DNA of 64,000 bases. Origin: Bosea sp. OAE506. GTDB taxonomy: Bacteria > Pseudomonadota > Alphaproteobacteria > Rhizobiales > Beijerinckiaceae. The notes beneath the pieces were generated by a model, which made no database searches, was not told the DNA's origin, and saw only the letters and a program-made list of their open reading frames with translations. Below are positions 1 to 64,000 of the stretch, in pieces. Position 1 is the stretch's first letter. Every line of letters starts with the position of its first letter. Location of the stretch: positions 4,217,001-4,281,000 of the forward strand of contig NZ_JBEPOB010000001.1 in the NCBI RefSeq assembly GCF_040546595.1. The letters are read 5' to 3'. The translations under genes were made by a program, and so were the position numbers.

Positions 1-1
1 G

Positions 2-637
2 CTGACGCTGGTCTTCGCCGTGCCGATCGCCTTCCGCGTCCGGCTGCTGCAACGCCAGCGGCTGCTGACGACGCTGCTGGTGATTCCTATCACGCTTGGC
101 ACCGTTCTGGTGGCACAGGGGCTGCTGGCCTATCTCGGTCCGCAGGGCTGGTTCAACCGCAGCCTGATGTGGATCGGCCTGATTTCGACGCCGATCAAGC
201 TCCTGCACAACTACTGGGGCGTGATGCTGTCGCTGGTGATCACGGGCTTCCCCTTCACCTTCCTTTTGACGCTGTCCTACCTCTCGGGCATCGATCCCGC
301 GCTGGAGAAGGCCGCCGCGACGCTGGGCGCCGGCCCCTGGGAGCGTTTCAAGCACATCCTCTTCCCGCTGCTGCTGCCGGGTCTGGCGATCACCTTTTGC
401 CTGAGCTTCGTGCAGGCCTTCTCGGTGTTCCCCTCCGCGGTGCTGCTGGGGGCGCCCGCGGGGCCAACGCGGGTGATCTCCATCGCGGCCTATCAGGCGG
501 CGTTCGAGGAATACGACTACTCGCTGGCCTCCGCGATCGCGATGATCATGGGAATGGTGCAGCTGTCGATCGTGGTGCTGGTGTTGAGCCTGCGCGGCCT
601 GCTCTATCGCGGGCCGGCCGGCGGCGGGAAGGGTTGA
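2..637 (+). CDS. ABC transporter permease, 5' truncated by window edge
   Basis: Inner-membrane permease subunit of a PotB/binding-protein-dependent importer. The frame is open from base 2, so the true start lies upstream of the window. The visible part has several hydrophobic helices and the permease EAA loop (AAATLGAGPWERFKHILFPL) that contacts the ATPase. It ends 4 bases before the second permease and is clearly in one operon with it and the binding protein at 1578. The ATPase is not in the window and presumably lies upstream. The substrate cannot be read from the permease; the neighbouring oxidoreductases and epimerase suggest a sugar or sugar derivative (inference). Confidence 0.9.
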   Translation: MTLVFAVPIAFRVRLLQRQRLLTTLLVIPITLGTVLVAQGLLAYLGPQGWFNRSLMWIGLISTPIKLLHNYWGVMLSLVITGFPFTFLLTLSYLSGIDPALEKAAATLGAGPWERFKHILFPLLLPGLAITFCLSFVQAFSVFPSAVLLGAPAGPTRVISIAAYQAAFEEYDYSLASAIAMIMGMVQLSIVVLVLSLRGLLYRGPAGGGKG

Positions 638-641
638 GTCG

Positions 642-1475
642 ATGGTCGCCGATACCCGTCTCTCGACGAAGATCTGGGCCGCCGCCAACTGGGCGCTGAT
701 CGGGTTCTTCCTGCTCAACCTGCTGGCGATGATCGCGACCGTGATCACCAGCTCCTTCGCCACGCGCTGGCTCGGGACCTGGTTTCCGGCCGGCTGGACG
801 ACGCGCTGGTACTATTCCGCATGGTCGGAGTTCCAGCTCTCCGACGTACTGACCGTCACCTTCCAGATCGTCTTCCTGGTGGTGCTTTTGTCAGGGCTGA
901 TCGGTGTGCCGGCTGCCTATGCGCTGGCGCGGCGCGACTTCCCCGGCAAGAAGATCGTGATGCTGCTGTTCCTGCTGCCGCTGCTGGTGCCGCCGATCAC
1001 CTACGGCATTCCGCTGGCGACGGTGCTCTACAAGCTCGGGCTCGCGGGCCAGATGTCAGGCGTCGTCCTCGCGAACCTCGTGCCGACTGTCCCCTTCGTC
1101 ATCCTGGTGATGATCCCCTTCATCGAGCAGATCGACACCAAGATCGAGGCAGCGGCGCGTGTGTTCGGCGCCAACACCTTCAAGCTCTTTATCCATGTGC
1201 TGCTGCCGCTGCTCATGCCCGGCATTCTGGCAGCGCTGCTGCTGGTGCTCGTGCGCACCATCGCGATGTTCGAGCTGACCTTCCTGACCGCCGGCCCGAC
1301 GAGCCAGACGCTGGTGGTGGCGCTCTACTACGCCGTCTTCGCGGCGGGTGTGCGGGCGGTGCAGTCCATCGACGCGATGGCGGTGATCTACATGGTCACC
1401 ACGCTGGTCTGGCTGGTGATCGCGCTGCGCTTCGTCAACCCGACGCAGATCGTCGGAGGTGGCGGACGGCGCTGA
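642..1475 (+). CDS. ABC transporter permease (PotC-like)
   Basis: Second inner-membrane permease, 277 aa and complete, with about six hydrophobic segments. The EAA loop lies near residues 165-185 (EAAARVFGANTFKLFIHVLL). The start is the ATG four bases after the upstream permease stop. It pairs with the first permease to form the heteromeric channel for the importer that uses the binding protein at 1578 and perhaps its paralogue at 6135. Family assignment is secure; the substrate is not known. Confidence 0.9.
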   Translation: MVADTRLSTKIWAAANWALIGFFLLNLLAMIATVITSSFATRWLGTWFPAGWTTRWYYSAWSEFQLSDVLTVTFQIVFLVVLLSGLIGVPAAYALARRDFPGKKIVMLLFLLPLLVPPITYGIPLATVLYKLGLAGQMSGVVLANLVPTVPFVILVMIPFIEQIDTKIEAAARVFGANTFKLFIHVLLPLLMPGILAALLLVLVRTIAMFELTFLTAGPTSQTLVVALYYAVFAAGVRAVQSIDAMAVIYMVTTLVWLVIALRFVNPTQIVGGGGRR

Positions 1476-1577
1476 GACGACCGGCGGCGGGCCACGGCCC
1501 GCCGCTCTCGACCATCGAAACCCCGGCGGCGCCTGTCCGAGGCGCCGGATAGAGGGGCAACCCAGGGAGAGACACCA

Positions 1578-2768
1578 ATGACCGACAAGACGCAGTTCAG
1601 GCCCCATCGCCGCGCCGTCATGGCAGGCGTCGCCAGTGCCGCCGCGCTGGCCGCAACCGGGGTGCGCGCGCAGGGCGCCCCGGTTTCGCTCAACATCATC
1701 GACGTCGCGGGCAATCTCCAGCTGACGCAGGCCTCGATCGAGGCCTTCGTCAAGGCGAACCCGAAGCTGATCTCGCGGCTGAACTTCTCCCGCGCCCCCT
1801 CGCCCGAGCTGCCGGCGAAGCTGAAGGCCCAGCAGGATGCCAACCGCGTCGATATCGATCTCGTCCTGACCGGGCCGGGCGCCATGTCGGACGGTATCCA
1901 GCAGGGTCTTTGGGTCGACCTCTGGAAGTCCCATGGCGCCGCCCTGCCCAAGCCCGAGGACATCTATCACGAGCAGGCGCTCATGATGCAGAAGAACTTC
2001 GGCCAGAACGAGGGGGTGGCGGTCGTCTACTCACCGTCGGGCCCGCTCTTCGGCTACAGCGCCGAGCGGCTGAAGACGGTGCCGAAGACCGCCGCCGAAT
2101 TCCTCGCCTTTGTGAAGCAGAACCCCAAGCGCTTCACCTATGCGCGGCCGCTGAATTCCGGCCCCGGCTGGACCTTCCTGCAGGGGCTGCCCTACATCCT
2201 CGGCGATGCCGACCCGTCCGACCCGATGAAGGGCTGGGACAAGAGCTGGGCCTATCTCAAGGAGCTCGGCACCGGCATCGACTACTATCCGACCGGCACC
2301 GCCGCGACGATGAAGGAATTCGGCGACGGCACCCGCGACGTCATCGTCACCACCTTCGGCTGGGACATCAATCCGCGCGTGCTCGGCATCGTGCCCAAGG
2401 AAGCCAAGGTCTTCGCCCTCGCCAACACGCACTGGATCCCCGACACGCAGTTCATGTGCGTGCCGAAGGGCGTGCAGGCCGAGAAAATGCCGGCGCTGCT
2501 GGCGCTGATCAATCATCTGCTGAAGCCCGAGGCCCAAGCGGCGACCTATGACAAGGGCTATTTCTATCCCGGCCCGGCGATCAAGGGCATCACGCTCGAC
2601 ATGGCGCCTCAGGAGAGCCGCGACATCCTGAAGGAGTTCGGGCGCCCCGAATATGACGGCATGATCCTGCAGACCCCGACGCGTCCGCCGCTGACGCCCG
2701 AACGTCTGGTCGCCGCCTTCCGGCGCTGGGACCAGGAGATCGGCGTCGGTCACGGCGCGCCGAAGTAG
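1578..2768 (+). CDS. ABC transporter extracellular solute-binding protein (Tat-exported)
   Basis: Periplasmic binding protein of 396 aa. The N-terminus has a twin-arginine signal (HRRAVMAG) followed by a hydrophobic stretch and an A-x-A-like cleavage site near GVRAQG, so it should be exported folded. The start ATG follows AGGGAGAG. It is downstream of both permeases in the same orientation after 102 bases. It is clearly paralogous to the protein at 6135: both share stretches such as YTGT/YYPTGT, GWDINPR and KGYFYPGPA. It belongs to the extracellular solute-binding type 1 class; the ligand is unknown. Confidence 0.88.
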   Translation: MTDKTQFRPHRRAVMAGVASAAALAATGVRAQGAPVSLNIIDVAGNLQLTQASIEAFVKANPKLISRLNFSRAPSPELPAKLKAQQDANRVDIDLVLTGPGAMSDGIQQGLWVDLWKSHGAALPKPEDIYHEQALMMQKNFGQNEGVAVVYSPSGPLFGYSAERLKTVPKTAAEFLAFVKQNPKRFTYARPLNSGPGWTFLQGLPYILGDADPSDPMKGWDKSWAYLKELGTGIDYYPTGTAATMKEFGDGTRDVIVTTFGWDINPRVLGIVPKEAKVFALANTHWIPDTQFMCVPKGVQAEKMPALLALINHLLKPEAQAATYDKGYFYPGPAIKGITLDMAPQESRDILKEFGRPEYDGMILQTPTRPPLTPERLVAAFRRWDQEIGVGHGAPK

Positions 2769-2783
2769 CGGGGGCGACGCGGC

Positions 2784-3809
2784 ATGCGCTTCGCGGCGAT
2801 AGGGCTGGACCACCGCCACATCTTCCACATGGTGGGTAGATTGATCGAGGCCGGCGCGACCTGCGTCGGCTTCGATCCAGCGACCAGCGACGAACGCGTG
2901 CTCGCGGGGTTCCGCGAGCGCTTTCCTGCGCTCGCGCCGTGCGATCGTGAAGCGCTGCTCGACGACCCCACGATCGACCTCATCGCTTGCGCCGCCATCC
3001 CCCGCGACCGTGCGGCCATCGCCATCCGCTCGATGGAGGCCGGCAAGGATGTGATGCTCGACAAGCCCGGCGTCACCGATTTCGGCCAATTGGCCGCGGT
3101 CGAAGCCGCCGTGGCGCGGACGGGACGGATCTTCTCGATCTGCTTCTCCGAGCGCTTCGTCGTGCCGGCCACGATCGTCGCCGGCAAGCTGATCGCCGAC
3201 GGCGCGATCGGCCGCGTCATCCAGACGGTGGGGCTGGGGCCGCACCGTCTCAACCGAGCGATCCGGCCCGGCTGGTTCTTCGATACGGCGACCTATGGCG
3301 GCATCCTGACCGACATCGCCTCGCACCAGATCGACCAGTTCCTGCATTTCACGGGCTCGACGGAGGCGCAGATCGTGACGTCGGCCGTCGGCCATTTCGG
3401 AGCGGACGATTGGCCTGGCTTCGAGGATTTCGGCGAGATCCTGCTGCGCGGCGACCGTGCCGGCGGCTATATCCGCTGCGACTGGTTCACAGCCGACGGC
3501 CTGCCGACCTGGGGCGACGGGCGGCTGACGCTGCTGGGCACCGAGGGCACGATCGAGCTGCGCAAATATGTCGACATCGCCGGCCGGCCCGGCACCGACC
3601 ATGTCTTCCTCGTCGACCGCTCCGGCACCCGCCATATCGACGCATCGCGCGAGCCGCTGACCTATTTCCGCGATCTCGTCGCCGATGTCGGCGCGCGCAG
3701 CGAGACCGCGATGCGCCAGTCGCATGTCTTCACCGTCTGCCGACTCGCGCTGGAAGCGCAAGCGCAAGCCGTCAGGCTCGCGACCAGACCCGAACGGAGC
3801 GCCGCATGA
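2784..3809 (+). CDS. Gfo/Idh/MocA family oxidoreductase
   Basis: Cytoplasmic NAD(P)-dependent dehydrogenase-like protein of 341 aa. The N-terminal Rossmann strand (FAAIGLDHRHIFHM) has a degenerate glycine motif. The family lysine motif appears as LDKPGVTD around residues 91-98 instead of the usual EKP. The C-terminal beta-sheet domain carries the HQIDQFLHFTG segment typical of the family. It starts 15 bases after the binding protein and overlaps the next oxidoreductase by 4 bases (ATGA), so it is cotranscribed and probably translationally coupled. Family members oxidise or epimerise sugars and inositols; the specific reaction is not known. Confidence 0.87.
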   Translation: MRFAAIGLDHRHIFHMVGRLIEAGATCVGFDPATSDERVLAGFRERFPALAPCDREALLDDPTIDLIACAAIPRDRAAIAIRSMEAGKDVMLDKPGVTDFGQLAAVEAAVARTGRIFSICFSERFVVPATIVAGKLIADGAIGRVIQTVGLGPHRLNRAIRPGWFFDTATYGGILTDIASHQIDQFLHFTGSTEAQIVTSAVGHFGADDWPGFEDFGEILLRGDRAGGYIRCDWFTADGLPTWGDGRLTLLGTEGTIELRKYVDIAGRPGTDHVFLVDRSGTRHIDASREPLTYFRDLVADVGARSETAMRQSHVFTVCRLALEAQAQAVRLATRPERSAA

Positions 3810-4834
3810 CCCGCCGCATCGGCCTTGCCATCATCGGCCTCGGACCGGCCTCGCTGCCGCATTCGAAGAGCCTGCTCGACCTCGCCGAGCGCGCGGATGT
3901 CCGCTTCGCCGTCAGCCGCTCCCCCGAGCGCGCCGCGACCTATGCCCGCGACTTCTCCTTCCCGACCTCGACTGACCTCGACGCGGTGCTTGCTGATCCG
4001 TCAGTGGATGCGGCGATCGTGCTGACACCGCCCTCCAGCCATCTCGAGGTCTCGCGGCGCTGCCTCGAGGCCGGCAAGCATGTGCTGGTCGAGAAGCCGC
4101 TGGAACTGACCAGCGCGCGCGGCGCGGAGCTTGTCGCGGCGGCGCGTGCCACCGGCAAGGTCTTCGGCGTGGTGCTACAGCATCGCTTCCGGCCGGCGAG
4201 CCTGCGCCTCAATGCAGCGCTCGACGGGGGCGAACTCGGCGGCATCGAGGCGGCTTTCCTGCAGGTGCCGTGGTGGCGCCCGCAGGCCTATTACGACGAG
4301 CCGGGCCGGGGCACGCTGGCGCGGGACGGCGGCGGCGTGCTGCTGACGCAGGCAATCCACTCGCTCGACCTGTTCCGCTCGCTGGTCGGCGTCTCGAAGG
4401 TCGTCGCCGCGCAGGCGCGCACCACCGGCCTGCACCGGATGGAGACCGAGGACTACGTCTCGGCCCTGCTCGAGACGGATTCGGGCGCGCCCGCGACGCT
4501 GGTGACGACGACGGCGGCCTATCCCGGCCATCCCGAGCGCATCGAGATCATCGGCACGAAAGGCTTCGCGGCACTGGTCGGCGGGCGGCTCGAACTGTCC
4601 TTCCTCGACGGGCGCAAGGAGGTGGTCGAGGCCGAGGGCTCGACCGGCAGCGGCGCCAACATCATGGACTTCCCGCACGACGCCCACCGCGCCGTGATCG
4701 GCGATTTCCTCGATGCGATCGTGGAAGGTCGCGACCCCGTCGTCACTGGCGAGGAGGCACTGGCCTCGCAGCATCTCGTCGACGCCATCCTGAAGACCGC
4801 CGGCTGGCCGGCGGCGCGCGGGACGGGAGGCTGA
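3806..4834 (+). CDS. Gfo/Idh/MocA family oxidoreductase
   Basis: Second sugar-type dehydrogenase, 342 aa. I chose the ATG at 3806 because it overlaps the upstream stop as ATGA and is followed at once by the Rossmann strand (IGLAIIGLGPASLP). A longer open frame upstream is only the shadow of the preceding gene. The canonical EKP motif is present (VEKPLELT), as is the later domain with HSLDLFRSL. Two adjacent members of this family often act successively as 3-dehydrogenase and partner in sugar modification (established pattern); whether that holds here is inference. Confidence 0.88.
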   Translation: MTRRIGLAIIGLGPASLPHSKSLLDLAERADVRFAVSRSPERAATYARDFSFPTSTDLDAVLADPSVDAAIVLTPPSSHLEVSRRCLEAGKHVLVEKPLELTSARGAELVAAARATGKVFGVVLQHRFRPASLRLNAALDGGELGGIEAAFLQVPWWRPQAYYDEPGRGTLARDGGGVLLTQAIHSLDLFRSLVGVSKVVAAQARTTGLHRMETEDYVSALLETDSGAPATLVTTTAAYPGHPERIEIIGTKGFAALVGGRLELSFLDGRKEVVEAEGSTGSGANIMDFPHDAHRAVIGDFLDAIVEGRDPVVTGEEALASQHLVDAILKTAGWPAARGTGG

Positions 4835-4882
4835 CGCATGATCGCGGGGAGCGCCAGCGCATCGGCGAAGGCGGGACGAGGC

Positions 4883-6028
4883 TCAGCCCCGGAGTGCGGC
4901 CAGGCGCTTGACCCGCACGACCTCAGCCAGCGCCAGCAGCAGGTGATAGAGCACGCGCACCGGGACCGGGGCCACGACCGGTGCACCCGTGTCGTCGATG
5001 CGGTTGTGCCAGAGGCCGGTGCGGCGATCGACGAAGCGTTCGAACATCAGCGCCAGATGCGGATCGAGCCGCTCGGCCGCGACGGGATCGCGCTCGAACT
5101 CGATGCGCGCCGTCAGCGCCTTGAGATACTCCGTCTGCGGCCAGAGCAGCGCGGCGCCGTCGAGCACGGCACCATCGGGGCCGATCTCGTTGATGACGGG
5201 ATGGGCCGCTCCGGGACCGTGATGGCGCTCGGCAAAGGCATAGAGTTTGCGGGCGGCATCGCGGCCCTCGGCGCCGCCGGTCAGCCGGTCGTGATGGTGC
5301 AACAGCCAGGTCCATTCGTAGTGATGGCCGGGCTCGCGGATCTGCCCGGCGCGGCCGCCCGCCGTCTGCCAGTCCTCGTAGAAAAACTCGCCGAGCGAGC
5401 CGGTCGCGGCATCGAGCATGCGCTCGCGCATCAGCCGCACGAGGCTGTCGGCGCGGGCGAGCCAGCGGCGGTCTCCCGAGGTCTCGGCCAAAGCGTGGCT
5501 GGCTTCAAGCAGATGCATATGCGGGTTTTGCCGGCGCGGCAGCGTGCCCAGCGTGTCCTCGGCGAAGCCACCCTGCGGATGGGCGAGCGCGGTCTCGATG
5601 AAGCCCATCACAGCCTCCGCCCGCTCCAGCCAGATCCCCTCGCCGCTCGCGCGGGCGAACCAGCCGCAGGCGAACAGCACGAAGGCGAGATCGTAGAAAT
5701 CGGACTTCGCATCGACCGGTTCGCCGGCCAGCGTGCAGCGATGGCTGAAGAGCCCTTCCGGGCGCCGGCAGCGCGGCCAGAGGAAATCCATGCCATGACG
5801 GGCCGCGTCGAGCGCGCCGGGCACGCCCAGCAGATGGGCATGGCTGAAGACATAGGCCAGCCGCGCCGTCACAAGCGTGCTGCGTGTGTCGCTCTCAATT
5901 GCGCCGCCTTCGGGCGACACCATCTCGACATAGCCGGGTCGTTCGGGAGCCCAGGCTCGCGCCAGCCAGCCGGGCAGCAGCGTTCCCGTCAGCCAGCCCG
6001 CCAGCGCATCGGCCTCGTTGTCGTGCAT
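4883..6028 (-). CDS. AGE family epimerase/isomerase
   Basis: N-acylglucosamine 2-epimerase/mannose isomerase-type (alpha/alpha)6 barrel enzyme of 381 aa, slightly short for the family. Diagnostic segments are the His-containing NPHMHLLEASHAL near the middle and EPGHHYEWTWLLHHHDRL, which supply the active-site histidines. It lies on the opposite strand between two plus-strand members of the sugar importer module, tail-to-tail with the oxidoreductases and head-to-head with the binding protein at 6135. It probably interconverts the imported sugar (inference). The long plus-strand open frame opposite this gene is an antisense artefact. Confidence 0.88.
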   Translation of the reverse strand: MHDNEADALAGWLTGTLLPGWLARAWAPERPGYVEMVSPEGGAIESDTRSTLVTARLAYVFSHAHLLGVPGALDAARHGMDFLWPRCRRPEGLFSHRCTLAGEPVDAKSDFYDLAFVLFACGWFARASGEGIWLERAEAVMGFIETALAHPQGGFAEDTLGTLPRRQNPHMHLLEASHALAETSGDRRWLARADSLVRLMRERMLDAATGSLGEFFYEDWQTAGGRAGQIREPGHHYEWTWLLHHHDRLTGGAEGRDAARKLYAFAERHHGPGAAHPVINEIGPDGAVLDGAALLWPQTEYLKALTARIEFERDPVAAERLDPHLALMFERFVDRRTGLWHNRIDDTGAPVVAPVPVRVLYHLLLALAEVVRVKRLAALRG

Positions 6029-6084
6029 TGCGCTGTCCTCGCCTTTCGCTCCGCCCTTCGTTCCAGGGCGGCGGCCTTCGACGG

Positions 6085-6097
6085 CAGGTCATACCTG
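6085..6097. promoter_or_regulatory. 13-bp palindrome CAGGTCATACCTG, possible GntR-type operator
   Basis: Perfect 5-3-5 inverted repeat in the 106-base divergent region between the AGE epimerase (minus) and the binding protein at 6135 (plus), 38 bases before that ATG. The GGT-N3-ACC core resembles FCD-type GntR half-sites. No regulator gene of that type is adjacent, so this is only a candidate. Confidence 0.35.
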
Positions 6098-6134
6098 ACG
6101 GATTCCAAGCAGCGAACGAAAAAGGGAGAGACCC

Positions 6135-7349
6135 ATGTCTGACGAAACCTCGAAGACCCGCAACGGCACCTCGCGACGCCAGTTTGTCGAGGGTGGCGTC
6201 GCCACGCTCGCCGCGCTTCCCGTGCTGGGTACGACCGGCGCACTGGCGCAGGCTCCGGCCCTGCCGAAGTCGCCGATCGCGCTGAGCATCATCGATGTCG
6301 GCGGCGCGCTGGCGCTGCTGCAGAAGCCGCTCGAGAACTATCGGGACGCCAAGAAGAACCTGGTCTCGCGCATGACCTTCACCAAGGCGCCGGCGCCGGA
6401 GCTGCCGGGCAAGATCAAGGCGATGCAGGAGGCCAAGCGCGTCGACATCGACCTCGTCATCGGCGGGCTCGACGCGCTCTCGGCCGGCATCGAGCAGAAC
6501 CTCTGGGAGCCGCTGCTTCCCGCCCACGCGGCCTCGCTGCCCGATCCGAGCAAGATCCTGCTCAAGGCCGCGCTCGACATGCACAATCTCGGCGGCGGCC
6601 AGGGCATGTGCGTGGTCTACTATCCGTCCGGCCCGCTGCTCGAATACATGCCGGCCAAGGTCAAGACCCCGCCGACCACCGCCGAGGAACTGCTCACCTG
6701 GACGAAGCAGAACCCCAACCGCTTCCTCTATGCCCGCCCGGCCAATTCCGGCCCGGGCCGCACCTTCATCATGGGCCTGCCCTATCTGCTGGGCGACAAG
6801 GACCCCAAGGACCCGGTCAATGGCTGGGAGAAGACCTGGGCCTATCTCAAGGAACTCGGCCAGAACATCGAGTACTATCCGACCGGTACCGGCGCCACGA
6901 TGAAGGAGCTCGGCGACGGCTCGCGCGACATGATCGTCTCGACCACGGGCTGGGACATCAACCCGCGCGCGCTCGGCATCGTGCCGAAGGAGGCCAAGAT
7001 CCAGACGCTGAAGGGCTTCCACTGGGTTTCCGACGCCCAGTACATGTTCGTGCCCAAGGGCGTCGCCCCGGAGAAGCTCGCCGTCATCCTCGACCTGATC
7101 AGCCATACGCTGACGCCGGCGCAGCAGGCCTACACCTATGACGAGGGCTATTTCTATCCCGGCCCGGCGGTGAAGGACGTGCCGCTCTCGATGGCGCCGC
7201 CCGAGAGCCAGAAGGCGATCGCCGAGTACGGCCGGCCGGAATATGCCGATCTGATCGCCAACAACCCGATCGAGACGCCGCTGACGCCCGACAAGATGGT
7301 GGTGGCCTTCCGGCGCTGGGACGAGGAAGTCGGCACCAAGCGCAAGTAA
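6135..7349 (+). CDS. ABC transporter extracellular solute-binding protein, paralogue of 1578-2768
   Basis: Periplasmic binding protein of 404 aa with a classical Tat signal (SRRQFVEGG) and a cleavage site after GALAQA. The ATG follows AGGGAGAG. It is roughly as long as the protein at 1578 and similar along its whole length, with shared blocks such as SIIDV, YLKELG, YYPTGT, GWDINPR, PKEAK and GYFYPGPA. There is no permease or ATPase beside it, so it probably shares the permeases at 2-1475 and gives a second ligand range (inference). A strong hairpin at 7423-7449 follows. Confidence 0.88.
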   Translation: MSDETSKTRNGTSRRQFVEGGVATLAALPVLGTTGALAQAPALPKSPIALSIIDVGGALALLQKPLENYRDAKKNLVSRMTFTKAPAPELPGKIKAMQEAKRVDIDLVIGGLDALSAGIEQNLWEPLLPAHAASLPDPSKILLKAALDMHNLGGGQGMCVVYYPSGPLLEYMPAKVKTPPTTAEELLTWTKQNPNRFLYARPANSGPGRTFIMGLPYLLGDKDPKDPVNGWEKTWAYLKELGQNIEYYPTGTGATMKELGDGSRDMIVSTTGWDINPRALGIVPKEAKIQTLKGFHWVSDAQYMFVPKGVAPEKLAVILDLISHTLTPAQQAYTYDEGYFYPGPAVKDVPLSMAPPESQKAIAEYGRPEYADLIANNPIETPLTPDKMVVAFRRWDEEVGTKRK

Positions 7350-7422
7350 CCGAGCGCCTTCGCGAGGTCAGGGCCCCTTCCGGCGCTTCGCGATCCGGCG
7401 ATATCGGTCTGATCGCCTCTCC

Positions 7423-7449
7423 ATGCGGCCTCCCCAGCGGAGGCCGCAT
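7423..7449. terminator. Bidirectional hairpin terminator
   Basis: An 11-bp perfect stem (ATGCGGCCTCC / GGAGGCCGCAT) with a 5-base loop lies between the convergent ends of the plus-strand binding protein (7349) and the minus-strand AroE-like gene (7501). It has only a weak T-run (CCGTTT). It can serve both directions and separates the first module from the LacI cluster. Confidence 0.6.
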
Positions 7450-7500
7450 CCGTTTCGGCACCGTCCCGGTCTGGCGTCGCGACGCGCCGGCCCCGCAGCT

Positions 7501-8346
7501 TTACGGGACCCGCGGGGCTTCGGCTTGTGCCACGGAGCCGACCGGGAAGCCGAGAAAACCAAGGATCGCACGGGTCTGGGCGGCGACCATCGCGCCGCCG
7601 CCCGCATGACGGCAGCCGCGCGCCGCGGCGGCCTCCAGCAATGGCGTCATCGGCTTGGTGACGATATCGACGACGGCGGTGCGGGAAGTCAGGCCGCCGA
7701 TGTCGAGGGCGAGCCCATCGCCCGGCGCCATGCCCACCGGCGTCGCATGCACCAACAGATCGAGATCCGCGACGGCAAACGCGCCGGCAACGGGTGTCGC
7801 CGGGCCGAAGGCGGCGACGCGCCGTGCCAGATCGGCTGCCCGGTCGTGATCGCGGTCGTCGATCGCCAGTGACGAGACGCCGGCCTCCGTCAGGGCGAAG
7901 GCGATCGCCGCGCCGGCCCCACCGGCCCCGACCAGACCGACCTTTGCGCCCTTCAAGCCCACGCCCAGCCCCTCGACGGCGCCCACGAGCCCGACTCCGT
8001 CGAAGATGTCGCCGATCCAGCGCCCCTCCGGCGTGCGGCGGGCCGCATTGACGGCTCCAACGGCCCGCGCCCGGCCGCTGATCTCGTCCAGAAGCGGCAT
8101 CAGCCGCGCCTTGTAGGGCATCGTCACCACGAGCCCGTCGAGATTGGCCAGCGCCATGATGCCGGGCATGGCCCCATCGAAGCGCGCCTCGGGAACATGG
8201 AACGGCACGACCACCGCATCGTGCCCGGCCGCTGCCAGGAGCGGGTTGGCGTTTTGCGGCGAACGCGCGTGGATCACGGGATCGCCCAGGAAGCCGATCA
8301 GGCGGGTGGCCCCGCTGATGGCAGGAGCGGGAATCTGTTCGGACAT
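7501..8346 (-). CDS. Shikimate/quinate dehydrogenase family protein (AroE-like)
   Basis: NAD(P)-dependent dehydrogenase of 281 aa. The substrate-site motif VIHARSP (residues 24-30), catalytic Lys79 in VTMPYKA, Asp116 in GDIFDG, the nucleotide loop GAGGAGAA (140-147) and a C-terminal GGAMVAAQ are all in the expected order. The context is a LacI-controlled catabolic cluster, not an aromatic biosynthesis operon, so it is more likely a paralogue acting on a catabolic hydroxy acid than the housekeeping AroE (inference). It is the last gene of the minus-strand run SDR - alpha-beta barrel protein - LacI - AroE. Confidence 0.82.
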   Translation of the reverse strand: MSEQIPAPAISGATRLIGFLGDPVIHARSPQNANPLLAAAGHDAVVVPFHVPEARFDGAMPGIMALANLDGLVVTMPYKARLMPLLDEISGRARAVGAVNAARRTPEGRWIGDIFDGVGLVGAVEGLGVGLKGAKVGLVGAGGAGAAIAFALTEAGVSSLAIDDRDHDRAADLARRVAAFGPATPVAGAFAVADLDLLVHATPVGMAPGDGLALDIGGLTSRTAVVDIVTKPMTPLLEAAAARGCRHAGGGAMVAAQTRAILGFLGFPVGSVAQAEAPRVP

Positions 8347-8385
8347 CGTGGTGATCTTCCGGAACCGGGCAGGACTGAGATGCGG

Positions 8386-9465
8386 CTAGGCCGCAGGCGG
8401 GGGACCGGAGGAGGCGCGGATCACCAGTTCGGCCTCGGCCTCGAAGGAGGCGGCGCAGTCGCGCCCTTCCAGCCGGGCGGTCAGAACCTGAGCGGCCACG
8501 CGGCCGATCTCGGCACCGGGCACGCGCACCGTCGTCACCGGAACGGGCAGATGGCTCATGATCTCGATGTCGTCATAGCCGACGATCGAGAGGTCGGCCG
8601 GCAGGCGAAGGCCCATCGCGAGCGCCTCCAGCACGGCGCCCACGGCGAGATGGGCATTGCCGCAGATAATCGCCGTCGGCTTGGGATCGGTCTGCCAGAG
8701 GCTCCGCAGGAAGCGCCGCCCATCGGCGATCGACCATTCGCCCATGGCGAAATGCTGCGGCCGGACAGCAAGGCCGCGGCTGGCGAGCGCGTCCCGCACG
8801 CCGTCGAGGCGCGCGCTGGCGCGGTCGTTGTTGAGGGTCGACTGCGCGATGACACCGAAGCGGACATGGCCGAGATCGGCCAGGTGCTCCGTCATCATCA
8901 TGAGCGCCTTGCGGTTGTCGGGGCCGACGCAGGTGCCGTGGGTCTGGGAGTCGTAGACGAAGGTGTTGACGAAGGGCATGTCGCGCCGCCGCAGCAGCGG
9001 CACCAGTTCGGGATGGTGCGCCTGCCCGACCAGGATCAGCCCATCGACGCCGCGCTCGACGAATTTGCGGACCTGACGCAGTTCCAGATCGGGATCATAT
9101 TCCGAGCAGGCGAGCAGCAGCGTGTAGCCCGCCTGCGACAGCTCCGACTGGATCGCCTGCGTCGCATGGGCGAAATCACCGATCGACAGCGCCGGAAACA
9201 CCGCGCCGATGGTCTGGGAGCGCCGGGTGCTCAGCGCCCTTGCCGCGCCGTCCGGCACCCAGCCCAGTTGCTCGACCGCGACTGCGATGCGCTCGCGCAG
9301 ATCGGCCGAGACGACGTCGGGATTGTTGATGGCGCGCGAGACGGTCGCCGTCGAGACGCCCGCCGCCTGCGCCACCTCGCGCAAACCGACGCTGCGGCGC
9401 GCCTCGCCGCGCCCCTCGGACGGCACCATGGCGGCTCGCCTGTCGACAGTCTTGACCCTCGTCAT
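8386..9465 (-). CDS. LacI family transcriptional regulator
   Basis: DNA-binding repressor of 359 aa. After an unusual 25-residue extension come the LacI helix-turn-helix (VGLREVAQAAGVSTATVSRA, then INNPDVVS) and the hinge (YVPDGAARALSTRR-like). The periplasmic-binding-protein effector domain ends near QVLTARLEGRD. The ATG at 9465 follows GGGAGAG on the minus strand. Two LacI-type operators at 11029-11042 and 13724-13737 sit in the divergent promoter regions of the same cluster, so it probably represses the whole cluster and itself until a pathway ligand binds (inference). Confidence 0.92.
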   Translation of the reverse strand: MTRVKTVDRRAAMVPSEGRGEARRSVGLREVAQAAGVSTATVSRAINNPDVVSADLRERIAVAVEQLGWVPDGAARALSTRRSQTIGAVFPALSIGDFAHATQAIQSELSQAGYTLLLACSEYDPDLELRQVRKFVERGVDGLILVGQAHHPELVPLLRRRDMPFVNTFVYDSQTHGTCVGPDNRKALMMMTEHLADLGHVRFGVIAQSTLNNDRASARLDGVRDALASRGLAVRPQHFAMGEWSIADGRRFLRSLWQTDPKPTAIICGNAHLAVGAVLEALAMGLRLPADLSIVGYDDIEIMSHLPVPVTTVRVPGAEIGRVAAQVLTARLEGRDCAASFEAEAELVIRASSGPPPAA

Positions 9466-9498
9466 GCGCTCATCTCTCCCGCTCCGGCCGGCAGGACC

Positions 9499-10185
9499 TC
9501 AGGCGAGCTGCGGTTTCGCCAGACCGTATTGCAGGCGGTAGATGCCATAATCGCGCGCCGGATCGTAGCCGGATGCGAAGGCCGACAGCGTCTGCGGCGG
9601 CGCATGGGCGGCAAGCGCCGCCTCGAGCGGCGCGGCCTCGACGGCCTCCACCAGCAGGATCCAGTCCGCCGTCTGGTCGGGCTCGCCGCGCAATGCCTTC
9701 TCGGCGGTGGCACCGCCACCACCGCCCTGCCCTTCGAGCAGATGCACGGCGGCGATCGAGGGCGCTGCCTGCAGCTTGTCCATCACTGTGCTCAGCCCGG
9801 CGAAGAATGCGTCACGCTCGCCGCTCGCTGCCAGCCGGAGCGTCGCGACGAAGGCCCCGTCGCCGAGCCCGCGGCTCCTCGCGACATGGCAGATCGTCCG
9901 CGACGTTTCGCGGAAATGCCGGACGACCTGCTGCGTCCAGGGCGACGGCGCGTTCAGCCGGGCCAGATAGTCCGGCGAGACCAGAACCTCAGGCGTCTCC
10001 GTCTCGTAGAAGTTGAAGTATTTCGGCGTGCCCCGCTCCGCCACATAGCGGCGCCCACGCAGGAAGCCCGGTACCGCGACGCGCTCGGGGATATGCTCGC
10101 CGATATGCCAGGCGACGAAATCGGCCTCCGCCTCGTCAGCGATGCCGTTCCAGATCGCCAGCACGCCCTTGCCCGCCAATGCCAC
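9499..10185 (-). CDS. Conserved hypothetical, dimeric alpha-beta barrel-like protein
   Basis: 228 aa, no signal peptide. The N-terminal part contains the segment WHIGEHIPERVAVPGF followed by GRRY, typical of EthD/ABM-like ferredoxin-fold proteins. A second similar half follows a glycine run (GQGGGGGAT near residues 149-156), suggesting two tandem ferredoxin-like folds. The family has no firm function; related small barrels assist or catalyse steps in catabolic pathways. It sits between the SDR and lacI with short gaps, so it is part of the same transcript. I do not assign a reaction. Confidence 0.75.
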   Translation of the reverse strand: MALAGKGVLAIWNGIADEAEADFVAWHIGEHIPERVAVPGFLRGRRYVAERGTPKYFNFYETETPEVLVSPDYLARLNAPSPWTQQVVRHFRETSRTICHVARSRGLGDGAFVATLRLAASGERDAFFAGLSTVMDKLQAAPSIAAVHLLEGQGGGGGATAEKALRGEPDQTADWILLVEAVEAAPLEAALAAHAPPQTLSAFASGYDPARDYGIYRLQYGLAKPQLA

Positions 10186-10197
10186 GTCGTTCTCTCC

Positions 10198-10941
10198 TCA
10201 GACCCTGTGCAACTGCAGCCCGCCGCCGACATCGATATGGATGCCGGTCGCATAGGGGATCGCCCCCGTGACGAGCGCGGCGACGGTGCGCCCGACATCG
10301 GACGGCTCGCCCCAACGCTGCATCGGAATGCCGCCGGCCGCGAGCAGCGCATCGTATTTCTCGGTGGCGGGCGCCGTCATCGCCGTGCGGATCACGCCCG
10401 GCCGAACCTCGAACACGGCGATGCCGTCGGCGGCCAGGCGCGAAGCGAACAGCTTCGCCATCATGCCGACGCCGGCCTTGCTGATGCAGTAGTCGGCGCG
10501 GTTCTCGCCGACGATCTCGGCATTGGCCGAGCCGATGAAGACGATCGAGCCCGGCTGGCCCGGAGCACGCGCCAGCCGCCGGCGCGCGAACGCCTGCGTC
10601 AGGAAGAAGCCCGCCCGGAGATTCACCGAAAGCGTGTCGTCGAAGCTCCCCGGCGAGAGATCAAGCAGGTCGCCGCGCTGGCGCGAGGTGATGCCGGCAT
10701 TGTTGACCAGGCAGTCCGGCTCTCCAAGATCGGCGGCAATCCGCTCGATCAGCGCGTCATGGCCGGCAAGATCGGCCACGTCGCGGCTGTAATAGGCGCC
10801 GGCGCCGGCCGGAATGGCTTGCGCCTCGGCGGCCGGCTCCTGGCTGACGCGCGCCACGACGAAGCCGGCGGCCGAGAGCGCCTCCGCGATCGCCGCGCCG
10901 ATGCCGCGCCCCGCCCCGGTGACGATCGCAACGCGTTTCAC
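10198..10941 (-). CDS. SDR family NAD(P)-dependent oxidoreductase
   Basis: Classical short-chain dehydrogenase of 247 aa (FabG-like). It has TGAGRGIG near residues 9-16, NNAG around 80-83, the serine segment VFIGSANAE, the YCISK catalytic Tyr/Lys pair and a C-terminal G-I-H-I-D-V-G-G-G. It is the first gene of the minus-strand run, read from the divergent promoter that carries the LacI operator at 11029. It probably oxidises a hydroxyacyl or hydroxy-acid intermediate (inference). Confidence 0.9.
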   Translation of the reverse strand: MKRVAIVTGAGRGIGAAIAEALSAAGFVVARVSQEPAAEAQAIPAGAGAYYSRDVADLAGHDALIERIAADLGEPDCLVNNAGITSRQRGDLLDLSPGSFDDTLSVNLRAGFFLTQAFARRRLARAPGQPGSIVFIGSANAEIVGENRADYCISKAGVGMMAKLFASRLAADGIAVFEVRPGVIRTAMTAPATEKYDALLAAGGIPMQRWGEPSDVGRTVAALVTGAIPYATGIHIDVGGGLQLHRV

Positions 10942-11002
10942 GGCGCCGGTCTCGCGGCCTGACCGGCAGGGCCTCTCATGGTCGGGGCAAGGCGGCTCGG
11001 GC

Positions 11003-11032
11003 TTGACACTGGTCGACTCCCAATTCTATGCA
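11003..11032 (+). promoter_or_regulatory. Candidate sigma-70 promoter of the CoA-transferase gene
   Basis: A perfect TTGACA (11003-11008) is followed after 18 bases by TATGCA (11027-11032). The LacI-type operator at 11029-11042 overlaps the -10 element, which would block polymerase directly. The gene start at 11098 lies about 60 bases downstream of the predicted transcription start. Confidence 0.55.
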
Positions 11033-11042
11033 AGCGGTTACA
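11029..11042. promoter_or_regulatory. LacI-type operator TGCAAGCGGTTACA
   Basis: Matches the LacI/GalR family pattern TGnaAnCGnTnnCA with the central CG. It is in the divergent region between the SDR (minus, 10941) and the CoA-transferase (plus, 11098) and overlaps the candidate -10 element. A second copy is at 13724-13737. Confidence 0.75.
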
Positions 11043-11097
11043 AAACCGGCTGCGAAAGTCAATCGCCCCGATGCCGGACGCAGCGAGGAAGCGACCG

Positions 11098-12735
11098 ATG
11101 AAGGTGATCAGCGCGAGCGAGGCGGCCTCGCTCATCCAGGCCGGCGACAGCATCCTGGTCAGCGGCTCAGGCGGGGGACATTGCGTGCCGGAGGCCGTGC
11201 TGGAGGCGGTCGAGGCCCGCTTTCTCGAGACTGGCGCCCCGCGCGACCTCTGCCTGATCCACGCCGTCGGCATCGGCGACCGCAAGCTGAAGGGCGCGGC
11301 GCGCTTTCGCCACGCGGGCATGCTCAGGCGCAGCATCACCGGCGCGCTGGTCGATTCCCCACCGCTGATCGAGCTGGCGCAGAAAGATTTGATCGAATCC
11401 TACACGCTGCCGCAGGGCGTGATCGCGCAGATGACGCGCGAGATCGCGGCTGGCCGCCCCGGCGTCATCACCAAGACGGGACTGCACACCTTCGTCGATC
11501 CGCGCCAACGCGGCGCGCGGCAGAGTGCCTCGGCGCGCGAAGACATGGTCGAGTTGCTGGAGATCGGCGGCGAGGAGTGGCTGCGCTTCAAGCCCTTCCC
11601 ACTCGATGTTGTGCTGCTGCGCGGGACCACCGCCGACGAGGACGGCAACGTCACCATGGAGCAGGAGGCGGTGCCCGGCGAAATGCTCTCCTCCGCCCAG
11701 GCGGGCCGGCGCCTCGGCGCGGTCGTCGTCGTGCAGGTCAAGAGGCTGGCGCGGCGCGGGACGCTGCCGCAGCGTGCGGTGAAGATCCCCGGCATTCTCG
11801 TCGATTACGTCGTCGTCGACGAGAACCAGCGCCAGACCTACTGGAGCGACTACAATCCCAGCTATTCCGGCGAGATGCGGATTCCGCTGGAGGGCATGCG
11901 CCGCCTACCCTTCACCGAGCGCAAGATCGTCGCGCGCCGCGCGGCCATGGAGATCCGCCCGGGCGCGATCTGCAATCTCGGCGCCGGCATCTCGACCGGC
12001 GTCTCGGCGGTCGCGGCGGAGGAAGGCTTCCTCGACGAGATCGTGCTGACCAACGAGCAGGGCTTTGTCGGCGGCGCGCCGCTGACCGGGCCGGATTCCG
12101 GCGCCGCGCAGAACTACGACGCCGTCGTCGACCAGCCCTACCAGTTCGATTTCTATGATGGCGGCGGGCTCGACATCGCCTTCCTCTCCTTCGCCGAGGT
12201 CGACGGCGAGGGGCATGTCAATGTCAGCCGCTTCGGCGACACCATCGTCGGCATCGGCGGCTTCGTGAACATCAGCCAGAACTCCCGCAAGGTCGTGTTC
12301 AGCGGCACCTTCACCGCCGGCGGGCTGCAGATTGCCACCACGGATGGGCAGTTGCGCATCCTGCAGGAAGGGCGCAGCCGCAAGTTCGTCCGTGCCGTCG
12401 AGCAGATCTGCTACAATGGCAGCTTCGCCCGCGAGCAGGGCCGCGAGGCGGTCTTCGTGACCGAGCGCGCCGTCTTCCGCGTCGGCGCGGGCGGGCTCGA
12501 GCTCTGCGAGGTCGCGCCCGGCATCGATATCGAGCGCGACATCGTCGCCCATATGGACTTCCGCCCTGCCATCGCGGCCGATCTCAAGACGATGGATGCG
12601 CGCCTTTTCGCGGCCGAACCGATGGGCCTGAAGCGCGACATCGCGGCGCTCGGCTCGCAGGCGCGCCAGCCGCGACGCCGGCTGGGCCTGAAGGACAGCC
12701 CCCGGCGTGTCGCAGGCGTGGCCGAGCCGGCCTGA
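11098..12735 (+). CDS. Acyl-CoA:acetate/3-ketoacid CoA-transferase, YdiF-like (family I, alpha and beta fused)
   Basis: Cytoplasmic CoA-transferase of 545 aa with both halves in one chain, as in YdiF and propionate CoA-transferase. The N-terminal half begins VISASEAASLIQAGDSILVSG. The C-terminal half carries the active-site segment TNEQGFVGG with the probable catalytic Glu320. I chose the ATG at 11098 because GAGGAAG lies just upstream and homology begins at MKVIS; ATGs at 11071 and 10978 are possible but less likely. It opens the plus-strand side of the LacI-controlled divergon and would activate the imported acid as its CoA thioester (inference). Confidence 0.9.
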   Translation: MKVISASEAASLIQAGDSILVSGSGGGHCVPEAVLEAVEARFLETGAPRDLCLIHAVGIGDRKLKGAARFRHAGMLRRSITGALVDSPPLIELAQKDLIESYTLPQGVIAQMTREIAAGRPGVITKTGLHTFVDPRQRGARQSASAREDMVELLEIGGEEWLRFKPFPLDVVLLRGTTADEDGNVTMEQEAVPGEMLSSAQAGRRLGAVVVVQVKRLARRGTLPQRAVKIPGILVDYVVVDENQRQTYWSDYNPSYSGEMRIPLEGMRRLPFTERKIVARRAAMEIRPGAICNLGAGISTGVSAVAAEEGFLDEIVLTNEQGFVGGAPLTGPDSGAAQNYDAVVDQPYQFDFYDGGGLDIAFLSFAEVDGEGHVNVSRFGDTIVGIGGFVNISQNSRKVVFSGTFTAGGLQIATTDGQLRILQEGRSRKFVRAVEQICYNGSFAREQGREAVFVTERAVFRVGAGGLELCEVAPGIDIERDIVAHMDFRPAIAADLKTMDARLFAAEPMGLKRDIAALGSQARQPRRRLGLKDSPRRVAGVAEPA

Positions 12736-12738
12736 GGC

Positions 12739-13674
12739 TCAGGACTCTTTCCTCGACTGTTCCAGCCCGAGCATCAGAGCCGCGAGGGCCTCGAGCGTCG
12801 GCGTCGGGACTCCCTTGGCGCGCCCCCGCTCGATCACGCTGCCATAGATTGCCTCGACCTCGCTGGGGCGGCCCGCCTCGATGTCGCGGCGCATGCTGGT
12901 CTTGTTGCGCGCCGCCCCGCTGGCCACGATGCCGTCGAATGTCCGGTAGCGCGTCTCGGGAGGCAGATCGACCCCGCAGGCCAGCGCGACGGCGGCGGCC
13001 TCGTCCATCGCCCGCCGCGCGACCAGGGCCAGAGGCGGCAGGCCGGCGACACCGCCGATCGTCAGCCCCGTCAGCCCGCTGGTTGCGGACATGGCGACGT
13101 TCAGCATCAGCTTGCGCCATTTCTCGGTGAGAATGGACGCGCTCGCCTCTGTCGGGATGCCATGGGCGGTCAGCAGGGCAGCCAGGGCTTCGGCCCGCGG
13201 CGAGACCCCGCCCGACATCTCACCAATCAGGGTCGGCAGCGCGGCGTAGTTGCGCACCACGCCAGGGGCTTCCATCGTCGCGCCGAGCGAGGTCAGACCG
13301 CCCAGGACGGCCCCCGACCCCATGGCTTCCGCTATGATCTCCTCATTGCCGAGACCGTTCTGGAAGCTCACGGCAAGGGCGCCCGGCGCCATGAGTGGCG
13401 CCACAATCTGGCTGACCGCGCGTGTCGCATGCGCCTTGGACTGGACGAGAACGAGATCGGCCGGCGCGACGGCGCCGGGCTCGGTCGTGGCGCGAAGCGG
13501 GACGCTGCGCTCGCCTCCTTCCCCGACGATGACGAGGCCCCGTTCGCGGATCGCGGCGGCGCGCTCCTCGCTGCGCATCAGCAGCGTGACGCGCAGGCCC
13601 CGCTCGGCCAACAGACCGCCGAACAGGCAGCCCATCGCTCCCGCGCCGGCGACTACGACATGCGGATCCTTCAT
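12739..13674 (-). CDS. Ketopantoate reductase family protein (PanE/ApbA-like)
   Basis: NADPH-dependent reductase of 311 aa. It has VAGAGAMGCLFGG (8-20), the QNGLGN segment with Asn106 and the catalytic lysine Lys185 in TEKWRKLMLN, all as in 2-dehydropantoate 2-reductase. It is convergent with the CoA-transferase (3 bases apart) and divergent from the TauC-like permease. The promoter region between it and the permease holds the second LacI operator. In this setting it is more likely a catabolic 2-oxo/2-hydroxyacid reductase than the pantothenate enzyme (inference). Confidence 0.85.
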   Translation of the reverse strand: MKDPHVVVAGAGAMGCLFGGLLAERGLRVTLLMRSEERAAAIRERGLVIVGEGGERSVPLRATTEPGAVAPADLVLVQSKAHATRAVSQIVAPLMAPGALAVSFQNGLGNEEIIAEAMGSGAVLGGLTSLGATMEAPGVVRNYAALPTLIGEMSGGVSPRAEALAALLTAHGIPTEASASILTEKWRKLMLNVAMSATSGLTGLTIGGVAGLPPLALVARRAMDEAAAVALACGVDLPPETRYRTFDGIVASGAARNKTSMRRDIEAGRPSEVEAIYGSVIERGRAKGVPTPTLEALAALMLGLEQSRKES

Positions 13675-13723
13675 AGCCTGCCTCCCGCGACCGGCGTCGC
13701 CGCGACCCCGCGGATCATATCAA

Positions 13724-13737
13724 TGTAAGCGGATACA
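13724..13737. promoter_or_regulatory. LacI-type operator TGTAAGCGGATACA
   Basis: Second match to the LacI-family pattern, 10 of 14 positions identical to the copy at 11029 or better. It lies in the 200-base divergent region between the PanE-like gene (minus) and the importer operon (plus). A candidate plus promoter TTGTCA (13744-13749) with TAGCTT (13767-13772) lies just downstream; a TATGAT-like element for the minus gene lies on the other side. Confidence 0.72.
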
Positions 13738-13874
13738 TTTTGCTTGTCACGCGAGCCGGGCTCGACTAGCTTCTGCTCATCGATCATGGCGGCGCCCTGC
13801 CCAGGCAGCGTAGCGCCCCATCAAGAGTGCCGCCTTCGGGCAGGCGCCGGACAGCAGGGAAGGAGAGCCGGGAC

Positions 13875-14730
13875 ATGGCTTCGCAGATGGCGTCGCGCGC
13901 GGCGTCCGATTTCGACGGTGCGTCGGCCGCTGAGGCCGCGCCGCGGCGCCGCTCCCCGGCGATGCGACGGCTGCGTGCGATCGGCTGGAACCTGATCCCG
14001 CCGATGACCTTCGTCGCCATCGTCGCGCTCTGGTCCCTCTCGATCCAGTTCTTCAAGATTCCGGCCTATCTGCTTCCGGCGCCCGGCGCCGTGTTCCAGC
14101 GCGTCGTCACCGATGCCGGCATGCTCTGGCTCAACGCCAAGGTGACGCTGACCGAGATCGTGCTTGGCTTCGGCCTGACTGTCGTCTTCGCAATCCCGCT
14201 CGGCTTGCTGATTGCGCTCTCGCCGGTCGCCAAGCAGACGCTCTATCCGCCGATCATGCTGCTGCAGCTCGTGCCGAAGATTGCGGTGGCGCCGCTCTTC
14301 CTCGTCTGGCTCGGCTTCGGCATGGAATCGAAGGTCCTGCTGACGCTGCTGATGACCTTCTTTCCGCTCCTGCTGGCCAGCATCAGCGGCTTCCAGATCC
14401 TCGACCAGCGGCTGCTTTATCTGACGCAGTCGATGGGGGCGAGCACCTGGCAGACCTTCTGGTATCTGCGCTTCCCGGCCGCGCTGCCGGTCATTCTTCT
14501 CCGGCATCAAGACCTCCGCCACCATCGCCGCGACGGCCGCCATCGTCGCCGAGTTCGTCGGTGCCAATCAGGGCCTGGGCTATGTGCTGCTGCGCGGCAC
14601 CAGCACGCTGGACATCGAGCTGACCTTCGCGGTCCTCGTCGTGCTCACCGTCATCGGCATCGTCATCAACTACGCCGTCGAGTTCAGCGAGTGGCTGATG
14701 ACGCCCTGGCAGCGCCGCACCCGCCGCTGA
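13875..14730 (+). pseudogene. TauC/SsuC-like ABC transporter permease, single-base frameshift
   Basis: NitT/TauT-family permease, annotated across a frameshift. The first part (to about 14493) encodes a cytoplasmic lead, transmembrane helices and the segment up to FPAALPVI. The expected continuation FSGIKTSATIAATAAIVAEF and the end TPWQRRTRR are in the +1 frame, closing with TGA at 14728. One surplus T in CATTCTTCT (about 14494) explains it. The ATG at 13875 follows GGAGAG. Without correction the frame runs into the binding protein gene, giving a false fusion. It could be a sequencing error or a true inactivation; the rest of the importer is intact. Confidence 0.8.
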
Positions 14731-14828
14731 GCACGCCGCACGGGCAGCGGTGCGCCGGCCGAAGGGCCGACGCTCCGCCGCCACCGAGACGAAGACCAAA
14801 ACAAGACAAACACAATGGGAGGGTTCAC

Positions 14829-15827
14829 ATGAAGCACTGGATCAATCGCTCGCTGGCGGCCACCGCCTTCGCCGCCGGCCTCGGGCTTGCTGCCGCGCTG
14901 GCGCAGACCCCCGTCACCTTCCAGCTCAACTGGACGGCAGGCGGCCCCAATGCCGGCTTCGCCGCCGCCGTCGGCGAGGGCTACTACAAGGCCGCCGGCC
15001 TCGACGTGACGGTCGTGCAGGGCAACGGCTCGGGCAACACCGCCCAGCTCGTCGCCAGCGGCCGTTCGCAGCTCGCCTATGCGGATGCGGTGGCGATCAG
15101 CCAGCTCATCTCGAAGGGCGCGCCGATGCGGATCGTTTCGACGGTCTACCAGTCGAACCCGAACTCGGTGAACGCGCTCAAGAAGACCGGCATCAAGTCG
15201 CTCGCCGATCTCAAGGGCAAGAAGGTCGGCGTGCCCGCCGGTTCCTCACAGGGTCCCATGCTGCCGCTTCTGCTGAAGGCCAATGGCCTGAAGGAATCGG
15301 ACATGACGCTGATCAACATGCCGGTGGCCGCGATGGTGCCCTCGCTGCTGCAGGGCCAGGTCGATGCGATCCTCGGTTCGCTCGACGCCTACCAGATCCA
15401 GCTGGAGATGCAGGGCGCGGAGCTGAGCAACTTCCCCTTCGCCGACCATGGCGTGCCCACGGTCGCGACCTCGATCTTCGCCTCGAACGACTTCATCAAG
15501 CAAAATCCCGAGGTGCTGAAGAAGTTCATCGCCGCGAGCCTGAAGGGCTGGTCCTTCGCGCTCGACAACCCCGCCAAGGCGATCGAGCACGTCAAGACTC
15601 TGTTCCCGGACGTGAACGTCAAGCTCGCCACCGCCGAACTCGCCGCCATCACCCCCCTGTTCTGCAGCGGCGGCGCCAAGTTCATCGGCAAGGCCGAGGA
15701 CGCGCACTGGACCCGCACCCAGGCGCTGCTCTCCGAGGTCAAGCTCCTGCCCGAGGGCCAGGACCCCAAGAGCTACTACACCAACGAGTATCTGCCGGCG
15801 GACGGCGAGATGCGCGCCTGCAAGTGA
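14829..15827 (+). CDS. NitT/TauT-type ABC transporter substrate-binding protein
   Basis: Periplasmic binding protein of 332 aa in the SsuA/TauA/ThiY class. It has a Sec signal (INRSLAATAFAAGLGLAAALAQ) and the family start VTFQLNWTAGGPNAGFAAAVGEGYYKAAGLDV. The ATG at 14829 is preceded by GGGAGGG. Genes for its permease (upstream) and ATPase (16394) are in the same operon with a MaoC hydratase inserted. The ligand is presumably an organic acid fed into the CoA pathway encoded around it (inference). Confidence 0.9.
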   Translation: MKHWINRSLAATAFAAGLGLAAALAQTPVTFQLNWTAGGPNAGFAAAVGEGYYKAAGLDVTVVQGNGSGNTAQLVASGRSQLAYADAVAISQLISKGAPMRIVSTVYQSNPNSVNALKKTGIKSLADLKGKKVGVPAGSSQGPMLPLLLKANGLKESDMTLINMPVAAMVPSLLQGQVDAILGSLDAYQIQLEMQGAELSNFPFADHGVPTVATSIFASNDFIKQNPEVLKKFIAASLKGWSFALDNPAKAIEHVKTLFPDVNVKLATAELAAITPLFCSGGAKFIGKAEDAHWTRTQALLSEVKLLPEGQDPKSYYTNEYLPADGEMRACK

Positions 15828-15849
15828 GCAGGCGCTTCCCGCCCTCCCC

Positions 15850-16383
15850 GTGACCAGGACGATGCCGCACGCCATGCTGGACAAACCGAGACTGGGCTAT
15901 CGCTATGACGACCTCTTTGTCGGGATGCGCTTTCGCAGCCCGGGCCGGACGATCACCGATGCCGATCTGGTCGGTTTCGCGGGGCTGACGGGCGATTTTT
16001 CGGAGCTGCACACCAGCGACGTCTACGCCCAGAGCAGCCAGTTCGGCCGAAGGGTTGCCCATGGCATGCTCGGTCTCGCCTATGCCCATGGCCTGATGTG
16101 GGCGCGCACCGGCGAGCTGCGCGAGACGGCGATCGCCTTCCTCGGCATCGACGGCTGGCGGTTCGTCGGGCCGCTCTTCGTCGGCGACACGATCTTCGTC
16201 GACTACGAACTCGCCGAGTTGCGCGACAGCCGCTCGCGGCCGACGCAGGCGATCGCGACCTTCGAGGTCAAGGTCGTCAAGCAGGACGGCACCCTCGTGC
16301 AGCAGGGCCGCAAGGCCCTGCTGGTCTCCAAGGTCCCGCTCGATGCCGTCGCGGCCTCGACCACCGCCCCTGCGGCCAACTGA
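15850..16383 (+). CDS. MaoC family (R)-specific enoyl-CoA hydratase-like dehydratase
   Basis: Hot-dog fold hydratase of about 170 aa. The hydratase motif appears as GLTGDFSELHTS with catalytic Asp49 and His54 (numbered from the GTG at 15850), followed by RRVAHGMLGL. The start is uncertain: GTG 15850, ATG 15862 or ATG 15874 are all in frame, and homology begins near KPRLGYRYDDL. It is embedded among transporter genes, which ties the imported compound to acyl-CoA hydration (inference). Confidence 0.85.
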   Translation: MTRTMPHAMLDKPRLGYRYDDLFVGMRFRSPGRTITDADLVGFAGLTGDFSELHTSDVYAQSSQFGRRVAHGMLGLAYAHGLMWARTGELRETAIAFLGIDGWRFVGPLFVGDTIFVDYELAELRDSRSRPTQAIATFEVKVVKQDGTLVQQGRKALLVSKVPLDAVAASTTAPAAN

Positions 16384-16393
16384 CGGACAGGCC

Positions 16394-17218
16394 ATGCCCG
16401 ATCACGACCAGAAGTCCGGTGTGACGATCCAGATTCGCAACGTCTCCAAGGTCTTCGGGGCCGAGGACGAGAAACCTTTCCGCGCTCTGAAGCCGCTCGA
16501 CATCACGATCCCCGCCGGCCAGTTCATCTCGGTGGTCGGCGCCTCGGGCTGCGGCAAGAGCACGCTGATGCTGATGGTGGCCGGGCTGCTCTCCCGCTCG
16601 ACCGGGGAGATCACCGTCGACGGGCGCAGCGTCACCAAGCCGATCACCGATGTCGGCATCGCCTTCCAGGACCATCTGCTGCTCGATTTCCGCACGGCCT
16701 TCGAGAACGTCATGCTGCATGCGGATATCCGCGGGCTCGACCGGGAGACGCTGGCGCGGCGGGCGAAGGACCTGTTCGCGCAGCTGCGGCTCGAACACGC
16801 CATGGACAAGTATCCGAACCAGCTCTCGGGGGGCATGCGCCAGCGCGTCTCGCTGATCCGGACACTGGTCCACGAGCCGCCCGTCATCCTGATGGACGAG
16901 CCCTTCGGTGCGCTGGACGCGCTGACGCGCCTGCAGGTCCGCACCGATCTCGAGAGCCTCTGGCTGCGCCGGCGCCCGACCGTGCTGTTCATCACCCACA
17001 GCGTCGAGGAGGCGGTGGGCCTTTCCGACCGCATCCTCGTGATGAGCCCGAGCCCGGGCGAGGTGATCGACGACATCCAGGTCGACCTGCCGCGTCCGCG
17101 CCCGATCGTGCTCGGTGACGCCGCCGCCTTCGCGGCCTATGTCGACCGCATCCACCACCAGTTCGAGCGCATGGGCGTGCTTCACGGCATCACCCTGCCG
17201 CAACAGAGCGCAGCCTGA
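16394..17218 (+). CDS. NitT/TauT-type ABC transporter ATP-binding protein
   Basis: Cytoplasmic ATPase of 274 aa (TauB/SsuB class). It has Walker A GASGCGKST, signature LSGGMRQRVSL, Walker B VILMDEP and the switch histidine in LFITHSVEEA. The ATG at 16394 is 10 bases after the MaoC stop, and the first strand VTIQIRNVSKVF begins soon after; the upstream in-frame extension is unlikely. It energises the TauC-like permease and is followed after one base by the enoyl-CoA hydratase gene. Confidence 0.93.
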   Translation: MPDHDQKSGVTIQIRNVSKVFGAEDEKPFRALKPLDITIPAGQFISVVGASGCGKSTLMLMVAGLLSRSTGEITVDGRSVTKPITDVGIAFQDHLLLDFRTAFENVMLHADIRGLDRETLARRAKDLFAQLRLEHAMDKYPNQLSGGMRQRVSLIRTLVHEPPVILMDEPFGALDALTRLQVRTDLESLWLRRRPTVLFITHSVEEAVGLSDRILVMSPSPGEVIDDIQVDLPRPRPIVLGDAAAFAAYVDRIHHQFERMGVLHGITLPQQSAA

Positions 17219-17219
17219 C

Positions 17220-18011
17220 ATGGCCGATGGCGTCGCGACGGGGGGCAGCGCGAGCCTGGCCGAGACGCCCTTCGTCGCGGAAATCGCGCTGGCGAACGGG
17301 CCGCTGAACCTGGTCACGGGATCGCTGCTGCGCCAGCTCAACCGCATCCTCGCCGACCTCGCACGACGCGACGACCTGCGCTGCGTCATCCTGCATGGTG
17401 GGGAGGCCCGCGCCTTCTGCGCCGGCAGCGACATCAAGGAATTCGCCTCGGTCCGCCACGAGGCCAGCGAACGCAAAATCCTGGTCGAGGACATGGTGCT
17501 GCGCAATCTTGCGAGGCTGCCGATGCCGACCATCGCCGCCATCGACGGGCCGGCGCTGGGCGGCGGGCTCGAACTGGCGCTCTGCTGCGATCTGCGGGTC
17601 CTGAAGGCGGGCGTCGCCATCGGCCTGCCTGAATGTCATCTCGGCGGGCTCGCCGGCAGCGGCGCCGTGAGGCTGACCCGCCTCGTCGGACCCGCCCGCG
17701 CCAAGCAGATGCTGTTCACCGGCGCCACCATCTCCAGCGAGGTCGCCCTCGCCTGGGGCGTCGTCAACGCGGTCGCATCAGATGGGTCGGCACTCGACGC
17801 CGCGCGCCGGCTGGCCGGCGAGATCGTCCAGCGCGGACCGATCTCGAACCGCCTCGCGAAGGAACTCGTGGATCGTGCCGACGACCAGCCGCTCGACGCC
17901 GGGCTGATGCAGGCCAATGTCGCGCAGCAGCGCATCTTCGACTCGGACGACCTGCATGAGGGCGCAGCCGCCTTCTTCGGCAAGCGCCTGCCCGTCTTCT
18001 CGGGGCGCTGA
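17220..18011 (+). CDS. Enoyl-CoA hydratase/isomerase family protein
   Basis: Crotonase-fold enzyme of 263 aa. The oxyanion-hole segments AFCAGSDIKEFA and GPALGGGLELALCCDL are present, as is the later GLPECHLGGLAGSGA region that positions the acid/base glutamates. The ATG at 17220 lies one base after the ATPase stop, so it is cotranscribed. It closes the LacI-controlled run; with the MaoC protein, SDR and CoA-transferase it makes up a small beta-oxidation-like set for a branched or unsaturated acid (inference). Confidence 0.88.
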   Translation: MADGVATGGSASLAETPFVAEIALANGPLNLVTGSLLRQLNRILADLARRDDLRCVILHGGEARAFCAGSDIKEFASVRHEASERKILVEDMVLRNLARLPMPTIAAIDGPALGGGLELALCCDLRVLKAGVAIGLPECHLGGLAGSGAVRLTRLVGPARAKQMLFTGATISSEVALAWGVVNAVASDGSALDAARRLAGEIVQRGPISNRLAKELVDRADDQPLDAGLMQANVAQQRIFDSDDLHEGAAAFFGKRLPVFSGR

Positions 18012-18084
18012 AGCCCTTCGGCGCGGCTGGCGCGGATGCCGTCCAGACGTCCGCCCTACCCCATCGCGGACATGCCGCTCAGCG

Positions 18085-19182
18085 TCAGTACGTCAGCCAG
18101 ATCAGCGCGTGGGGCGAGAGCGTGACGGTCGCGGCAGCCCCGACCTCGTGGAGTTCGCGCCCGGACAGGAAGGGCGTGTCGACCGCGACTTCGGTGGCGC
18201 CGACGCGCACGCCGTAGCGCACGCTCGCGCCGAGGAACTCGCGATGCGCCACGACACAGGGCAGAGCCAGCCCGTCGCCGGCCTGCTCCTTGGCGGCCGT
18301 GAGGCTGGCGTGCTGCGGGCGGAAGACCAGCTTCGCACCGTCGGGGATGGCGATATCCGCGGCGAGCGGGAGCCTGATCCCGCCCTCGATAGCGAAATGG
18401 CGCTCCGCGCCGGTGCCGACGACAGTACCGTCAAGGATGTTGGCGGTGCCGAGGAAATTCGCGACGAAGAGGTTGGCGGGGCGCTCATAGAGCTCCATCG
18501 GCGTGCCGACCTGCTGGACCACGCCGTCATTCATCACCGCGATGCGGTCGCAGATCGTGTTCGCCTCCTCCTGGTCATGGGTGACGAAGATCGTGGTCAG
18601 GCCGAGCCGCTGCTGCAGGTCGCGCAATTCGCGGCGCACCTGGACGCGCATCTTGGCATCGAGATTGGACAACGGCTCGTCGAGCAGCAGCACCTTCGGC
18701 TCGACGGCGACGGTGCGGGCGACGGCGACACGCTGCTGCTGGCCACCGGAGAGCTGCGAGGGGCGGCGCTCGGCGAGATGCCCGAGGCCGACCAGGTCGA
18801 GCGCGACCGCGACCCGCCGCTCGACCTCAGCACGGCCCACGCCGCGTTCCTCCAACCCGAAGGCGACATTGCGCGCCACCGTCATATGCGGCCAGAGCGC
18901 ATAGGACTGGAAGACCATGCCCACATCGCGCTTCCAGGGCGGCAGGCCGGAAATGTCCTTGCCGCCGATTAGCACGCGGCCCGTATCGGCCTGGTTGAAG
19001 CCGGCGATCAGCCGCAGCAGCGTGGTCTTGCCGCAGCCCGAAGGGCCGAGGAAGGCGAAGAATTCGCCGGGCCGGATCGACAGATCGACGGTCTTCAGGA
19101 CGTGATTGTCGCCATAGGAGAGGTTGACCCCCTCGATGTCGACCGAGACGGCCGGGGTGGTGAGTGGGGCAATCGCGTTCAT
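18085..19182 (-). CDS. ABC transporter ATP-binding protein (PotA/FbpC-like, with TOBE domain)
   Basis: ATPase of 365 aa. It has Walker A GPSGCGKTT, Q-loop FQSYALWPHM, signature LSGGQQQRVAVART, Walker B VLLLDEPLSN and switch His in IFVTHDQEEA. A C-terminal TOBE domain starts at about residue 285. The ATG overlaps closely with the end of the upstream permease (1-base gap). It works with the permease at 19184-20904 and the binding protein at 21122. The substrate may be ferric iron, a polyamine or a phosphonate-like anion; the phn genes next door make the last option worth testing. Confidence 0.93.
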   Translation of the reverse strand: MNAIAPLTTPAVSVDIEGVNLSYGDNHVLKTVDLSIRPGEFFAFLGPSGCGKTTLLRLIAGFNQADTGRVLIGGKDISGLPPWKRDVGMVFQSYALWPHMTVARNVAFGLEERGVGRAEVERRVAVALDLVGLGHLAERRPSQLSGGQQQRVAVARTVAVEPKVLLLDEPLSNLDAKMRVQVRRELRDLQQRLGLTTIFVTHDQEEANTICDRIAVMNDGVVQQVGTPMELYERPANLFVANFLGTANILDGTVVGTGAERHFAIEGGIRLPLAADIAIPDGAKLVFRPQHASLTAAKEQAGDGLALPCVVAHREFLGASVRYGVRVGATEVAVDTPFLSGRELHEVGAAATVTLSPHALIWLTY

Positions 19183-19183
19183 G

Positions 19184-19984
19184 TCAGTGGCCCATTCCCT
19201 TGGCCTTCTGGCTGCGTTCGATGATCAGATGCGAGATGAAGGTGCAGAGCGCCACGAGCAGCACCGCCACGACGCCAAGCGCCGCGCCTGGACCCCGGCC
19301 GGCGGCCGACTGCATGAAGACGTAGAGGCCGAAGGCGAGAGGCGCGTCGGAGTTCGACTGGACCAGCATCAGCGTCGCCGAGAGCTCGACCGCCGCCGTC
19401 GAGAACGAGGTGACGAAGCCGGCGAGGATACCGCCCGCCATCAGCGGCACGACGACCCGCCGGACCGTGCGGGCCTTGGTGGCGCCGAGGTTTTCCGCCG
19501 CCTCCTCGAGCGAGACCGAGATCTGCTGGAGCGCGGCGTAGCAGGCCCGCAGCGCATAGGGCAGGCGCCGGATCGCGAGCGCGAGCACGATGGTGATCCA
19601 GAGCGAGGCCAACGGCGTGCCGTCCGGCAGGGTGACGCCATAGAAGGTCCTGAGATAGCCGATGCCGAGCACCACGCCGGGAATGGCGAGTGCGGCGGAG
19701 GCCGCCCAGTCGAGCCATTCGCGGCCGATCAGCTTGGTTCGCAGGACGAGATAGGCGATCGCAACGCCGAGCACGATGTCGATGCCGCCGGCCAGCGTGG
19801 CATAGATCAGCGTGTTCTTTATGTAGACCGAGCTCTCGCCGAAGACGCGGGCGTAGTGAGCCGTTGTGAAGGCGTCCGGCAGCGGCGAGAACGACCAGAT
19901 CGTCGCGAAGGAAAGCAGCAGCAGGCCCAGATGCGGCGCCAGCACCAGCGCCAGGATCAGGATGACGACGCCATAGCCGAGCAC
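19184..19984 (-). pseudogene. Fbp-like ABC permease, C-terminal half (separated by frameshift)
   Basis: Second transmembrane domain, with about six helices and the EAA loop EEAAENLGATKARTVRRVVVPL. No ATG opens this frame; a GTG at 19984 is the first usable codon. A homopolymer of seven G (19994-20000, seven C in the coding strand) immediately precedes it. One additional base there joins the frame to the upstream half (MTPPGEAVLGYGVV), giving a 573-aa double-domain permease of the FbpB/AfuB type. So it is either the 3' half of one frameshifted gene or a GTG-started separate subunit; I favour the first. Confidence 0.7.
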
Positions 19985-20904
19985 GGCCTCACCGGGGGGG
20001 TCATGACGCGCCGGGCGAGACCGCCGCCGCCGCGCTGGGTCGTGGCGTAGTCGCGCCCCTTCAGCGCCAGCGCCGACAACCACATGGCGATCACGGAGGC
20101 GACGATCAGCACCACGGAAATGACGTAGCCCATGGGGTCGGCGATGCCGATCGAGGTCACCCGCAGATAGGCCTGCGGCGCCAGCATGTCCTTGACGTTC
20201 AGCAGCAGCGGCGTGGCCAGATCGTCGAAGACCTTGACGAAGACGAGCGAGGCGCCGGCGAGATAGCCCGGCAGGGCGAGCGGAAAGACGATGCGGCGGA
20301 ACAGGCGAAAGCCCGAGGAGCCGAGATTCTGCGCCGCCTCCTCCATTGCCCGGTCGATATTGCGCAGCGCCGCCGAGAGATTGATCAGGATGAAGGGGAA
20401 GTAGTGGACGGACTGGACGAAGATGACGCCGTTCAGCCCCTCCATGAAGCCGATCTTGAACCCGAACCAGTCGTCCAGCAGCAGGTTGATCGAGCCGTTG
20501 CGGCCGAAGAAGAGCTGCATCGCCACCGCGCCGACGAAGGGCGGCATGATCAGCGGCAGGAAGCCGAGGGTCTGCACCAGCATCGCGCCGCGGAAGACGA
20601 AGCGGGTCGTCAGATAGGCCAGCGGCAGGGCGAAGACCGAGGCCCAGACCACCGACATGGCGGAGACGTAGAAAGAGTTCCACAGCGAACGCATGAACAG
20701 CTCGGTGCGGACGAAATCGTAGAAGTTCACCAGCGTGAAGTTGGACGTGCCCTTCTCGGTGAAGGCGACGTAGAGCACGGTCCCGACCGGCAGCCCCAGA
20801 AACAGCAGCAGGAACGCCGCGATCGCCAGCGCCAGCGCGATCTGGCCCGGCGAGGCGGAGAGGCGGCGGGCGCGGGGAAGAGTGGCGGTGGGGATGGCGG
20901 TCAT
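19957..20904 (-). CDS. Fbp-like ABC permease, N-terminal half
   Basis: First transmembrane domain, 315 aa as read, with the EAA loop EEAAQNLGSSGFRLFRRIVFPL. It begins at the ATG at 20904 (MTAIPTATLPRARR); the open frame extends upstream through the repeat region but that part is noncoding. After the C7 run the reading frame ends in VRPCSAMASSS, an uncharacteristic tail, while the other frame continues with permease sequence. It lies between the binding protein (upstream) and the ATPase. Confidence 0.82.
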   Translation of the reverse strand: MTAIPTATLPRARRLSASPGQIALALAIAAFLLLFLGLPVGTVLYVAFTEKGTSNFTLVNFYDFVRTELFMRSLWNSFYVSAMSVVWASVFALPLAYLTTRFVFRGAMLVQTLGFLPLIMPPFVGAVAMQLFFGRNGSINLLLDDWFGFKIGFMEGLNGVIFVQSVHYFPFILINLSAALRNIDRAMEEAAQNLGSSGFRLFRRIVFPLALPGYLAGASLVFVKVFDDLATPLLLNVKDMLAPQAYLRVTSIGIADPMGYVISVVLIVASVIAMWLSALALKGRDYATTQRGGGGLARRVMTPPVRPCSAMASSS

Positions 20905-20930
20905 GCGGTTTCTGGCTGCTCGTCCACTCC

Positions 20931-21048
20931 AGCCCTCATCCTGAGGAGCCGCGGAACGCGGCGTCTCGAAGGATGCTCCAGATGTCACAGGAGCCTCCTG
21001 GAGCATCCTTCGAGACGCGATCTGCGATCGCTCCTCAGGATGAGGGCT
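20931..21048. repeat. Inverted pair of REP-like CTCATCCTGAGGAGC elements
   Basis: Two copies of a roughly 42-base element in opposite orientation. The outer arms (20931-20949 and 21030-21048) are a perfect 19-base inverted repeat. The inner arms (20961-20980 and 20999-21018, GCGTCTCGAAGGATGCTCCA) are a perfect 20-base inverted repeat. Such elements are widespread between genes in Bradyrhizobium/Bosea-like genomes (established knowledge, from memory). It separates the binding protein from the permease and could form a large hairpin in the transcript, lowering permease expression. Confidence 0.8.
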
Positions 21049-21080
21049 GAGGTTGGGGTCCAATCCGAATTGTAGGTCTC

Positions 21081-21102
21081 GGGTCGGCGCAAGCACCGAC
21101 CC
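21081..21102 (-). terminator. Hairpin downstream of the binding protein gene
   Basis: GGGTCGG / CCGACCC arms, extended by an inner GC pair to a near 10-bp stem with a two-base loop, 20 bases beyond the stop of the gene at 21122. There is no T-run. Together with the REP pair it may end or attenuate transcription after the highly expressed binding protein. Confidence 0.4.
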
Positions 21103-21121
21103 CAGAATGACAGTGACGGCC

Positions 21122-22438
21122 CTACTTCGCCGCCTTGAGCGCCTCTTCCGCCTTGGCCTTCGCCTTCGCATAGCTGTCGCGGGCAAAGCTCGCCCATTGC
21201 GCCTCCACCTCGGCCTGGCGCGCGCCCTTCTCCTTGCCGCCGGTGAAGGCGCCGCGCAGTTCGGCGCTTGAGGCCTGCGCCTCGCCGACCGGCATGGCGG
21301 CGATGAGGGTGCGGGCTTCGTCGAGCAGGGCCTTCGCTTGCGGGCTCGGCTTCTTCGCCAGTGCCGCCTCCACCTCGTGCAGCGTCTTGGTGACGCCCTT
21401 GAGTGCATCGAGCTGGAACGAGATCAGCTGGTCGAACAGCGTGTCGACGACCGCCGTGCGGGCCTCAGACTTGTCGACATCGAAGCCGATCATCTTCTGG
21501 AAGCGCGGGTCGGTGAAGGGATTGGGGTAGTCGGCGCCGGCCTTGGCATAGACGGCCGGGTTGACCGGCAGGCGGCGGATGCCGGGCTCGAGCAGAACCT
21601 CCTGCCCGGCCGGCGAGAGCAGGAATTCGACGAAGGCCTCGGCGGCCGCCTTGTTGGGTCCGTTGGTGACGATGCCGACATTCGCCGGCACGACCGTGGT
21701 CACGCTCGGATAGACGAACTTGACCGGGAAGCCGGAGGCCTGCGCCGAGAAGGCGAAGAAATCGATGACGATGCCAACGCCGACCTGGCCGGAATTGACC
21801 TGCTCGGGCACGCCGAAGGAGCGTTCGTTGATCGCCCGGAAATTACCGGCCATCTCCTTGATGGTGCGCCAGCCCTTGTCCCAGCCCTCTCCTTGCAGAA
21901 TCGTCTCGATGGTCAGATGCGTCGTGCCGGAGCGCGAGGGCGCGGCGATGGCGACATGGTCGAAGAAGACGGGCTTGGCGAGGTCCTGCCACTCCTTCGG
22001 CTCGGGCAGCTTGTTGGCGCGGGCATAGCGCTCGTTCCACATGATGCCGTAACCGGAAGCCGCGAAGCCCGCATAGAATCCGGCGGGATCGTTGATCGGA
22101 TAGGAGCCGATCTTCTCGGGGATACCGGTCGCCTTGGGCTTGTAGGCGCTGAGCAGTTGCTTGCCCTTGAGCACCTCGAAAGCGTCCGGCGCCGAGGCCC
22201 AGAATAGATCGACCTGGTTGTTCGCCTTCGTTTCCTCGAGGTACTTCACGCCCGCATTGGTGTTGCGGTTCTGGACCTCGAGCGTCACGCCGGGCGTCGC
22301 TTTCTCGAACGCCTTCTTGATCGGGTCCGTGACGTCCTTCGAGAACGACGTGACCACGGTGACCTTGCCCGCAGGGGCCTGCGCCAGAGCGACCGATGAT
22401 GCGAGGCCGAAAGCCAGCGCCAGAACCAGTGTCTTCAT
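21122..22438 (-). CDS. ABC transporter extracellular solute-binding protein with long C-terminal helical tail
   Basis: Periplasmic protein of 438 aa with a Sec signal (LVLALAFGLASSVALAQA). The AfuA/PgtC-like body begins GKVTVVTSFSKDVTDPIKKAF. I start at the ATG at 22438 because the signal peptide begins there. The last roughly 100 residues are rich in Ala, Lys and Glu (for example KEKGARQAEVEAQW) and look helical, longer than usual for the class. It is divergent from phnD with 299 bases between them that include a PHO box, so phosphonate or phosphate-ester uptake is a reasonable hypothesis. Confidence 0.88.
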   Translation of the reverse strand: MKTLVLALAFGLASSVALAQAPAGKVTVVTSFSKDVTDPIKKAFEKATPGVTLEVQNRNTNAGVKYLEETKANNQVDLFWASAPDAFEVLKGKQLLSAYKPKATGIPEKIGSYPINDPAGFYAGFAASGYGIMWNERYARANKLPEPKEWQDLAKPVFFDHVAIAAPSRSGTTHLTIETILQGEGWDKGWRTIKEMAGNFRAINERSFGVPEQVNSGQVGVGIVIDFFAFSAQASGFPVKFVYPSVTTVVPANVGIVTNGPNKAAAEAFVEFLLSPAGQEVLLEPGIRRLPVNPAVYAKAGADYPNPFTDPRFQKMIGFDVDKSEARTAVVDTLFDQLISFQLDALKGVTKTLHEVEAALAKKPSPQAKALLDEARTLIAAMPVGEAQASSAELRGAFTGGKEKGARQAEVEAQWASFARDSYAKAKAKAEEALKAAK

Positions 22439-22520
22439 CGCAACCGTAACCTCCCGGATTTGATTGACCGCGTCCGGCATCGAGGCCGGACATGCGTCGC
22501 TCGGCGGCTCGCCGCCAAGC

Positions 22521-22538
22521 GCGTCATGAAACTGTCAT
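22521..22538 (+). promoter_or_regulatory. PHO box (PhoB site) GCGTCAT-N4-CTGTCAT
   Basis: Direct repeat with 7-4-7 spacing. The second half-site is a perfect CTGTCAT and the first matches 5 of 7. This is the alphaproteobacterial PhoB-box pattern. It lies in the 299-base divergent region between the binding protein at 22438 (minus) and phnD (plus). Phosphate-starvation control of phnDCE, and perhaps of the divergent transporter, follows from established Pho regulon biology. Confidence 0.7.
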
Positions 22539-22672
22539 ATCCACCCTCGGCTTGTCACCCTGCCCCAAGGGAGCTTGGCGCCACGCGGGACAGCCGTGGG
22601 CACTCCGGGGGCCGGAACGACGCCAAGCGGCGGACAGAACCTCCACGAGCGGGCCTCGCTCGCGGGTTGAAC

Positions 22673-22690
22673 ATGACAGTTTTGTGTCAC
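22673..22690 (-). promoter_or_regulatory. Possible second PHO box, minus orientation
   Basis: On the minus strand this reads GTGACAC-AAAA-CTGTCAT: one perfect half-site and a second matching 4 of 7, with the correct 4-base spacer. It lies 48 bases before phnD. It is weaker than the site at 22521 and may be a cooperative or chance match. Confidence 0.35.
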
Positions 22691-22737
22691 ATACCTGCAG
22701 CAAGCCGGGCGAACCGGCAGCGCGGGAGAAACGTTCG

Positions 22738-23787
22738 ATGAGCCTGAAACTGACGCAATTCGCGGCGACGGCGTCGCTGCTGGTCCTGAGCATGGGCGGC
22801 TTGAGCAGCCAGGCTGCGGCTCAGGATGCCTGCCCCAACCGGGGCCAGCTCGACACGATGTATTGCGATGCGGATCGCGACCTCGTCGCCGATGCGCCGA
22901 CCGATCCGAAGAAGTGGAAAGATCCCTCGGCGCTGGTCTGGGCCTATACGCCGGTCGAGGATCCGGCCGTCTATGCGAACATCTTCAAGCCGTTCACCGA
23001 CCATCTCGCGACCTGCACCGGCAAGCGCATCGTCTATTATCCGGTCCAGTCCAACTCCGCCGAGATCGAGGCCATGCGCTCGGGCCGGCTGCATTTCGCG
23101 GGCTTCTCGACCGGGCCGACCGGCTTTGCTGTGAACCTCGCCGGCGCCGTGCCCTTCGCGGCGAAGGGCGTCGGCAGCGAGGTGCGCGGCTACAACCTCG
23201 TCGCCGTGGTCAAGGCCTCGAGCCCCTATCAGAAGCTGTCGGACCTCAAGGGCAAGAAGGTCGCCCACACCTCGCCCTCGTCCAATTCCGGCAATCTCGC
23301 GCCGCGCGTGCTCTTTCCCGAGCATGGGCTGACGGCCGAAACCGACTACAAGCCGCTGATGTCGGGCGGGCACGACAAGTCGATCCTCGGCGTCGTCTCG
23401 GGCGACTACGACATGGGTGCGGTCGCGGGCGACGTCTATGAGCGCATGATCGTGCGCGGCACGATCAAGAAGGAGGATGTGCGCGAGATCTACCGCAGCG
23501 CGATCTTCCCGACCTCGTCCTTCGCCTATGCCCACGACCTCAAGCCCGAACTCGCCAAGAAGCTGACCGACTGCTTCTTCTCCTTCCGCTTCACGCCGGA
23601 AATGACCAAGGAGTTCAACGGCGACGACCGCTTCCTGCCGATCACCTACCAGAAGGACTGGGCGGTCGTGCGGGATGTCGCCGAGAAATCGGGCACGCCC
23701 TACAACAAGTCGGCCTATGACACGGAGGCGAAGCGCGAGGCCGAGGCCCTGGCGAAGAAGAACGCCGCCCCGGCCAAGGCGCCGTGA
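22738..23787 (+). CDS. phnD: Phosphonate ABC transporter substrate-binding protein
   Basis: Periplasmic phosphate/phosphonate-binding protein of 349 aa. A signal peptide ([20 protein letters not shown]) is followed by the PhnD-family body: [18 protein letters not shown], then [18 protein letters not shown] and the loop [14 protein letters not shown], whose serines and threonine bind the phosphonate. The ATG at 22738 follows GGGAGAAACG. It is first in phnD-phnC-phnE under a PHO box. Catabolic C-P lyase or hydrolase genes are not in the window, so the imported phosphonate (or phosphite) cannot be named. Confidence 0.9.
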
Positions 23788-23821
23788 TCCCGCGACGCCG
23801 CCCTCCGACGAGGTTCCCATC

Positions 23822-24607
23822 ATGAGCGCCCTGCCCGCGGCGCCCGGCCAAGGCCGGGCGCTCGTCATCCGCAATCTCGTCAAGGAATACCGGGCCGGCC
23901 AGCCGGTTCTGCGCGACATCTCGCTGACCGTGTCCGAGCCCGGCATCGTTGCCATCATCGGGCCGTCCGGAACCGGCAAGTCGACCCTGATCCGCTGCAT
24001 CAATCGGCTGGTCGACCCGACCTCCGGCTCGATCATGCTCGGCGGCACGGATCTCGCGAAGCTTCAGGGCGAGGCCCTGCGCCAGGCGCGGCGCCGTCTC
24101 GGCATGGTCTTCCAGGAGTACAACCTCGTCGAGCGGCTGACGGTGATCGAAAACGTACTCTGCGGCCGGCTCGGCTATGTGCCGGTCTGGCGCGCCTGGA
24201 CGCGGCGCTTCCCGGAGGCCGACATCGCGCGGGCCTTCTCGCTGCTCGATTCGGTCGGGCTGGGCGAATTCGCCACCCGGCGCGCCGATCAGCTTTCCGG
24301 CGGCCAGCGCCAGCGCGTCGGCATCGCGCGTGCCGTGATGCAGGACCCCGATCTCGTGCTCGCCGACGAGCCGACCTCCTCGCTCGACCCCAAGACCTCG
24401 GTCGAGATCATGGAGCTGCTGGCGCAGGTCGGGCGCGAGCGCGACATTCCGGTGCTGGTCAACATCCACAACGTCGCTCTCGCGAAGCGCTATGCTCTGC
24501 GGATCATCGGCATGTCGAAGGGCATCGTGGTCTATGACGGGCCGCCGGCCGGACTGCAGGACAGCCACCTTGCCGAGATCTATGGCGGCGAAGGCTGGAT
24601 GGAATGA
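23822..24607 (+). CDS. phnC: Phosphonate ABC transporter ATP-binding protein
   Basis: ATPase of 261 aa. Walker [11 protein letters not shown]-loop [13 protein letters not shown], signature [14 protein letters not shown] and Walker B DLVLADEP are followed by the PhnC-typical [12 protein letters not shown]. The [14 protein letters not shown] segment is characteristic of PhnC and separates it from other ATPases. It starts 34 bases after phnD and overlaps phnE by 4 bases (ATGA). Confidence 0.93.
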
Positions 24608-26232
24608 GTGCGCCTCCGCTCGCTTCGGGCAGCCTGCGCGCCCGCGCCTTTCCACCCAACTGGCCGCTGCGCATCGGCGCAGCGCTGTTCCTCGTTTATG
24701 TCGCCTATGCCGCGCAAATCCTCGACATCCGCTGGGAGCGTTTCGTCCTGGGGCTCGACAATGGCGCGCGCTTTCTCGGCCGGATGTTTCCGCCCAACAC
24801 CGCCACAGACAAGATGCAGCTCCTGTGGTCGGGGATGCTGGAATCGCTGCAGATCGCGATCATCGCGACCGCAGCGGGCGTTCTGCTGGCCCTGCCGCTC
24901 GGGCTGTTTGCCGCGCGCAACCTGATGCCCCTGCCGGTGACCGTCGCGGCGCGCGGAGTCATCGCGCTCTGCCGCACCTTCCACCCGGTCATCGTCGCCA
25001 TCCTGTTCGTCAAGGCGGTAGGCTTCGGCGCACTCGCCGGCGTGATGGCGCTGGTGGTCGCGACGCTCGGCTTCATCGCCAAGCTGATCGCCGAGGCGAT
25101 CGAAGAGATGTCGATGAAGCCGATCGAGGCGCTGCGCGCCGCCGGCGCGCCGTTCCTCTCAGTCGTGACCATGGGCGTGGTGCCGCAGGTGCTGCCGCGC
25201 TTCATCGGCTTTGCCGCCTACCAGCTCGATTCCAACCTGCGCAATTCCGCGCTGGTCGGCCTCGTCGGCGGCGGCGGCATCGGGGCGACGCTGTTCACCG
25301 CCTTCCAGCGCTTCGACTATGATTTCGTGCTGACCATCATCATCGCGATCATCGTGACCGTGATGGCGGGAGAGGTGCTCTCCGCCTTCATGCGGCGGAT
25401 CTACCAGGACGAGGCCCCGTCCGGCCTCGTGGTCGAGAGCCCGCAGGGCCGCCTCTGGCGCCGGTTCACGCCGCTGGAACGCGGCCTGAGGCTGGCGTTC
25501 TGGGGGCTGGCGGCACTGGCGCTGGGCTGGTCTGTCCAGACCATCGAGGTCATTCCGGAATTTCTCTACGACGCACCGCAGCAGACCGCCGATCTGTTCG
25601 GCCGCATGTGGCCGGTCGACTGGAGCTATTTCGGAAAGACCGTGGGCACCGCCCTGGTCGAGACGCTGCACACGGCGACGCTGGGGACGATCCTCGCCAT
25701 CCTGTTGGCCACGCCGGTCGCGCTGATGTGCGCCCGCAATGTCGCACCCTCTCCGATCGTCAATGCGCTGGGGCGCTTCATTCTCGTCGCGACGCGTTCC
25801 GTGCACACGCTGGTCTGGGCCCTGCTGTTTGTCGCGGTGTTCGGGCCGGGCGCGCTGGCCGGCGTCATGGCTGTGGCGGTGCATTCGATCGGGTTTACAG
25901 GGAAGTTCCTGTCCGAGGCGATCGAGGAGGCCAAGGCCGGGCCGATCGAGGCGCTGCGTGCCGCCGGCGCCTCGCGCCGCGCCATCCTGCTGAAGGGGTT
26001 CTGGCCCCAGGTGAAGCCGGCCTTCCTGGCGGTCAGCCTGTTCCGCTGGGACATCAATGTCCGCGAGAGCGCCGTGCTCGGTTTGGTGGGGGCCGGCGGG
26101 CTCGGCGTCGCGCTGCAGGCCTCGATGGACAATCTCTACTGGGACCAAGTCGGCCTGGTGCTACTCGTGATCTTCGCCGTCGTCGTCGTGACGGAGATCG
26201 TCACCGCGACCATCCGGTCGCGGGTGATTTGA
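24604..26232 (+). CDS. phnE: Phosphonate ABC transporter permease, tandem PhnE-PhnE fusion
   Basis: Inner-membrane permease of 542 aa, about twice the normal PhnE length. Two homologous permease domains follow each other. Each has an EAA loop: [21 protein letters not shown] near residues 178-198 and [21 protein letters not shown] near 457-477, each followed by LVG-GGG-style glycine turns ([16 protein letters not shown]). The linker is around residues 265-300. Many relatives encode these as separate phnE1 and phnE2; here they are one continuous frame, so both halves of the channel come from one chain. Confidence 0.92.
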
Positions 26233-26270
26233 GGTGACAGCGGAGAGGAGTGGGCGCGACGCGCCTGCCC

Positions 26271-26813
26271 TCACTGCTGTGTGCGCCGCACCAGGGTGGT
26301 GTCGTAGCCCAGCGCCTGCGCCCGGCTGACCAGCGCAGCATATTGCTTCGGGCTGATCTGGCGGCTGCGCGTCAGGAGCCAGAGATAGCGCCCCGACGGC
26401 TCCCCGACGATCGCCCAGCTGTAGTCATCGGCCCGGTCAAGGACCCAGTAATCGCCCTGGATGGGCCAGAAGAACGTCACCTTGAGCTTGGCCCCGTTCG
26501 AACCGTCGACGACGCGGGCGGAGGCGTCCGCCGATCTCACCGGGCCGGTCGGGCTGCCCTGCCGGCAGGAATTGACGACGGAAACGGTCCCGTCCGGCTT
26601 GGCGGCATATTGCGCCGTGACGCCTTCGCAGCCCTTCTGGAAGCTGGCCTCGTAGCGGCCCTGCTCGTACCAGGTCCCGACATAGCGGCCGAGGTCGACC
26701 GGCTTGCGCGGCTCCGGGACGCTCGCATTCCCGACGGGCCCGACCTCCAGCGGATTGCAGGCAGCCAGAGCCAGGGCCGACGTCATCGCCAGCGCAATCA
26801 GGGCGGTCTTCAT
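26271..26813 (-). CDS. Lipocalin family outer-membrane lipoprotein (Blc-like)
   Basis: 180-aa lipoprotein. The signal peptide ends in the lipobox L-A-A-C with Cys19, so the mature protein is lipid-anchored. The lipocalin GxW signature is in GRYVGTWYEQGRYEASFQKGC, and later YWVLDRADDYSWAIVGEPSGRYLWLLTR matches bacterial lipocalins. The ATG at 26813 is chosen because the signal peptide begins there. Family members bind lipids or fatty acids and are stress-induced in the envelope. It is a lone gene between two transporter modules. Confidence 0.9.
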   Translation of the reverse strand: MKTALIALAMTSALALAACNPLEVGPVGNASVPEPRKPVDLGRYVGTWYEQGRYEASFQKGCEGVTAQYAAKPDGTVSVVNSCRQGSPTGPVRSADASARVVDGSNGAKLKVTFFWPIQGDYWVLDRADDYSWAIVGEPSGRYLWLLTRSRQISPKQYAALVSRAQALGYDTTLVRRTQQ

Positions 26814-26956
26814 GATCTCTCCTCGCATGGGGCTGCCGTGCAACGCCCGGCCGCGAGCGCTGTTCCCGGGCAAGACCACAGCCGAGCTTGGCATATCGCG
26901 GCCGCCGGCGAAGCCCCGTCAGAGCCATTGGATGTTCATGAGCCGGGAGCGCCGTC

Positions 26957-28462
26957 TCAGGTACTCTCGGCCAGGGCCGCCTTGCGGTTTCGCAGCACCA
27001 CCGGCGAAAGCAGCGCGAGCAGGAGTACCGCGACAACCAGCAGCAGCGTGGCGCTGATCGGGCGCGTCAGGAAGACGGCGAAATTGCCGTCCGAGAGCAG
27101 CATGGCGCGGCGGAAGTTCTCCTCCAGCTGCGGCCCGAGCACAAGGCCGAGCAGCAGCGGGGCCGGCTCGACGCCGATCTTGATGAAGAAGTAGCCGACC
27201 GCCGCGCAACCCAGCATGAGCCAGACATTGAACAGGCTGTTGGCGATGCCGTAGGTGCCGATGCAGCAGAACAGTACGATCGCCGGAAAGAGCAGGCGAT
27301 AGGGGATCTTCAACATCGAGACCCAGAGCCCGATCAGCGGCAGGTTGATCACCAGCAGCATTAGATTGCCGACCCACATCGAGGCAATAACGCCCCAGAC
27401 CAGCCTGGGCTGCTCGGTCATGATCTGCGGCCCGGGCTGGATGCCCTGCATCATCAGCGCGCCGATCATCAGCGCCATCAGGGCGTTGGCCGGGATTCCG
27501 AGTGTCAGCAGCGGAATGAAGCTCGTCTGCGCGCCGGCATTGTTGGCGGCCTCGGGGCCGGCCACGCCCTCGATCGCCCCCTTGCCGAAGCGGGACGGGT
27601 CCTTCGCGATCTTCTTCTCGAGGGCGTAGGAGGAGAAGGGTGGCAGCGCCGCGCCGCCACCGGGCAGCACACCCAGCACCGAGCCCAGCGCCGTGCCGCG
27701 CAGCATGGCCGGGAAGGCGGCGCGCAGATCGGCCCGGCTCGGAATCAGGTCGCGGACCTTCTGGCTGACGACGCGCCGTTGCGCCGGCCGCTCGAGATTG
27801 GCGATGATCTCGCCCAGCCCGAACAGGCCCATCGCGATGGGCACGAAGTCGAGCCCGTCGGATAGCTCCGCGATGCCGAAGGTCATGCGCGCGGCACCGG
27901 AGCTGACATCGATGCCGACGAGGCCGAGCAGCAGGCCGAGCAGGACCATCGCCAGCGATTTCGCCACAGAGCCATGCGCCAGCACGACGGCGGCGATCAG
28001 GCCGAGCACGAGCAGGCTGAAATACTCGACCGCGGTGAATTTGAGCGCCAGAACCGAGAGCGGCACGCTCATCACCGCGATGACGATCGTCGCCACCGTG
28101 CCGGCGAAGAAGGACGCGATCGCGGCGATTGCGAGTGCCGTCCCGGCCTTGCCCTGCTTGGCCATCTCGTGGCCGTCGAGGCAGGTCACCACCGAGGAGG
28201 TCTCGCCAGGCACATTGACGAGGATGGCGGTGGTCGAGCCGCCATATTGCGCGCCGTAGAAGATGCCGGCGAGCATGATCATGGCTCCGGCCGGGTTCAG
28301 CCCGAATGTGAAGGGCAGCAGCAGCGCCACCGTCGGGATCGGCCCGATGCCCGGCAGCACGCCGATGGCCGTGCCGATCAGCACGCCCAGCAGGCAGAGG
28401 CCGAGATTGTTGAGCTCGAGGGCGGTCGAAAGCCCCAGCAGCAGGTTGTCGAAGAGGTCCAT
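26957..28462 (-). CDS. Tripartite tricarboxylate transporter large permease (TctA family)
   Basis: Inner-membrane protein of 501 aa with about twelve helices. TctA hallmarks are GVLPGIGPIPTVALLLPFTFGLNP near the N-terminus, YGAQYGGSTTAILVNVPGE with the substrate-site glycines, and LGVLPGGGAALPPFSSYALEKK around residue 265. It is last of a TctC-TctB-TctA run on the minus strand, 12 bases after TctB. These secondary transporters import organic acids with a cation gradient and a periplasmic binding protein. Confidence 0.94.
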   Translation of the reverse strand: MDLFDNLLLGLSTALELNNLGLCLLGVLIGTAIGVLPGIGPIPTVALLLPFTFGLNPAGAMIMLAGIFYGAQYGGSTTAILVNVPGETSSVVTCLDGHEMAKQGKAGTALAIAAIASFFAGTVATIVIAVMSVPLSVLALKFTAVEYFSLLVLGLIAAVVLAHGSVAKSLAMVLLGLLLGLVGIDVSSGAARMTFGIAELSDGLDFVPIAMGLFGLGEIIANLERPAQRRVVSQKVRDLIPSRADLRAAFPAMLRGTALGSVLGVLPGGGAALPPFSSYALEKKIAKDPSRFGKGAIEGVAGPEAANNAGAQTSFIPLLTLGIPANALMALMIGALMMQGIQPGPQIMTEQPRLVWGVIASMWVGNLMLLVINLPLIGLWVSMLKIPYRLLFPAIVLFCCIGTYGIANSLFNVWLMLGCAAVGYFFIKIGVEPAPLLLGLVLGPQLEENFRRAMLLSDGNFAVFLTRPISATLLLVVAVLLLALLSPVVLRNRKAALAEST

Positions 28463-28474
28463 GGCGGGCAGCCT

Positions 28475-28933
28475 TCAGCGCGGCCAGACAGGCACCGGCA
28501 GCGCCAGAACCTTGATGAAGAGAAGGACGGCGGCGCCCGAGAGCAGCAGCGCGAAGGGCACGGTCTCGCGCAGGCGTCCCTCGCGGGTGGCGAAGCTCGC
28601 CAGGACGACGGTCACGACCGAGGCAATCGCCAGCCCCAGCTTCTCCGCCGTCAGCGCGAAGATGCCGACCGCGGCAAGTACCGCAAGCAGCGGCCGCAAC
28701 TGCACCGGCTCGATCGCCAGTCCGGCCCGCCTGATGCCCCGCCCGCAGAAGAACAGGCCGAAGGCGAGCAGGCCGAGCGAGACGACGCGGGGCATGTAGC
28801 CCGCGCCCATATCGGCTGCGTTGCCGACATTGAGGTTGCGGGTCGCGAAGAGAGCGCCTGCCGCGACCGCAACGAGGAACAAGCCGAAGAGCAGGTCCTG
28901 CCAGTCTTTTCCGGAACGGGTCACCGGGGCCAT
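28475..28933 (-). CDS. Tripartite tricarboxylate transporter small membrane subunit (TctB family)
   Basis: 152 aa with four hydrophobic helices (DLLFGLFLVAVAAGALFA, PRVVSLGLLAFGLFFCG, LAVLAAVGIFALTA, FALLLSGAAVLLFIKV). The GAGYMPRV motif is typical of TctB. I use the ATG at 28933, one base after the TctC stop, which places the gene squarely in the TctCBA operon; a longer N-terminus would overlap TctC. Confidence 0.88.
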   Translation of the reverse strand: MAPVTRSGKDWQDLLFGLFLVAVAAGALFATRNLNVGNAADMGAGYMPRVVSLGLLAFGLFFCGRGIRRAGLAIEPVQLRPLLAVLAAVGIFALTAEKLGLAIASVVTVVLASFATREGRLRETVPFALLLSGAAVLLFIKVLALPVPVWPR

Positions 28934-28934
28934 C

Positions 28935-29930
28935 TCAGCTGCCCTTGATGCCGGCTTCCTTGATGATGCCACCCCAGCGCGTGGTGGCATCCTTCAGCCA
29001 GGTCGAGAACTCGGCCGGGGAGCCGGTCTCCACCACCCCGCCCTGCTCGGCGATCCTGGCCTTGATCTCGGGGTCCTGCAGGATCTTGCCGATCTCGGCG
29101 TTGAGGCGGGCGACCGTGGCGGGCGGTGTGCCGGCGCGGGTCAGGACGCCCTGCCAGGTGCCGGCATCGCCGCCGGGAAGCCCCGCCTCCCTGAAGGTCG
29201 GCAGGCCGGCGACGCGCTCCTCGCCGGTGACGGCGAGACCGACCAGCTGCTTGTTGGAGACGAAGGGCAGCGTCGCGGTCGAGCCGTTGATGATGACGCC
29301 GCTCTCGCCCGAAACGACGGCGCGGGAGGCCGCCGCGCCGCCCTTGTAGGGCACGTTCTTCCAGGTGATGCCGAGCTCCTTGGCCATCTGCACGGCGGTG
29401 ATGTGGTTGGCCGCGCCGACGCCGGAATTGGCGACCGCCAGCTTGTTCGGGTTCGCCTTGGCGTAGGCGATCAGCTCCTGCGCCGTCCTGGCAGGGACGG
29501 CTTCATGCACGGCCAGCACATAGGGGCCGAACATGACCATCGAGACGGGCGCGAGATCCTTGGCGGGATCATAGGTCAGGTCCGAGAACAGGCTTGGTGC
29601 CGTCGCCAGCGAGCCGACATCCATCAGCAGCAGAGTGTGGCCGTCCGCCGGCGACTTGGCCACGGCGTCCGCGCCGAGATTGCCCGCCGCGCCCGGCTTG
29701 TTCTCGATCACGACGGGCTGGCCGATCGCGGCCGAAAGCTTGGGCCCGATCAGGCGGGCAAGGATGTCGGAGGTGCCGCCGGGCGCGAAGGGAACGACGA
29801 GCCGCACCGGGCGCTCGAAGTTCTGGGCCGCCGCCGGCGCAGCAGCGAGCCCGATGCCGGCCAGCATCGCGAGGGCCAAGCCCTTCGCGGCGATTGTGGA
29901 CAGACGAAAGGGGTTGTGGTCTCGGGTCAT
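28935..29930 (-). CDS. Tripartite tricarboxylate transporter substrate-binding protein (TctC/Bug family)
   Basis: Periplasmic protein of 331 aa. The signal peptide ends AAAPAAAQ. The Bug-family start RPVRLVVPFAPGGTSDILARLI is followed by VVIENKPGAAGN, both lining the carboxylate site. The ATG at 29930 is preceded by AGGAGGATCGA. It is first in TctCBA and divergent from another TctC at 30165, with 234 bases between them. Confidence 0.93.
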   Translation of the reverse strand: MTRDHNPFRLSTIAAKGLALAMLAGIGLAAAPAAAQNFERPVRLVVPFAPGGTSDILARLIGPKLSAAIGQPVVIENKPGAAGNLGADAVAKSPADGHTLLLMDVGSLATAPSLFSDLTYDPAKDLAPVSMVMFGPYVLAVHEAVPARTAQELIAYAKANPNKLAVANSGVGAANHITAVQMAKELGITWKNVPYKGGAAASRAVVSGESGVIINGSTATLPFVSNKQLVGLAVTGEERVAGLPTFREAGLPGGDAGTWQGVLTRAGTPPATVARLNAEIGKILQDPEIKARIAEQGGVVETGSPAEFSTWLKDATTRWGGIIKEAGIKGS

Positions 29931-30164
29931 TCGATCCTCCTGTGGGGTGCGAAGCGGCTTGCGGCCGGGGTCGCGGGCAGTCTTGGCAGCTGCCTTGGTC
30001 CGCACAGGATAGGCGCGGCACGATGCGCCAGTGAGTTAGATCGGCAATGGAACCATACCTTTTTTGGATCACGCGATAGCGCCGCGGCCCTTGCCCGGGG
30101 CGCGCCCGCGCCTAGTCTGGCGGGCAGACGGCAAAAGCCGCGACAGATCCTGGGAGGGACGACA

Positions 30165-31157
30165 ATGAGCCGATCGATCACGCGCCGCGCAGCGCTCAGC
30201 CTTGCCGGCGGCGCGCTGGCCGCCCCGCTGGCCTCGCGCAGCGGTTTCTCACAGGCCTATCCGGCCAAGCCGGTGACGGTCATCATTCCCTTCGGGGCTG
30301 GCGGAACCACGGACCTCGTCGGGCGCATCATCTGCGAGAAGCTGACGCAGCGGATGGGCAAGGCCTTCATCATCGAGAACCGCGCCGGGGCCGGGGGCAA
30401 TACGGGCGTCGCGGCGCTCTCCCACGCAACGCCGGACGGCTACACCATCGGCATGACCACGCCCTCGACGCATGGCATCAATCCGAACCTCTACAAGGAG
30501 AAGCTGCCTTTCAAGCCGTTCGAGGATTTCGAGTTCCTCTCGCTGGCTTCGTCGCAGCCGAACTTCCTGTGCATCCACCCGTCGATCCCGGCTCAGAACG
30601 TCAGCGAGTTCATCGCCTATCTGAAAGCCAACCCCGGCAAGGAGAATTTCGGCTCCTCGGGCATCGGCACCTCGATCCACCTCTCCGGCGAACTGTTCAT
30701 GCAGCTGGCCGGCGTGAAGATGCAGCACGTCACCTATCGCTCATCGGGCGCGCTGGTGCAGGATCTGATCGCGGGCAACGTCAAGGTCTCCTTCGACAAC
30801 TTCACCTCGCCCTATCCCCACTACAAGGCCGGGACGCTGCGTGGACTCGCGGTCACCTCGACGGAACGGGCCAAGATCGCACCGGAGGTGCCCACGCTGG
30901 CCGAGACGCTGCCCGGCTTCGACATCAGCTCCTGGAACGGGTTTCTCGCGCCGAAGGGAACGCCCAAGGAGATTTGCGACCGCCTGACCGCCGAGATGCA
31001 GGCCGTGCTCAAGGATCCGACGGTCGTCTCGCGCTTCGAGGAACTGGGCGCCGCGGCGACGCCCTCCAGCGGCGAGGAGGCCCGGGCCAAGGCGCAAAGC
31101 GAGATCGCCAAGTTCAAGGGCATCATCGACAAGGCCGGAATCACCATCCAGAACTGA
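30165..31157 (+). CDS. TctC/Bug family substrate-binding protein (Tat-exported)
   Basis: Periplasmic protein of 330 aa with a twin-arginine start (RSITRRAALSLAGG), then AYPAKPVTVIIPFGAGGTTDLVGRII and IENRAGAGGNTG. It is read divergently from the TctCBA operon and followed by a LysR regulator and a 5-dehydro-4-deoxyglucarate dehydratase. It may supply the same TctAB pump with a second ligand, perhaps glucarate or galactarate (inference from the dehydratase). Confidence 0.92.
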   Translation: MSRSITRRAALSLAGGALAAPLASRSGFSQAYPAKPVTVIIPFGAGGTTDLVGRIICEKLTQRMGKAFIIENRAGAGGNTGVAALSHATPDGYTIGMTTPSTHGINPNLYKEKLPFKPFEDFEFLSLASSQPNFLCIHPSIPAQNVSEFIAYLKANPGKENFGSSGIGTSIHLSGELFMQLAGVKMQHVTYRSSGALVQDLIAGNVKVSFDNFTSPYPHYKAGTLRGLAVTSTERAKIAPEVPTLAETLPGFDISSWNGFLAPKGTPKEICDRLTAEMQAVLKDPTVVSRFEELGAAATPSSGEEARAKAQSEIAKFKGIIDKAGITIQN

Positions 31158-31207
31158 GCCTTTCCCGGCGACGGGTGGCGGGGACGACGCCAGGGAGAAG
31201 GCCGGGG

Positions 31208-32125
31208 ATGTTCGAGCTGAGCCAGTTGCGCTGCTTCGTCGCCGTCGCGGAGGAGCTGCATTTCGGCCGGGCGGCGCTGCGCCTCAACATGACGCAGCCG
31301 CCGTTGAGCCGGCAGATCCAGATCCTCGAGCGGGTGCTCGACGTGGTCCTGCTCGAGCGCAGCAACCGAACGGTGAAGCTGACGCCGGCCGGCCAGAGCT
31401 TCCTGGCCGAGGCCCGCCGGCTGCTGAAACTCGCCGAAAGCGCGGCGCTCCTCGCCAAGCGCGTCGCCAATGGCAAGGCCGGCTCGATCAATATCGGCTT
31501 CACGGCGACCTCGGCCTATTCCTATGTACCGGAACTGGTCGCGGCCTGCCGGCGCGAGATGCCCGATGTCGAGATCTCGCTGAAGGAGATGGTCAGCGGC
31601 GACCAGCTCAAGCGGCTGGATTCCGGCGAGATCGACATCGGCCTTCTGCGCCCGCCGATTCCCCGCACGGGCCTGAGCGCCTTTCGCGTCACAGCCGAAC
31701 CTCTCGTCGCGGCGGTCCATGCGGACCATCCCCTCGCCGGCTCTGCCACGATCGCGATCGACGAGCTCGCGGCGCAGCCCTTCGTCATGTACGCGCCCTA
31801 TGAGGCCCGCTATTTCCACGACCTGCTGGTGGAGCTGTTCTCCCGGGCGGGTCTGGTGCCGAACTATGTCCAGCATCTCGCCCAGATCCATTCGATCCTG
31901 GCGATGGTCCATTCCGGCGTCGGCGTCGCGCTGGTTCCCGAGACCGCGATGAACCTGCATTTCAGCGGCGTCGCGCTGCGCCCGGTCGACCTGCCGCGGC
32001 AGCGCCCGGCCGAGCTGTTCTTCGTGAGCCGCGAGGACAACGACAACCCGCTGGTTCCGATCGTGGCGAGCCTCGCCCGGCAAATGGCGCAGCAGCCGGC
32101 CAGGCCCATGCCAGCGATCCAATGA
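31208..32125 (+). CDS. LysR family transcriptional regulator
   Basis: 305 aa. N-terminal winged helix-turn-helix: [20 protein letters not shown] then [16 protein letters not shown], of the BenM/CatM-like subgroup. The C-terminal effector domain begins [20 protein letters not shown]. It is 50 bases after the TctC gene and 82 bases before kdgD in the same orientation. It likely controls the surrounding sugar-diacid genes. Its stop codon lies inside a 19-base palindrome. Confidence 0.93.
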
Positions 32126-32133
32126 TTGGATCG
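32115..32133. promoter_or_regulatory. 19-bp palindrome CGATCCAA-TGA-TTGGATCG
   Basis: Perfect 8-base arms around the TGA stop codon of the LysR gene, 75 bases before the dehydratase start. The half TTGGATC recurs in the TctC/TctC divergent region near 30064. It may be an operator for kdgD or a small hairpin. Confidence 0.4.
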
Positions 32134-32207
32134 ACCGATACAGGGATTGGTCACCTTCGGCATCGCTCTTGATCTACTCCTCGCTGCAGTCAGCCAAGGA
32201 GCCGAGC

Positions 32208-33158
32208 ATGAGCAAGATGACCCCGCAGGAGATGGCGCGCCATATCGGCAATGGCCTCCTGTCCTTTCCCGTGACGCCCTTCAAGGCGGGCAATGCCTTC
32301 GACGAGACGCGCTACCGTTCCAATCTCGATTGGCTCTGCGGCTACGAGGTCGCAGGCCTGTTCGCGGCCGGCGGCACGGGCGAGTTCTTCTCGCTCTCCC
32401 CGGCCGAGGTGGTCGCAGTGGTGGCGACCGCCGTTCAGGAGACACGCGGCCGCGTGCCGGTGCTGGCCGGCGTCGGTCATGGCACGCAGATCGCGACCGA
32501 ACTCGCCGGCGCCGTCGAGCATGTCGGCGCAGACGGCATCCTGCTGCTGCCGCCCTATCTCGTCTTCTCCGAGCAGGAGGGGCTGGCGGCCCATATCGAG
32601 GCGGTCTGCAAGGCGACGAAGCTTGGCGTCATCGTCTACAATCGCGACAACGCCATCATCACCGAGGAAACGCTTGCCAGGCTCTGCGAGCGCAATCCCA
32701 ACCTGGTCGGCTACAAGGACGGCATCGGCGATATCGAGCTGATGACGCGCATCCATCTGCGCCTGGGAGACCGGCTGACCTATATCGGCGGCCTGCCGAC
32801 GGCCGAGACCTTCGCCCTGCCCTATCTCGAAATGGGCGTCACGACCTACTCGTCGGCCGTATTCAACTTCGTCCCGCAGTTCTCGACGCGGTTCTACGAT
32901 GCGGTGCGCCGCCGCGACCGTGCGCTGGTGCAGGCGGGCCTGCGCGACTTCATCCTGCCGCTGATCGCCATCCGCAACCGCAAGCGCGGTTATGCCGTCT
33001 CGATCATCAAGGCCGGCATGAAGGTGATCGGGCGCGATTCCGGCCCGGTCCGGACCCCGCTGACCGATCTCACCGAGGGCGAGACCGCAGAGCTCGCGGC
33101 CCTTGTCACCCGGCTCGACACGAGCGAATTCGCGACACGCGAGCGCGCCGCGGCCTGA
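32208..33158 (+). CDS. kdgD: 5-dehydro-4-deoxyglucarate dehydratase
   Basis: DHDPS-fold decarboxylating dehydratase of 316 aa. It converts 5-dehydro-4-deoxy-D-glucarate to 2,5-dioxopentanoate, CO2 and water in glucarate/galactarate catabolism. Evidence: the N-terminal [30 protein letters not shown], the Tyr in VIVYNRDN and Schiff-base Lys170 in VGYKDGIGD, all matching KdgD over other family members. The ATG at 32208 follows AAGGAG. It lies downstream of TctC and LysR; the glucarate dehydratase and semialdehyde dehydrogenase are not in the window. Confidence 0.9.
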
Positions 33159-33362
33159 CAACGCTCCGGAGATGGCGGGCGGCGCCGCGCCGACGCGGGG
33201 CCAGCAAGACCGGCGCTCGCCTGTCACCAGAGGGCGTCGGCGCAAGTGGGGACAAGCGCCGAAGCCGGCCGGCCGGGCGCGGGAGGGTCTTTCTTAGAAC
33301 GGTTTAACGCGGCGTGCACGAAACACTCCGATCGGGCTACGCAGCGAAACAAAATTGCTGCA

Positions 33363-33385
33363 GAATCGCGCGATTCAGAATATTC
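33363..33385. promoter_or_regulatory. Two adjoining palindromes upstream of the PAS protein
   Basis: GAATCGCGCGATTC (33363-33376) and GAATATTC (33378-33385) are perfect palindromes separated by one base, 42 bases before the ATG at 33427. The rest of the 268-base gap after kdgD holds no gene that I can see. They could be a regulator site or a hairpin. Confidence 0.35.
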
Positions 33386-33426
33386 AGGCCATGTGACGCA
33401 GACAGTCCCATCGCCGGATCGCCCGA

Positions 33427-34221
33427 ATGTTTTCCACCCGCAATCTCACTGCCGATCTCGTGCAGCTCGCAGACGTGCCGGCCTGCCTTTCGACGGCAGG
33501 GCCGGACGGATCCCACTATATCGCTGCCAATCCCGGCTATCTGCGTCTCGTCGAGCGGGTCTGGCCCGAAATCCAGAACAAGGATCTGCTGGCGGCGGGC
33601 ACGGTGCTGAGAAGCTCGCAGCGCGACCGGCGGCTCTGGCTGCTGGAGACGAACGGCTATTACGATGCCGAAGTTGCCGAGGTTCGCAGCGCGACGGGCC
33701 GCATCGTCAATGTCGAGATCAGCTCGCAGCGGGTCTGGTGCAGCGGGGTCGCCTGCGATCTCGAGTACTTCATGCCCCAATCCGGCGTGAGGCTGCACGA
33801 TGCCGAGCTCGGCTTGCGCGCCGCCGCGCAGAAGCGGGCCGCCTTTACGCCGCGCTTCAGCGGCAGCCTGCGCACGATGAGCCTGCTCGACAAGCGGATC
33901 GTCATCGGGCGCATCATGTCGCTCGCCGCGGAGGGCGCGGTCATGGCCCGCAATCTGGCCGAGACGGCCGAAACCGCCGACACGCTGACAGCGATGGTCC
34001 GGCGCCTGACCGCGTTCCAGGTGGCCAACCGCGCCAGCCCGACGACCGTGGGCTTCGATTTCTCCGATCTGGAATATGACGAGATCGAGGACCTGCTGCT
34101 GCGCTTCACGGGCGACATCTGGTCACTGATCATGGCCAGCGAGGATCGCGACATCGTCGACACCCTTCGTTGCCTCGTCGCAAAATACACCATGCCCCGG
34201 CCGGTCATCGTCAACTGGTAG
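33427..34221 (+). CDS. PAS-like domain protein of unknown function
   Basis: 264 aa, no signal peptide or membrane segment. The N-terminal 120 residues look like a PAS fold: YIAANPGYLRLVERVWPEI, then a second half LLETNGYYDAEVAEVRSATGRIVNVEISSQ. The C-terminal half is helical with no recognised output domain (no kinase, GGDEF or helix-turn-helix motif visible). It is a single gene between a palindrome and a terminator hairpin. It may sense a ligand and signal through a partner; I do not assign a role. Confidence 0.7.
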   Translation: MFSTRNLTADLVQLADVPACLSTAGPDGSHYIAANPGYLRLVERVWPEIQNKDLLAAGTVLRSSQRDRRLWLLETNGYYDAEVAEVRSATGRIVNVEISSQRVWCSGVACDLEYFMPQSGVRLHDAELGLRAAAQKRAAFTPRFSGSLRTMSLLDKRIVIGRIMSLAAEGAVMARNLAETAETADTLTAMVRRLTAFQVANRASPTTVGFDFSDLEYDEIEDLLLRFTGDIWSLIMASEDRDIVDTLRCLVAKYTMPRPVIVNW

Positions 34222-34278
34222 GGCTTGGCAGGGCGGGCGCTGAGCCCACCTTGCACCCCGGTAGTCGGCCGCGCCGAA

Positions 34279-34305
34279 CGCGGTGCCGGACGAGCCGGCA
34301 CCGCG
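34279..34305. terminator. Bidirectional hairpin terminator
   Basis: Perfect 11-bp stem (CGCGGTGCCGG / CCGGCACCGCG) with a 5-base loop, between the convergent ends of the PAS protein (34221) and the lone TctC (34313). There is no strong T-run. Confidence 0.6.
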
Positions 34306-34312
34306 CCTCGTC

Positions 34313-35281
34313 TCACTGCTTCGGGACGTCCTTCAGCACCGCCTCCCAGCGCTCGACCTCGGCCTTCACCAACCGGTCCAGATGGGCGGGACCGCGCACC
34401 GAGGCGGGCGGGACCGGGACGGCCAGACCTTCGAACCGCGTGCGGACGAAATCCGAGGAGAGGCTCTTGTCCAGGGCTGCAACCAGGCGCGCGACGATCG
34501 CGGGGCTGGTGTCCTTGTGGACGGCAAGCGCATTCCAGACCTTCATGCCGAACTCGGGCAGGCCAGCCTCCGCGAAGGTCGGCACGTCCGGCGCCTGCGG
34601 CAGGCGGCTGTCGCCCGTCACGGCGAGCGCCGTCACCGAGCCGGCAGCATGCAGCGGCAGAAGCGTCGCGGTCTGGTCGATGACGCCATCGACGAAGCCG
34701 CCGATCAGGTCCTGGATCGCCGGCCCCGCGCCCTTGTAGGGCACGATCGTCGCCTTCAGCCCCGACTGATGCAGCAGGAGCCGCGGCGCCAGATCCGAGG
34801 TCGCGCCGAAGCCGGCCGTGCCGAAGGTCACCTTGTCGCCCTCGGCCTTCGCCTTGGCGATGAAGGCCTTCAGATCGGCGACCGCGCTCTTCTTGCTCGC
34901 CGCCATCACCATCGGCACGTCGGCGACGAGGCCGATGGGCGCGAGGTCAGTGCGGGGGTCGTAGCGCTGGTCCTTGAACAGCGCCCGGCTGGCCGCCATC
35001 GGCCCCATATTGCCGAACAGCACCATATGGCCGTCCGGCTCGCCACGGGTGACGCGCTCGGTCCCGGACCGGCCCCCGGCCCCGCCGACATTCTCGACGA
35101 TGACGTTCTGTCCGAGCACCTTGCCCATCTCCTCGGCGAGGATGCGGGCCAGCACGTCGGTGGTGCCTCCGGGCGCGAAGGGCACGAGCATCGTTACCGG
35201 GCGGTTCGGGTAGCTCTGCGCCGCGGCGGGCGCGATCGCCAGCGCGGCTGCGGCCGCCAGGCCGAGCAACAGGGTTCTCAT
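34313..35281 (-). CDS. TctC/Bug family substrate-binding protein, without its own permease
   Basis: Periplasmic protein of 322 aa. The signal peptide LLLGLAAAAALAIAPAAAQ is followed by RPVTMLVPFAPGGTTDVLARIL and VIVENVGGAGGRSG. I start at the ATG at 35281 because the signal begins there. It is divergent from the GntR regulator, with one of three shared operators between them. There is no adjacent TctAB, so it may dock with the TctAB at 26957 or act in sensing (inference). Confidence 0.92.
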   Translation of the reverse strand: MRTLLLGLAAAAALAIAPAAAQSYPNRPVTMLVPFAPGGTTDVLARILAEEMGKVLGQNVIVENVGGAGGRSGTERVTRGEPDGHMVLFGNMGPMAASRALFKDQRYDPRTDLAPIGLVADVPMVMAASKKSAVADLKAFIAKAKAEGDKVTFGTAGFGATSDLAPRLLLHQSGLKATIVPYKGAGPAIQDLIGGFVDGVIDQTATLLPLHAAGSVTALAVTGDSRLPQAPDVPTFAEAGLPEFGMKVWNALAVHKDTSPAIVARLVAALDKSLSSDFVRTRFEGLAVPVPPASVRGPAHLDRLVKAEVERWEAVLKDVPKQ

Positions 35282-35317
35282 GGGGCCTCCCAGGATATTT
35301 ATCGTTGAATTGCCTGC

Positions 35318-35331
35318 TATCAGACAATCTG
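35318..35331. promoter_or_regulatory. GntR operator copy 1 (CAGATTGTCTGATA on the minus strand)
   Basis: Identical over 14 bases, inverted, to the copy at 36089-36102. It contains the CAGA-TTG-TCTG palindrome. It lies in the 110-base divergent region between the lone TctC and the GntR gene, where it would control both. Confidence 0.75.
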
Positions 35332-35391
35332 CCCGTCGCCGGGTCAAGCGCGGAGATTGACGACGTGCCCGCGCCCGGCAATGTGTTTTCC

Positions 35392-36075
35392 ATGACCGAG
35401 ATGAATCTTCGTATCCCGCGGCAGGCGGCCACGCTGCGTCTCCTGGTGGAGGACCGGATCCGGGAGGCGATCGCCTCCGGGCATTTCCGCCCGGGCCAGC
35501 GCCTCGTCGAGCGCGAACTCTGCGAGCAGATCGGCGTCGGCCGGACCTCGGTGCGCGAGGCTCTTCGGCAGCTCGAGGCGGAGGGCCTCGTCGTGACGGT
35601 GCCGCATCGCGGTCCCGAGGTCTCCTCGATCACCTTCGACGAGGCCCGCCAGCTCTATGATGTGCGCGCCCTGCTGGAGGGCTTCGCCGGCCGCGCCTTT
35701 GCCGAACAGGGCAGCGACGAGGCGATCCGCGAACTGAAGGAAGCGGTAGCGGGGTTCCGACAGGCGGCCCGCAACAGCGACCGCGCCCAGCTCGTCGCGG
35801 CCAAGACGCGCTTCTACAGCGTGCTGATGGAGGGCGCGGGCAATGTCTTCGTCAAGCAGTCGCTGACGATGCTGCATAACCGCATCACGCTGCTGCGCTT
35901 CACCTCGATGACGCAGCAGGGCCGGCTCGACGACAGCGTGGCGGAAATCGAAGCGATCCACGACGCCATCGCGGCGCGGGACGGCGCGCGCGCCGAGCAG
36001 GCCTGCCGGCATCACATCGCGATGGCGGCGAAGGTGGCGCTCGCCGTGCTGGAGCGGGAGCCGCCCCGCGGCTGA
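35392..36075 (+). CDS. GntR family transcriptional regulator (FadR/FCD subgroup)
   Basis: 227 aa. The winged helix-turn-helix segment runs GHFRPGQRLVERELCEQIGV then GRTSVREALRQLEAEG. It is followed by an all-helical FCD ligand domain with the metal-site histidine segments EAIHDAI and CRHHIAMA. I start at the ATG at 35392 since the upstream in-frame extension overlaps the operator region. Three copies of one site (35318, 36084, 44134) mark the promoters around it. It likely represses itself, the lone TctC, the dehydrogenase/hydrolase pair and the Liv importer (inference). Confidence 0.92.
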   Translation: MTEMNLRIPRQAATLRLLVEDRIREAIASGHFRPGQRLVERELCEQIGVGRTSVREALRQLEAEGLVVTVPHRGPEVSSITFDEARQLYDVRALLEGFAGRAFAEQGSDEAIRELKEAVAGFRQAARNSDRAQLVAAKTRFYSVLMEGAGNVFVKQSLTMLHNRITLLRFTSMTQQGRLDDSVAEIEAIHDAIAARDGARAEQACRHHIAMAAKVALAVLEREPPRG

Positions 36076-36083
36076 TGCCGCGA

Positions 36084-36102
36084 ATTGACAGATTGTCTGA
36101 TA
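36084..36102. promoter_or_regulatory. GntR operator copy 2 (ATTGACAGATTGTCTGATA)
   Basis: It lies in the 86-base gap between gntR and the dehydrogenase gene. The first 17 bases are identical to the copy at 44134-44150, 8 kb away. Its presence here argues that the dehydrogenase starts at 36162 and that it has its own regulated promoter. Confidence 0.75.
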
Positions 36103-36161
36103 GCGCCCAGAAATCCGCGCGACGCCGCGCCGCCCTTGGCGCGACGCCGGAGGATCGTTCC

Positions 36162-37067
36162 ATGCCTGACAGCGCCAGCGCCCCTGCCCCCATCGCCTTC
36201 ATCGGCCTCGGCCAGATGGGCCTGCCGATGGCACGGCGGCTGATCGCGGCGGGCTTTGCCGTGCGCGGCGCGGACCCGGCCGAGGCGCCCCGGCAGGCGC
36301 TCGTCGAGGCGGGCGGTACGGCCTTCGCCGATGCGAGGGAAGCTGCTGAAGGCGCCGACATCCTGATCACCATGCTTCCCAATGGCCGCATCGTGCGCGA
36401 TGTGCTGCTCGCCTCGGGCGCCGCACATGCATTGGCCAACGGTGCGCTCGTCATCGACATGAGCTCCTCGGCGCCCACCGATACGGTGGGCCTCGCGGCG
36501 GATCTCGCGCCGCTGGGCCTGCACTTGATCGACGCGCCCGTCTCGGGCGGCGTGAAGCGGGCCATCGACGGCTCGCTCGCGATTATGGCGGGCGGAGCGG
36601 CCGAGGCGGTCGAACGCGCCCGGCCCGTGCTGGCGGCGATGGGCAAGTCGATCTTCGCGACGGGGCCGATCGGCTCCGGCCATGCGATGAAGGCGTTGAA
36701 CAATTACGTCTCCGCGGCGGGGCTGGTCGCGGCCTGCGAAGCTCTTCTGGTCGGCGGGCGCTTTGGCCTCGCACCGGAGACCATCGTCGACGTGCTCAAC
36801 GCCTCGACGGGCCGCAACAACTCGACCGAGGTGAAGATGAAGCCCTTCGTCATCTCGGAGGCCTTCAACTCGGGCTTCTCGCTCGCGCTGATGGCCAAGG
36901 ATCTGCGCATCGCCGCCGATCTCGCCGATCATCTCGAGCTTCCGCTGCCGCAGATCCAGTCGGTGGCCGCGCTGTGGGAGGCGGCCAAGGGCGGGCTCGG
37001 CGCGCAGGCCGACCACACCGAGATTCACCGCCATCTCCAGGCGCTCGCCGCCGGCTCGCGCGGCTGA
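36162..37067 (+). CDS. NAD(P)-dependent beta-hydroxyacid dehydrogenase (3-hydroxyisobutyrate/tartronate semialdehyde reductase type)
   Basis: 301 aa. The cofactor loop is IAFIGLGQMGLPMA (11-24), the substrate loop IDAPVSGGVKRA (123-134) and catalytic Lys177 with Asn181 lies in GHAMKALNNY. The ATG at 36162 follows GGAGGATCG. Enzymes of this family reversibly oxidise a beta-hydroxy acid. It overlaps the hydrolase gene by one base (TGATG). The actual acid is unknown; the module suggests a branched-chain or lactone-derived acid (inference). Confidence 0.9.
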   Translation: MPDSASAPAPIAFIGLGQMGLPMARRLIAAGFAVRGADPAEAPRQALVEAGGTAFADAREAAEGADILITMLPNGRIVRDVLLASGAAHALANGALVIDMSSSAPTDTVGLAADLAPLGLHLIDAPVSGGVKRAIDGSLAIMAGGAAEAVERARPVLAAMGKSIFATGPIGSGHAMKALNNYVSAAGLVAACEALLVGGRFGLAPETIVDVLNASTGRNNSTEVKMKPFVISEAFNSGFSLALMAKDLRIAADLADHLELPLPQIQSVAALWEAAKGGLGAQADHTEIHRHLQALAAGSRG

Positions 37068-38281
37068 TGGGCCTGCGGGCGCGCATCGCCGCGGCGGCCC
37101 GCGACGCCGAACTGCGCCGGTTCGGCTCCGGCCTCGTCGCGGTGCTGCAGATCGAAGGCGCGGGCGACGATATCCTGCTGCGGCTCGATGACGGCGTCGT
37201 GGTCTTCGAGGGCACGGCGGCGCCCGACATCGTGCTGTCGGCGGCAGACGCGGACTGGGCAAGGTTCCTGACCCTGCCGCCGCCGCCGCGCTTCCAGGCC
37301 TTCACGGCGCTGGCGATCGCTAATCCCGCCTTCACCCTCTCCGGCGACCCGCTCGTGATCGCGCAGGCGCGGGCCGTGATCGAGCGGCTGATCGAGCTGG
37401 TCGTGCTGTCGCCCGCCGCTCCGGCGCCCTCCGTCGCCCGGCGAATGAGCCAGATCGAAGGGCGTTATCACCGGGTCGCCCTGCCGGAGGGCGCAGCCGA
37501 GATCTATGTCGAGAGCGCCGGAAGCGGGCGGCCGGTGCTGTTCCTTCACACGGCCGGCGCCGATTCCCGCCAGTTCCACGGACAACTCGCCGATGTCGCT
37601 CTTGCCACCAACTGGCGCCTGATCGCGCCGGACATGCCCTTCCATGGCCGCTCGATGCCACCGGAGGGCTGGCTGGGCGAGCCGTACCGGCTCTCGGGGG
37701 CGCGCTATCTCGGCTGGTGCGCAGCCATCATCGAGCAGGTCATCGGCGAGAAAGCGATCGTGGCCGGCGGCTCGATGGGTGCGGCGCTCGCTCTGCTGCT
37801 GGCGGCGGAGCGGCCCGATCTCGTCGCCGGCGTCATCGCGATCGAGCCCCCCTTCCGCTCGAAGGGGCGACGCAACCCGTACCAGCACCATGTCGGCGTC
37901 CATGCCGGGCTGCACAACGCCGCCTTCGTCCGCGGGCTGATGAGCCCGACGAGCCCGATCGACAGCCGCCGCCGGGCCGCCTGGATCTATTCTCAAGGAG
38001 CGCCCGAGATCTATGCCGGCGACCTCGCCTTCTATTCCGACGAGTTCGACGGCGCGGAGGTAGCGCCGCGCATCGATGCCGCGCGCACGCCGGTGTCCCT
38101 GCTCTGCGGCACCTATGACTATTCGGCGACGCCGGAGGACGGCGCGAAGCTCGCCTCGCTCATTCCGGGCGCCGATCTGCGCGTCATGGAGGGGCTCGGC
38201 CATTTCCCGATGTGCGAGGACGCGGACCTGTTCCGCCCGCATCTGCTGGCGGCGCTGGCCCATGTCGGAGGGCCGCGCTGA
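37067..38281 (+). CDS. Two-domain alpha/beta hydrolase
   Basis: 404 aa, cytoplasmic. Residues 1 to about 115 form a small domain resembling SCP2-like lipid or ligand-binding folds (GDDILLRLDDGVVVFEGTAA). The alpha/beta hydrolase domain follows: oxyanion segment LFLHTAGADSRQ, nucleophile Ser236 in GGSMGAA, an acid near residue 350 (CGTYDYS) and His379 in EGLGHFP. The gene is translationally coupled to the dehydrogenase by a one-base overlap. It probably hydrolyses an ester, lactone or C-C bond in the GntR module (inference). Confidence 0.88.
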   Translation: MGLRARIAAAARDAELRRFGSGLVAVLQIEGAGDDILLRLDDGVVVFEGTAAPDIVLSAADADWARFLTLPPPPRFQAFTALAIANPAFTLSGDPLVIAQARAVIERLIELVVLSPAAPAPSVARRMSQIEGRYHRVALPEGAAEIYVESAGSGRPVLFLHTAGADSRQFHGQLADVALATNWRLIAPDMPFHGRSMPPEGWLGEPYRLSGARYLGWCAAIIEQVIGEKAIVAGGSMGAALALLLAAERPDLVAGVIAIEPPFRSKGRRNPYQHHVGVHAGLHNAAFVRGLMSPTSPIDSRRRAAWIYSQGAPEIYAGDLAFYSDEFDGAEVAPRIDAARTPVSLLCGTYDYSATPEDGAKLASLIPGADLRVMEGLGHFPMCEDADLFRPHLLAALAHVGGPR

Positions 38282-39085
38282 CTAGCGCAGCGGCGGCAGG
38301 TGGAGCGCGACCGTTTCGCCCCCCGAGCCCTCGACGGCGGGGTAGAGCTCCCGCACCAGTGGATCGTGACCGGCGATGATGCGCTCCTCCGCTCCGGCGA
38401 GGCGGCGCGCGGCGCGCCAGCCCTGCGCCAGCGCGCCGAGATCGAAGAAGATCGGAAACGGGTTCTGCCGCTCGATATTGGCCATGAAATGCGCGGCATC
38501 GCTGGCGAGCACGAGCGGCCCACGGGCGGTCTCGACGCGGACCATCTGCAGGCCCGCGCTGTGGCCGCCGACCTTGTGCAGACTCAGGCCCTCGTCGAGT
38601 TCCGCATTGCCGTCATGGAAGACGACGCGCTCGGCATAGACCGCGCGCACCATCCTCACGACATCCTCGACGTCGAAGGGGTAGCGGATGCAGGCCTGGC
38701 ACATGTGCCGGCCGGTCGCGAAGCCTATCTCCGCGTCCTGCAAATGGAAGCGGGCCTTCGGGAAGAGATCGAGATTGCCGGCATGGTCATAGTGGAGATG
38801 CGTGATCACCACGTCCTCCACCGTCTCCGGCGCGACGCCGAGCTGACGCAGCGCGACCTCCACCGGTCTGATCAGCGTGCGCCCTCGCCGGGCCCCACCT
38901 TCGGGGGTGAAGCCCGTGTCGACCACGACGACCCGCTCGCCGCGCCGCACGACCCAGACGAAATAGTCCATCGGCATGGGCGCGTCGTGCGGATCGGGCG
39001 CACGGATGAAGTTCTCGAAGGCCCGGCGTTCATGCACGGCATAGCGCAGGGCGAAGACCTCCCAGCCGGCCATGGCCGGTCTCAC
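38282..39085 (-). CDS. Metallo-beta-lactamase fold hydrolase (AHL lactonase-like)
   Basis: 267 aa, no signal peptide. The dinuclear metal motif HLHYDHAGN has His96, His98, Asp100 and His101. Further ligands are in GGHSAGLQMV and in the aspartate of LASDAAHF, then GHDP near the C-terminus. The arrangement is AiiA/AttM-like. In a catabolic operon it may open a lactone instead of quenching quorum signals (inference). It starts at the end of the carboxymuconolactone decarboxylase-like gene (4-base overlap), downstream in the Liv operon. Confidence 0.85.
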   Translation of the reverse strand: MRPAMAGWEVFALRYAVHERRAFENFIRAPDPHDAPMPMDYFVWVVRRGERVVVVDTGFTPEGGARRGRTLIRPVEVALRQLGVAPETVEDVVITHLHYDHAGNLDLFPKARFHLQDAEIGFATGRHMCQACIRYPFDVEDVVRMVRAVYAERVVFHDGNAELDEGLSLHKVGGHSAGLQMVRVETARGPLVLASDAAHFMANIERQNPFPIFFDLGALAQGWRAARRLAGAEERIIAGHDPLVRELYPAVEGSGGETVALHLPPLR

Positions 39086-39477
39086 TTGTCGGCCGGAACG
39101 GCTCCCTCGGCCTTCAGCACCTCATGGGCCGCCTTGAAGGCGTCGAGGCCGGCCGGGATGCCGCAATAGACGGTCGCGTGGAGCAGGATTTCCTTGATCT
39201 CGTCGACGGTGACGCCATTGGCGAGCGCGCCCTTGACGTGGAGCTTGAGCTCGGCCGGCTTGCCGAGCGCGGTCAGCATGGCGAGGTTCAGCATCGAGCG
39301 CGTCTTGTGCTCGAGGCCCGGCCGCGTCCAGGCATAGCCCCAGCACCATTCGGTGGTGATGTTCTGGAAGGCCATCATGAAGTCGTCGGCCTTGGCGAGG
39401 CTGCCATCGACATAGTCGGTGCCGAGCACCTTGCGGCGGACTTCGAGGCCCTTGTTGAACTGATCACTGTGCGACAT
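39082..39477 (-). CDS. Carboxymuconolactone decarboxylase family protein (PcaC-like)
   Basis: Small all-helical protein of 131 aa. It has KTRSMLNLAMLTALGK and the HVKGALANGVTVDEIKEILLHATVYCGIPAGLDAF stretch typical of the family. It lacks the CxxC of AhpD-type peroxidases, which favours a PcaC-like lyase or isomerase role. I start at the ATG at 39477 (MSHSDQFNKG). It sits between LivF and the lactonase-like gene in one run. Confidence 0.87.
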   Translation of the reverse strand: MSHSDQFNKGLEVRRKVLGTDYVDGSLAKADDFMMAFQNITTEWCWGYAWTRPGLEHKTRSMLNLAMLTALGKPAELKLHVKGALANGVTVDEIKEILLHATVYCGIPAGLDAFKAAHEVLKAEGAVPADK

Positions 39478-39514
39478 CGGCCTTGATCCCTTTCGTGGTG
39501 GTGTTCGGTGGTCC

Positions 39515-40234
<720 letters not shown>

Positions 40235-40244
40235 CGCACCCTCC

Positions 40245-40967
40245 TCACGCCGCCGACCGGCCGAGATAGGCTTCGATCACGGCCGGATCGCGCGCGATCT
40301 CGGCCGGCGTGCCGGTGGCGATCCTCTGGCCGAAATTCAGCACGACCAGCCGGTCGCAGAGCGCCATGATCGCGCGCATGTGGTGCTCGACCACGACCAG
40401 CGTCAGCCCCTCCGCGCGCAGCTGGCGCAGCAGCGCCATGAAGGCGTCCATCTCGGCATGGTTGAGCGCCGCCATCGCCTCGTCGAGCAGCAGGACCCGC
40501 GGCTCGGTGCAGAGCGCGCGCGCCACCTCGACGCGGGCCCGCTCCGGAAAGGAGAGATCGCGCGCGAGCTTGCCGGCGATCGCGCCGATGCCGACCCGCT
40601 CGAGGCAGCGCCTGGCCAGTTCGCGGGCCTCGGGAATCGCATGGCGCATCAGCCCGCCGGTCAGGACATTGTCGAGGACCGTCGAGTCGAGGAAGAGCGC
40701 GACGTTCTGGAAGGTCTTGACCATGCCCGCCGCGGCGATCTTGTGCGGCTTGAGGCCGACGAGGTCACAACCGTCGAGCCGGATCGTGCCGGAATCGGGC
40801 CGGTGCAGGCCGACCAGCGTCGAGAACAGCGTCGTCTTGCCGGCGCCATTGGGGCCGATCAGCCCGAGGATCTCGCCCGGCGCCACGGACAGCGACACAT
40901 CCGACAAGGCCTGCAGCCCGCCGAAGCGCTTGCCGAGCCCGGTGACCTGGAGCAGAGGGGCGACCAT
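40245..40967 (-). CDS. livG: Branched-chain amino acid-type ABC transporter ATP-binding protein LivG
   Basis: 240 aa. Walker A GPNGAGKTT, Q-loop KTFQNVALF and Walker B VLLLDEAMAALN are present. The ABC signature reads LSFPERARVEVARAL instead of LSGGQ or LSYGQ, a degenerate form seen in some LivG groups. The ATG at 40967 overlaps the livM stop (ATGA). A longer open frame upstream is the frame-shifted livM and not a true fusion. Confidence 0.9.
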   Translation of the reverse strand: MVAPLLQVTGLGKRFGGLQALSDVSLSVAPGEILGLIGPNGAGKTTLFSTLVGLHRPDSGTIRLDGCDLVGLKPHKIAAAGMVKTFQNVALFLDSTVLDNVLTGGLMRHAIPEARELARRCLERVGIGAIAGKLARDLSFPERARVEVARALCTEPRVLLLDEAMAALNHAEMDAFMALLRQLRAEGLTLVVVEHHMRAIMALCDRLVVLNFGQRIATGTPAEIARDPAVIEAYLGRSAA

Positions 40968-41951
40968 CAGCGTTCCTCCCGGCGCAGCAGGCGCCGGATC
41001 CGCGGGCCGATCGCCATGAAGCCGCGCGGCTCGACCAGGATGACGAGGATCAGCAGCACACCAAAGACCAGTTGCGACAGCCCGGCCGCCTGGGCGGAGA
41101 AGACCTGATTGGCGATCTCCTCCAGCGGGATGACGAAGAAGGCGCCGAGGATCGGGCCCGCCGCCGTGCCGATGCCACCGACGATGGCGATCATCGCCAT
41201 CCGCACCGAGATCGAGGCGACGCCGAAGACGGTGTCGGGATCGAAAAAGAACTGGAACTGGGCGTAGAGCGTGCCGAGCGCCGCTGTCAGCGCGCCCGAG
41301 ATCACCGCCGCGACGATCTTGGTGCGGGTGGTGTCGACGCCGATGACCTCGGCCGCGTCGGCATTCTCCTTGATCGCCCGCAGGCGATAGCCGAGGCGGC
41401 TGCGCTTGATCGCGATGAAGATCAGCGTCACCACGACGAGCGCCCCCAGCATCAGCCAGTAGGAGGCGCGCGTATCGGCAAACTGCATCAGGCCGAGGGC
41501 TCGGCTTGGCGAAGGGGATGGAGATGCCGACGGGCCCGCCGGTCAGACCGCCCCAGCTGTTGGCGACGACGCGCATCACCTCGCCAAAGGCGAGCGTCGC
41601 CAGGGCGAAGTAGTGACCGCGCAGCCGCATCGTCGGCAGGCTGATCAGCAGGGCGGCAAGCCCGCCCAGCACCGCCGCCGCGACCATGCCGAGCCAAGGC
41701 GTCATGCCGAAATGGATCAAAAGCAGCGTCGAGGTGTAGGCGCCGATGCCGAAGAAGGCGGCGTGGCCGAGCGAAATCTGGTTGGCGAGGCCGGCGACGA
41801 TGTTCCAGGCCTGCGCCATGGCGGCGAAAAGCAGCGCCAGGCAGAGGATGCGGATGCCGTAGCCGCGCGGCTCGAAGGCGAAAGGCAGGGCGATGGCGAG
41901 TGCCGCCAGCAGCGCGAGGCCGGCCGCCTGCCGAACGGACGGCGCGTTCAT
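40967..41951 (-). pseudogene. livM: LivM-type permease, single-base frameshift
   Basis: Inner-membrane permease, annotated across a frameshift. From the ATG at 41951 it encodes LAALAIALPFAF... through GGLTGGPVGISIPFAKPS. Then the frame diverges; the correct continuation LGLMQFADTRASYWLMLGAL and the end RRLLRREER are in the next frame, stopping at 40967. One surplus G in GAGGGC (41497-41499) restores 327 aa if removed. All other Liv genes are intact. It could be a sequencing error or a real mutation; Liv uptake would fail in the latter case. Confidence 0.82.
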
Positions 41952-42808
41952 CGGGCCGCCCCCAGCAGGCCCTTCGGCCGGAAGGCCAGCACCGCGATGA
42001 AGACGACGAAGAGGACGAGGTTCTGCAGCTGGATCGGGAAGACCAGCGCCGAGAGCGACTGGATGATGCCGACGGCGAGACCGCCGACCACCGCGCCCGC
42101 GACCGAGCCCAGCCCGCCCAGCACCACCACGGTGAACATCAGCACGGCGAATTGCGTGCCGACCGTGGGCGAGGCCGTCAGATAGGGCAGGATCACCGCC
42201 CCGCCGAAAGCGGTGAGCCCGACGCCAAGCGCGAAGGCGAGCATGTGCATGCGGTCGGCGTCGATGCCCATCAGCCGCGCGGCCATCGGATCCTGCGCCG
42301 TGGCGCGCATGGCGCGGCCAAACCAGCTCGACTTCAGGAAGAGCCAGAGCGCCAGCCCCGAGGCCACCGACATGGCGAAGGCGGCGAGATAGGGCACCGA
42401 GATGAAAAGCGGCCCGAGTTGCAGCGACGAGGTCTGGTAGGGCGTCGAGACCGAGCGGAAGCCCGATCCGAACATGAGGAGCGCGGCGTTCTCCAGCACG
42501 ATCAGCAGGCCGACGGTGAGGAAGATCTGCGCCACCTCGGGTGCCTTAAGCACGCGCTTGATCAGCACGCGCTGGATCGCGGCGCCGAGCACGAACACCA
42601 CGGCGAAGGCGAGCGGTGCCGCCAGCAGCGGATCGAGCCCGAGCCAGGCCCAGGCATAGTACGCCACGAACATGCCGAGCATCAGGAACTCCGCCTGCGC
42701 GAAGTTCACGATGCCCATCACGCCGAAGACCAGCGTCAGGCCGATCGAGATGACGGCGTAGACACCGCCGATCATCAAGCCGTCCAGGATGGCCTGAACC
42801 ACCGCCAT
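41948..42808 (-). CDS. livH: Branched-chain amino acid-type ABC permease LivH
   Basis: 286 aa, about eight helices. Family segments are GLMIGGVYAVISIGLTLVFG at the N-terminus, FAQAEFLMLG, RAMRATAQDPMAARLMGID (the ATPase-contacting loop) and LGGLGSVAGAVVGGL. It overlaps livM by 4 bases and follows livK by 40 bases. Confidence 0.93.
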   Translation of the reverse strand: MAVVQAILDGLMIGGVYAVISIGLTLVFGVMGIVNFAQAEFLMLGMFVAYYAWAWLGLDPLLAAPLAFAVVFVLGAAIQRVLIKRVLKAPEVAQIFLTVGLLIVLENAALLMFGSGFRSVSTPYQTSSLQLGPLFISVPYLAAFAMSVASGLALWLFLKSSWFGRAMRATAQDPMAARLMGIDADRMHMLAFALGVGLTAFGGAVILPYLTASPTVGTQFAVLMFTVVVLGGLGSVAGAVVGGLAVGIIQSLSALVFPIQLQNLVLFVVFIAVLAFRPKGLLGAAR

Positions 42809-42848
42809 AGCCGTCTCTCTCCCCTGCCCGGCCCGACCGCCTTTCGGC

Positions 42849-44057
42849 TCAGCCGCCCCAGACAGCCTTTGCCTTGGCGACGTCGGCGGGCCAGACGGTG
42901 ACGAGCTCCTTGTTGCGCCACTGGACCATGACGGGGACGGAGAGCGTGTTGAGGCCAGTCTTGTCGAACTGGACGGCGCCGCCCGTCATGGCCTTGTTCC
43001 AGCCGCCCTCGAAGCGGGCGCCCTGCAGGGCCTTGCGCAAATCCTCGGGCTTGGCCGACTTGGCCTTCTCCATCGCCTGGGCCAGCACGTCCATGCAGAC
43101 GGCGTGCTCCAGCGCTTCATGGACCATGAAGTAGCCGAAACGCTTGCGGAACCGCTCGGTCAGCTCCGGCGCAAGGTCGTAATTGGCCGGCGAGATCGAG
43201 AGGACGCCCTCGGCGAATTCGCCCAGCCCCTTCTCGAAATCGGGGATGACGTAGCCGGCGGCGCCGCCGATGGCGGGGATGGTGATGCGCTGCTGGCGCA
43301 TCGCGCGGATGATCTGCAGGGAATCATTGAGATAGGAGACCGGGAACACCGCCTGGGCACCCGAGGCGCGCAGCTTGTTGATCAGCGGCGTGACGTCGGT
43401 GATGCCCAGCGGATAGGCGTCGTCCATGACGATCTGGACGCCGGCCGCCTTGGCGCCCTCGCGCAGGCCGCCGGCCTGCGAGGTGCCATAGGCCGTGTCC
43501 TCATACATGATGGCGATGCGCTCGAGCTTCTGGCCGGCACTCGCGGCGATGGCGGCCGTGCCGTCGAACTGCGCCTTGCCGATCACCGAGGCCTTGGCGA
43601 CGACCTGGAAGATGTTCTCGAAGCCGCGCCCGGTGATCTGGTCCGAGAAGGACATGGTCAGCAGCGGCACGCCACGACGCTCGGTGACCTCCGAGATCGC
43701 GATGGTCAGCGACGAGGCGAAGGCGCCGAGGATCGCCACGACATCGTTCTGGGTCAGCAGGCGCTGGGCGACATTGGCGGCGGTGGTCGGCGTCGAGGTC
43801 GAGTCGGCGATGACCAGATTGATGCGGGCCCCGCCGAGCGCCTTGATGCCGCCGGCGGCGTTGATCTCGTCAGCGACCAGTTCGATGCCGTTACGCGAAT
43901 TGATCCCGAACTGGGCGTTGGCCCCCGACAGCGGCAGAATGACGCCGACATTGACGGCCTTGCCCTGGGCGACAGCGTCCCGGACGACATAGGGCGCGGC
44001 GATGGCACCGGCGGCGCCGAGCATCAGGCCACGGCGAGTGGGCGACAGCTTGATCAT
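42849..44057 (-). CDS. Branched-chain amino acid-type ABC substrate-binding protein LivK-like (Tat-exported)
   Basis: Periplasmic protein of 402 aa. A Tat signal (SPTRRGLMLGAAGAIAAP) precedes the type I binding fold VNVGVILPLSGANAQFGINSRNG. I start at the ATG at 44057, which follows GGAGGAAG. It is first in the minus-strand Liv run, 77 bases downstream of GntR operator copy 3. The family binds amino acids, amides and aromatic acids; the ligand is not predicted. Confidence 0.92.
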   Translation of the reverse strand: MIKLSPTRRGLMLGAAGAIAAPYVVRDAVAQGKAVNVGVILPLSGANAQFGINSRNGIELVADEINAAGGIKALGGARINLVIADSTSTPTTAANVAQRLLTQNDVVAILGAFASSLTIAISEVTERRGVPLLTMSFSDQITGRGFENIFQVVAKASVIGKAQFDGTAAIAASAGQKLERIAIMYEDTAYGTSQAGGLREGAKAAGVQIVMDDAYPLGITDVTPLINKLRASGAQAVFPVSYLNDSLQIIRAMRQQRITIPAIGGAAGYVIPDFEKGLGEFAEGVLSISPANYDLAPELTERFRKRFGYFMVHEALEHAVCMDVLAQAMEKAKSAKPEDLRKALQGARFEGGWNKAMTGGAVQFDKTGLNTLSVPVMVQWRNKELVTVWPADVAKAKAVWGG

Positions 44058-44133
44058 CTCTTCCTCCACGATCTGCCTTCTGCGGGCATCAGCGGAGACA
44101 GGCATCCCATAGTCGTCGGCGCCCTGTCAACTG

Positions 44134-44153
44134 ATTGACAGATTGTCTGACAA
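44134..44153. promoter_or_regulatory. GntR operator copy 3 (ATTGACAGATTGTCTGACAA)
   Basis: It lies upstream of the Liv operon. Its first 17 bases are identical to copy 2 at 36084. The part TTGTCTGACAA (44143-44153) is a perfect palindrome and fits the FadR/FCD consensus TNGTNNNACNA exactly. It links the Liv operon to the GntR at 35392. Confidence 0.8.
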
Positions 44154-44231
44154 CCGGTGAGGCGATCAAGTGCGGCGGCCTGTATTGCGGGCTGACAGGC
44201 CTGCCGGCGCGGCGTTGCCGCGCCGCGCGGA

Positions 44232-46634
44232 TCAGGCGGCCAGGACCGCCGGGCCGGGCGCCGGGTCGAGATCGGCCCAGCCGTCGCGGGCGTGATAGCG
44301 GGCGGCGACCTGCCCGGCATCGTCCATCGCGAAGAGCGCGAGCCAGCCCTGATCGAACAGCGCCCGCAGATTGGGGTGCTTTTCGAGCACGCCAAGGATC
44401 GCCTCGCGCGGGGCGGCGATGACGACGGAGAGGCGCAGCGGCTCGTGCATCAGCCGCTCGCCGTCATGGACGGACTGCCAGGGCAGGCCGCCGCGCAGCA
44501 CGCCGCCATTGCCCTCGAAGACGCCGATCCCGCCGACGACGTTGTGCAGCAGCTTGTTGCCGGCACCGAAGGCCGCCGGGGCGACGGCGGAGCCGTAATA
44601 CTGCAGGCTGATCCAGCTCGCGACGACGACGGGCGCCGTCAGGATCAGCTCGAGCACCTTGAACCCGCTGTCGGCGCGCCAGTCATAGCTGTGCAGGAAG
44701 GCGCGCCCGGCCAGGGAGGCCCCCGCCGTGTGCCGGCGCGGGGCGGCGATGAAGGCCTTGCAGCCGGCCAGCCCCCATTCCGGCCGCACCTGCGCCCAGT
44801 CCTGGCCACGCCGGGCGACGTCGCCCTCGCCGGCAGCACCTGGCAGGCGCAGAGCGCGCTCGGTGCGGGCGAGCCGTCCGGCCGAGGCCAGCAGCGAATC
44901 CAGCCTGGCGAGGTCGGCAGCGTGCGAGGGCGACAGCGCCGCCCGGTCGAACAGCGTGATCTCGTCGCTGACCGTGTCGTGCAGCCCGGCGACGAAGCGC
45001 GTATCGGCCGGGACGTCGATCCCCTGCGCCGCGAGCCCGATCCGGACCTCGTCGTCGTTCAGCAGCCCGGCCAGCAGGCGGGCGTTGACGTCGCCCGGGA
45101 AGCCGCCGCAGGCGCCGCATTGCAGGGCGCTGGCATGGGCGTTATTGACCAGCCGCGCGCCATGGCCGGCGAGCAGCACCAGCCGGGCGAAGCGCGAGGT
45201 CAGCGACATCGCCCGCAGGATCGTCGCCGCCATCTCGATGCGCTGCGCCGCCGTGAGCGAAGCGTCGAGCCGCGGCGCCGCCCGGTCGCCGTCCGGGCGG
45301 CGATCGGCCGTGACGGAGTCGTGGAAGAGCTTCCAGAGATAGAGCGGCCCGCTGGCCTCGACGAAGGCGAAGGAGGAGACCGCGGCGCGCTTGAAGCGGC
45401 CCCAGGCGCGCCTGGCGCGAGCACCGATGCGCTGCTTCTCCTCCGCGGCCTCGCCGGGCACGTCGCAGGTAAAGGAGCTAACGCCGGGCTTTAGGAGGAC
45501 CGGCAGCCGCGCCTCGCCGCCCACCGAACCGAGCCGGCGATGCGAGACGCCGATGCCGAAGAAGCCGGCGAAGCCCAGCGTCTCCGTGCCCGGATCAAGC
45601 GATTCCAGTGTGCGGCGGATGATCTCGGAGCGGACGTCGATGCAGAAGGCAGCCTGCACCGAGGGGCGCGCGGCCGGCTCCTTTTGCGAGACGGCCGGCC
45701 TCCAGGCCGCGAAGAAGCGGCGCTGCGCGGCGCGATCATAGGCCTCCTGCAGCAGCGCGTCGATGATCTGGTCGGTGCTCGGCTCGACCGGTGCGGCATG
45801 GGCATCGATCGCCTGCCGCCAGGGCTCGGCGATCTGCCGCCCGAACTGCGCCTGCAGGGCTGCCTCGAAGGCGAGCGCGATCGCGAGCAGGTCGGTGATG
45901 GTCTGGTCGGTGCCGCCGTCGCGCTCGGCCTGCCAGTGCAGCTGGCGGGCATATTGCGCCCAGCCGCCGAGCCCGGTCAGGAGCGTGGTGAAATAGCTCT
46001 CGGCCGCGGCCTGCGGCAGGCCGAGCGCAAGGCTTGCGCGCCGGATCGCTGCCGGTGCCGCCAGCGGCTCCCGCGAGATGCGCAGACAGAAGCCCTTCAG
46101 CCCCGCGATCTCGGGCGAAAGGTCCTGCGTCGCGAAGGCGCGCCAGGATTCATAGGCGCCGGTCGCGATAGTCTTGGGCCACATCGCCTGGCCAAGATCG
46201 AAATGGCCCGAGGCCCATGCACCGATCCGGTCCGCGATAAAGCCAGGCCAGTCGATGCCGGTGGCGTCGGCGCAGAGCGCGGCGACGGTCGGGATCGCGG
46301 CGACAGGCGCCGGGTCCTCTGCGAGGGCCGCCTCGACCGTCGCGAGACCGGGCGCATCCGGATCGTCGGCGACGGCAGCGGCCAGATCAGCCGGCGTGAT
46401 CTCTCCCGCCCGCCAGCGCTCCCGGTAGAAGCTGCGCGGCATGGTGACGGGGATTCCTCCGGCCCTGCCAAGGCGGGCCGCCGCACCGGGCAGCGTTTCC
46501 CCGGCGAGACCGAGGAAGGGGTTCACCGCGACGGAGGCCGAGAGGGGCCAGAGCGGCGGGATGATGCGGGCGGCGCGATCGGCCTGCGCCATCAGGGCTG
46601 CCTGCAGGGCGTCCTGTCCGGGCTGCGCGTTCAT
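44232..46634 (-). CDS. dabA: Inorganic carbon accumulation protein DabA (DUF2309 family)
   Basis: 800-aa cytoplasmic, membrane-associated protein related to beta-carbonic anhydrases. With DabB it forms an energy-coupled system that traps CO2 as bicarbonate. The zinc site and neighbouring catalytic residue fit the family: Cys331 and Asp333 in CIDVRSE, His491 in LAGHG, Cys506 in LQCGACGG, with the usual spacing between the last two (15). The ATG at 46634 overlaps dabB by 4 bases. Length matches the family. The apparent longer fusion frame with dabB is an artefact. Confidence 0.93.
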   Translation of the reverse strand: MNAQPGQDALQAALMAQADRAARIIPPLWPLSASVAVNPFLGLAGETLPGAAARLGRAGGIPVTMPRSFYRERWRAGEITPADLAAAVADDPDAPGLATVEAALAEDPAPVAAIPTVAALCADATGIDWPGFIADRIGAWASGHFDLGQAMWPKTIATGAYESWRAFATQDLSPEIAGLKGFCLRISREPLAAPAAIRRASLALGLPQAAAESYFTTLLTGLGGWAQYARQLHWQAERDGGTDQTITDLLAIALAFEAALQAQFGRQIAEPWRQAIDAHAAPVEPSTDQIIDALLQEAYDRAAQRRFFAAWRPAVSQKEPAARPSVQAAFCIDVRSEIIRRTLESLDPGTETLGFAGFFGIGVSHRRLGSVGGEARLPVLLKPGVSSFTCDVPGEAAEEKQRIGARARRAWGRFKRAAVSSFAFVEASGPLYLWKLFHDSVTADRRPDGDRAAPRLDASLTAAQRIEMAATILRAMSLTSRFARLVLLAGHGARLVNNAHASALQCGACGGFPGDVNARLLAGLLNDDEVRIGLAAQGIDVPADTRFVAGLHDTVSDEITLFDRAALSPSHAADLARLDSLLASAGRLARTERALRLPGAAGEGDVARRGQDWAQVRPEWGLAGCKAFIAAPRRHTAGASLAGRAFLHSYDWRADSGFKVLELILTAPVVVASWISLQYYGSAVAPAAFGAGNKLLHNVVGGIGVFEGNGGVLRGGLPWQSVHDGERLMHEPLRLSVVIAAPREAILGVLEKHPNLRALFDQGWLALFAMDDAGQVAARYHARDGWADLDPAPGPAVLAA

Positions 46635-48259
46635 GACGGGCTCCTTTCGCTGGTCGGGAGAGATGGTCTGGGCTGCGCCCAGCCACCGGTGAGACGGTCG
46701 AAGATGGCGTTGCCGTAGAAGCCGTTGGCGAGATGAACGCGCAGCCCGGCCAGGGCGGGGTGGCCGGCCCAGTGCGGAAACAGCGCCTGGGCGAAGGCGA
46801 CGCCGCCGAAGGAGAGCAGCGTCAGCACGATCAGCGCCCATTCCAGCGCGGTGGGCGGCGGGATCGGCGGCAGAGTCGCCGAGGTCAGCCACTGCGCGAA
46901 GCGCTGGAGCAGGAAGTAGGAGAGCGAGGCGGCGATGGCCGCCGCCGATGTCCGCAGGGTGAGCGCGCGTGGAGCGGCGTCGGCGAGGCCCTGCGCGATC
47001 AGATAGGCGACGCCGAAGACGAGGATGGCGCCGAGAGCGATCGCCTGCGGCGACTTGTCGGCGAAGCCGAAGCCGAGCCCGAGCAGGGCGTAGAGCGCCA
47101 GCGCAAAGGCGAAGGCCTGCGCCACGACGCGAATGCTGGCGACCGCGACCGGCCCCGGGCGACGCGTGGCCGCGACCTGCTCCACCGCCCAGCCCGAGGA
47201 GAGGAAGGCATGGGCCTTGTAGAGGGAGTGGGCGACGATGTGCAGCAGCGCCAGCGGGAAGAGCGCCAGCCCGCATTGCAGCACCATGAAGCCCATCTGC
47301 GCCACCGTGGACCAGGCGAGCGACGTCTTGATCGCCGACTGGGTCAGCATCACCAGGCCACCCAGCAAGGCGGTGAAGCCACCGATCAGCACCAGCGCCG
47401 CCAGTGCGCCCGGCGTGGTCAGCAGCAGGTCGGCGAAGCGGATCAGCAGGAAGCCGCCGGCATTGATGATGCCGGCATGGAGCAGGGCCGAGACCGGCGT
47501 CGGCGCCTCCATCACCTCGACCAGCCAGCCATGGGCGGGGAACTGCGCCGATTTCAGCAGGGCCGCCGTCACCAGCAGCGCGACCGCCCAGCCCGTCCCG
47601 GCGGGCACTGGCCCACTGCGCGCCTGCGCCATGATCGCGCCGATGTCGCCGGTGCCGTAGCCCGCGAACAGGACGAGGCAGGCCAGCAGCAGAGCCGTAT
47701 CCGCCAGCCGGGCGACGACGAATTTCTTGCGCGCCGCCCGCTGCGCCGCCGGGCGCGCGGGGTAGAACAGCAGCAGCCGGTGCAGGCAGAGGCTGGTCGC
47801 GATCCATGCTGCGAGCAGCTGCAGCAGGTTGCCGGCGCAGACGAGCAGGATCGCGGCGGCGAGCGTCGCGCAGATCCAGCCGGTGAAGCGCCTCTGGCCC
47901 GGTTCGCCGGTGAGATAGCTGCGGCTGAAGCGCAGGACGACCCAGCCGACGAAGGTGATCAGCAGCAGCATGGTCACACCGACGATGTCGAGGCGCGCCG
48001 AGAGGCCAAGGCCGCGTGGGGCAAGCAGCGTCAGCGTGGCGGGGCCCGACACAGCGAGCTGCACGGCCGCCACGAGAGCCACGACCAGCGCCAGCGCTGC
48101 GGCGATCTCCGCCAGAAGCCCCTGCCCCTTCGCCGAGAGCGCCTCGCGGCGCAGCAGGAACAGCGCCGTCGCAGCGAGGATGGCCGGGGCGAGAAGCGGG
48201 AGCGCGAGATGGGGCACGGCAGGGCTCACGGGCTGGTTGATCTCGCACCGCAATAACAC
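46631..48259 (-). CDS. dabB: Inorganic carbon accumulation membrane subunit DabB (NuoL/MrpA-like)
   Basis: Polytopic inner-membrane protein of up to 542 aa related to proton-pumping NuoL/NdhF. Core segments: LKSAQFPAHGWLVEVMEAPT with its Lys and Glu, PVSALLHAGIINAGGFLLIR and SLAWSTVAQMGFMVLQCGL. It lacks the C-terminal lateral helix of true NuoL. The start is uncertain: GTG 48259 or a GTG near 48229. It lies head-to-head with a LysR gene (58-base gap), which is a common arrangement. It should supply ion-motive force to DabA. Confidence 0.92.
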   Translation of the reverse strand: MLLRCEINQPVSPAVPHLALPLLAPAILAATALFLLRREALSAKGQGLLAEIAAALALVVALVAAVQLAVSGPATLTLLAPRGLGLSARLDIVGVTMLLLITFVGWVVLRFSRSYLTGEPGQRRFTGWICATLAAAILLVCAGNLLQLLAAWIATSLCLHRLLLFYPARPAAQRAARKKFVVARLADTALLLACLVLFAGYGTGDIGAIMAQARSGPVPAGTGWAVALLVTAALLKSAQFPAHGWLVEVMEAPTPVSALLHAGIINAGGFLLIRFADLLLTTPGALAALVLIGGFTALLGGLVMLTQSAIKTSLAWSTVAQMGFMVLQCGLALFPLALLHIVAHSLYKAHAFLSSGWAVEQVAATRRPGPVAVASIRVVAQAFAFALALYALLGLGFGFADKSPQAIALGAILVFGVAYLIAQGLADAAPRALTLRTSAAAIAASLSYFLLQRFAQWLTSATLPPIPPPTALEWALIVLTLLSFGGVAFAQALFPHWAGHPALAGLRVHLANGFYGNAIFDRLTGGWAQPRPSLPTSERSPS

Positions 48260-48283
48260 CGGCCCCGATGCGCTAAAAATTCA

Positions 48284-48311
48284 TTGTTTGCGCAGTTCCG
48301 TTCGCTATGAT
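48284..48311 (+). promoter_or_regulatory. Candidate promoter of the LysR gene
   Basis: TTGTTT (48284-48289), 16 bases, TATGAT (48306-48311). The ATG at 48318 begins 7 bases after the -10, so the mRNA may be nearly leaderless. The region is locally AT-rich and also holds the divergent dabB promoter. Confidence 0.45.
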
Positions 48312-48317
48312 CGAACG

Positions 48318-49193
48318 ATGTCCGGACTGAACTACAATCATCTGCGCTATTTCTGGATGGTCGCGCGGGAGGGGCATCTCGGCCGCGCGGCCCAGCGCCT
48401 CAACCTGACGCAGTCGGCCCTCTCCGTGCAGATCAAGCGGCTCGAGGAGCAGGTCGGGCACCGTCTGTTCGAGCGCGCCGGGCGGGGCCTGTTGCTGACC
48501 GAGGCCGGGCGGATCGCCCGCGATCATGCCGACATCATCTTCGCCACGGGGGACGATCTGCTCGGCACGCTGCGCGAAAGCGGCCTGTCGCGGCATGTGC
48601 TGCGCGTCGGTGCGCAGGCAACGCTGTCGCGCAATTTCCAGCTCGCCTTCCTGCGCCCGATCCTCGGGCGTCCGGATGTCGAGGTCGTGCTGAAGTCGGG
48701 CGCGACGCCGGAACTGCTGCGCGCGCTGGCCGCCCATCAGCTCGATGCGGTGCTGACCAACCAGCCGCCGGCCTCCGACCCTGAACGCGCCTTCCTCACC
48801 CACAAGCTCGCCGAGCAGCCGGTGAGCCTGGTCGGCCGGCGCGACCTCGTCGCGGAGACGGGCGATTTCGAGACCCTGCTCGCGCGGCATCCGGTGATCC
48901 TGCCGCCGCTGCATACGGGGCTGCGGGACGACATCGACGCGCTGATCGACCGCGCGGGCGTCACGCTGCAGATCGCCGCCGAGGTCGACGACATGGCGAT
49001 GATGCGCCTGCTGGTGCGCGAGGGCGTGGGCTTGGGCGTGCTTCCACCCATCGTCATCCAGGACGAACTTGCGCAGGGGCTGCTCGCGATCGGGGCCTCG
49101 TTGCCCGGCATCGTCGAGCGCTTCTACGCGGTCACCGTCGCGCGCACCTTCCGCAACGTGCTGCTGCAGGACCTACTCGGGCAGCAGGGTTGA
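48318..49193 (+). CDS. LysR family transcriptional regulator (NhaR-like), divergent from dabBA
   Basis: 291 aa. The helix-turn-helix segment is LNYNHLRYFWMVAREGHLGR then LNLTQSALSVQIKRLEEQVG, closest in style to NhaR-type regulators. The effector domain begins HVLRVGAQATLSRNFQL. I start at the ATG at 48318, since the longer upstream frame overlaps dabB on the other strand. Its head-to-head position suggests it controls dabBA in response to carbon supply or ion stress (inference). Confidence 0.92.
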   Translation: MSGLNYNHLRYFWMVAREGHLGRAAQRLNLTQSALSVQIKRLEEQVGHRLFERAGRGLLLTEAGRIARDHADIIFATGDDLLGTLRESGLSRHVLRVGAQATLSRNFQLAFLRPILGRPDVEVVLKSGATPELLRALAAHQLDAVLTNQPPASDPERAFLTHKLAEQPVSLVGRRDLVAETGDFETLLARHPVILPPLHTGLRDDIDALIDRAGVTLQIAAEVDDMAMMRLLVREGVGLGVLPPIVIQDELAQGLLAIGASLPGIVERFYAVTVARTFRNVLLQDLLGQQG

Positions 49194-49233
49194 GGCGGGA
49201 GCCGGAGCGGCGCGAGGGCCGCCCCGGCATGCC

Positions 49234-51114
49234 TCAGATGAAAGCGATCGAGATCGCCGGGACCAGTGCGATGGCGAGCAGACCGAGCAGCAGCGCCCCG
49301 AGATAGAACCAGACCGTCTTCATCGCGGCGTCGGGATCGACCTTGCCGATCGAGCAGGCGATGTAGTGGCCGATGCCGATGGGCGGGGTGAACAGGCCGA
49401 TATTCATCGAGACCACCACCACCATGGCGTAATGCACCGGGTGGATGCCGAGATCCTTGGCGATCGGGAACATCAGCGGCGCCAGCAGCACGATCGCCGG
49501 CAGGCCCTCGAGCAGGCAGCCCAGTGTCAGGAAGACCGCGATCGTCACCGCCATGTAGACGATCCAGCCGCCGGGAAGGCCCTTCATCACCGCAGCGAGA
49601 TATTGCGCGAAGCCGGTCTGGGTTAGCACCCAGGCGGCGGCCGAGGCCGTGCCGAGGATGATCAGGATCGCGCCGGTCATGGCGGCGGTCTCGATCAGCA
49701 TGCGGTAGATCTGCGCGGCCTTGAGCCCGCCATAGAGGATCATGCCCACGATCAGGGCGTAGACCACGGCGATGGTGGAGACTTCGGTGGCCGTCGCAAC
49801 GCCCTCCGTCACCGCGCCCCGGACGAGGAAGGGCAGGACAAGCGCGGGCGCGGCGACCACCAGCGCCTTGCCGATCAGTGCGAGCGGGGCGCGGCGCACC
49901 CCTTCCAGCGCCTCGCCCCGCGCCTTCCAGCGGGCGGCCAGGGCGAGAATCAGCAGCAGGAAGAAGGCGACGACGAAGCCGCTGGCAAACAGCGCCGCGA
50001 TCGAGATGCCAGCGACGGAGCCGATGACGATGAGCACGATCGAGGGCGGCACCGTGTCGGCCATGATCGCGCCCGTCCCGAGCAGGGCGACCATCTCCTC
50101 GGGCTTGTTGCCGCGGCGCTTCATCTCCGGGAACAGCGCCGGCGCCACAGTGGCCATATCCGAGACTTTCGAGCCGGAGATGCCGGAGACGAGATAGAGC
50201 GAACCGAGCATGACATAGGACATGCCGGCCCGAACATGGCCGAACATCGAGGCGAGGAAATCGACGATCGCCTTGCCCATGCCCGTTGCATCGAGGATGC
50301 AGCCCAGCAGCACGAAGACCGGCACCGAAAGCAGGATCAGGCTCGACATGCCCTCGTCCATGCGTCCGACGATCACCGTGACCGGCAGCTTGGTCGAGAA
50401 GACGAGGAAGGCCATCGCGCCGGCGCCGAAGCAGAAGGCGATCGGCACGCCCATGGCGAGGCAGAGCGCGATGACGCCGACCAGCAGGATCAGGATATTG
50501 GCCTTGCCGAGTCCGGCGAGCACCGGCGAGAGCAGCCAGAGCAGGCCGATGGTGGCCGCCACCAGCACAACCGCGGTCACGAGGTCGCGGCGCGGCGCCT
50601 CGGTCCAGAGTTTCACCGCCAGCACGAAGAGCATCAGCCCGATGCCGATCGGGATGCCGGCGATGCGCCAGGCGGTGGAGATGTTGAGCGCCGGCGAGGT
50701 CACGGGGAACTCGTCGATCCAGTGCTCGATGGCAGAGGGCAGCAGCGCGGCGAGGAAGGCCCCGATGACGACGAGGCCGGTCGTCTCCAGCAGCGAGCGG
50801 GCGCGCGGGCCGATCGCATTGATCACCAGCGCCAGGCGCAGATGCTCGCCGCGGTCGATGGCGATGACCGCGCCGAGCATGACGATCCAGAGGAACAGGA
50901 AGGACGCGATCTCGTCGGCCGCCGTGATCGGCGACGACAGGACATAGCGCCAGAACACCGCGACGAGGACGAGGCCGATCAGCCCGACCAGCAGCAGGGC
51001 CGCGAAGGCCTCCAGCGGCGCCATCAGGAAGCGCAGCCGCGCGCTGGGTCGCGGCGGGACCTGCTCCTCGATGGCGAAGGCCTGGGTTTCGCTGATCGGC
51101 GTTGCGTCTGTCAT
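49234..51114 (-). CDS. TRAP transporter fused small/large permease (DctQM)
   Basis: 626-aa inner-membrane protein. Residues 1 to about 180 are DctQ (four helices, with ITAADEIASFLFLWIVMLGAVIAI). From about 195 it is DctM, with KLPVTVIVGRMDEGMSSLILLSVPVFVLLG, SGISGSKVSDMATVAP and MNIGLFTPPIGIGHYI. The fusion is a known arrangement. It imports an organic or sugar acid with sodium or proton. It is last in the RuBisCO-like protein operon. Confidence 0.94.
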   Translation of the reverse strand: MTDATPISETQAFAIEEQVPPRPSARLRFLMAPLEAFAALLLVGLIGLVLVAVFWRYVLSSPITAADEIASFLFLWIVMLGAVIAIDRGEHLRLALVINAIGPRARSLLETTGLVVIGAFLAALLPSAIEHWIDEFPVTSPALNISTAWRIAGIPIGIGLMLFVLAVKLWTEAPRRDLVTAVVLVAATIGLLWLLSPVLAGLGKANILILLVGVIALCLAMGVPIAFCFGAGAMAFLVFSTKLPVTVIVGRMDEGMSSLILLSVPVFVLLGCILDATGMGKAIVDFLASMFGHVRAGMSYVMLGSLYLVSGISGSKVSDMATVAPALFPEMKRRGNKPEEMVALLGTGAIMADTVPPSIVLIVIGSVAGISIAALFASGFVVAFFLLLILALAARWKARGEALEGVRRAPLALIGKALVVAAPALVLPFLVRGAVTEGVATATEVSTIAVVYALIVGMILYGGLKAAQIYRMLIETAAMTGAILIILGTASAAAWVLTQTGFAQYLAAVMKGLPGGWIVYMAVTIAVFLTLGCLLEGLPAIVLLAPLMFPIAKDLGIHPVHYAMVVVVSMNIGLFTPPIGIGHYIACSIGKVDPDAAMKTVWFYLGALLLGLLAIALVPAISIAFI

Positions 51115-51187
51115 CGCTGCCTCGCTGGGGATGGACGCGGAAAAAATCGGTCGCGCCTATTTGGGCGCGGCCGAAACGGGATCGGCG

Positions 51188-52207
51188 TCAGGCGAGTTTG
51201 CCGACGGCCTCTTCGAGCAGGGCCCAGGGCTCGTCACCGAACTTGCCGCGCCACTCCTTGTAGAAGCCGGCCTGCGACAAAGCCTCGCGGAAGGGCGCCG
51301 GATTGACCTCGTTGAAGATCATGCCGGCGGCGGCGAGGTCCTTCTGCAAGGCGATGTTCTGCGCGGCGACATCGGTCCGCTCCGCTTCGCAGGCGCTGTT
51401 CAGGATGCGGCTGACAGTCGCCTGGATGTCGGCCGGCACCTGGCCCCAGGAGCGGCGGTTGATCAGGAACCACCAGCCGTCCCACATATGGTTGGTGACG
51501 GAGCAGTATTTCTGCACCTCGAAGAGCTTGGCTGCCGAGATGATCGCCGGCGGGTTCTCCTGCCCGTCGACCACCTTGGTCTGAAGCGCCGAATAGACCT
51601 CGGCGAAGTTCAGCCCCGTCGGCGAGGCGCCGAGCGACTTGAACAGTGAGAGCCAGAGCGCACTGACCGGCACGCGGATCTTCATGTTCTTCAGGTCTTC
51701 CGGCTGGACGATCGGCCGCGAGCTGTTGGTGATCATCCGGAAGCCGTTGTCCCAGATCTTGTCCATGACGACGAAGCCACCACGGGTGATCTGCTGGCGC
51801 AGATGGGCGCCGAGCTTGCCGTCCATCGCGCTCCAGAGCGCCGGATAGTCCTTGAAGGCGAAACCGACGCCGGAGATTGCGGCGGCGGGAATGATCGTCG
51901 AGAGCACGTTGACGCCCGAATTCAGGAAGCATTCGAGCGCGCCCGAGCGCAGCTGCGAGAGCATGTCGGAATCGGCGCCGAGCTGGTTGTTCGGGAAGAG
52001 CTGGAACTCGAACTTGCCGTTGGTCTGCTCCTTCACCTGCTCCGCCGCCTTGGTGAGGTGGACGTTGAGCGGGTGCGAGGCGGGCACATTGGTGCCGATC
52101 TTGAACGTATGCTCGGCAGCATGGGCATAGCGCAGCGGCAGGGCCGTGGAGATCGCGCCCGCACCCGCGAGGGTGGCGAAGCGGCGGCGGCTGATCGTGA
52201 GCGTCAT
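51188..52207 (-). CDS. TRAP transporter substrate-binding protein (DctP family, Tat-exported)
   Basis: 339 aa. The Tat signal is ISRRRFATLAGAG. The DctP-type body runs HTFKIGTNVPASHPLNVHLT, then the conserved MKIRVPVSALW with its carboxylate-binding arginine, and NPPAIISAAKLFEVQKYCSV. It lies 73 bases upstream of the fused permease. Given the acid-sugar enzymes in the operon, its ligand is probably a sugar acid (inference). Confidence 0.93.
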   Translation of the reverse strand: MTLTISRRRFATLAGAGAISTALPLRYAHAAEHTFKIGTNVPASHPLNVHLTKAAEQVKEQTNGKFEFQLFPNNQLGADSDMLSQLRSGALECFLNSGVNVLSTIIPAAAISGVGFAFKDYPALWSAMDGKLGAHLRQQITRGGFVVMDKIWDNGFRMITNSSRPIVQPEDLKNMKIRVPVSALWLSLFKSLGASPTGLNFAEVYSALQTKVVDGQENPPAIISAAKLFEVQKYCSVTNHMWDGWWFLINRRSWGQVPADIQATVSRILNSACEAERTDVAAQNIALQKDLAAAGMIFNEVNPAPFREALSQAGFYKEWRGKFGDEPWALLEEAVGKLA

Positions 52208-52247
52208 CGTTGTAACCTCCCGTTTGTTTTTTGATGGAGTGGGCCGT

Positions 52248-53063
52248 TCAGGCCGTCGGCGACGCCGCCTTGTCGCCGCGGAACATCAGTCCCGCCTCGC
52301 GGAAGCCGCCATCGACATTGAGGGTGTGGCCGTGGACGTAGCGGGCCTCGTCCGAGCAGAGGAAGACCGCCGCGTCGGCGATCTCCTCCGGCGTGCCATA
52401 GCGCGTCATCGGGATGAGGTAGTTGTAGGCGGCGCGGGTCGCGGCATCATGGGCGAACTTCGCCATCTCGGTCTCGATGGCGCCGGGCGCGATGTTGTTG
52501 ACGTTGATGCCGTATTCCGCGAGTTCGACCGCCATCACCTTGGTCAGCAGTTCGAGGCCCGCCTTCGCCGCGCCATAGGCGCCGCGGCCATGGCCGCCGC
52601 GCTGGCCCGAGAGCGACGCGATGTTGATGATCTTGCCGGAGCGCTGCTTCGCCATCACCCGGGCACAGGCCTGGGCGACGAAGAAGGCGCCCGTCAGGTT
52701 GATCGAGATGGTGCGGTTCCAGGTCTCCGCGTCGATTTCCAGAAACGGCGTGTTGCCGCCGATGCCGGCATTGTTGACGAGAATGTCGAGCCGGCCATAG
52801 CGGGCGACGATCGCCTCGATCAGTGCCGTCACGGACGCCTGATCGGCAACGTCGACCGCCGCGGCCATGCCTTCGGGCGCTCCGAGACCGGCCAGCGCCT
52901 GGCGGGCACCCTCCTCGTTGATGTCGGCGAGCACCGGAACGGCTCCCTGCGCCGTCAGCGCACGAGCGATGGCGAGGCCGATGCCGCGCGCGCCGCCGGT
53001 GACCAGGGCGATCTTGCCTTCGAGCCTGCGCATTGCGTCCGTTCCCATTCCTGGCCCGTTCAT
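52248..53063 (-). CDS. SDR family NAD(P)-dependent oxidoreductase
   Basis: Classical SDR of about 261-271 aa. TGGARGIG, NNAG in ILVNNAGIGGN, the catalytic Ser in INIASLSGQ and YGAAK are in order; the C-terminus TLNVDGGF is typical. Starts: ATG 53063 overlaps the kinase stop (ATGA) and suggests coupling; ATG 53033 (MRRLEGKIALVTGG) fits homology better. It sits between the acid-sugar kinase and the TRAP binding protein and probably oxidises the imported acid or an upstream intermediate (inference). Confidence 0.9.
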   Translation of the reverse strand: MNGPGMGTDAMRRLEGKIALVTGGARGIGLAIARALTAQGAVPVLADINEEGARQALAGLGAPEGMAAAVDVADQASVTALIEAIVARYGRLDILVNNAGIGGNTPFLEIDAETWNRTISINLTGAFFVAQACARVMAKQRSGKIINIASLSGQRGGHGRGAYGAAKAGLELLTKVMAVELAEYGINVNNIAPGAIETEMAKFAHDAATRAAYNYLIPMTRYGTPEEIADAAVFLCSDEARYVHGHTLNVDGGFREAGLMFRGDKAASPTA

Positions 53064-54430
53064 GCGGCACCGCCCTGGCGAACCGCGTCGAAGAAATCGT
53101 CCCCGCCGACCTGGCCGCCCTTGAGCACCAGCTCGAGCCCGTCCCGTTCCGGCTGGGGCGCATGGGCGCGGCAGAGCGGTGAGCCGGGCGCCATCGGCGC
53201 GATGGCCGTCAGCGCATCGATGCCGAGTTGGGCTGCCGCATGGCTCGAGGTGTCGCCGCCCGAGATCACCGCGCGCGTCAGGCGGGTCTCGCGAAGCACG
53301 CGATCGAGAATGGTGCCGAGCGCCGCGCCGATCCGGTCGTTGACCGCCTCGATCGTGAGGCCTGCAACAGCCACCGCCTCGCGCAGCCGCGCCACCGCCG
53401 GATCGTCCGGCCCCTGGGCTGAGAAGACGAGCGGGCTTTGGCCTTCCGCCAGCGCCGCCAGCGCGCGCTGGGTGGCAGTCTCGATCTCGCTCTCCCAGGC
53501 ACGGGAATCGACCGCGTGCTCGGGCGCGATGCGGATCGGCGCAAAGCCCCGCTCCTGCGCCGTGGCGATCTGGCGGGCGGTGACCGGCGAAACCGAGCCC
53601 GAGACGACGGCGATCTGCGCGACGGCTCCCGGCGAAGCCAGGGCGGGTGCCGCAGGCAGCAGGCCCGCGGCGCGCCAATGCGCCACGAGCGCCGCCTCGA
53701 CGCCCTGCGAGCCGATGGCGAAACAGGGCTGCCCCCCGCGCTGCCAGAGGAGGCGGCCCGCCTCCTCCAGGGTCTGCGCATCCATGACGTCGATCGAGAC
53801 GATGGCTGCGCCCTCCGCGAGGGCGGCGTCCAGCGCAGCGTCACCCGCGCCCCGCTTCATCGCGACGAAATCGACGAGGCCGATGGGCAACTGCGTCTGG
53901 CGCGCGAGATGGCGGCCGAGATCGGCCTCGTCCATCGGCGTCACCGGGTGGCGCGCCATGACGGGATGCCGGTCGAGCCGGTAGCCGCGGCCATGGGCGA
54001 GCGCGAAGAGATGGCCGAAGCTCTGGAAGCGGCCCATGCCGGGCTCGCCGACGACGAGCGGAATCCAGCCGTCGAAGACCCCCGCACCGATCTCCGCTGC
54101 CCGCCCGATCGAGCCGATATGGGGTGCGGAATCGAAGGTGGAGCAGACCTTGTAATGGAAGACGGGGGCTCCGAGCGCTTTCAGGCCGGCGAAGATCGGC
54201 GGCAGGTGCTCGTCCATCCAGGCCGGGCTGCGCGAGCGCGCGACACCGGCAATGCCGATGCCGCGACAGTGCCGGAAAGCGGACAGACGCTCCGCCGTCG
54301 GCGGGGCGAGGAACAGCACCGTCTCGAGCCCGGCGAAGGCGAGCGCCTCCATCGAGGCCGACGAGCCGGTGAAATCATCGCCGTAGAAGGCGACGAGCGG
54401 CCCCGCCGGGAGCGGGCGCGTCGCGCTCAC
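53060..54430 (-). CDS. Four-carbon acid sugar kinase family protein (DUF1537; OiaK/OtnK-like)
   Basis: 456 aa, cytoplasmic ATP-dependent kinase. The N-terminal domain starts LVAFYGDDFTGSSASMEAL (sugar-acid site). The C-terminal nucleotide domain has VVSGSVSPVTARQI and VISGGDTSSHA. The GTG start at 54430 overlaps the stop of the RuBisCO-like gene (GTGA). In characterised pathways such kinases phosphorylate 3-oxo-tetronate, threonate, erythronate or 3-oxo-isoapionate. Pairing with a RuBisCO-like protein most resembles 3-oxo-isoapionate kinase (OiaK); the substrate is inferred. Confidence 0.88.
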   Translation of the reverse strand: MSATRPLPAGPLVAFYGDDFTGSSASMEALAFAGLETVLFLAPPTAERLSAFRHCRGIGIAGVARSRSPAWMDEHLPPIFAGLKALGAPVFHYKVCSTFDSAPHIGSIGRAAEIGAGVFDGWIPLVVGEPGMGRFQSFGHLFALAHGRGYRLDRHPVMARHPVTPMDEADLGRHLARQTQLPIGLVDFVAMKRGAGDAALDAALAEGAAIVSIDVMDAQTLEEAGRLLWQRGGQPCFAIGSQGVEAALVAHWRAAGLLPAAPALASPGAVAQIAVVSGSVSPVTARQIATAQERGFAPIRIAPEHAVDSRAWESEIETATQRALAALAEGQSPLVFSAQGPDDPAVARLREAVAVAGLTIEAVNDRIGAALGTILDRVLRETRLTRAVISGGDTSSHAAAQLGIDALTAIAPMAPGSPLCRAHAPQPERDGLELVLKGGQVGGDDFFDAVRQGGAA

Positions 54431-55686
54431 GCCGCGATCTCCAGCGCCCGGCCGAGTTCGGGATGGGTACGCGCGTGCTCGGCCAGCGGGATTCCGGCGA
54501 TTGCCGCCGCCCAAGCCTCGCGCAGCGAGCGCACACCTGCCGCAACGCCGTCGGGATGGGCCATCACGCCGCCGCCGGCCGTCATGATCAGGTCGGTGCT
54601 GCCGAGCGCGGCATAGGTGCCGTGCGCCTGCCGCGCCGTCTGGCCCGACGAGAAGACCGGCATGACCGTGCAGGGCTTGTCGGCGAACATCGGCGTCAGG
54701 CATTCGCGCGCCGAGGCGACGACGCTGTCGTCGGTCTCCGAGAACTTGTTGGAGAGCCCGTTGACATGCATGTGGTCGGCCCCCGCCAGACGCCAGAGCT
54801 TCTGCCAGGCGACATAGGACCAGCCCAACATCGGGTGGCGCGAGAGATAGCCCCAGCCATTGCGATGGGCGTGGATCGGCAGCTGTGCGAAGCGCCCCAG
54901 TTCGATCATCCCGACGAGGCCAACCGAGTTCAGGCTCGCCATCAGGCAGGTGGCGCCGTGGGCGAGCAGGGTGTCGTGGCGGCGGCGCATCTGGTCGAGA
55001 TCGCCGGTCAGGTTGAAGGCGAACATCGGCTTACGGCCCGTGCGGTCGGCATGGCGCTCGACCACCGCCATCACCGCGGCGACGCGCTGGTCGAAGGGAC
55101 AGGCCGGCCCGTCCGACTGCAACTCGTCGTCCTTGATGAAGTCGATTCCGGCGCCGCAGAGCTCGTCGACAAGCGCAGCGGTCGCGGCCGGATCGAGGCC
55201 GACGCTGGGCTTGATGATCGTGCCGATCAGCGGGCGGCCCTCCACCCCGGCGAGGCGCCGCGTGCCGGCGACGCCGAAACGCGGGCCGGGATAGGCCTCG
55301 CCGAAGGCCGCCGGCAGGCGGATGTCGAGGATCCGCAGGCCGCTGGCGCATTTCAGCTCGAACAGATTGCCGGCGACGGTGGCGACGAGGTTGGGCAGAG
55401 AGGGACCGATCGTGGCCAGCGGCCAGGACAGGGTGACGCGTGCCCGGGTGATGCGCTCATCCGGAGGGCTTGGAACATTGGAAGGCAGCGAGCGGCCCGG
55501 AACGTCACGCTCCAGGATCTCGAGCGCCACCACCCGTGCGGAGGCGCGCTCCTTCAGCTCCGGCGTCTCGCCGGGGATGGCGACGAAGGTGCCGCTCGAT
55601 TGCTCGCCCGCCATGGTCTCGGCGGCGCGCGCGGGGTCGATGGGGGTCTCCAGCAGATAATCGGCCTCGAAGCGGTCCGTCAGCAT
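54427..55686 (-). CDS. RuBisCO-like protein (probable 3-oxo-isoapionate-4-phosphate-type decarboxylase/transcarboxylase)
   Basis: 419 aa, RuBisCO large-subunit fold. Retained: Lys159 (GTIIKPSVGL, equivalent of Lys175), the carbamate lysine Lys185 with Asp187 and Glu188 in DFIKDDE, His residues in HAHRNG and HMHVNG, and the phosphate-binding TAGGG at 369-373. Missing: the loop-6 lysine that positions CO2 in true RuBisCO; that region reads MPVFSSGQTARQAH. So it is a RuBisCO-like protein and not a CO2-fixing enzyme. The kinase neighbour supports the OiaX/OiaT-type role over the enolase of methionine salvage; the exact reaction is inferred. Confidence 0.9.
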   Translation of the reverse strand: MLTDRFEADYLLETPIDPARAAETMAGEQSSGTFVAIPGETPELKERASARVVALEILERDVPGRSLPSNVPSPPDERITRARVTLSWPLATIGPSLPNLVATVAGNLFELKCASGLRILDIRLPAAFGEAYPGPRFGVAGTRRLAGVEGRPLIGTIIKPSVGLDPAATAALVDELCGAGIDFIKDDELQSDGPACPFDQRVAAVMAVVERHADRTGRKPMFAFNLTGDLDQMRRRHDTLLAHGATCLMASLNSVGLVGMIELGRFAQLPIHAHRNGWGYLSRHPMLGWSYVAWQKLWRLAGADHMHVNGLSNKFSETDDSVVASARECLTPMFADKPCTVMPVFSSGQTARQAHGTYAALGSTDLIMTAGGGVMAHPDGVAAGVRSLREAWAAAIAGIPLAEHARTHPELGRALEIAA

Positions 55687-55699
55687 CGATCGCGTCCTC

Positions 55700-56494
55700 T
55701 CAGGCCACGCGGCAGGTCAGGCCGCCATCGACCGGCAGCGCCACGCCGTTGATGTAGGCCGCTTCGTCGGAGGCGAGGAACAGCGCCGCATGGGCGATGT
55801 CCCAGGCCGTGCCCATCTTGCCCGTCGGGCTGGCGGCGTCGCGGGCCGCGATCATCTCTTCGGTGCTGGCATACTGCCCGGCGATCTGCTGGTGGATCAG
55901 CGGGGTGTTCATCATGCCCGGCATGATCGCGTTCACGCGGATGCCCTCGCGGGCATATTGCAGCGCCAGCCCCATGGTGAAGTTGTTCACAGCCGCCTTG
56001 GCCGCGTAATAGGCGCTGTAGGGATAGCCGGTGTAGCGGATCGCAGCGACCGAGGAGACATTGATGATCGCGCCCTTCTTCCGGGCGAGCATATGCGGCA
56101 GCACATGCTTGGCGGCGAGGAAGCAGGTGGTGACGTTGAGATCGAGCGTGCGGTGCCAGTCGGCCTCGTCGAGCTCGATCGGCCCGCCCATCCCGGCATA
56201 GCCGACATTGTTGTGCAGCACGTCGATCCGGCCATGGGCCGCGACGATGTCGGCGACCAGTGCAGCGACCTCGTCGGAGCGCGTGGCGTCGCAGGCATGG
56301 GCGCTGGCGCGGCCACCCTCGGCGGTGATGATGGCGACCGTCTCTTCAGCGGCAGCGCGGTTGACGTCGACACAGGCGACCTGGGCGCCCTCCCGGGCGA
56401 AGATAGCCGCCGTGGCCTTGCCATTGCCCCAGCCGGGCCCGACCGAGCCGGCACCGAAGACGATCGCGATCCTGTCCTGAAGCCGTCCGGCCAT
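55700..56494 (-). CDS. SDR family oxidoreductase
   Basis: 264 aa. The cofactor loop is unusual: [14 protein letters not shown] in place of TGxxxGIG. NNVG replaces NNAG; the catalytic Ser is in INVSSVAAIR and Tyr/Lys in YSAYYAAKA. The C-terminus is LPVDGGLTCRVA. It opens the minus-strand operon, 13 bases before the RuBisCO-like gene, and is divergent from a LysR gene. A close paralogue is at 58740. The ATG at 56494 begins MAGRLQDRIAIVFGAG. Confidence 0.9.
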   Translation of the reverse strand: MAGRLQDRIAIVFGAGSVGPGWGNGKATAAIFAREGAQVACVDVNRAAAEETVAIITAEGGRASAHACDATRSDEVAALVADIVAAHGRIDVLHNNVGYAGMGGPIELDEADWHRTLDLNVTTCFLAAKHVLPHMLARKKGAIINVSSVAAIRYTGYPYSAYYAAKAAVNNFTMGLALQYAREGIRVNAIMPGMMNTPLIHQQIAGQYASTEEMIAARDAASPTGKMGTAWDIAHAALFLASDEAAYINGVALPVDGGLTCRVA

Positions 56495-56696
56495 GCCTGC
56501 CTCCAGCCACGGCACCACGGCACCGCGGGAGCGGAGCCTGGAACACTCGGCGTTTCCTCTCGGCGGGCGTCTGACGGTCTCGACGGGGCGCCGCTCCGGC
56601 ACCCCCTCTCCTCGCGTCTCCGGCCCTGCTCGTTTCTGTCGTTGAACACAGGCTAAGGCAGGAGACCGCGGAAACGACATCCCAATTCGGCGCCGG

Positions 56697-56721
56697 CTGC
56701 TGTAAGATTTTCTCACAGCAG
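56697..56721. promoter_or_regulatory. LysR-type box CTGCTGT-N11-ACAGCAG
   Basis: Perfect 7-base arms around an 11-base AT-rich spacer, with the T-N11-A spacing of LysR sites (T56703 and A56715). It ends 12 bases before the LysR ATG at 56734. It is probably the autoregulatory site, from which the divergent acid-sugar operon could also be controlled. The rest of this 239-base region shows no other clear element. Confidence 0.6.
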
Positions 56722-56733
56722 AAAGGGTCGCCT

Positions 56734-57606
56734 ATGGCTTCGCCCCGCCTCCCCCTCAACGCGCTGCGCGCCTTCGAAGCGACGGCGCGGCTCAACAGCA
56801 TGTCCGCGGCAGCGGCGGAACTGGGCGTGACCCATGGCGCGATCAGCCGGCATGTCCGCAGCCTGGAAACGGAGTTGGGCGTGCCGCTGCTGAAGCGGCT
56901 GCCGAAATCCGTCGAGCCCACGGTACAGGGCGGGCAGCTCGCTGCAACACTGGGCGACGCCTTCGCGCGGATGCAGCAGGGCGTCGCGGCACTGGCGCCG
57001 CTGCCGCTCACCCTCTCCTGCTCGGCGACCATCAGCATGCACTGGCTGATTCCCCGGCTCGGAGAGTTCAAGCGCGCCAATCCGGATGTCGAGATCCGGC
57101 TCAACCTCAACTATGGCGAGGTCGACTTCCTGCGCGACGAGATCAGCCTCGCGATCCGCTCGACCATGTTCAAGGCGCCGCACGAGGTGATCATCCGGCC
57201 GCTGTTGCGCGAGCGCGTCGGCCCGGTCTGTCACCCCGATTATGCGCAACGGCTCGGGCTGAAGCAGCCCGCCGACCTGGCGCAGGCGCGGCTGCTGGGC
57301 ACAGCGACGCGGGTCAACGCCTGGCGGGAATGGATGGAGGCTTTCGGCTATCGCGGCGAGCCGCTGCAGCCGCAGGACAATTTCGACCATTTCTATCTGC
57401 AGAACCAGGCGGCGGCCTGCGGGCTGGGAGTCGCGATCGCGCCCGAGATCCTGGTCGAGAGTGAGATTGCACGCGGCCATCTCGTCGCGCCCTTCGGCTT
57501 CGTCGACGGGCCGCACGAGCTCAATCTCTGGATCGCGCCGCATCTGCGCAGCCGGCCGGACGTGAAGCGTCTGGCGAACTGGATCGAGCAGACGATGCGC
57601 GCGTGA
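56734..57606 (+). CDS. LysR family transcriptional regulator (GcvA-like)
   Basis: 290 aa. The helix-turn-helix segment is LPLNALRAFEATARLNSMSA then LGVTHGAISRHVRSLE, of the GcvA/AmpR subgroup. The effector domain has SATISMHWLIPRLGEF. It is divergent from the SDR/RuBisCO-like operon and preceded by a LysR box. It probably activates that operon when an acid-sugar intermediate is present (inference). Confidence 0.93.
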   Translation: MASPRLPLNALRAFEATARLNSMSAAAAELGVTHGAISRHVRSLETELGVPLLKRLPKSVEPTVQGGQLAATLGDAFARMQQGVAALAPLPLTLSCSATISMHWLIPRLGEFKRANPDVEIRLNLNYGEVDFLRDEISLAIRSTMFKAPHEVIIRPLLRERVGPVCHPDYAQRLGLKQPADLAQARLLGTATRVNAWREWMEAFGYRGEPLQPQDNFDHFYLQNQAAACGLGVAIAPEILVESEIARGHLVAPFGFVDGPHELNLWIAPHLRSRPDVKRLANWIEQTMRA

Positions 57607-57625
57607 ACCTGCCGCCAGAGCAGGG

Positions 57626-57913
57626 TCAGGACAGGCGCCGGTCCTGGATGTCGGCGATGCGCTCGAGCAGCGCGCGATGCTCGGCCAGCATCTCCTGAAG
57701 CGGCGTGAGAGGCCGGAAGGCGCGCTGATCCAGCGCCTCCTCGCCCTCCTCCGCCCAGGCATCGATCGCCGCATCGGCCGCCGCGAGATGCCGCGACGAC
57801 GGTGACGCCCGATCGGCACCGGCGTCGTCGCGGGCGATGGCGATGGCAATTGCGCCGCGCAGCCGCTGCTCCGCCGCCATCACCGCCTCGAGTTCGTCGG
57901 TATAGCTCGCCAT
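57626..57913 (-). CDS. Small helical hypothetical protein
   Basis: 95 aa, no signal peptide, rich in Ala, Glu and Asp, predicted helical throughout (LEAVMAAEQRLRGAIAIAI; LQEMLAEHRALLERIADIQ). I recognise no family. It lies 16 bases downstream of the secreted Tyr/Arg-rich protein gene on the same strand and converges on the LysR gene. Codon usage looks like its neighbours, so it is probably real. Confidence 0.5.
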   Translation of the reverse strand: MASYTDELEAVMAAEQRLRGAIAIAIARDDAGADRASPSSRHLAAADAAIDAWAEEGEEALDQRAFRPLTPLQEMLAEHRALLERIADIQDRRLS

Positions 57914-57929
57914 CGCGCGCGGCCGGCCG

Positions 57930-58379
57930 CTACTGGATGACGCCGCGCTTGTCCAAGCCGTCGATATTGCAACGGCAGGGTGCGCCGCGCGGGGCCGGCG
58001 GCGTCGGGCAGGTTCCGCGCGAGGTCACGCAGTAGGCGCCGCCGCGGCCACCCTCGCGATAGCGCGGGCGCTCCTCATAGTAGCGGGGCCGCTCCTCCTC
58101 GTAGCGCGGACGGCGCTCGTAGCCCCGGTCGTAGCCGCGATCATATCCCCGGTCATAGCCCCGACGGTCGTAGTCGCGGTCGTAACCGCGATCATAGCGG
58201 CTGTCGGGCTGGGCCTGCTGCTGCCACTGCCGCTGCTGGGGCGGCGGTGCGGGCGGAGCCTCGCGCCCGGCGCCCTGGCGGATGCTGGCGAAGGGATCAT
58301 AAACCTGGGCGCCCGCCGGCAGGGCGCCGAGCAGCAGCGCGCCGGCGACGACGACCCGAACGAGCTTTGACATCATCAT
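57930..58379 (-). CDS. Secreted Tyr/Asp/Arg-rich repeat protein
   Basis: 149 aa. An N-terminal signal peptide (VRVVVAGALLLGALPAGAQ) is followed by a Pro/Gln-rich stretch and then about seven tandem YDRGYDR-like units (residues about 61-86), then PRYEEERPRY units. The C-terminal 40 residues have four cysteines (YCVTSRGTC; PCRCNIDG). Three ATGs in a row at 58373-58379 leave the start open by two codons; AGGAGA lies just upstream. The tail resembles a small disulfide-bonded domain. No function is assigned; it may be an envelope or matrix protein. Confidence 0.65.
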   Translation of the reverse strand: MMMSKLVRVVVAGALLLGALPAGAQVYDPFASIRQGAGREAPPAPPPQQRQWQQQAQPDSRYDRGYDRDYDRRGYDRGYDRGYDRGYERRPRYEEERPRYYEERPRYREGGRGGAYCVTSRGTCPTPPAPRGAPCRCNIDGLDKRGVIQ

Positions 58380-58507
58380 TCCGTCTCCTGACCTGGGCCC
58401 GTCTCGTCGCGTCGACCGCGCGGATGGCCGTTGCGTCTTTCCTAGCCGGCGCCGGATGAATGGCGGCTGAAACGCGCCACGGCTGAGGGGGCACCGGCCG
58501 GCACGCG

Positions 58508-58747
58508 TCAGGCTTCCGGGTCACGTTCCTGTGACGGCAGGCCGCTCTCGCTGGCCTCCACCGGCTCGCCGGGAATCACGTAGGATCCCTTCAACCAGCG
58601 GCCGAGATCGATATCGGCGCAGCGCGCCGAACAGAAGGGCTTGTAGCGGGGCTGCGCCGGCTTGCCGCAGTTGGCGCAGGGCTTGAGCGACGGGGCACTG
58701 GTGACCGACGGGCTGGCCGCCGGCGGGGTGTTCTCGTTATCAGCCAT
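58508..58747 (-). CDS. yacG: DNA gyrase inhibitor YacG
   Basis: 79-aa zinc protein that binds GyrB. The four zinc-ligand cysteines are in place: Cys24 and Cys27 (CANCGK), Cys39 and Cys43 (FCSARC), followed by [16 protein letters not shown], which is diagnostic. The ATG at 58747 overlaps the end of the upstream SDR by 8 bases. Usual neighbours (maf) are 4 kb away here. Confidence 0.92.
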
Positions 58748-59561
58748 ATTTGAGCGTGATCCCTCCATCGACGACCATTTCGAGGCCGGTGACATAGCGC
58801 GCCTCGTCGCTGGCCAGGAACAAGGCGGCGTAGGCGACGTCCCAGGCCTCGCCCATATGGCCCATCGGGACCTGCGCGTCACGCGCCGCCCACATCGCCT
58901 CGACATCGCCCTCGCCATAGGCCTCGGCGAGACCGGCGGAATGCTCGACCATCGGCGTCTTCATCAGCCCGGGCAGGATCGCGTTCACCCGGATCTTCTG
59001 GGCTGCGTATTGCACGGCGGTGGTGCGGGTGAGCTGGTTCAGAGCGGCCTTGGTCGCGGAGTAACTGGCATAGGGCACGCCGGTGTAACGGATCGAGGCG
59101 ATCGAGGAGATGTTGATGATCGAGCCGCCCTCCCCGCTCTCCTCGAACTGGCGCTGCATCACCGGGATGACATGCTTCATAGCCAGGAAGGCGCCGGTCA
59201 GGTTGACCTTGAAGACGCGGTCCCAGACCTCCTCGGACAGTTCGACGACGCCGCCGACCTCGGCGATGCCGACATTGTTGTCGAGGATATCGATGCGGCC
59301 ATAGCGGCCAAGCGTGCGGCCGACGAGATCGGCGACCTGATCGGCCCGCGTCACATCGGCCTGGACAGCGAAGGCCTGGCCGCCCTCGTTCTGGATGATC
59401 GCCGCGGTCTCCTCCGCCGCATCGCGGTTGATGTCGGCGCAGATCACCTTGGCGCCTTCGCGGGCGAAGACCGTGGCGGTGGCCTTGCCATTGCCCCAGC
59501 CGGGCCCGATCGACCCCGCCCCGGCGACGATCGCGACCTTGCCTCTCAGACGTCCCGACAT
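58740..59561 (-). CDS. SDR family oxidoreductase, paralogue of 55700-56494
   Basis: 273 aa. It shares the unusual cofactor loop [37 protein letters not shown], and [19 protein letters not shown] with the SDR at 55700, so the two are recent paralogues. The C-terminus is [12 protein letters not shown]. The ATG at 59561 ([14 protein letters not shown]) is chosen by homology. It lies upstream of yacG with an 8-base overlap and is divergent from bciA. Substrate unknown; it may act with the RuBisCO-like pathway (inference). Confidence 0.9.
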
Positions 59562-59755
59562 GCGTATCCTCCCCGGCGCGCCCTTGTGAGACGGGCTGCG
59601 TCCGCGCGCACAGGATCGGAGCTTGTGGAGCCTCGCGCAAGGCGGCGGCCTCGCGGGCTCTTGCCAGAGGCGACGACAGCCGCTCTGATCCACCCGAGTT
59701 CCATCCCGCCCGCGCCGGCGATGCGACGTTGATCGAGAGGAACGCAGCGCAGCCC

Positions 59756-60787
59756 ATGCCACCGCTCGACCGCGCAATCGACGAGCCCCTGGCGAGCCGC
59801 CGCAAACGGGTTTGCCTCGTCGGGGCGACCGGGACCATCGGCCGTGCCACGGCCGGGGCGCTACTGCGACAAGAGCATGAGGTCGTGTGCCTCGTCCGGC
59901 CGCAAAGCCAGGGCGCAGCCGTGCCGGGCCGGCCGGCGACCGCCCGCCTTCCTCAGGACGTGACCGTAAGGGCGGTCGATCTGTCAGACGCGGCGACCCT
60001 GGCCCGCGACGGGTTTACGGGAGAGCGCTTCGACGCGGTGGTGTCCTGTATGGCCTCGCGCACGGGTGCACCCGCAGATGCCTGGGCCGTCGACCATCGC
60101 GCGCATCTGAACGTGCTCGAAGCCGCAAAGCGGGCTGGCGTCCCGCATTTCGTGCTGCTCTCGGCGATCTGCGTTCAGAAGCCGGTCCTCGCCTTCCAGC
60201 AGGCGAAACTCGCCTTCGAGGCGGCTCTGATCGACTCCGGGCTGCGCTATTCGATCGTCCGGCCGACCGCCTTCTTCAAGTCGCTGTCGGGGCAGATCGA
60301 GCGCGTCCGCGCGGGCAAGCCCTTCCTGCTCTTCGGCGACGGCACGCTCACCGCCTGCAAGCCGATCAGCGACGGGGACCTCGCGAGTTTCATCGCAGGC
60401 TGCCTCGATGACGAGAGTCGGTGGAACCGCATCCTGCCGATCGGTGGTCCAGGCGAGGCGATCACACCGCGCCAGCAGGGCGAAGCGCTGTTTGCGATGC
60501 TGGGCCGCCCTGCCCGCTTCCGCCAGGTTCCTGTCGCGCTGCTCGACGGGATCATCGCCGCCCTGAGCCTTGCCGGCGCCCTTGTGCCGTCGCTGGCGGC
60601 AAAAGCCGAACTGGCGCGGATCGGCCGCTACTACGCCACCGAATCCATGCTGGTACTGGACCCGGCGACCGGCCGCTACGATGCCGCGGCCACGCCCTCG
60701 ACCGGGTCGGAAACCCTGTTCGATTTCTACCGTTCGGTCCTGGGCGGGGCCGCCGCGCCGGAGCGGGGCGACCACGCGGTGTTCTGA
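59756..60787 (+). CDS. bciA: Divinyl (proto)chlorophyllide a 8-vinyl reductase, BciA type
   Basis: About 343 aa, NADPH-dependent reductase of the 8-vinyl group of chlorophyllide precursors in bacteriochlorophyll synthesis. Evidence: Rossmann loop CLVGATGTIGRAT and the long BciA-specific segments DAVVSCMASRTGAP, FVLLSAICVQKPVLAFQQAK, YSIVRPTAFFKSLSGQIERV, TLTACKPISDGDLASF and RIGRYYATESMLVLDPATG. The ATG at 59756 is preferred; an upstream TTG at 59729 is in frame. No other photosynthesis gene is in the window, so its role depends on genes elsewhere. Confidence 0.85.
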   Translation: MPPLDRAIDEPLASRRKRVCLVGATGTIGRATAGALLRQEHEVVCLVRPQSQGAAVPGRPATARLPQDVTVRAVDLSDAATLARDGFTGERFDAVVSCMASRTGAPADAWAVDHRAHLNVLEAAKRAGVPHFVLLSAICVQKPVLAFQQAKLAFEAALIDSGLRYSIVRPTAFFKSLSGQIERVRAGKPFLLFGDGTLTACKPISDGDLASFIAGCLDDESRWNRILPIGGPGEAITPRQQGEALFAMLGRPARFRQVPVALLDGIIAALSLAGALVPSLAAKAELARIGRYYATESMLVLDPATGRYDAAATPSTGSETLFDFYRSVLGGAAAPERGDHAVF

Positions 60788-60801
60788 GATCGAGGAGCCG
60801 A

Positions 60802-60828
60802 GGCGCGCCGGTCGGATCAACCGGCGCG
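60802..60828. terminator. Bidirectional hairpin terminator
   Basis: Perfect 10-bp stem GCGCGCCGGT / ACCGGCGCGC with a 7-base loop, between the convergent ends of bciA (60787) and the chemoreceptor gene (60848). There is no T-run. Confidence 0.55.
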
Positions 60829-60847
60829 CTCCGGCGTAATCCTCGCG

Positions 60848-62485
60848 CTAGAACTCGTCCCAGCCGGTCGACTGCGGGTGGCCGTTGACGACCTGCTTGG
60901 CGGCACGCGCCGGGGCAAAGGCCGCAGCGGCAAGCTTGCGCAGGCGCTCGGGCTCTGAGGCGGTGGCGGAAGCCCTGACCTCATTCCCCGCCCGCGCCAT
61001 GACGGCGAGGCCGGCCTGATGGCTGGTGCGGAAGGCGGCCACCAGCTCGTTGAGCTCGCCGATCTTGGCGAAGAGCGAACCGGCGGAGGACGCGCTCTGC
61101 TCGGCAAGCAAGGCGTTCTGTTGGGTCATCTGGTCAAGCTGGGCGACCGCCTGGCTCATCTCGTCGACACCGGTCGCCTGCTGGGCCGTGGCCGCCGAAA
61201 TCTCGACGATCGTGTCGGAGACGGCGCCCGAATCGGCGACGATTTGCGTCAGCGCATCGCCCGCCCGGCGCACCAGCGAGACGCCCTGCTGGACCTGGAC
61301 GTTCGACGACGCGATCAGCGCAGCGATGTCCTTGGCCGCCTCACCCGAACGCTGCGCCAGCGTGCGGACCTCGCTGGCGACGACCGCGAAGCCACGGCCG
61401 GCCTCGCCCGCCCGTGCCGCTTCCACCGCCGCGTTCAGCGCCAGCAGATTGGTCTGGAAGGCGATGTCGTCGATGACGCGGATGATATCCGAGATCTTGT
61501 GCGAGGCTTCCTCGATCAGGCCCATCGCCTCGACAGCCTGCGTCGCGATCTCGCCGCCGGAGCGGGCGCTCGACATGGCGCGGGCGGCCAGATCGGCCGC
61601 CTGCTTGGCCGCCTGGGCGGACGCCTTGACCGAGGCTGCCATCTCCTCGCTCGTCGCCGCCGTCTCCTCCAGCGCAGAGGCCTGTTGCTCGGTGCGCGAG
61701 GACAGGTCATGGGCGCCCGACTTGATGTCGGCCGACTTGGCCTGCGCCTCGGACGAGGCCGCCTTGATCGTCGTCATGGTCCGCGCGAGCGTCTCGACGG
61801 TGTGATTGAAGTTCTCCTTCATCCCTTCGAAGAGTGGAGGAACGGTCCGGTCGATGCGGACGCCGAGATCGCCGCCCGCCAGCCTGTCGAAGGCGTCGCC
61901 GAACAGGCTGACGACCTCCTGCTGCGAGGTCCGGATCGCCTCCGCCGCGACCTCCGCCTGCTTGGCCTCGGCTTCGAGACGCGCCTTCTCGGCCGCCTCG
62001 AAGTAAACGCTGACCGCCAGTTCGATATCGAGCAGCACGACCTTGCTCAGGCTCGCCAGAGAATCGGCCAGCTGTTCGCTGTCATCGCCCCCGCCGAACC
62101 AGCCCTTCCGGCGGCTCTGGGCGGAAATGGCGGCGCGGATCAGGTCCTCGAGGACAAGCGCGTAGCCACCGATGTACCAGCGCGGCTCTAGGCCGATGCG
62201 GGCATGGGTCTGGCCGACGATGGAGACACGACGATAGTAGTCGTCGCCGAATTCGCCCTCGACGATGATATCCCAATGCGAAATCTGCCGATTCCGCGCC
62301 GAGTTCATCATGTTTTCCGAGGCGAAGAACTTCCGCGTCTCAGGGTAACGCTTAATGTGATCATAAAAGCGCGCCAGAGCGACCGGCATCTGGGCGGCCA
62401 CGATGGGCTTCAGGCGCTTGACGTCGTCTTTCGTCTTCTGGTCGATCTGCAGAAAGTCCAGGCGGTCGTGAATGGGCGACGTCAC
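60848..62485 (-). CDS. Globin-coupled methyl-accepting chemotaxis protein (HemAT-like, soluble)
   Basis: 545 aa, no transmembrane segment. Residues 1 to about 180 are a globin sensor domain with the proximal-histidine segment GQTHARIGLEPRWYIGGY (His94). A HAMP-like helix pair follows (about 195-250). The MCP signalling domain has its hairpin tip in NAAVEAARAGEAGRGFAVVA. The last five residues, GWDEF, match the CheR/CheB docking pentapeptide pattern (aromatic-x-x-aromatic). It should sense O2 or a gas through haem and signal to CheA. The start is GTG at 62485 with GGAGGAG upstream. Confidence 0.92.
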   Translation of the reverse strand: MTSPIHDRLDFLQIDQKTKDDVKRLKPIVAAQMPVALARFYDHIKRYPETRKFFASENMMNSARNRQISHWDIIVEGEFGDDYYRRVSIVGQTHARIGLEPRWYIGGYALVLEDLIRAAISAQSRRKGWFGGGDDSEQLADSLASLSKVVLLDIELAVSVYFEAAEKARLEAEAKQAEVAAEAIRTSQQEVVSLFGDAFDRLAGGDLGVRIDRTVPPLFEGMKENFNHTVETLARTMTTIKAASSEAQAKSADIKSGAHDLSSRTEQQASALEETAATSEEMAASVKASAQAAKQAADLAARAMSSARSGGEIATQAVEAMGLIEEASHKISDIIRVIDDIAFQTNLLALNAAVEAARAGEAGRGFAVVASEVRTLAQRSGEAAKDIAALIASSNVQVQQGVSLVRRAGDALTQIVADSGAVSDTIVEISAATAQQATGVDEMSQAVAQLDQMTQQNALLAEQSASSAGSLFAKIGELNELVAAFRTSHQAGLAVMARAGNEVRASATASEPERLRKLAAAAFAPARAAKQVVNGHPQSTGWDEF

Positions 62486-62562
62486 AGGGGCTCCTCCAGG
62501 AAGTTAGATTTTATCTGACATAGTTTTGGGTCATCGGCCGCCGCGAGAGCGCCAATGCCATG

Positions 62563-62580
62563 GGGCAGCAAATGCTGCCC
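62563..62580. other. Hairpin in an AT-rich intergenic stretch
   Basis: GGGCAGC / GCTGCCC with an AAAT loop, in the 265-base gap upstream of the chemoreceptor. Bases about 62580-62700 are strikingly AT-rich for this genome and hold no open frame. It could be the terminator of maf (minus) or a regulatory leader; I see no defined promoter. Confidence 0.4.
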
Positions 62581-62750
62581 ATCGAATTACACTAAGAAAA
62601 AGCTAATAAATGATTAAACGCGAATTATACGCTTTAACGAAGGGGAATTCTATTACGTCATGCGATGAAACGTTCGCGTCTATCTGAATTTACACTGTAT
62701 ACCGCCACGAGCGGTGACACTCTCCCCTGCGGCAGGTCGTTATCGGAGGA

Positions 62751-63401
62751 TCAGCCGACGTTCATCCAGCCGAAGCGGACCGGGAAGCCCTCGCCGCCCA
62801 GCAGATTGACGGTTTCGTGAAGCGGCAGGCCGACGACGGCACTGTAGGAGCCGACCAGCTTGACCACGAAGGAGCCGGCGATGCCCTGGATGGCATAGCC
62901 GCCGGCCTTGCCGCGCCACTCGCCCGAGGCGAGATAGGTCTCGATATCCTCGGTCGAGAGCCGCTTGAAGCGCAGCCGTGTCTCGACCACCCGTTCGCGG
63001 AGCGCGCCGCCGGGCGTTACCAGCGCAACCGAGGTGTAGACCCGGTGCGCGCGGCCGGAGAGCAGGCGCAGGCAGGCGGCCGCCTCATCGACGATCTCGG
63101 CCTTGGGCAGGATGCGGCGGCCCACCGCGACGACGGTGTCAGCGGCGACGATGTAGCAGCCTTCGAGATCGGGCCGGCTCGCGGCACCGATACGGGCGGC
63201 CTGGGCCTTCTCGCGGGCCAGCCGCCGGGAGAGATCGCGCGGGCGCTCGCCCTTCAGCGGGGTCTCGTCGAGATCAGCCGGCAGCAGCGCGTCCGGCTTC
63301 AGGCCGACCTGTTCGAGCAAAGCGAGCCGGCGCGGAGAGGCCGACGCCAGAACCAGCATCGGGCGCCAGCCGGGTTGTTTGGGAGCAGCGAAAAGGTTCA
63401 A
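62751..63401 (-). CDS. Maf family nucleotide pyrophosphatase
   Basis: House-cleaning nucleotide pyrophosphatase, 202-216 aa. Family motifs: [45 protein letters not shown] and [27 protein letters not shown]. Starts are ATG 63401 or ATG 63359 ([11 protein letters not shown]), the latter nearer the usual N-terminus. It degrades non-canonical or modified NTPs. infA, often just upstream, is not visible here. Confidence 0.92.
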
Positions 63402-63472
63402 GGGAAACAGACCGGTTGAGCGCGCGGACCGGACGCCGCGCGGCGCTGCATTGGCTCTAGAGCATTTTCGAC

Positions 63473-63488
63473 GGCGGATAAATCCGCC
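63473..63488. repeat. Short palindrome next to a TCTAGAGCATTTTC motif
   Basis: GGCGGAT-AA-ATCCGCC is a perfect 7-bp hairpin. It adjoins CTCTAGAGCATTTTCGA (about 63455-63471), a motif I recall as a common intergenic repeat of Hyphomicrobiales genomes. The 292-base gap between maf and the gene at 63694 holds nothing else I can support. Confidence 0.4.
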
Positions 63489-63693
63489 TCTTGCGTCCCG
63501 CGCTGGACGCGGTTCGCTGCCCCGTTTTTCGCCACGCCATTCACCATGCGCATAATTGGTGCAGGGTTTGTCGCTCTCGCCGATTGCAAGTCTGGGGCGG
63601 CATCGGCAGAGTCGGAAGGCTGCAGGATCATTCAGGCTGGCCCCGCGTTGGGTTCAGGCGATCCGCGCACCAAGATCCGGAGTCCTCCCCCAC

Positions 63694-64000
63694 ATGCCCT
63701 CGACCCCACGCAAGGCCCGCGCCGCGATCGCGGCGGGCGGAGCAGCGCAGGCGCTGGCCGCGCGGATGGCTACGATGCAGGCCGATGCGGGCCTGACGAT
63801 CGCGATGCGGATGCCGATCCTGATGCAGGGCGCGCTCGGCGACAGCCGGGGCCAGCGCGAGGCGGCCCAGGCCGTGACGGAAAAGGTCACCGCCGTGCTC
63901 GAAAGTGGCTTTGCCGCCGGTCAGGCCGGCGCTCTGTTCTGGTGGGGTTTGATGCTGAGCCCGCTCGGCAGCGTCGATCTCGCGGACGCGGCCGCCAAGG
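63694..64000 (+). CDS. Helical hypothetical protein, 3' truncated by window edge
   Basis: Open to the window end, about 102 codons visible. The N-terminus is STPRKARAAIAAGGAAQALA; then come amphipathic helices rich in Ala, Met and Gln (GALGDSRGQREAAQAVTEKV) and a tryptophan pair (ALFWWGLML). The general look is that of phasin-like granule-surface proteins, but this is a weak resemblance. No clear ribosome site precedes the ATG at 63694. Divergent from maf. Confidence 0.55.
   Translation, partial: MPSTPRKARAAIAAGGAAQALAARMATMQADAGLTIAMRMPILMQGALGDSRGQREAAQAVTEKVTAVLESGFAAGQAGALFWWGLMLSPLGSVDLADAAAK

Follow-up and report, generated by a model that had tools for sequence, protein, structure and literature searches.

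The 64,000-nucleotide stretch of the Bosea sp. OAE506 genome analyzed here (the window) raises the question of whether a short sequence repeated in front of several catabolic genes is the operator of the GntR-type regulator encoded among them, and whether these genes serve one pathway. The initial annotation had placed one site at three positions of this module, each before a gene. We found exactly three copies of CAGATTGTCTG in the window, at 35321–35331 (−), 36089–36099 (+), and 44139–44149 (+). Candidate operator copy 1 (CAGATTGTCTGATA, 35318–35331, −) lies in the divergent gap between tctC and gntR and may serve both genes, copy 2 (TTGACAGATTGTCTGATA, 36085–36102, +) lies between gntR and the gene of a beta-hydroxyacid dehydrogenase of the HIBADH superfamily, and copy 3 (TTGACAGATTGTCTGACA, 44135–44152, +) is upstream of livK. 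Start codons lie 36 bp (tctC), 60 bp (gntR), 59 bp (the HIBADH gene), and 81 bp (livK) from the 14-mer. The 17-base identity reported between copies 2 and 3 proved real (ATTGACAGATTGTCTGA).

From the composition of the window, a Markov model predicts 0.014–0.018 exact occurrences of the 11-mer CAGATTGTCTG in the window, where three were observed. The genome-wide count was made with CAGATTGTCTGA, which is expected 0.19–0.29 times in 5.0 Mb and has exactly three copies in the entire genome, each 36–81 bp ahead of a module gene. For CAGATTGTCTGAYA, three exact copies, none at one mismatch, and 10 at two mismatches were found genome-wide; all exact copies of the site fall in the module, so the objection that many unrelated copies might exist does not apply. 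At up to two mismatches to CAGATTGTCTG, the window contains 17 matches versus 10.4 expected, a number reached in 5 of 100 shuffles, and therefore the exact copies alone are informative.

The site is composite, TTGACAG-ATTGTCTGAYAR, with a FadR-type core, TTGTCTGAYAR, and an extra half-site on one side in copies 2 and 3. This TTGAC half-site, which precedes the core and had been overlooked, is absent from copy 1. According to PMC4494728, sites of the FadR subfamily consist of TKGT and ACMA boxes separated by a 3-nt gap, with extra half-sites 7–12 nt away. Copy 3 carries both boxes exactly (TTGTCTGACAA), and its positions 44143–44153 match TNGTNNNACNA perfectly, as first proposed; copies 1 and 2 (TTGTCTGATAG) retain only the left box, the right half of the core being degenerate in both. 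Across the sites collected from 12 genomes, the C of the right box is replaced by T at 28 of 32.

The regulator gene, gntR (35392–36075, +), encodes a 227-aa protein with an N-terminal GntR winged helix (Pfam, 73.7 bits) and a C-terminal FCD domain (94.9 bits), which places it in the FadR/FCD subfamily. In a tree from which five duplicate or near-duplicate rows (L113, L114, L115, L100, and L121) were left out, the operator-linked regulators formed one clade with support of 97/96, comprising 22 of the 43 rows. Among the 25 listed of 26 matched NCBIfam models, the protein fell far under every cut-off; the closest was the PhnR-type model TIGR03338 (138.5 bits, cut-off 271.5), but the module contains no phosphonate genes. 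The usual Asp/His metal ligands of the FCD pocket (D..FH and a second His) are not known to be universal in the FadR/FCD subfamily. The Bosea protein has K..FY at the first motif, and the second His is not conserved in the alignment; their absence thus concerns the type of effector rather than membership. The Bosea system resembles local regulons of the LldR, DgoR, GlcC, and PdhR type (PMC4494728) in its GntR winged helix-turn-helix and FCD domains, in a core that in part resembles TKGT-N3-ACMA, in a site within the divergent gap beside the regulator gene, and in an extra half-site near the core. It differs from them in the degenerate right half of copies 1 and 2 and in the pocket residues just described.

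The site was then followed through related genomes. Of the 33 places in 12 genomes where a site was expected (the window, L045–L054, and L113; sites collected at up to two mismatches, slots assigned by hand), 32 had one, and GATTGTCTG was invariant in all 32. L114–L118 duplicate the contigs L052, L053, L046, L047, and L048 and were counted once, and L055, with three sites at two mismatches, was kept out of the count. The tctC slot was occupied in 11 of the 11 genomes where tctC was found, and the HIBADH slot in 11 of 12, reading of the L049 locus sequence showing no operator there. All 10 genomes with a visible operon start had a site in the livK slot, and in one of them the gene of the carboxymuconolactone decarboxylase family protein (CMD) comes first; in Leaf344 (L046), the third site stands directly ahead of the genes of CMD and the MBL-fold hydrolase (MBL). 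Among 46 genomes of the same genus, the exact 14-mer occurred in 6 of 7 with a GntR orthologue versus 0 of 39 without one (Fisher p 7.5e-7). In the family sample, one exact copy, unlinked, was found in each of eight further genomes. At the loci of two regulators of 28–29% identity (L056 and L057), no site was found at up to two mismatches. Sites at up to two mismatches to the 14-mer were present at 7 of 21 loci of regulators with 40–48% identity (none exact, one at a single mismatch; L100, one of the 21 loci, corresponds to the L110 module). The core by itself is therefore not specific. In L110, from a distant genus and with a GntR of 43% identity, the genes of GntR, alpha/beta hydrolase (ABH), MBL, CMD, HIBADH, Liv, and TctC all recur in rearranged order. 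This recurrence suggests joint function.

Taken together, these observations make it likely that the module is a local regulon of its FadR/FCD-type GntR, with the three sites as its operators. The regulator encoded between the sites would bind TTGACAG-ATTGTCTGAYAR and thereby control three promoters: that of tctC together with the divergent gntR, that of the operon for HIBADH and the SCP2/alpha-beta-hydrolase, and that of the livKHMGF-CMD-MBL operon. GntR most probably represses from a position at or next to the promoter, and would release the DNA once a compound taken up by the cell, or an early intermediate of catabolism, binds the FCD domain; as for most of its subfamily, the effector is predicted to be carboxylate-like. 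We dropped the idea that GntR acts in general by blocking a −35 box. No consensus promoter was recognized, and in copy 3 the TTGACA is oriented away from livK, leaving −35 blocking unsupported there.

The initial annotation had tied tctC, gntR, HIBADH, the hydrolase, MBL, CMD, and Liv into one regulon serving a single pathway whose substrate would be a branched acid or one that forms a lactone. Synteny, footprints, and the co-occurrence of regulator and site uphold the regulon; the single pathway is still a proposal, with all four enzymes under every curated NCBIfam cut-off for a named function and with importers and oxygenases that vary among relatives. The lone periplasmic solute-binding protein of the Bug/TctC family (tctC, 34313–35281, −) matches Pfam TctC at 159 bits. 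The HIBADH-family protein (36162–37067, +; NAD_binding_2 and NAD_binding_11) is under the cut-off of all 11 matched NCBIfam models, including TIGR01692, 3-hydroxyisobutyrate dehydrogenase proper (185.3 bits, cut-off 291.6). Downstream, a two-domain hydrolase (37067–38281, +), delineated by Pfam, alignment, models, and fold searches, joins an SCP2-like domain (approximately residues 1–118) to an alpha/beta hydrolase with a putative triad, assigned by eye, of Ser236 in GGSMG, Asp351, and His379. The SCP2-like domain has no Pfam match, and its model (pLDDT 85) has an SCP2 fold: of 22 matches at E ≤0.001, 19 were SCP2-type and three were alkylsulfatases, the best being UbiJ (E 4.3e-6), with TM 0.40–0.62 normalized by the model. 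The alignment comprised 28 chosen sequences, namely the window's and 27 of the best 120 listed among 765 relatives at E ≤1e-30 (7999 scored). A class-wide scan of 385 genomes for the hydrolase at E ≤1e-90 recovered it from a single one, that of the window itself, and therefore added no genomic contexts.

The MBL-fold protein (38282–39085, −) is an AHL-lactonase-like hydrolase with an HLHYDH motif, supported by Pfam Lactamase_B, its sequence, and PDB relatives. It shares this motif, the fold, and the lactonase-like character with AttM/BlcC- and AidB-type lactonases, but scores against the equivalog models are low (AidB 68.6 of 360 bits, AiiA 55.2 of 375, and AttM 51.5 of 390), so that it is not assigned as an N-acyl homoserine lactonase. 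The PcaC-like CMD (39082–39477, −; 131 aa, Pfam CMD) adjoins it, followed by livF (39515–40234, −; ABC_tran), livG (40245–40967, −; ABC_tran and BCA_ABC_TP_C in ORF 40245–41951), livM (40967–41951, −), livH (41948–42808, −; BPD_transp_2), and livK for the periplasmic binding protein (42849–44057, −; Peripla_BP_6). A frameshift in the assembled sequence, missed at first, splits livM into pieces at 41500–41951 and 40967–41488, and the Liv importer may therefore fail in this isolate; livM is intact in the relative L113.

Three known pathways were compared with the module. A CMD and alpha/beta hydrolase pair within one regulon recalls PcaC and PcaD of the beta-ketoadipate pathway, but membership was rejected since both proteins are under the NCBIfam cut-offs (TIGR02425, 141.7 of 155.7 bits; TIGR02427, PcaD enol-lactonase, 49 of 255.85); no other pca genes are present in the module. 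The rhizobial and agrobacterial regions described below contain a lactonase-like MBL, dehydrogenases, and SSADH, to which a gamma-butyrolactone (Blc/Att) type pathway is a loose fit; it was kept as an idea only, as the MBL and dehydrogenase of the window reach no cut-off. Flavin enzymes resembling RutA and RutF also occur in rhizobial relatives, and E-2-(acetamidomethylene)succinate hydrolase is among the matches of the hydrolase. A trigonelline-type pathway was nevertheless not adopted, because neither flavin enzyme is in the Bosea module and other hydrolases match better.

The same composite operator was found on rhizobial and agrobacterial plasmids, whose GntRs are 60–64% identical to the Bosea GntR, with a nearly unchanged recognition region and related genes nearby. 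The plasmids of R. tropici CIAT 899 (GntR RTCIAT899_RS19185) and R. etli CFN 42 carry two gntR genes of this kind. It precedes the HIBADH gene in 4 of 4 plasmids and teuB in 4 of 4, in the latter case approximately 120–126 bp upstream with 0–1 mismatches to the 18-mer TTGACAGATTGTCTGMTA; teuB is named in CP002245.1 and was assigned by homology elsewhere, and these upstream positions were called from hand-typed gene lists, complete at some loci and partial at others. Weaker matches lie inside genes (L119 at 2323 and L127 at 37395), and 100 kb of the CIAT 899 plasmid (L124 and L125) had no site at up to two mismatches to the 14-mer. The teu genes are bean-root-exudate uptake genes of bean-nodulating rhizobia and, as cited in PMC3557214, are reported to be induced by that exudate; PMC3557214 and PMC4125696 credit the locus to Rosenblueth et al., 1998. 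Both systems have the operator before an enzyme operon, on the plasmids HIBADH-CMD-SCP2-like-ABH-ABC-SSADH, and sister GntRs. The Bosea module differs from the teu plasmids in that its importers are of the Liv and TctC types, SCP2 and ABH are fused in one protein, and an MBL gene is present; it lacks the sugar-type teu transporter and SSADH. The sister GntRs are predicted, very probably correctly, to control the teu exudate-uptake operon via this operator.

How far the regulon reading extends depends on its rivals. A real regulon whose genes serve at least two substrates, for example different acids for tctC and the Liv importer, is a possibility that we take seriously while leaning against it. 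The core genes are joined to differing oxygenases and importers (in Bosea these are Liv and TctC, whereas rhizobia have a sugar-type ABC importer), tctC was not found at L051 and neither ABH nor liv genes were found by tblastn at L046, and on rhizobial plasmids the operator stands in front of various operons for transport and for enzymes; against this, the complete set recurs in L110. It seems unlikely that GntR activates, or has a dual role, instead of simply repressing: site orientation and distance vary among the three promoters and no promoter was recognized by the consensus scan, but most FadR-subfamily regulators that control catabolic operons repress them. It is quite improbable that the shared sequence is a promoter element or the operator of another FCD-GntR, with the local GntR not binding it. 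Copies 2 and 3 do open with the −35-like hexamer TTGACA, and comparable TTGTCTGACAA-type sites also occur near the genes of more distantly related FCD regulators; however, a general promoter element would be expected elsewhere in the 5 Mb as well, scanning the three places with a consensus revealed no sigma-70-like promoter, and within the genus the site is found together with this gntR, which it also accompanies in other genera and on plasmids. No support was found for chance or a dispersed repeat, a reading of negligible probability that is refuted by conservation of the site at orthologous places, next to the low 11-mer expectation and a genome without a further exact 12-mer.

GntR-controlled catabolic clusters are common, and the regulon of GntR proposed here is therefore ordinary in kind. 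The Bosea cluster matters because its site, regulator, and enzyme core can be traced to teu, a nodulation-competitiveness locus of bean rhizobia. Searches of the literature, which covered few subscription journals and did not extend to the 1998 original, returned nothing on the Bosea cluster or its operator and no named regulator or compound for teu. We tentatively suggest, at somewhat below even confidence, that one regulator–operator pair, spread between Bosea, Bradyrhizobium, and the bean-rhizobial plasmids, responds everywhere to one kind of compound from plant exudate. In rhizobia it would be the missing teu regulator, and Bosea would hold a stripped, non-symbiotic version whose enzyme core (HIBADH family, CMD, SCP2-ABH, and MBL lactonase) degrades the compound or its aglycone. 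The operator shared with the teu genes provides a handle on what GntR senses; if the exudate signal is indeed shared, the effector of GntR would name the long-unknown bean-exudate compound taken up via teu.

The three shared operator copies proposed in the initial annotation to front the genes of one catabolic module were borne out by a pattern search of the whole 64 kb. The exact 11-mer CAGATTGTCTG occurs three times in the window, at 35321–35331 (− strand), 36089–36099 (+) and 44139–44149 (+), against a Markov-model expectation of 0.014–0.018 copies. These sites lie 36 bp upstream of tctC and 60 bp upstream of the divergent gntR, 59 bp upstream of the HIBADH gene and 81 bp upstream of livK, respectively. 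When up to two mismatches were allowed, 17 matches to CAGATTGTCTG were obtained versus 10.4 expected, a number reached by 5 of 100 shuffles; the inexact window copies thus carry little meaning. Across the whole genome (5,008,847 bases, one contig), CAGATTGTCTGA was found exactly three times, always within the module, whereas 0.19–0.29 copies are expected in 5.0 Mb. The genome scan for the 14-mer, envisaged as a check, gave three exact copies of CAGATTGTCTGAYA, none at one mismatch and ten at two.

A GntR search of genome contigs returned 13 loci, and the conserved neighbourhood of hydrolase, MBL, CMD and Liv genes, likewise named as a check, was recovered entirely or in part in 11 of them (GntR identity 73–94%), including Bosea sp. 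Leaf344, Root381 and Tri-44, B. psychrotolerans, a Bradyrhizobium and MAGs; the module was absent from the other two (28–29% identity). Operator sites occupy the same three positions in these relatives. Over the window, L045–L054 and L113, a site with at most two mismatches was present in 32 of 33 expected slots (tctC, 11; HIBADH, 12; livK/CMD operon, 10), a count that does not represent 12 independent events because near-identical genomes are among the 12. The sole miss was the HIBADH slot of L049. In the Leaf344 locus, where tblastn found neither a liv nor an ABH gene, the third site directly fronts CMD; in the Bradyrhizobium locus, neither tctC nor its site was found. Another relative, L055, carries variant sites with two mismatches.

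Among 397 genomes from the family, the exact 14-mer was present in 14 and the reversed control pattern in 2. A GntR orthologue (E below 1e-100) was detected in 7 of the 46 sampled genomes of the same genus; six of these seven contain the exact 14-mer, compared with none of the 39 genomes without the regulator (Fisher p 7.5e-7), and the seventh, G311, has sites at one or two mismatches. Eight family genomes outside the genus (L063–L070) carry one CAGATTGTCTGACA apiece. Apart from Liv-type ATPases at 44–47% in L063, module genes were not found in these 3-kb loci, and the lone copies are perhaps operators of other FCD regulators.

The 32 sites collected yielded the consensus TTGACAGATTGTCTGATAGC, in which GATTGTCTG is invariant (32/32). 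Outside the motif, the columns ahead of the half-site carried 0.02–0.44 bits of information; downstream columns mostly stayed under 0.35 bits, with two higher values, 0.63 at +20 and 0.94 at +21. The core, TTGTCTGAYAR, resembles the FadR-subfamily box TKGT-N3-ACMA described in PMC4494728, with both halves matching at copy 3 and the left half alone at the other two copies. The paper also describes, for many groups, an extra half-site at 7–12 nt, with which the TTGAC of the operator agrees; this TTGAC is missing before the core at copy 1. A mirror half-site is also frequent in rhizobial sites, TTGACAGATT-N7-AATCTGTCAA. In 21 loci with a GntR of 40–48% identity (L087–L107), the exact 14-mer was never found, and seven had matches at up to two mismatches, among them L105 at one mismatch and L100, which corresponds to the L110 module; FadR-type palindromes account for several of these sites. 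Such matches near more distant GntRs argue that the core by itself is a general FadR-like motif; the composite site is more specific than the core alone. TTGACA also resembles a −35 box, oriented toward its own gene at copy 2 only, and scanning the three sites for a consensus promoter gave no match. Blocking of a −35 box is thus not supported, which slightly lowers confidence in the regulon, and repression through promoter occlusion is a guess from the family.

Pfam identified a lone TctC, a GntR with an FCD domain, a HIBADH-superfamily dehydrogenase, an MBL-fold protein, a CMD protein, LivF, LivG, LivH and LivK, and an alpha/beta hydrolase with an additional N-terminal stretch. None of the four module enzymes reached a curated NCBIfam cut-off in a scan that left out LivG and LivM. 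The hydrolase N-terminal domain, which had no Pfam match, was modelled at pLDDT 85. Of the 22 matches with E no greater than 0.001, 19 were to SCP2-type folds (best, UbiJ, E 4.3e-6) and three to alkylsulfatases, with TM values, normalised by the model, of 0.40–0.62. Model and fold search showed the C-terminal part to be a normal alpha/beta hydrolase, whose putative triad Ser236, Asp351 and His379, picked by eye, is unchanged across 28 sequences. livM (40967–41951, −) is split by a frameshift, giving an apparent LivM–LivG fusion ORF at 40245–41951. The gene is continuous in the relative L113, and in L045 its two parts are spaced consistently with one frame. The frameshift may reflect either a genuine mutation or a fault in the assembly. 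In the GntR FCD domain (35392–36075, +), most of the usual metal ligands are absent, with K..FY replacing the consensus D..FH; the rhizobial sisters are alike, and the effector pocket may be metal-free. Past the third operator and outside the regulon, the C-terminal half of DabA, a probable inorganic carbon transporter subunit, is matched at 44232–45494 (−); farther along, a TRAP transporter (49234–52207, −) comprises DctQ and DctM in one ORF, plus DctP.

More distant modules were also found. L110, from another genus (GntR 43%, CMD 88%), holds the complete set of TctC, LivKHMGF, ABH, GntR, CMD, HIBADH and MBL in a different order; related sites precede tctC (one mismatch) and lie between gntR and CMD (two). 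L108 and L109 have a GntR at 59–61% beside CMD and HIBADH, with MBL too in L109, and variant sites at 2–3 mismatches. In a regulator tree, Bosea-type and rhizobial GntRs formed one clade (97/96, 22 rows; inner 20 rows, 95/85). Plasmid tblastn gave 63–64% identity for GntR (best 20 of 382 records) and 57–62% for the two-domain hydrolase (best 25 of 95), the latter mostly on plasmids of Phaseolus isolates. On p42d, pRphaR744a, pAtCFBP5507a and pRtrCIAT899a, the operator (0–2 mismatches) lies in front of ABH, of an SDR/flavin-reductase divergon accompanied by CMD and a luciferase-like monooxygenase, and of an MBL–ADH–MBL set; it occurs at a chemoreceptor in three of the four and at a sugar-ABC in three. 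The pRphaR744a flavin reductase and monooxygenase were typed RutF-like and RutA-like. A few kb from its own flavin reductase and monooxygenase genes, p42d (L119, 21304–23119, +) carries a gene with a RibBA-type riboflavin synthesis annotation, together with an NAD(P)H-dependent oxidoreductase, perhaps for FMN supply. An exact operator also lies between GH3-family glycosidase and chemoreceptor genes on three plasmids (L120, 5403; L121, 5405; L123, 9327, −), a hint that the rhizobial version may involve a glycoside substrate and chemotaxis. A second rhizobial GntR (60%) heads HIBADH, CMD, a 127-aa protein, ABH, sugar ABC and SSADH. Profile comparison aligned this 127-aa protein to the SCP2-like domain (probability 82%, E 1.1e-5, shallow profiles), so it and ABH are probably a split form of the Bosea fusion.

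In S. fredii GR64, the transporter operon that follows carries the annotations teuB, teuA, teuC1 and teuC2. In CIAT 899, GR64, CFN 42 and HAMBI 105 (GntR identity 60, 60, 63 and 61%), an operator with 0–1 mismatches to TTGACAGATTGTCTGMTA lies 120–126 bp upstream of teuB, taking a point close to the site middle as reference, and all four operators before HIBADH have none. At up to four mismatches, the five loci L126–L130 gave 9, 6, 3, 3 and 6 matches, one within a gene (mcpC); the corresponding counts with the reversed pattern were 1, 1, 0, 1 and 1. Two 50-kb segments off the cluster on the CIAT 899 plasmid gave 0 and 1 versus 1 and 1, with no match to the 14-mer at two or fewer mismatches. Passages in the literature describe teu as reportedly induced by bean root exudate and required for nodulation competitiveness, naming atropurpureum as well (PMC3557214), place it on the symbiotic plasmids of CFN42 and CIAT652 and report it as not found in Mim1 (PMC4125696), and note an increase in ABC transporter genes earlier reported as bean-exudate-induced in R. 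tropici (PMC8581550). Our literature search, with the 1998 original outside its scope, found no paper naming a regulator or compound for teu. Taken together, the module is very probably a GntR regulon, a well-supported reading in which binding, repression, effector and pathway are inferred. The link to teu raises the interest of what is otherwise a GntR regulon of known type.
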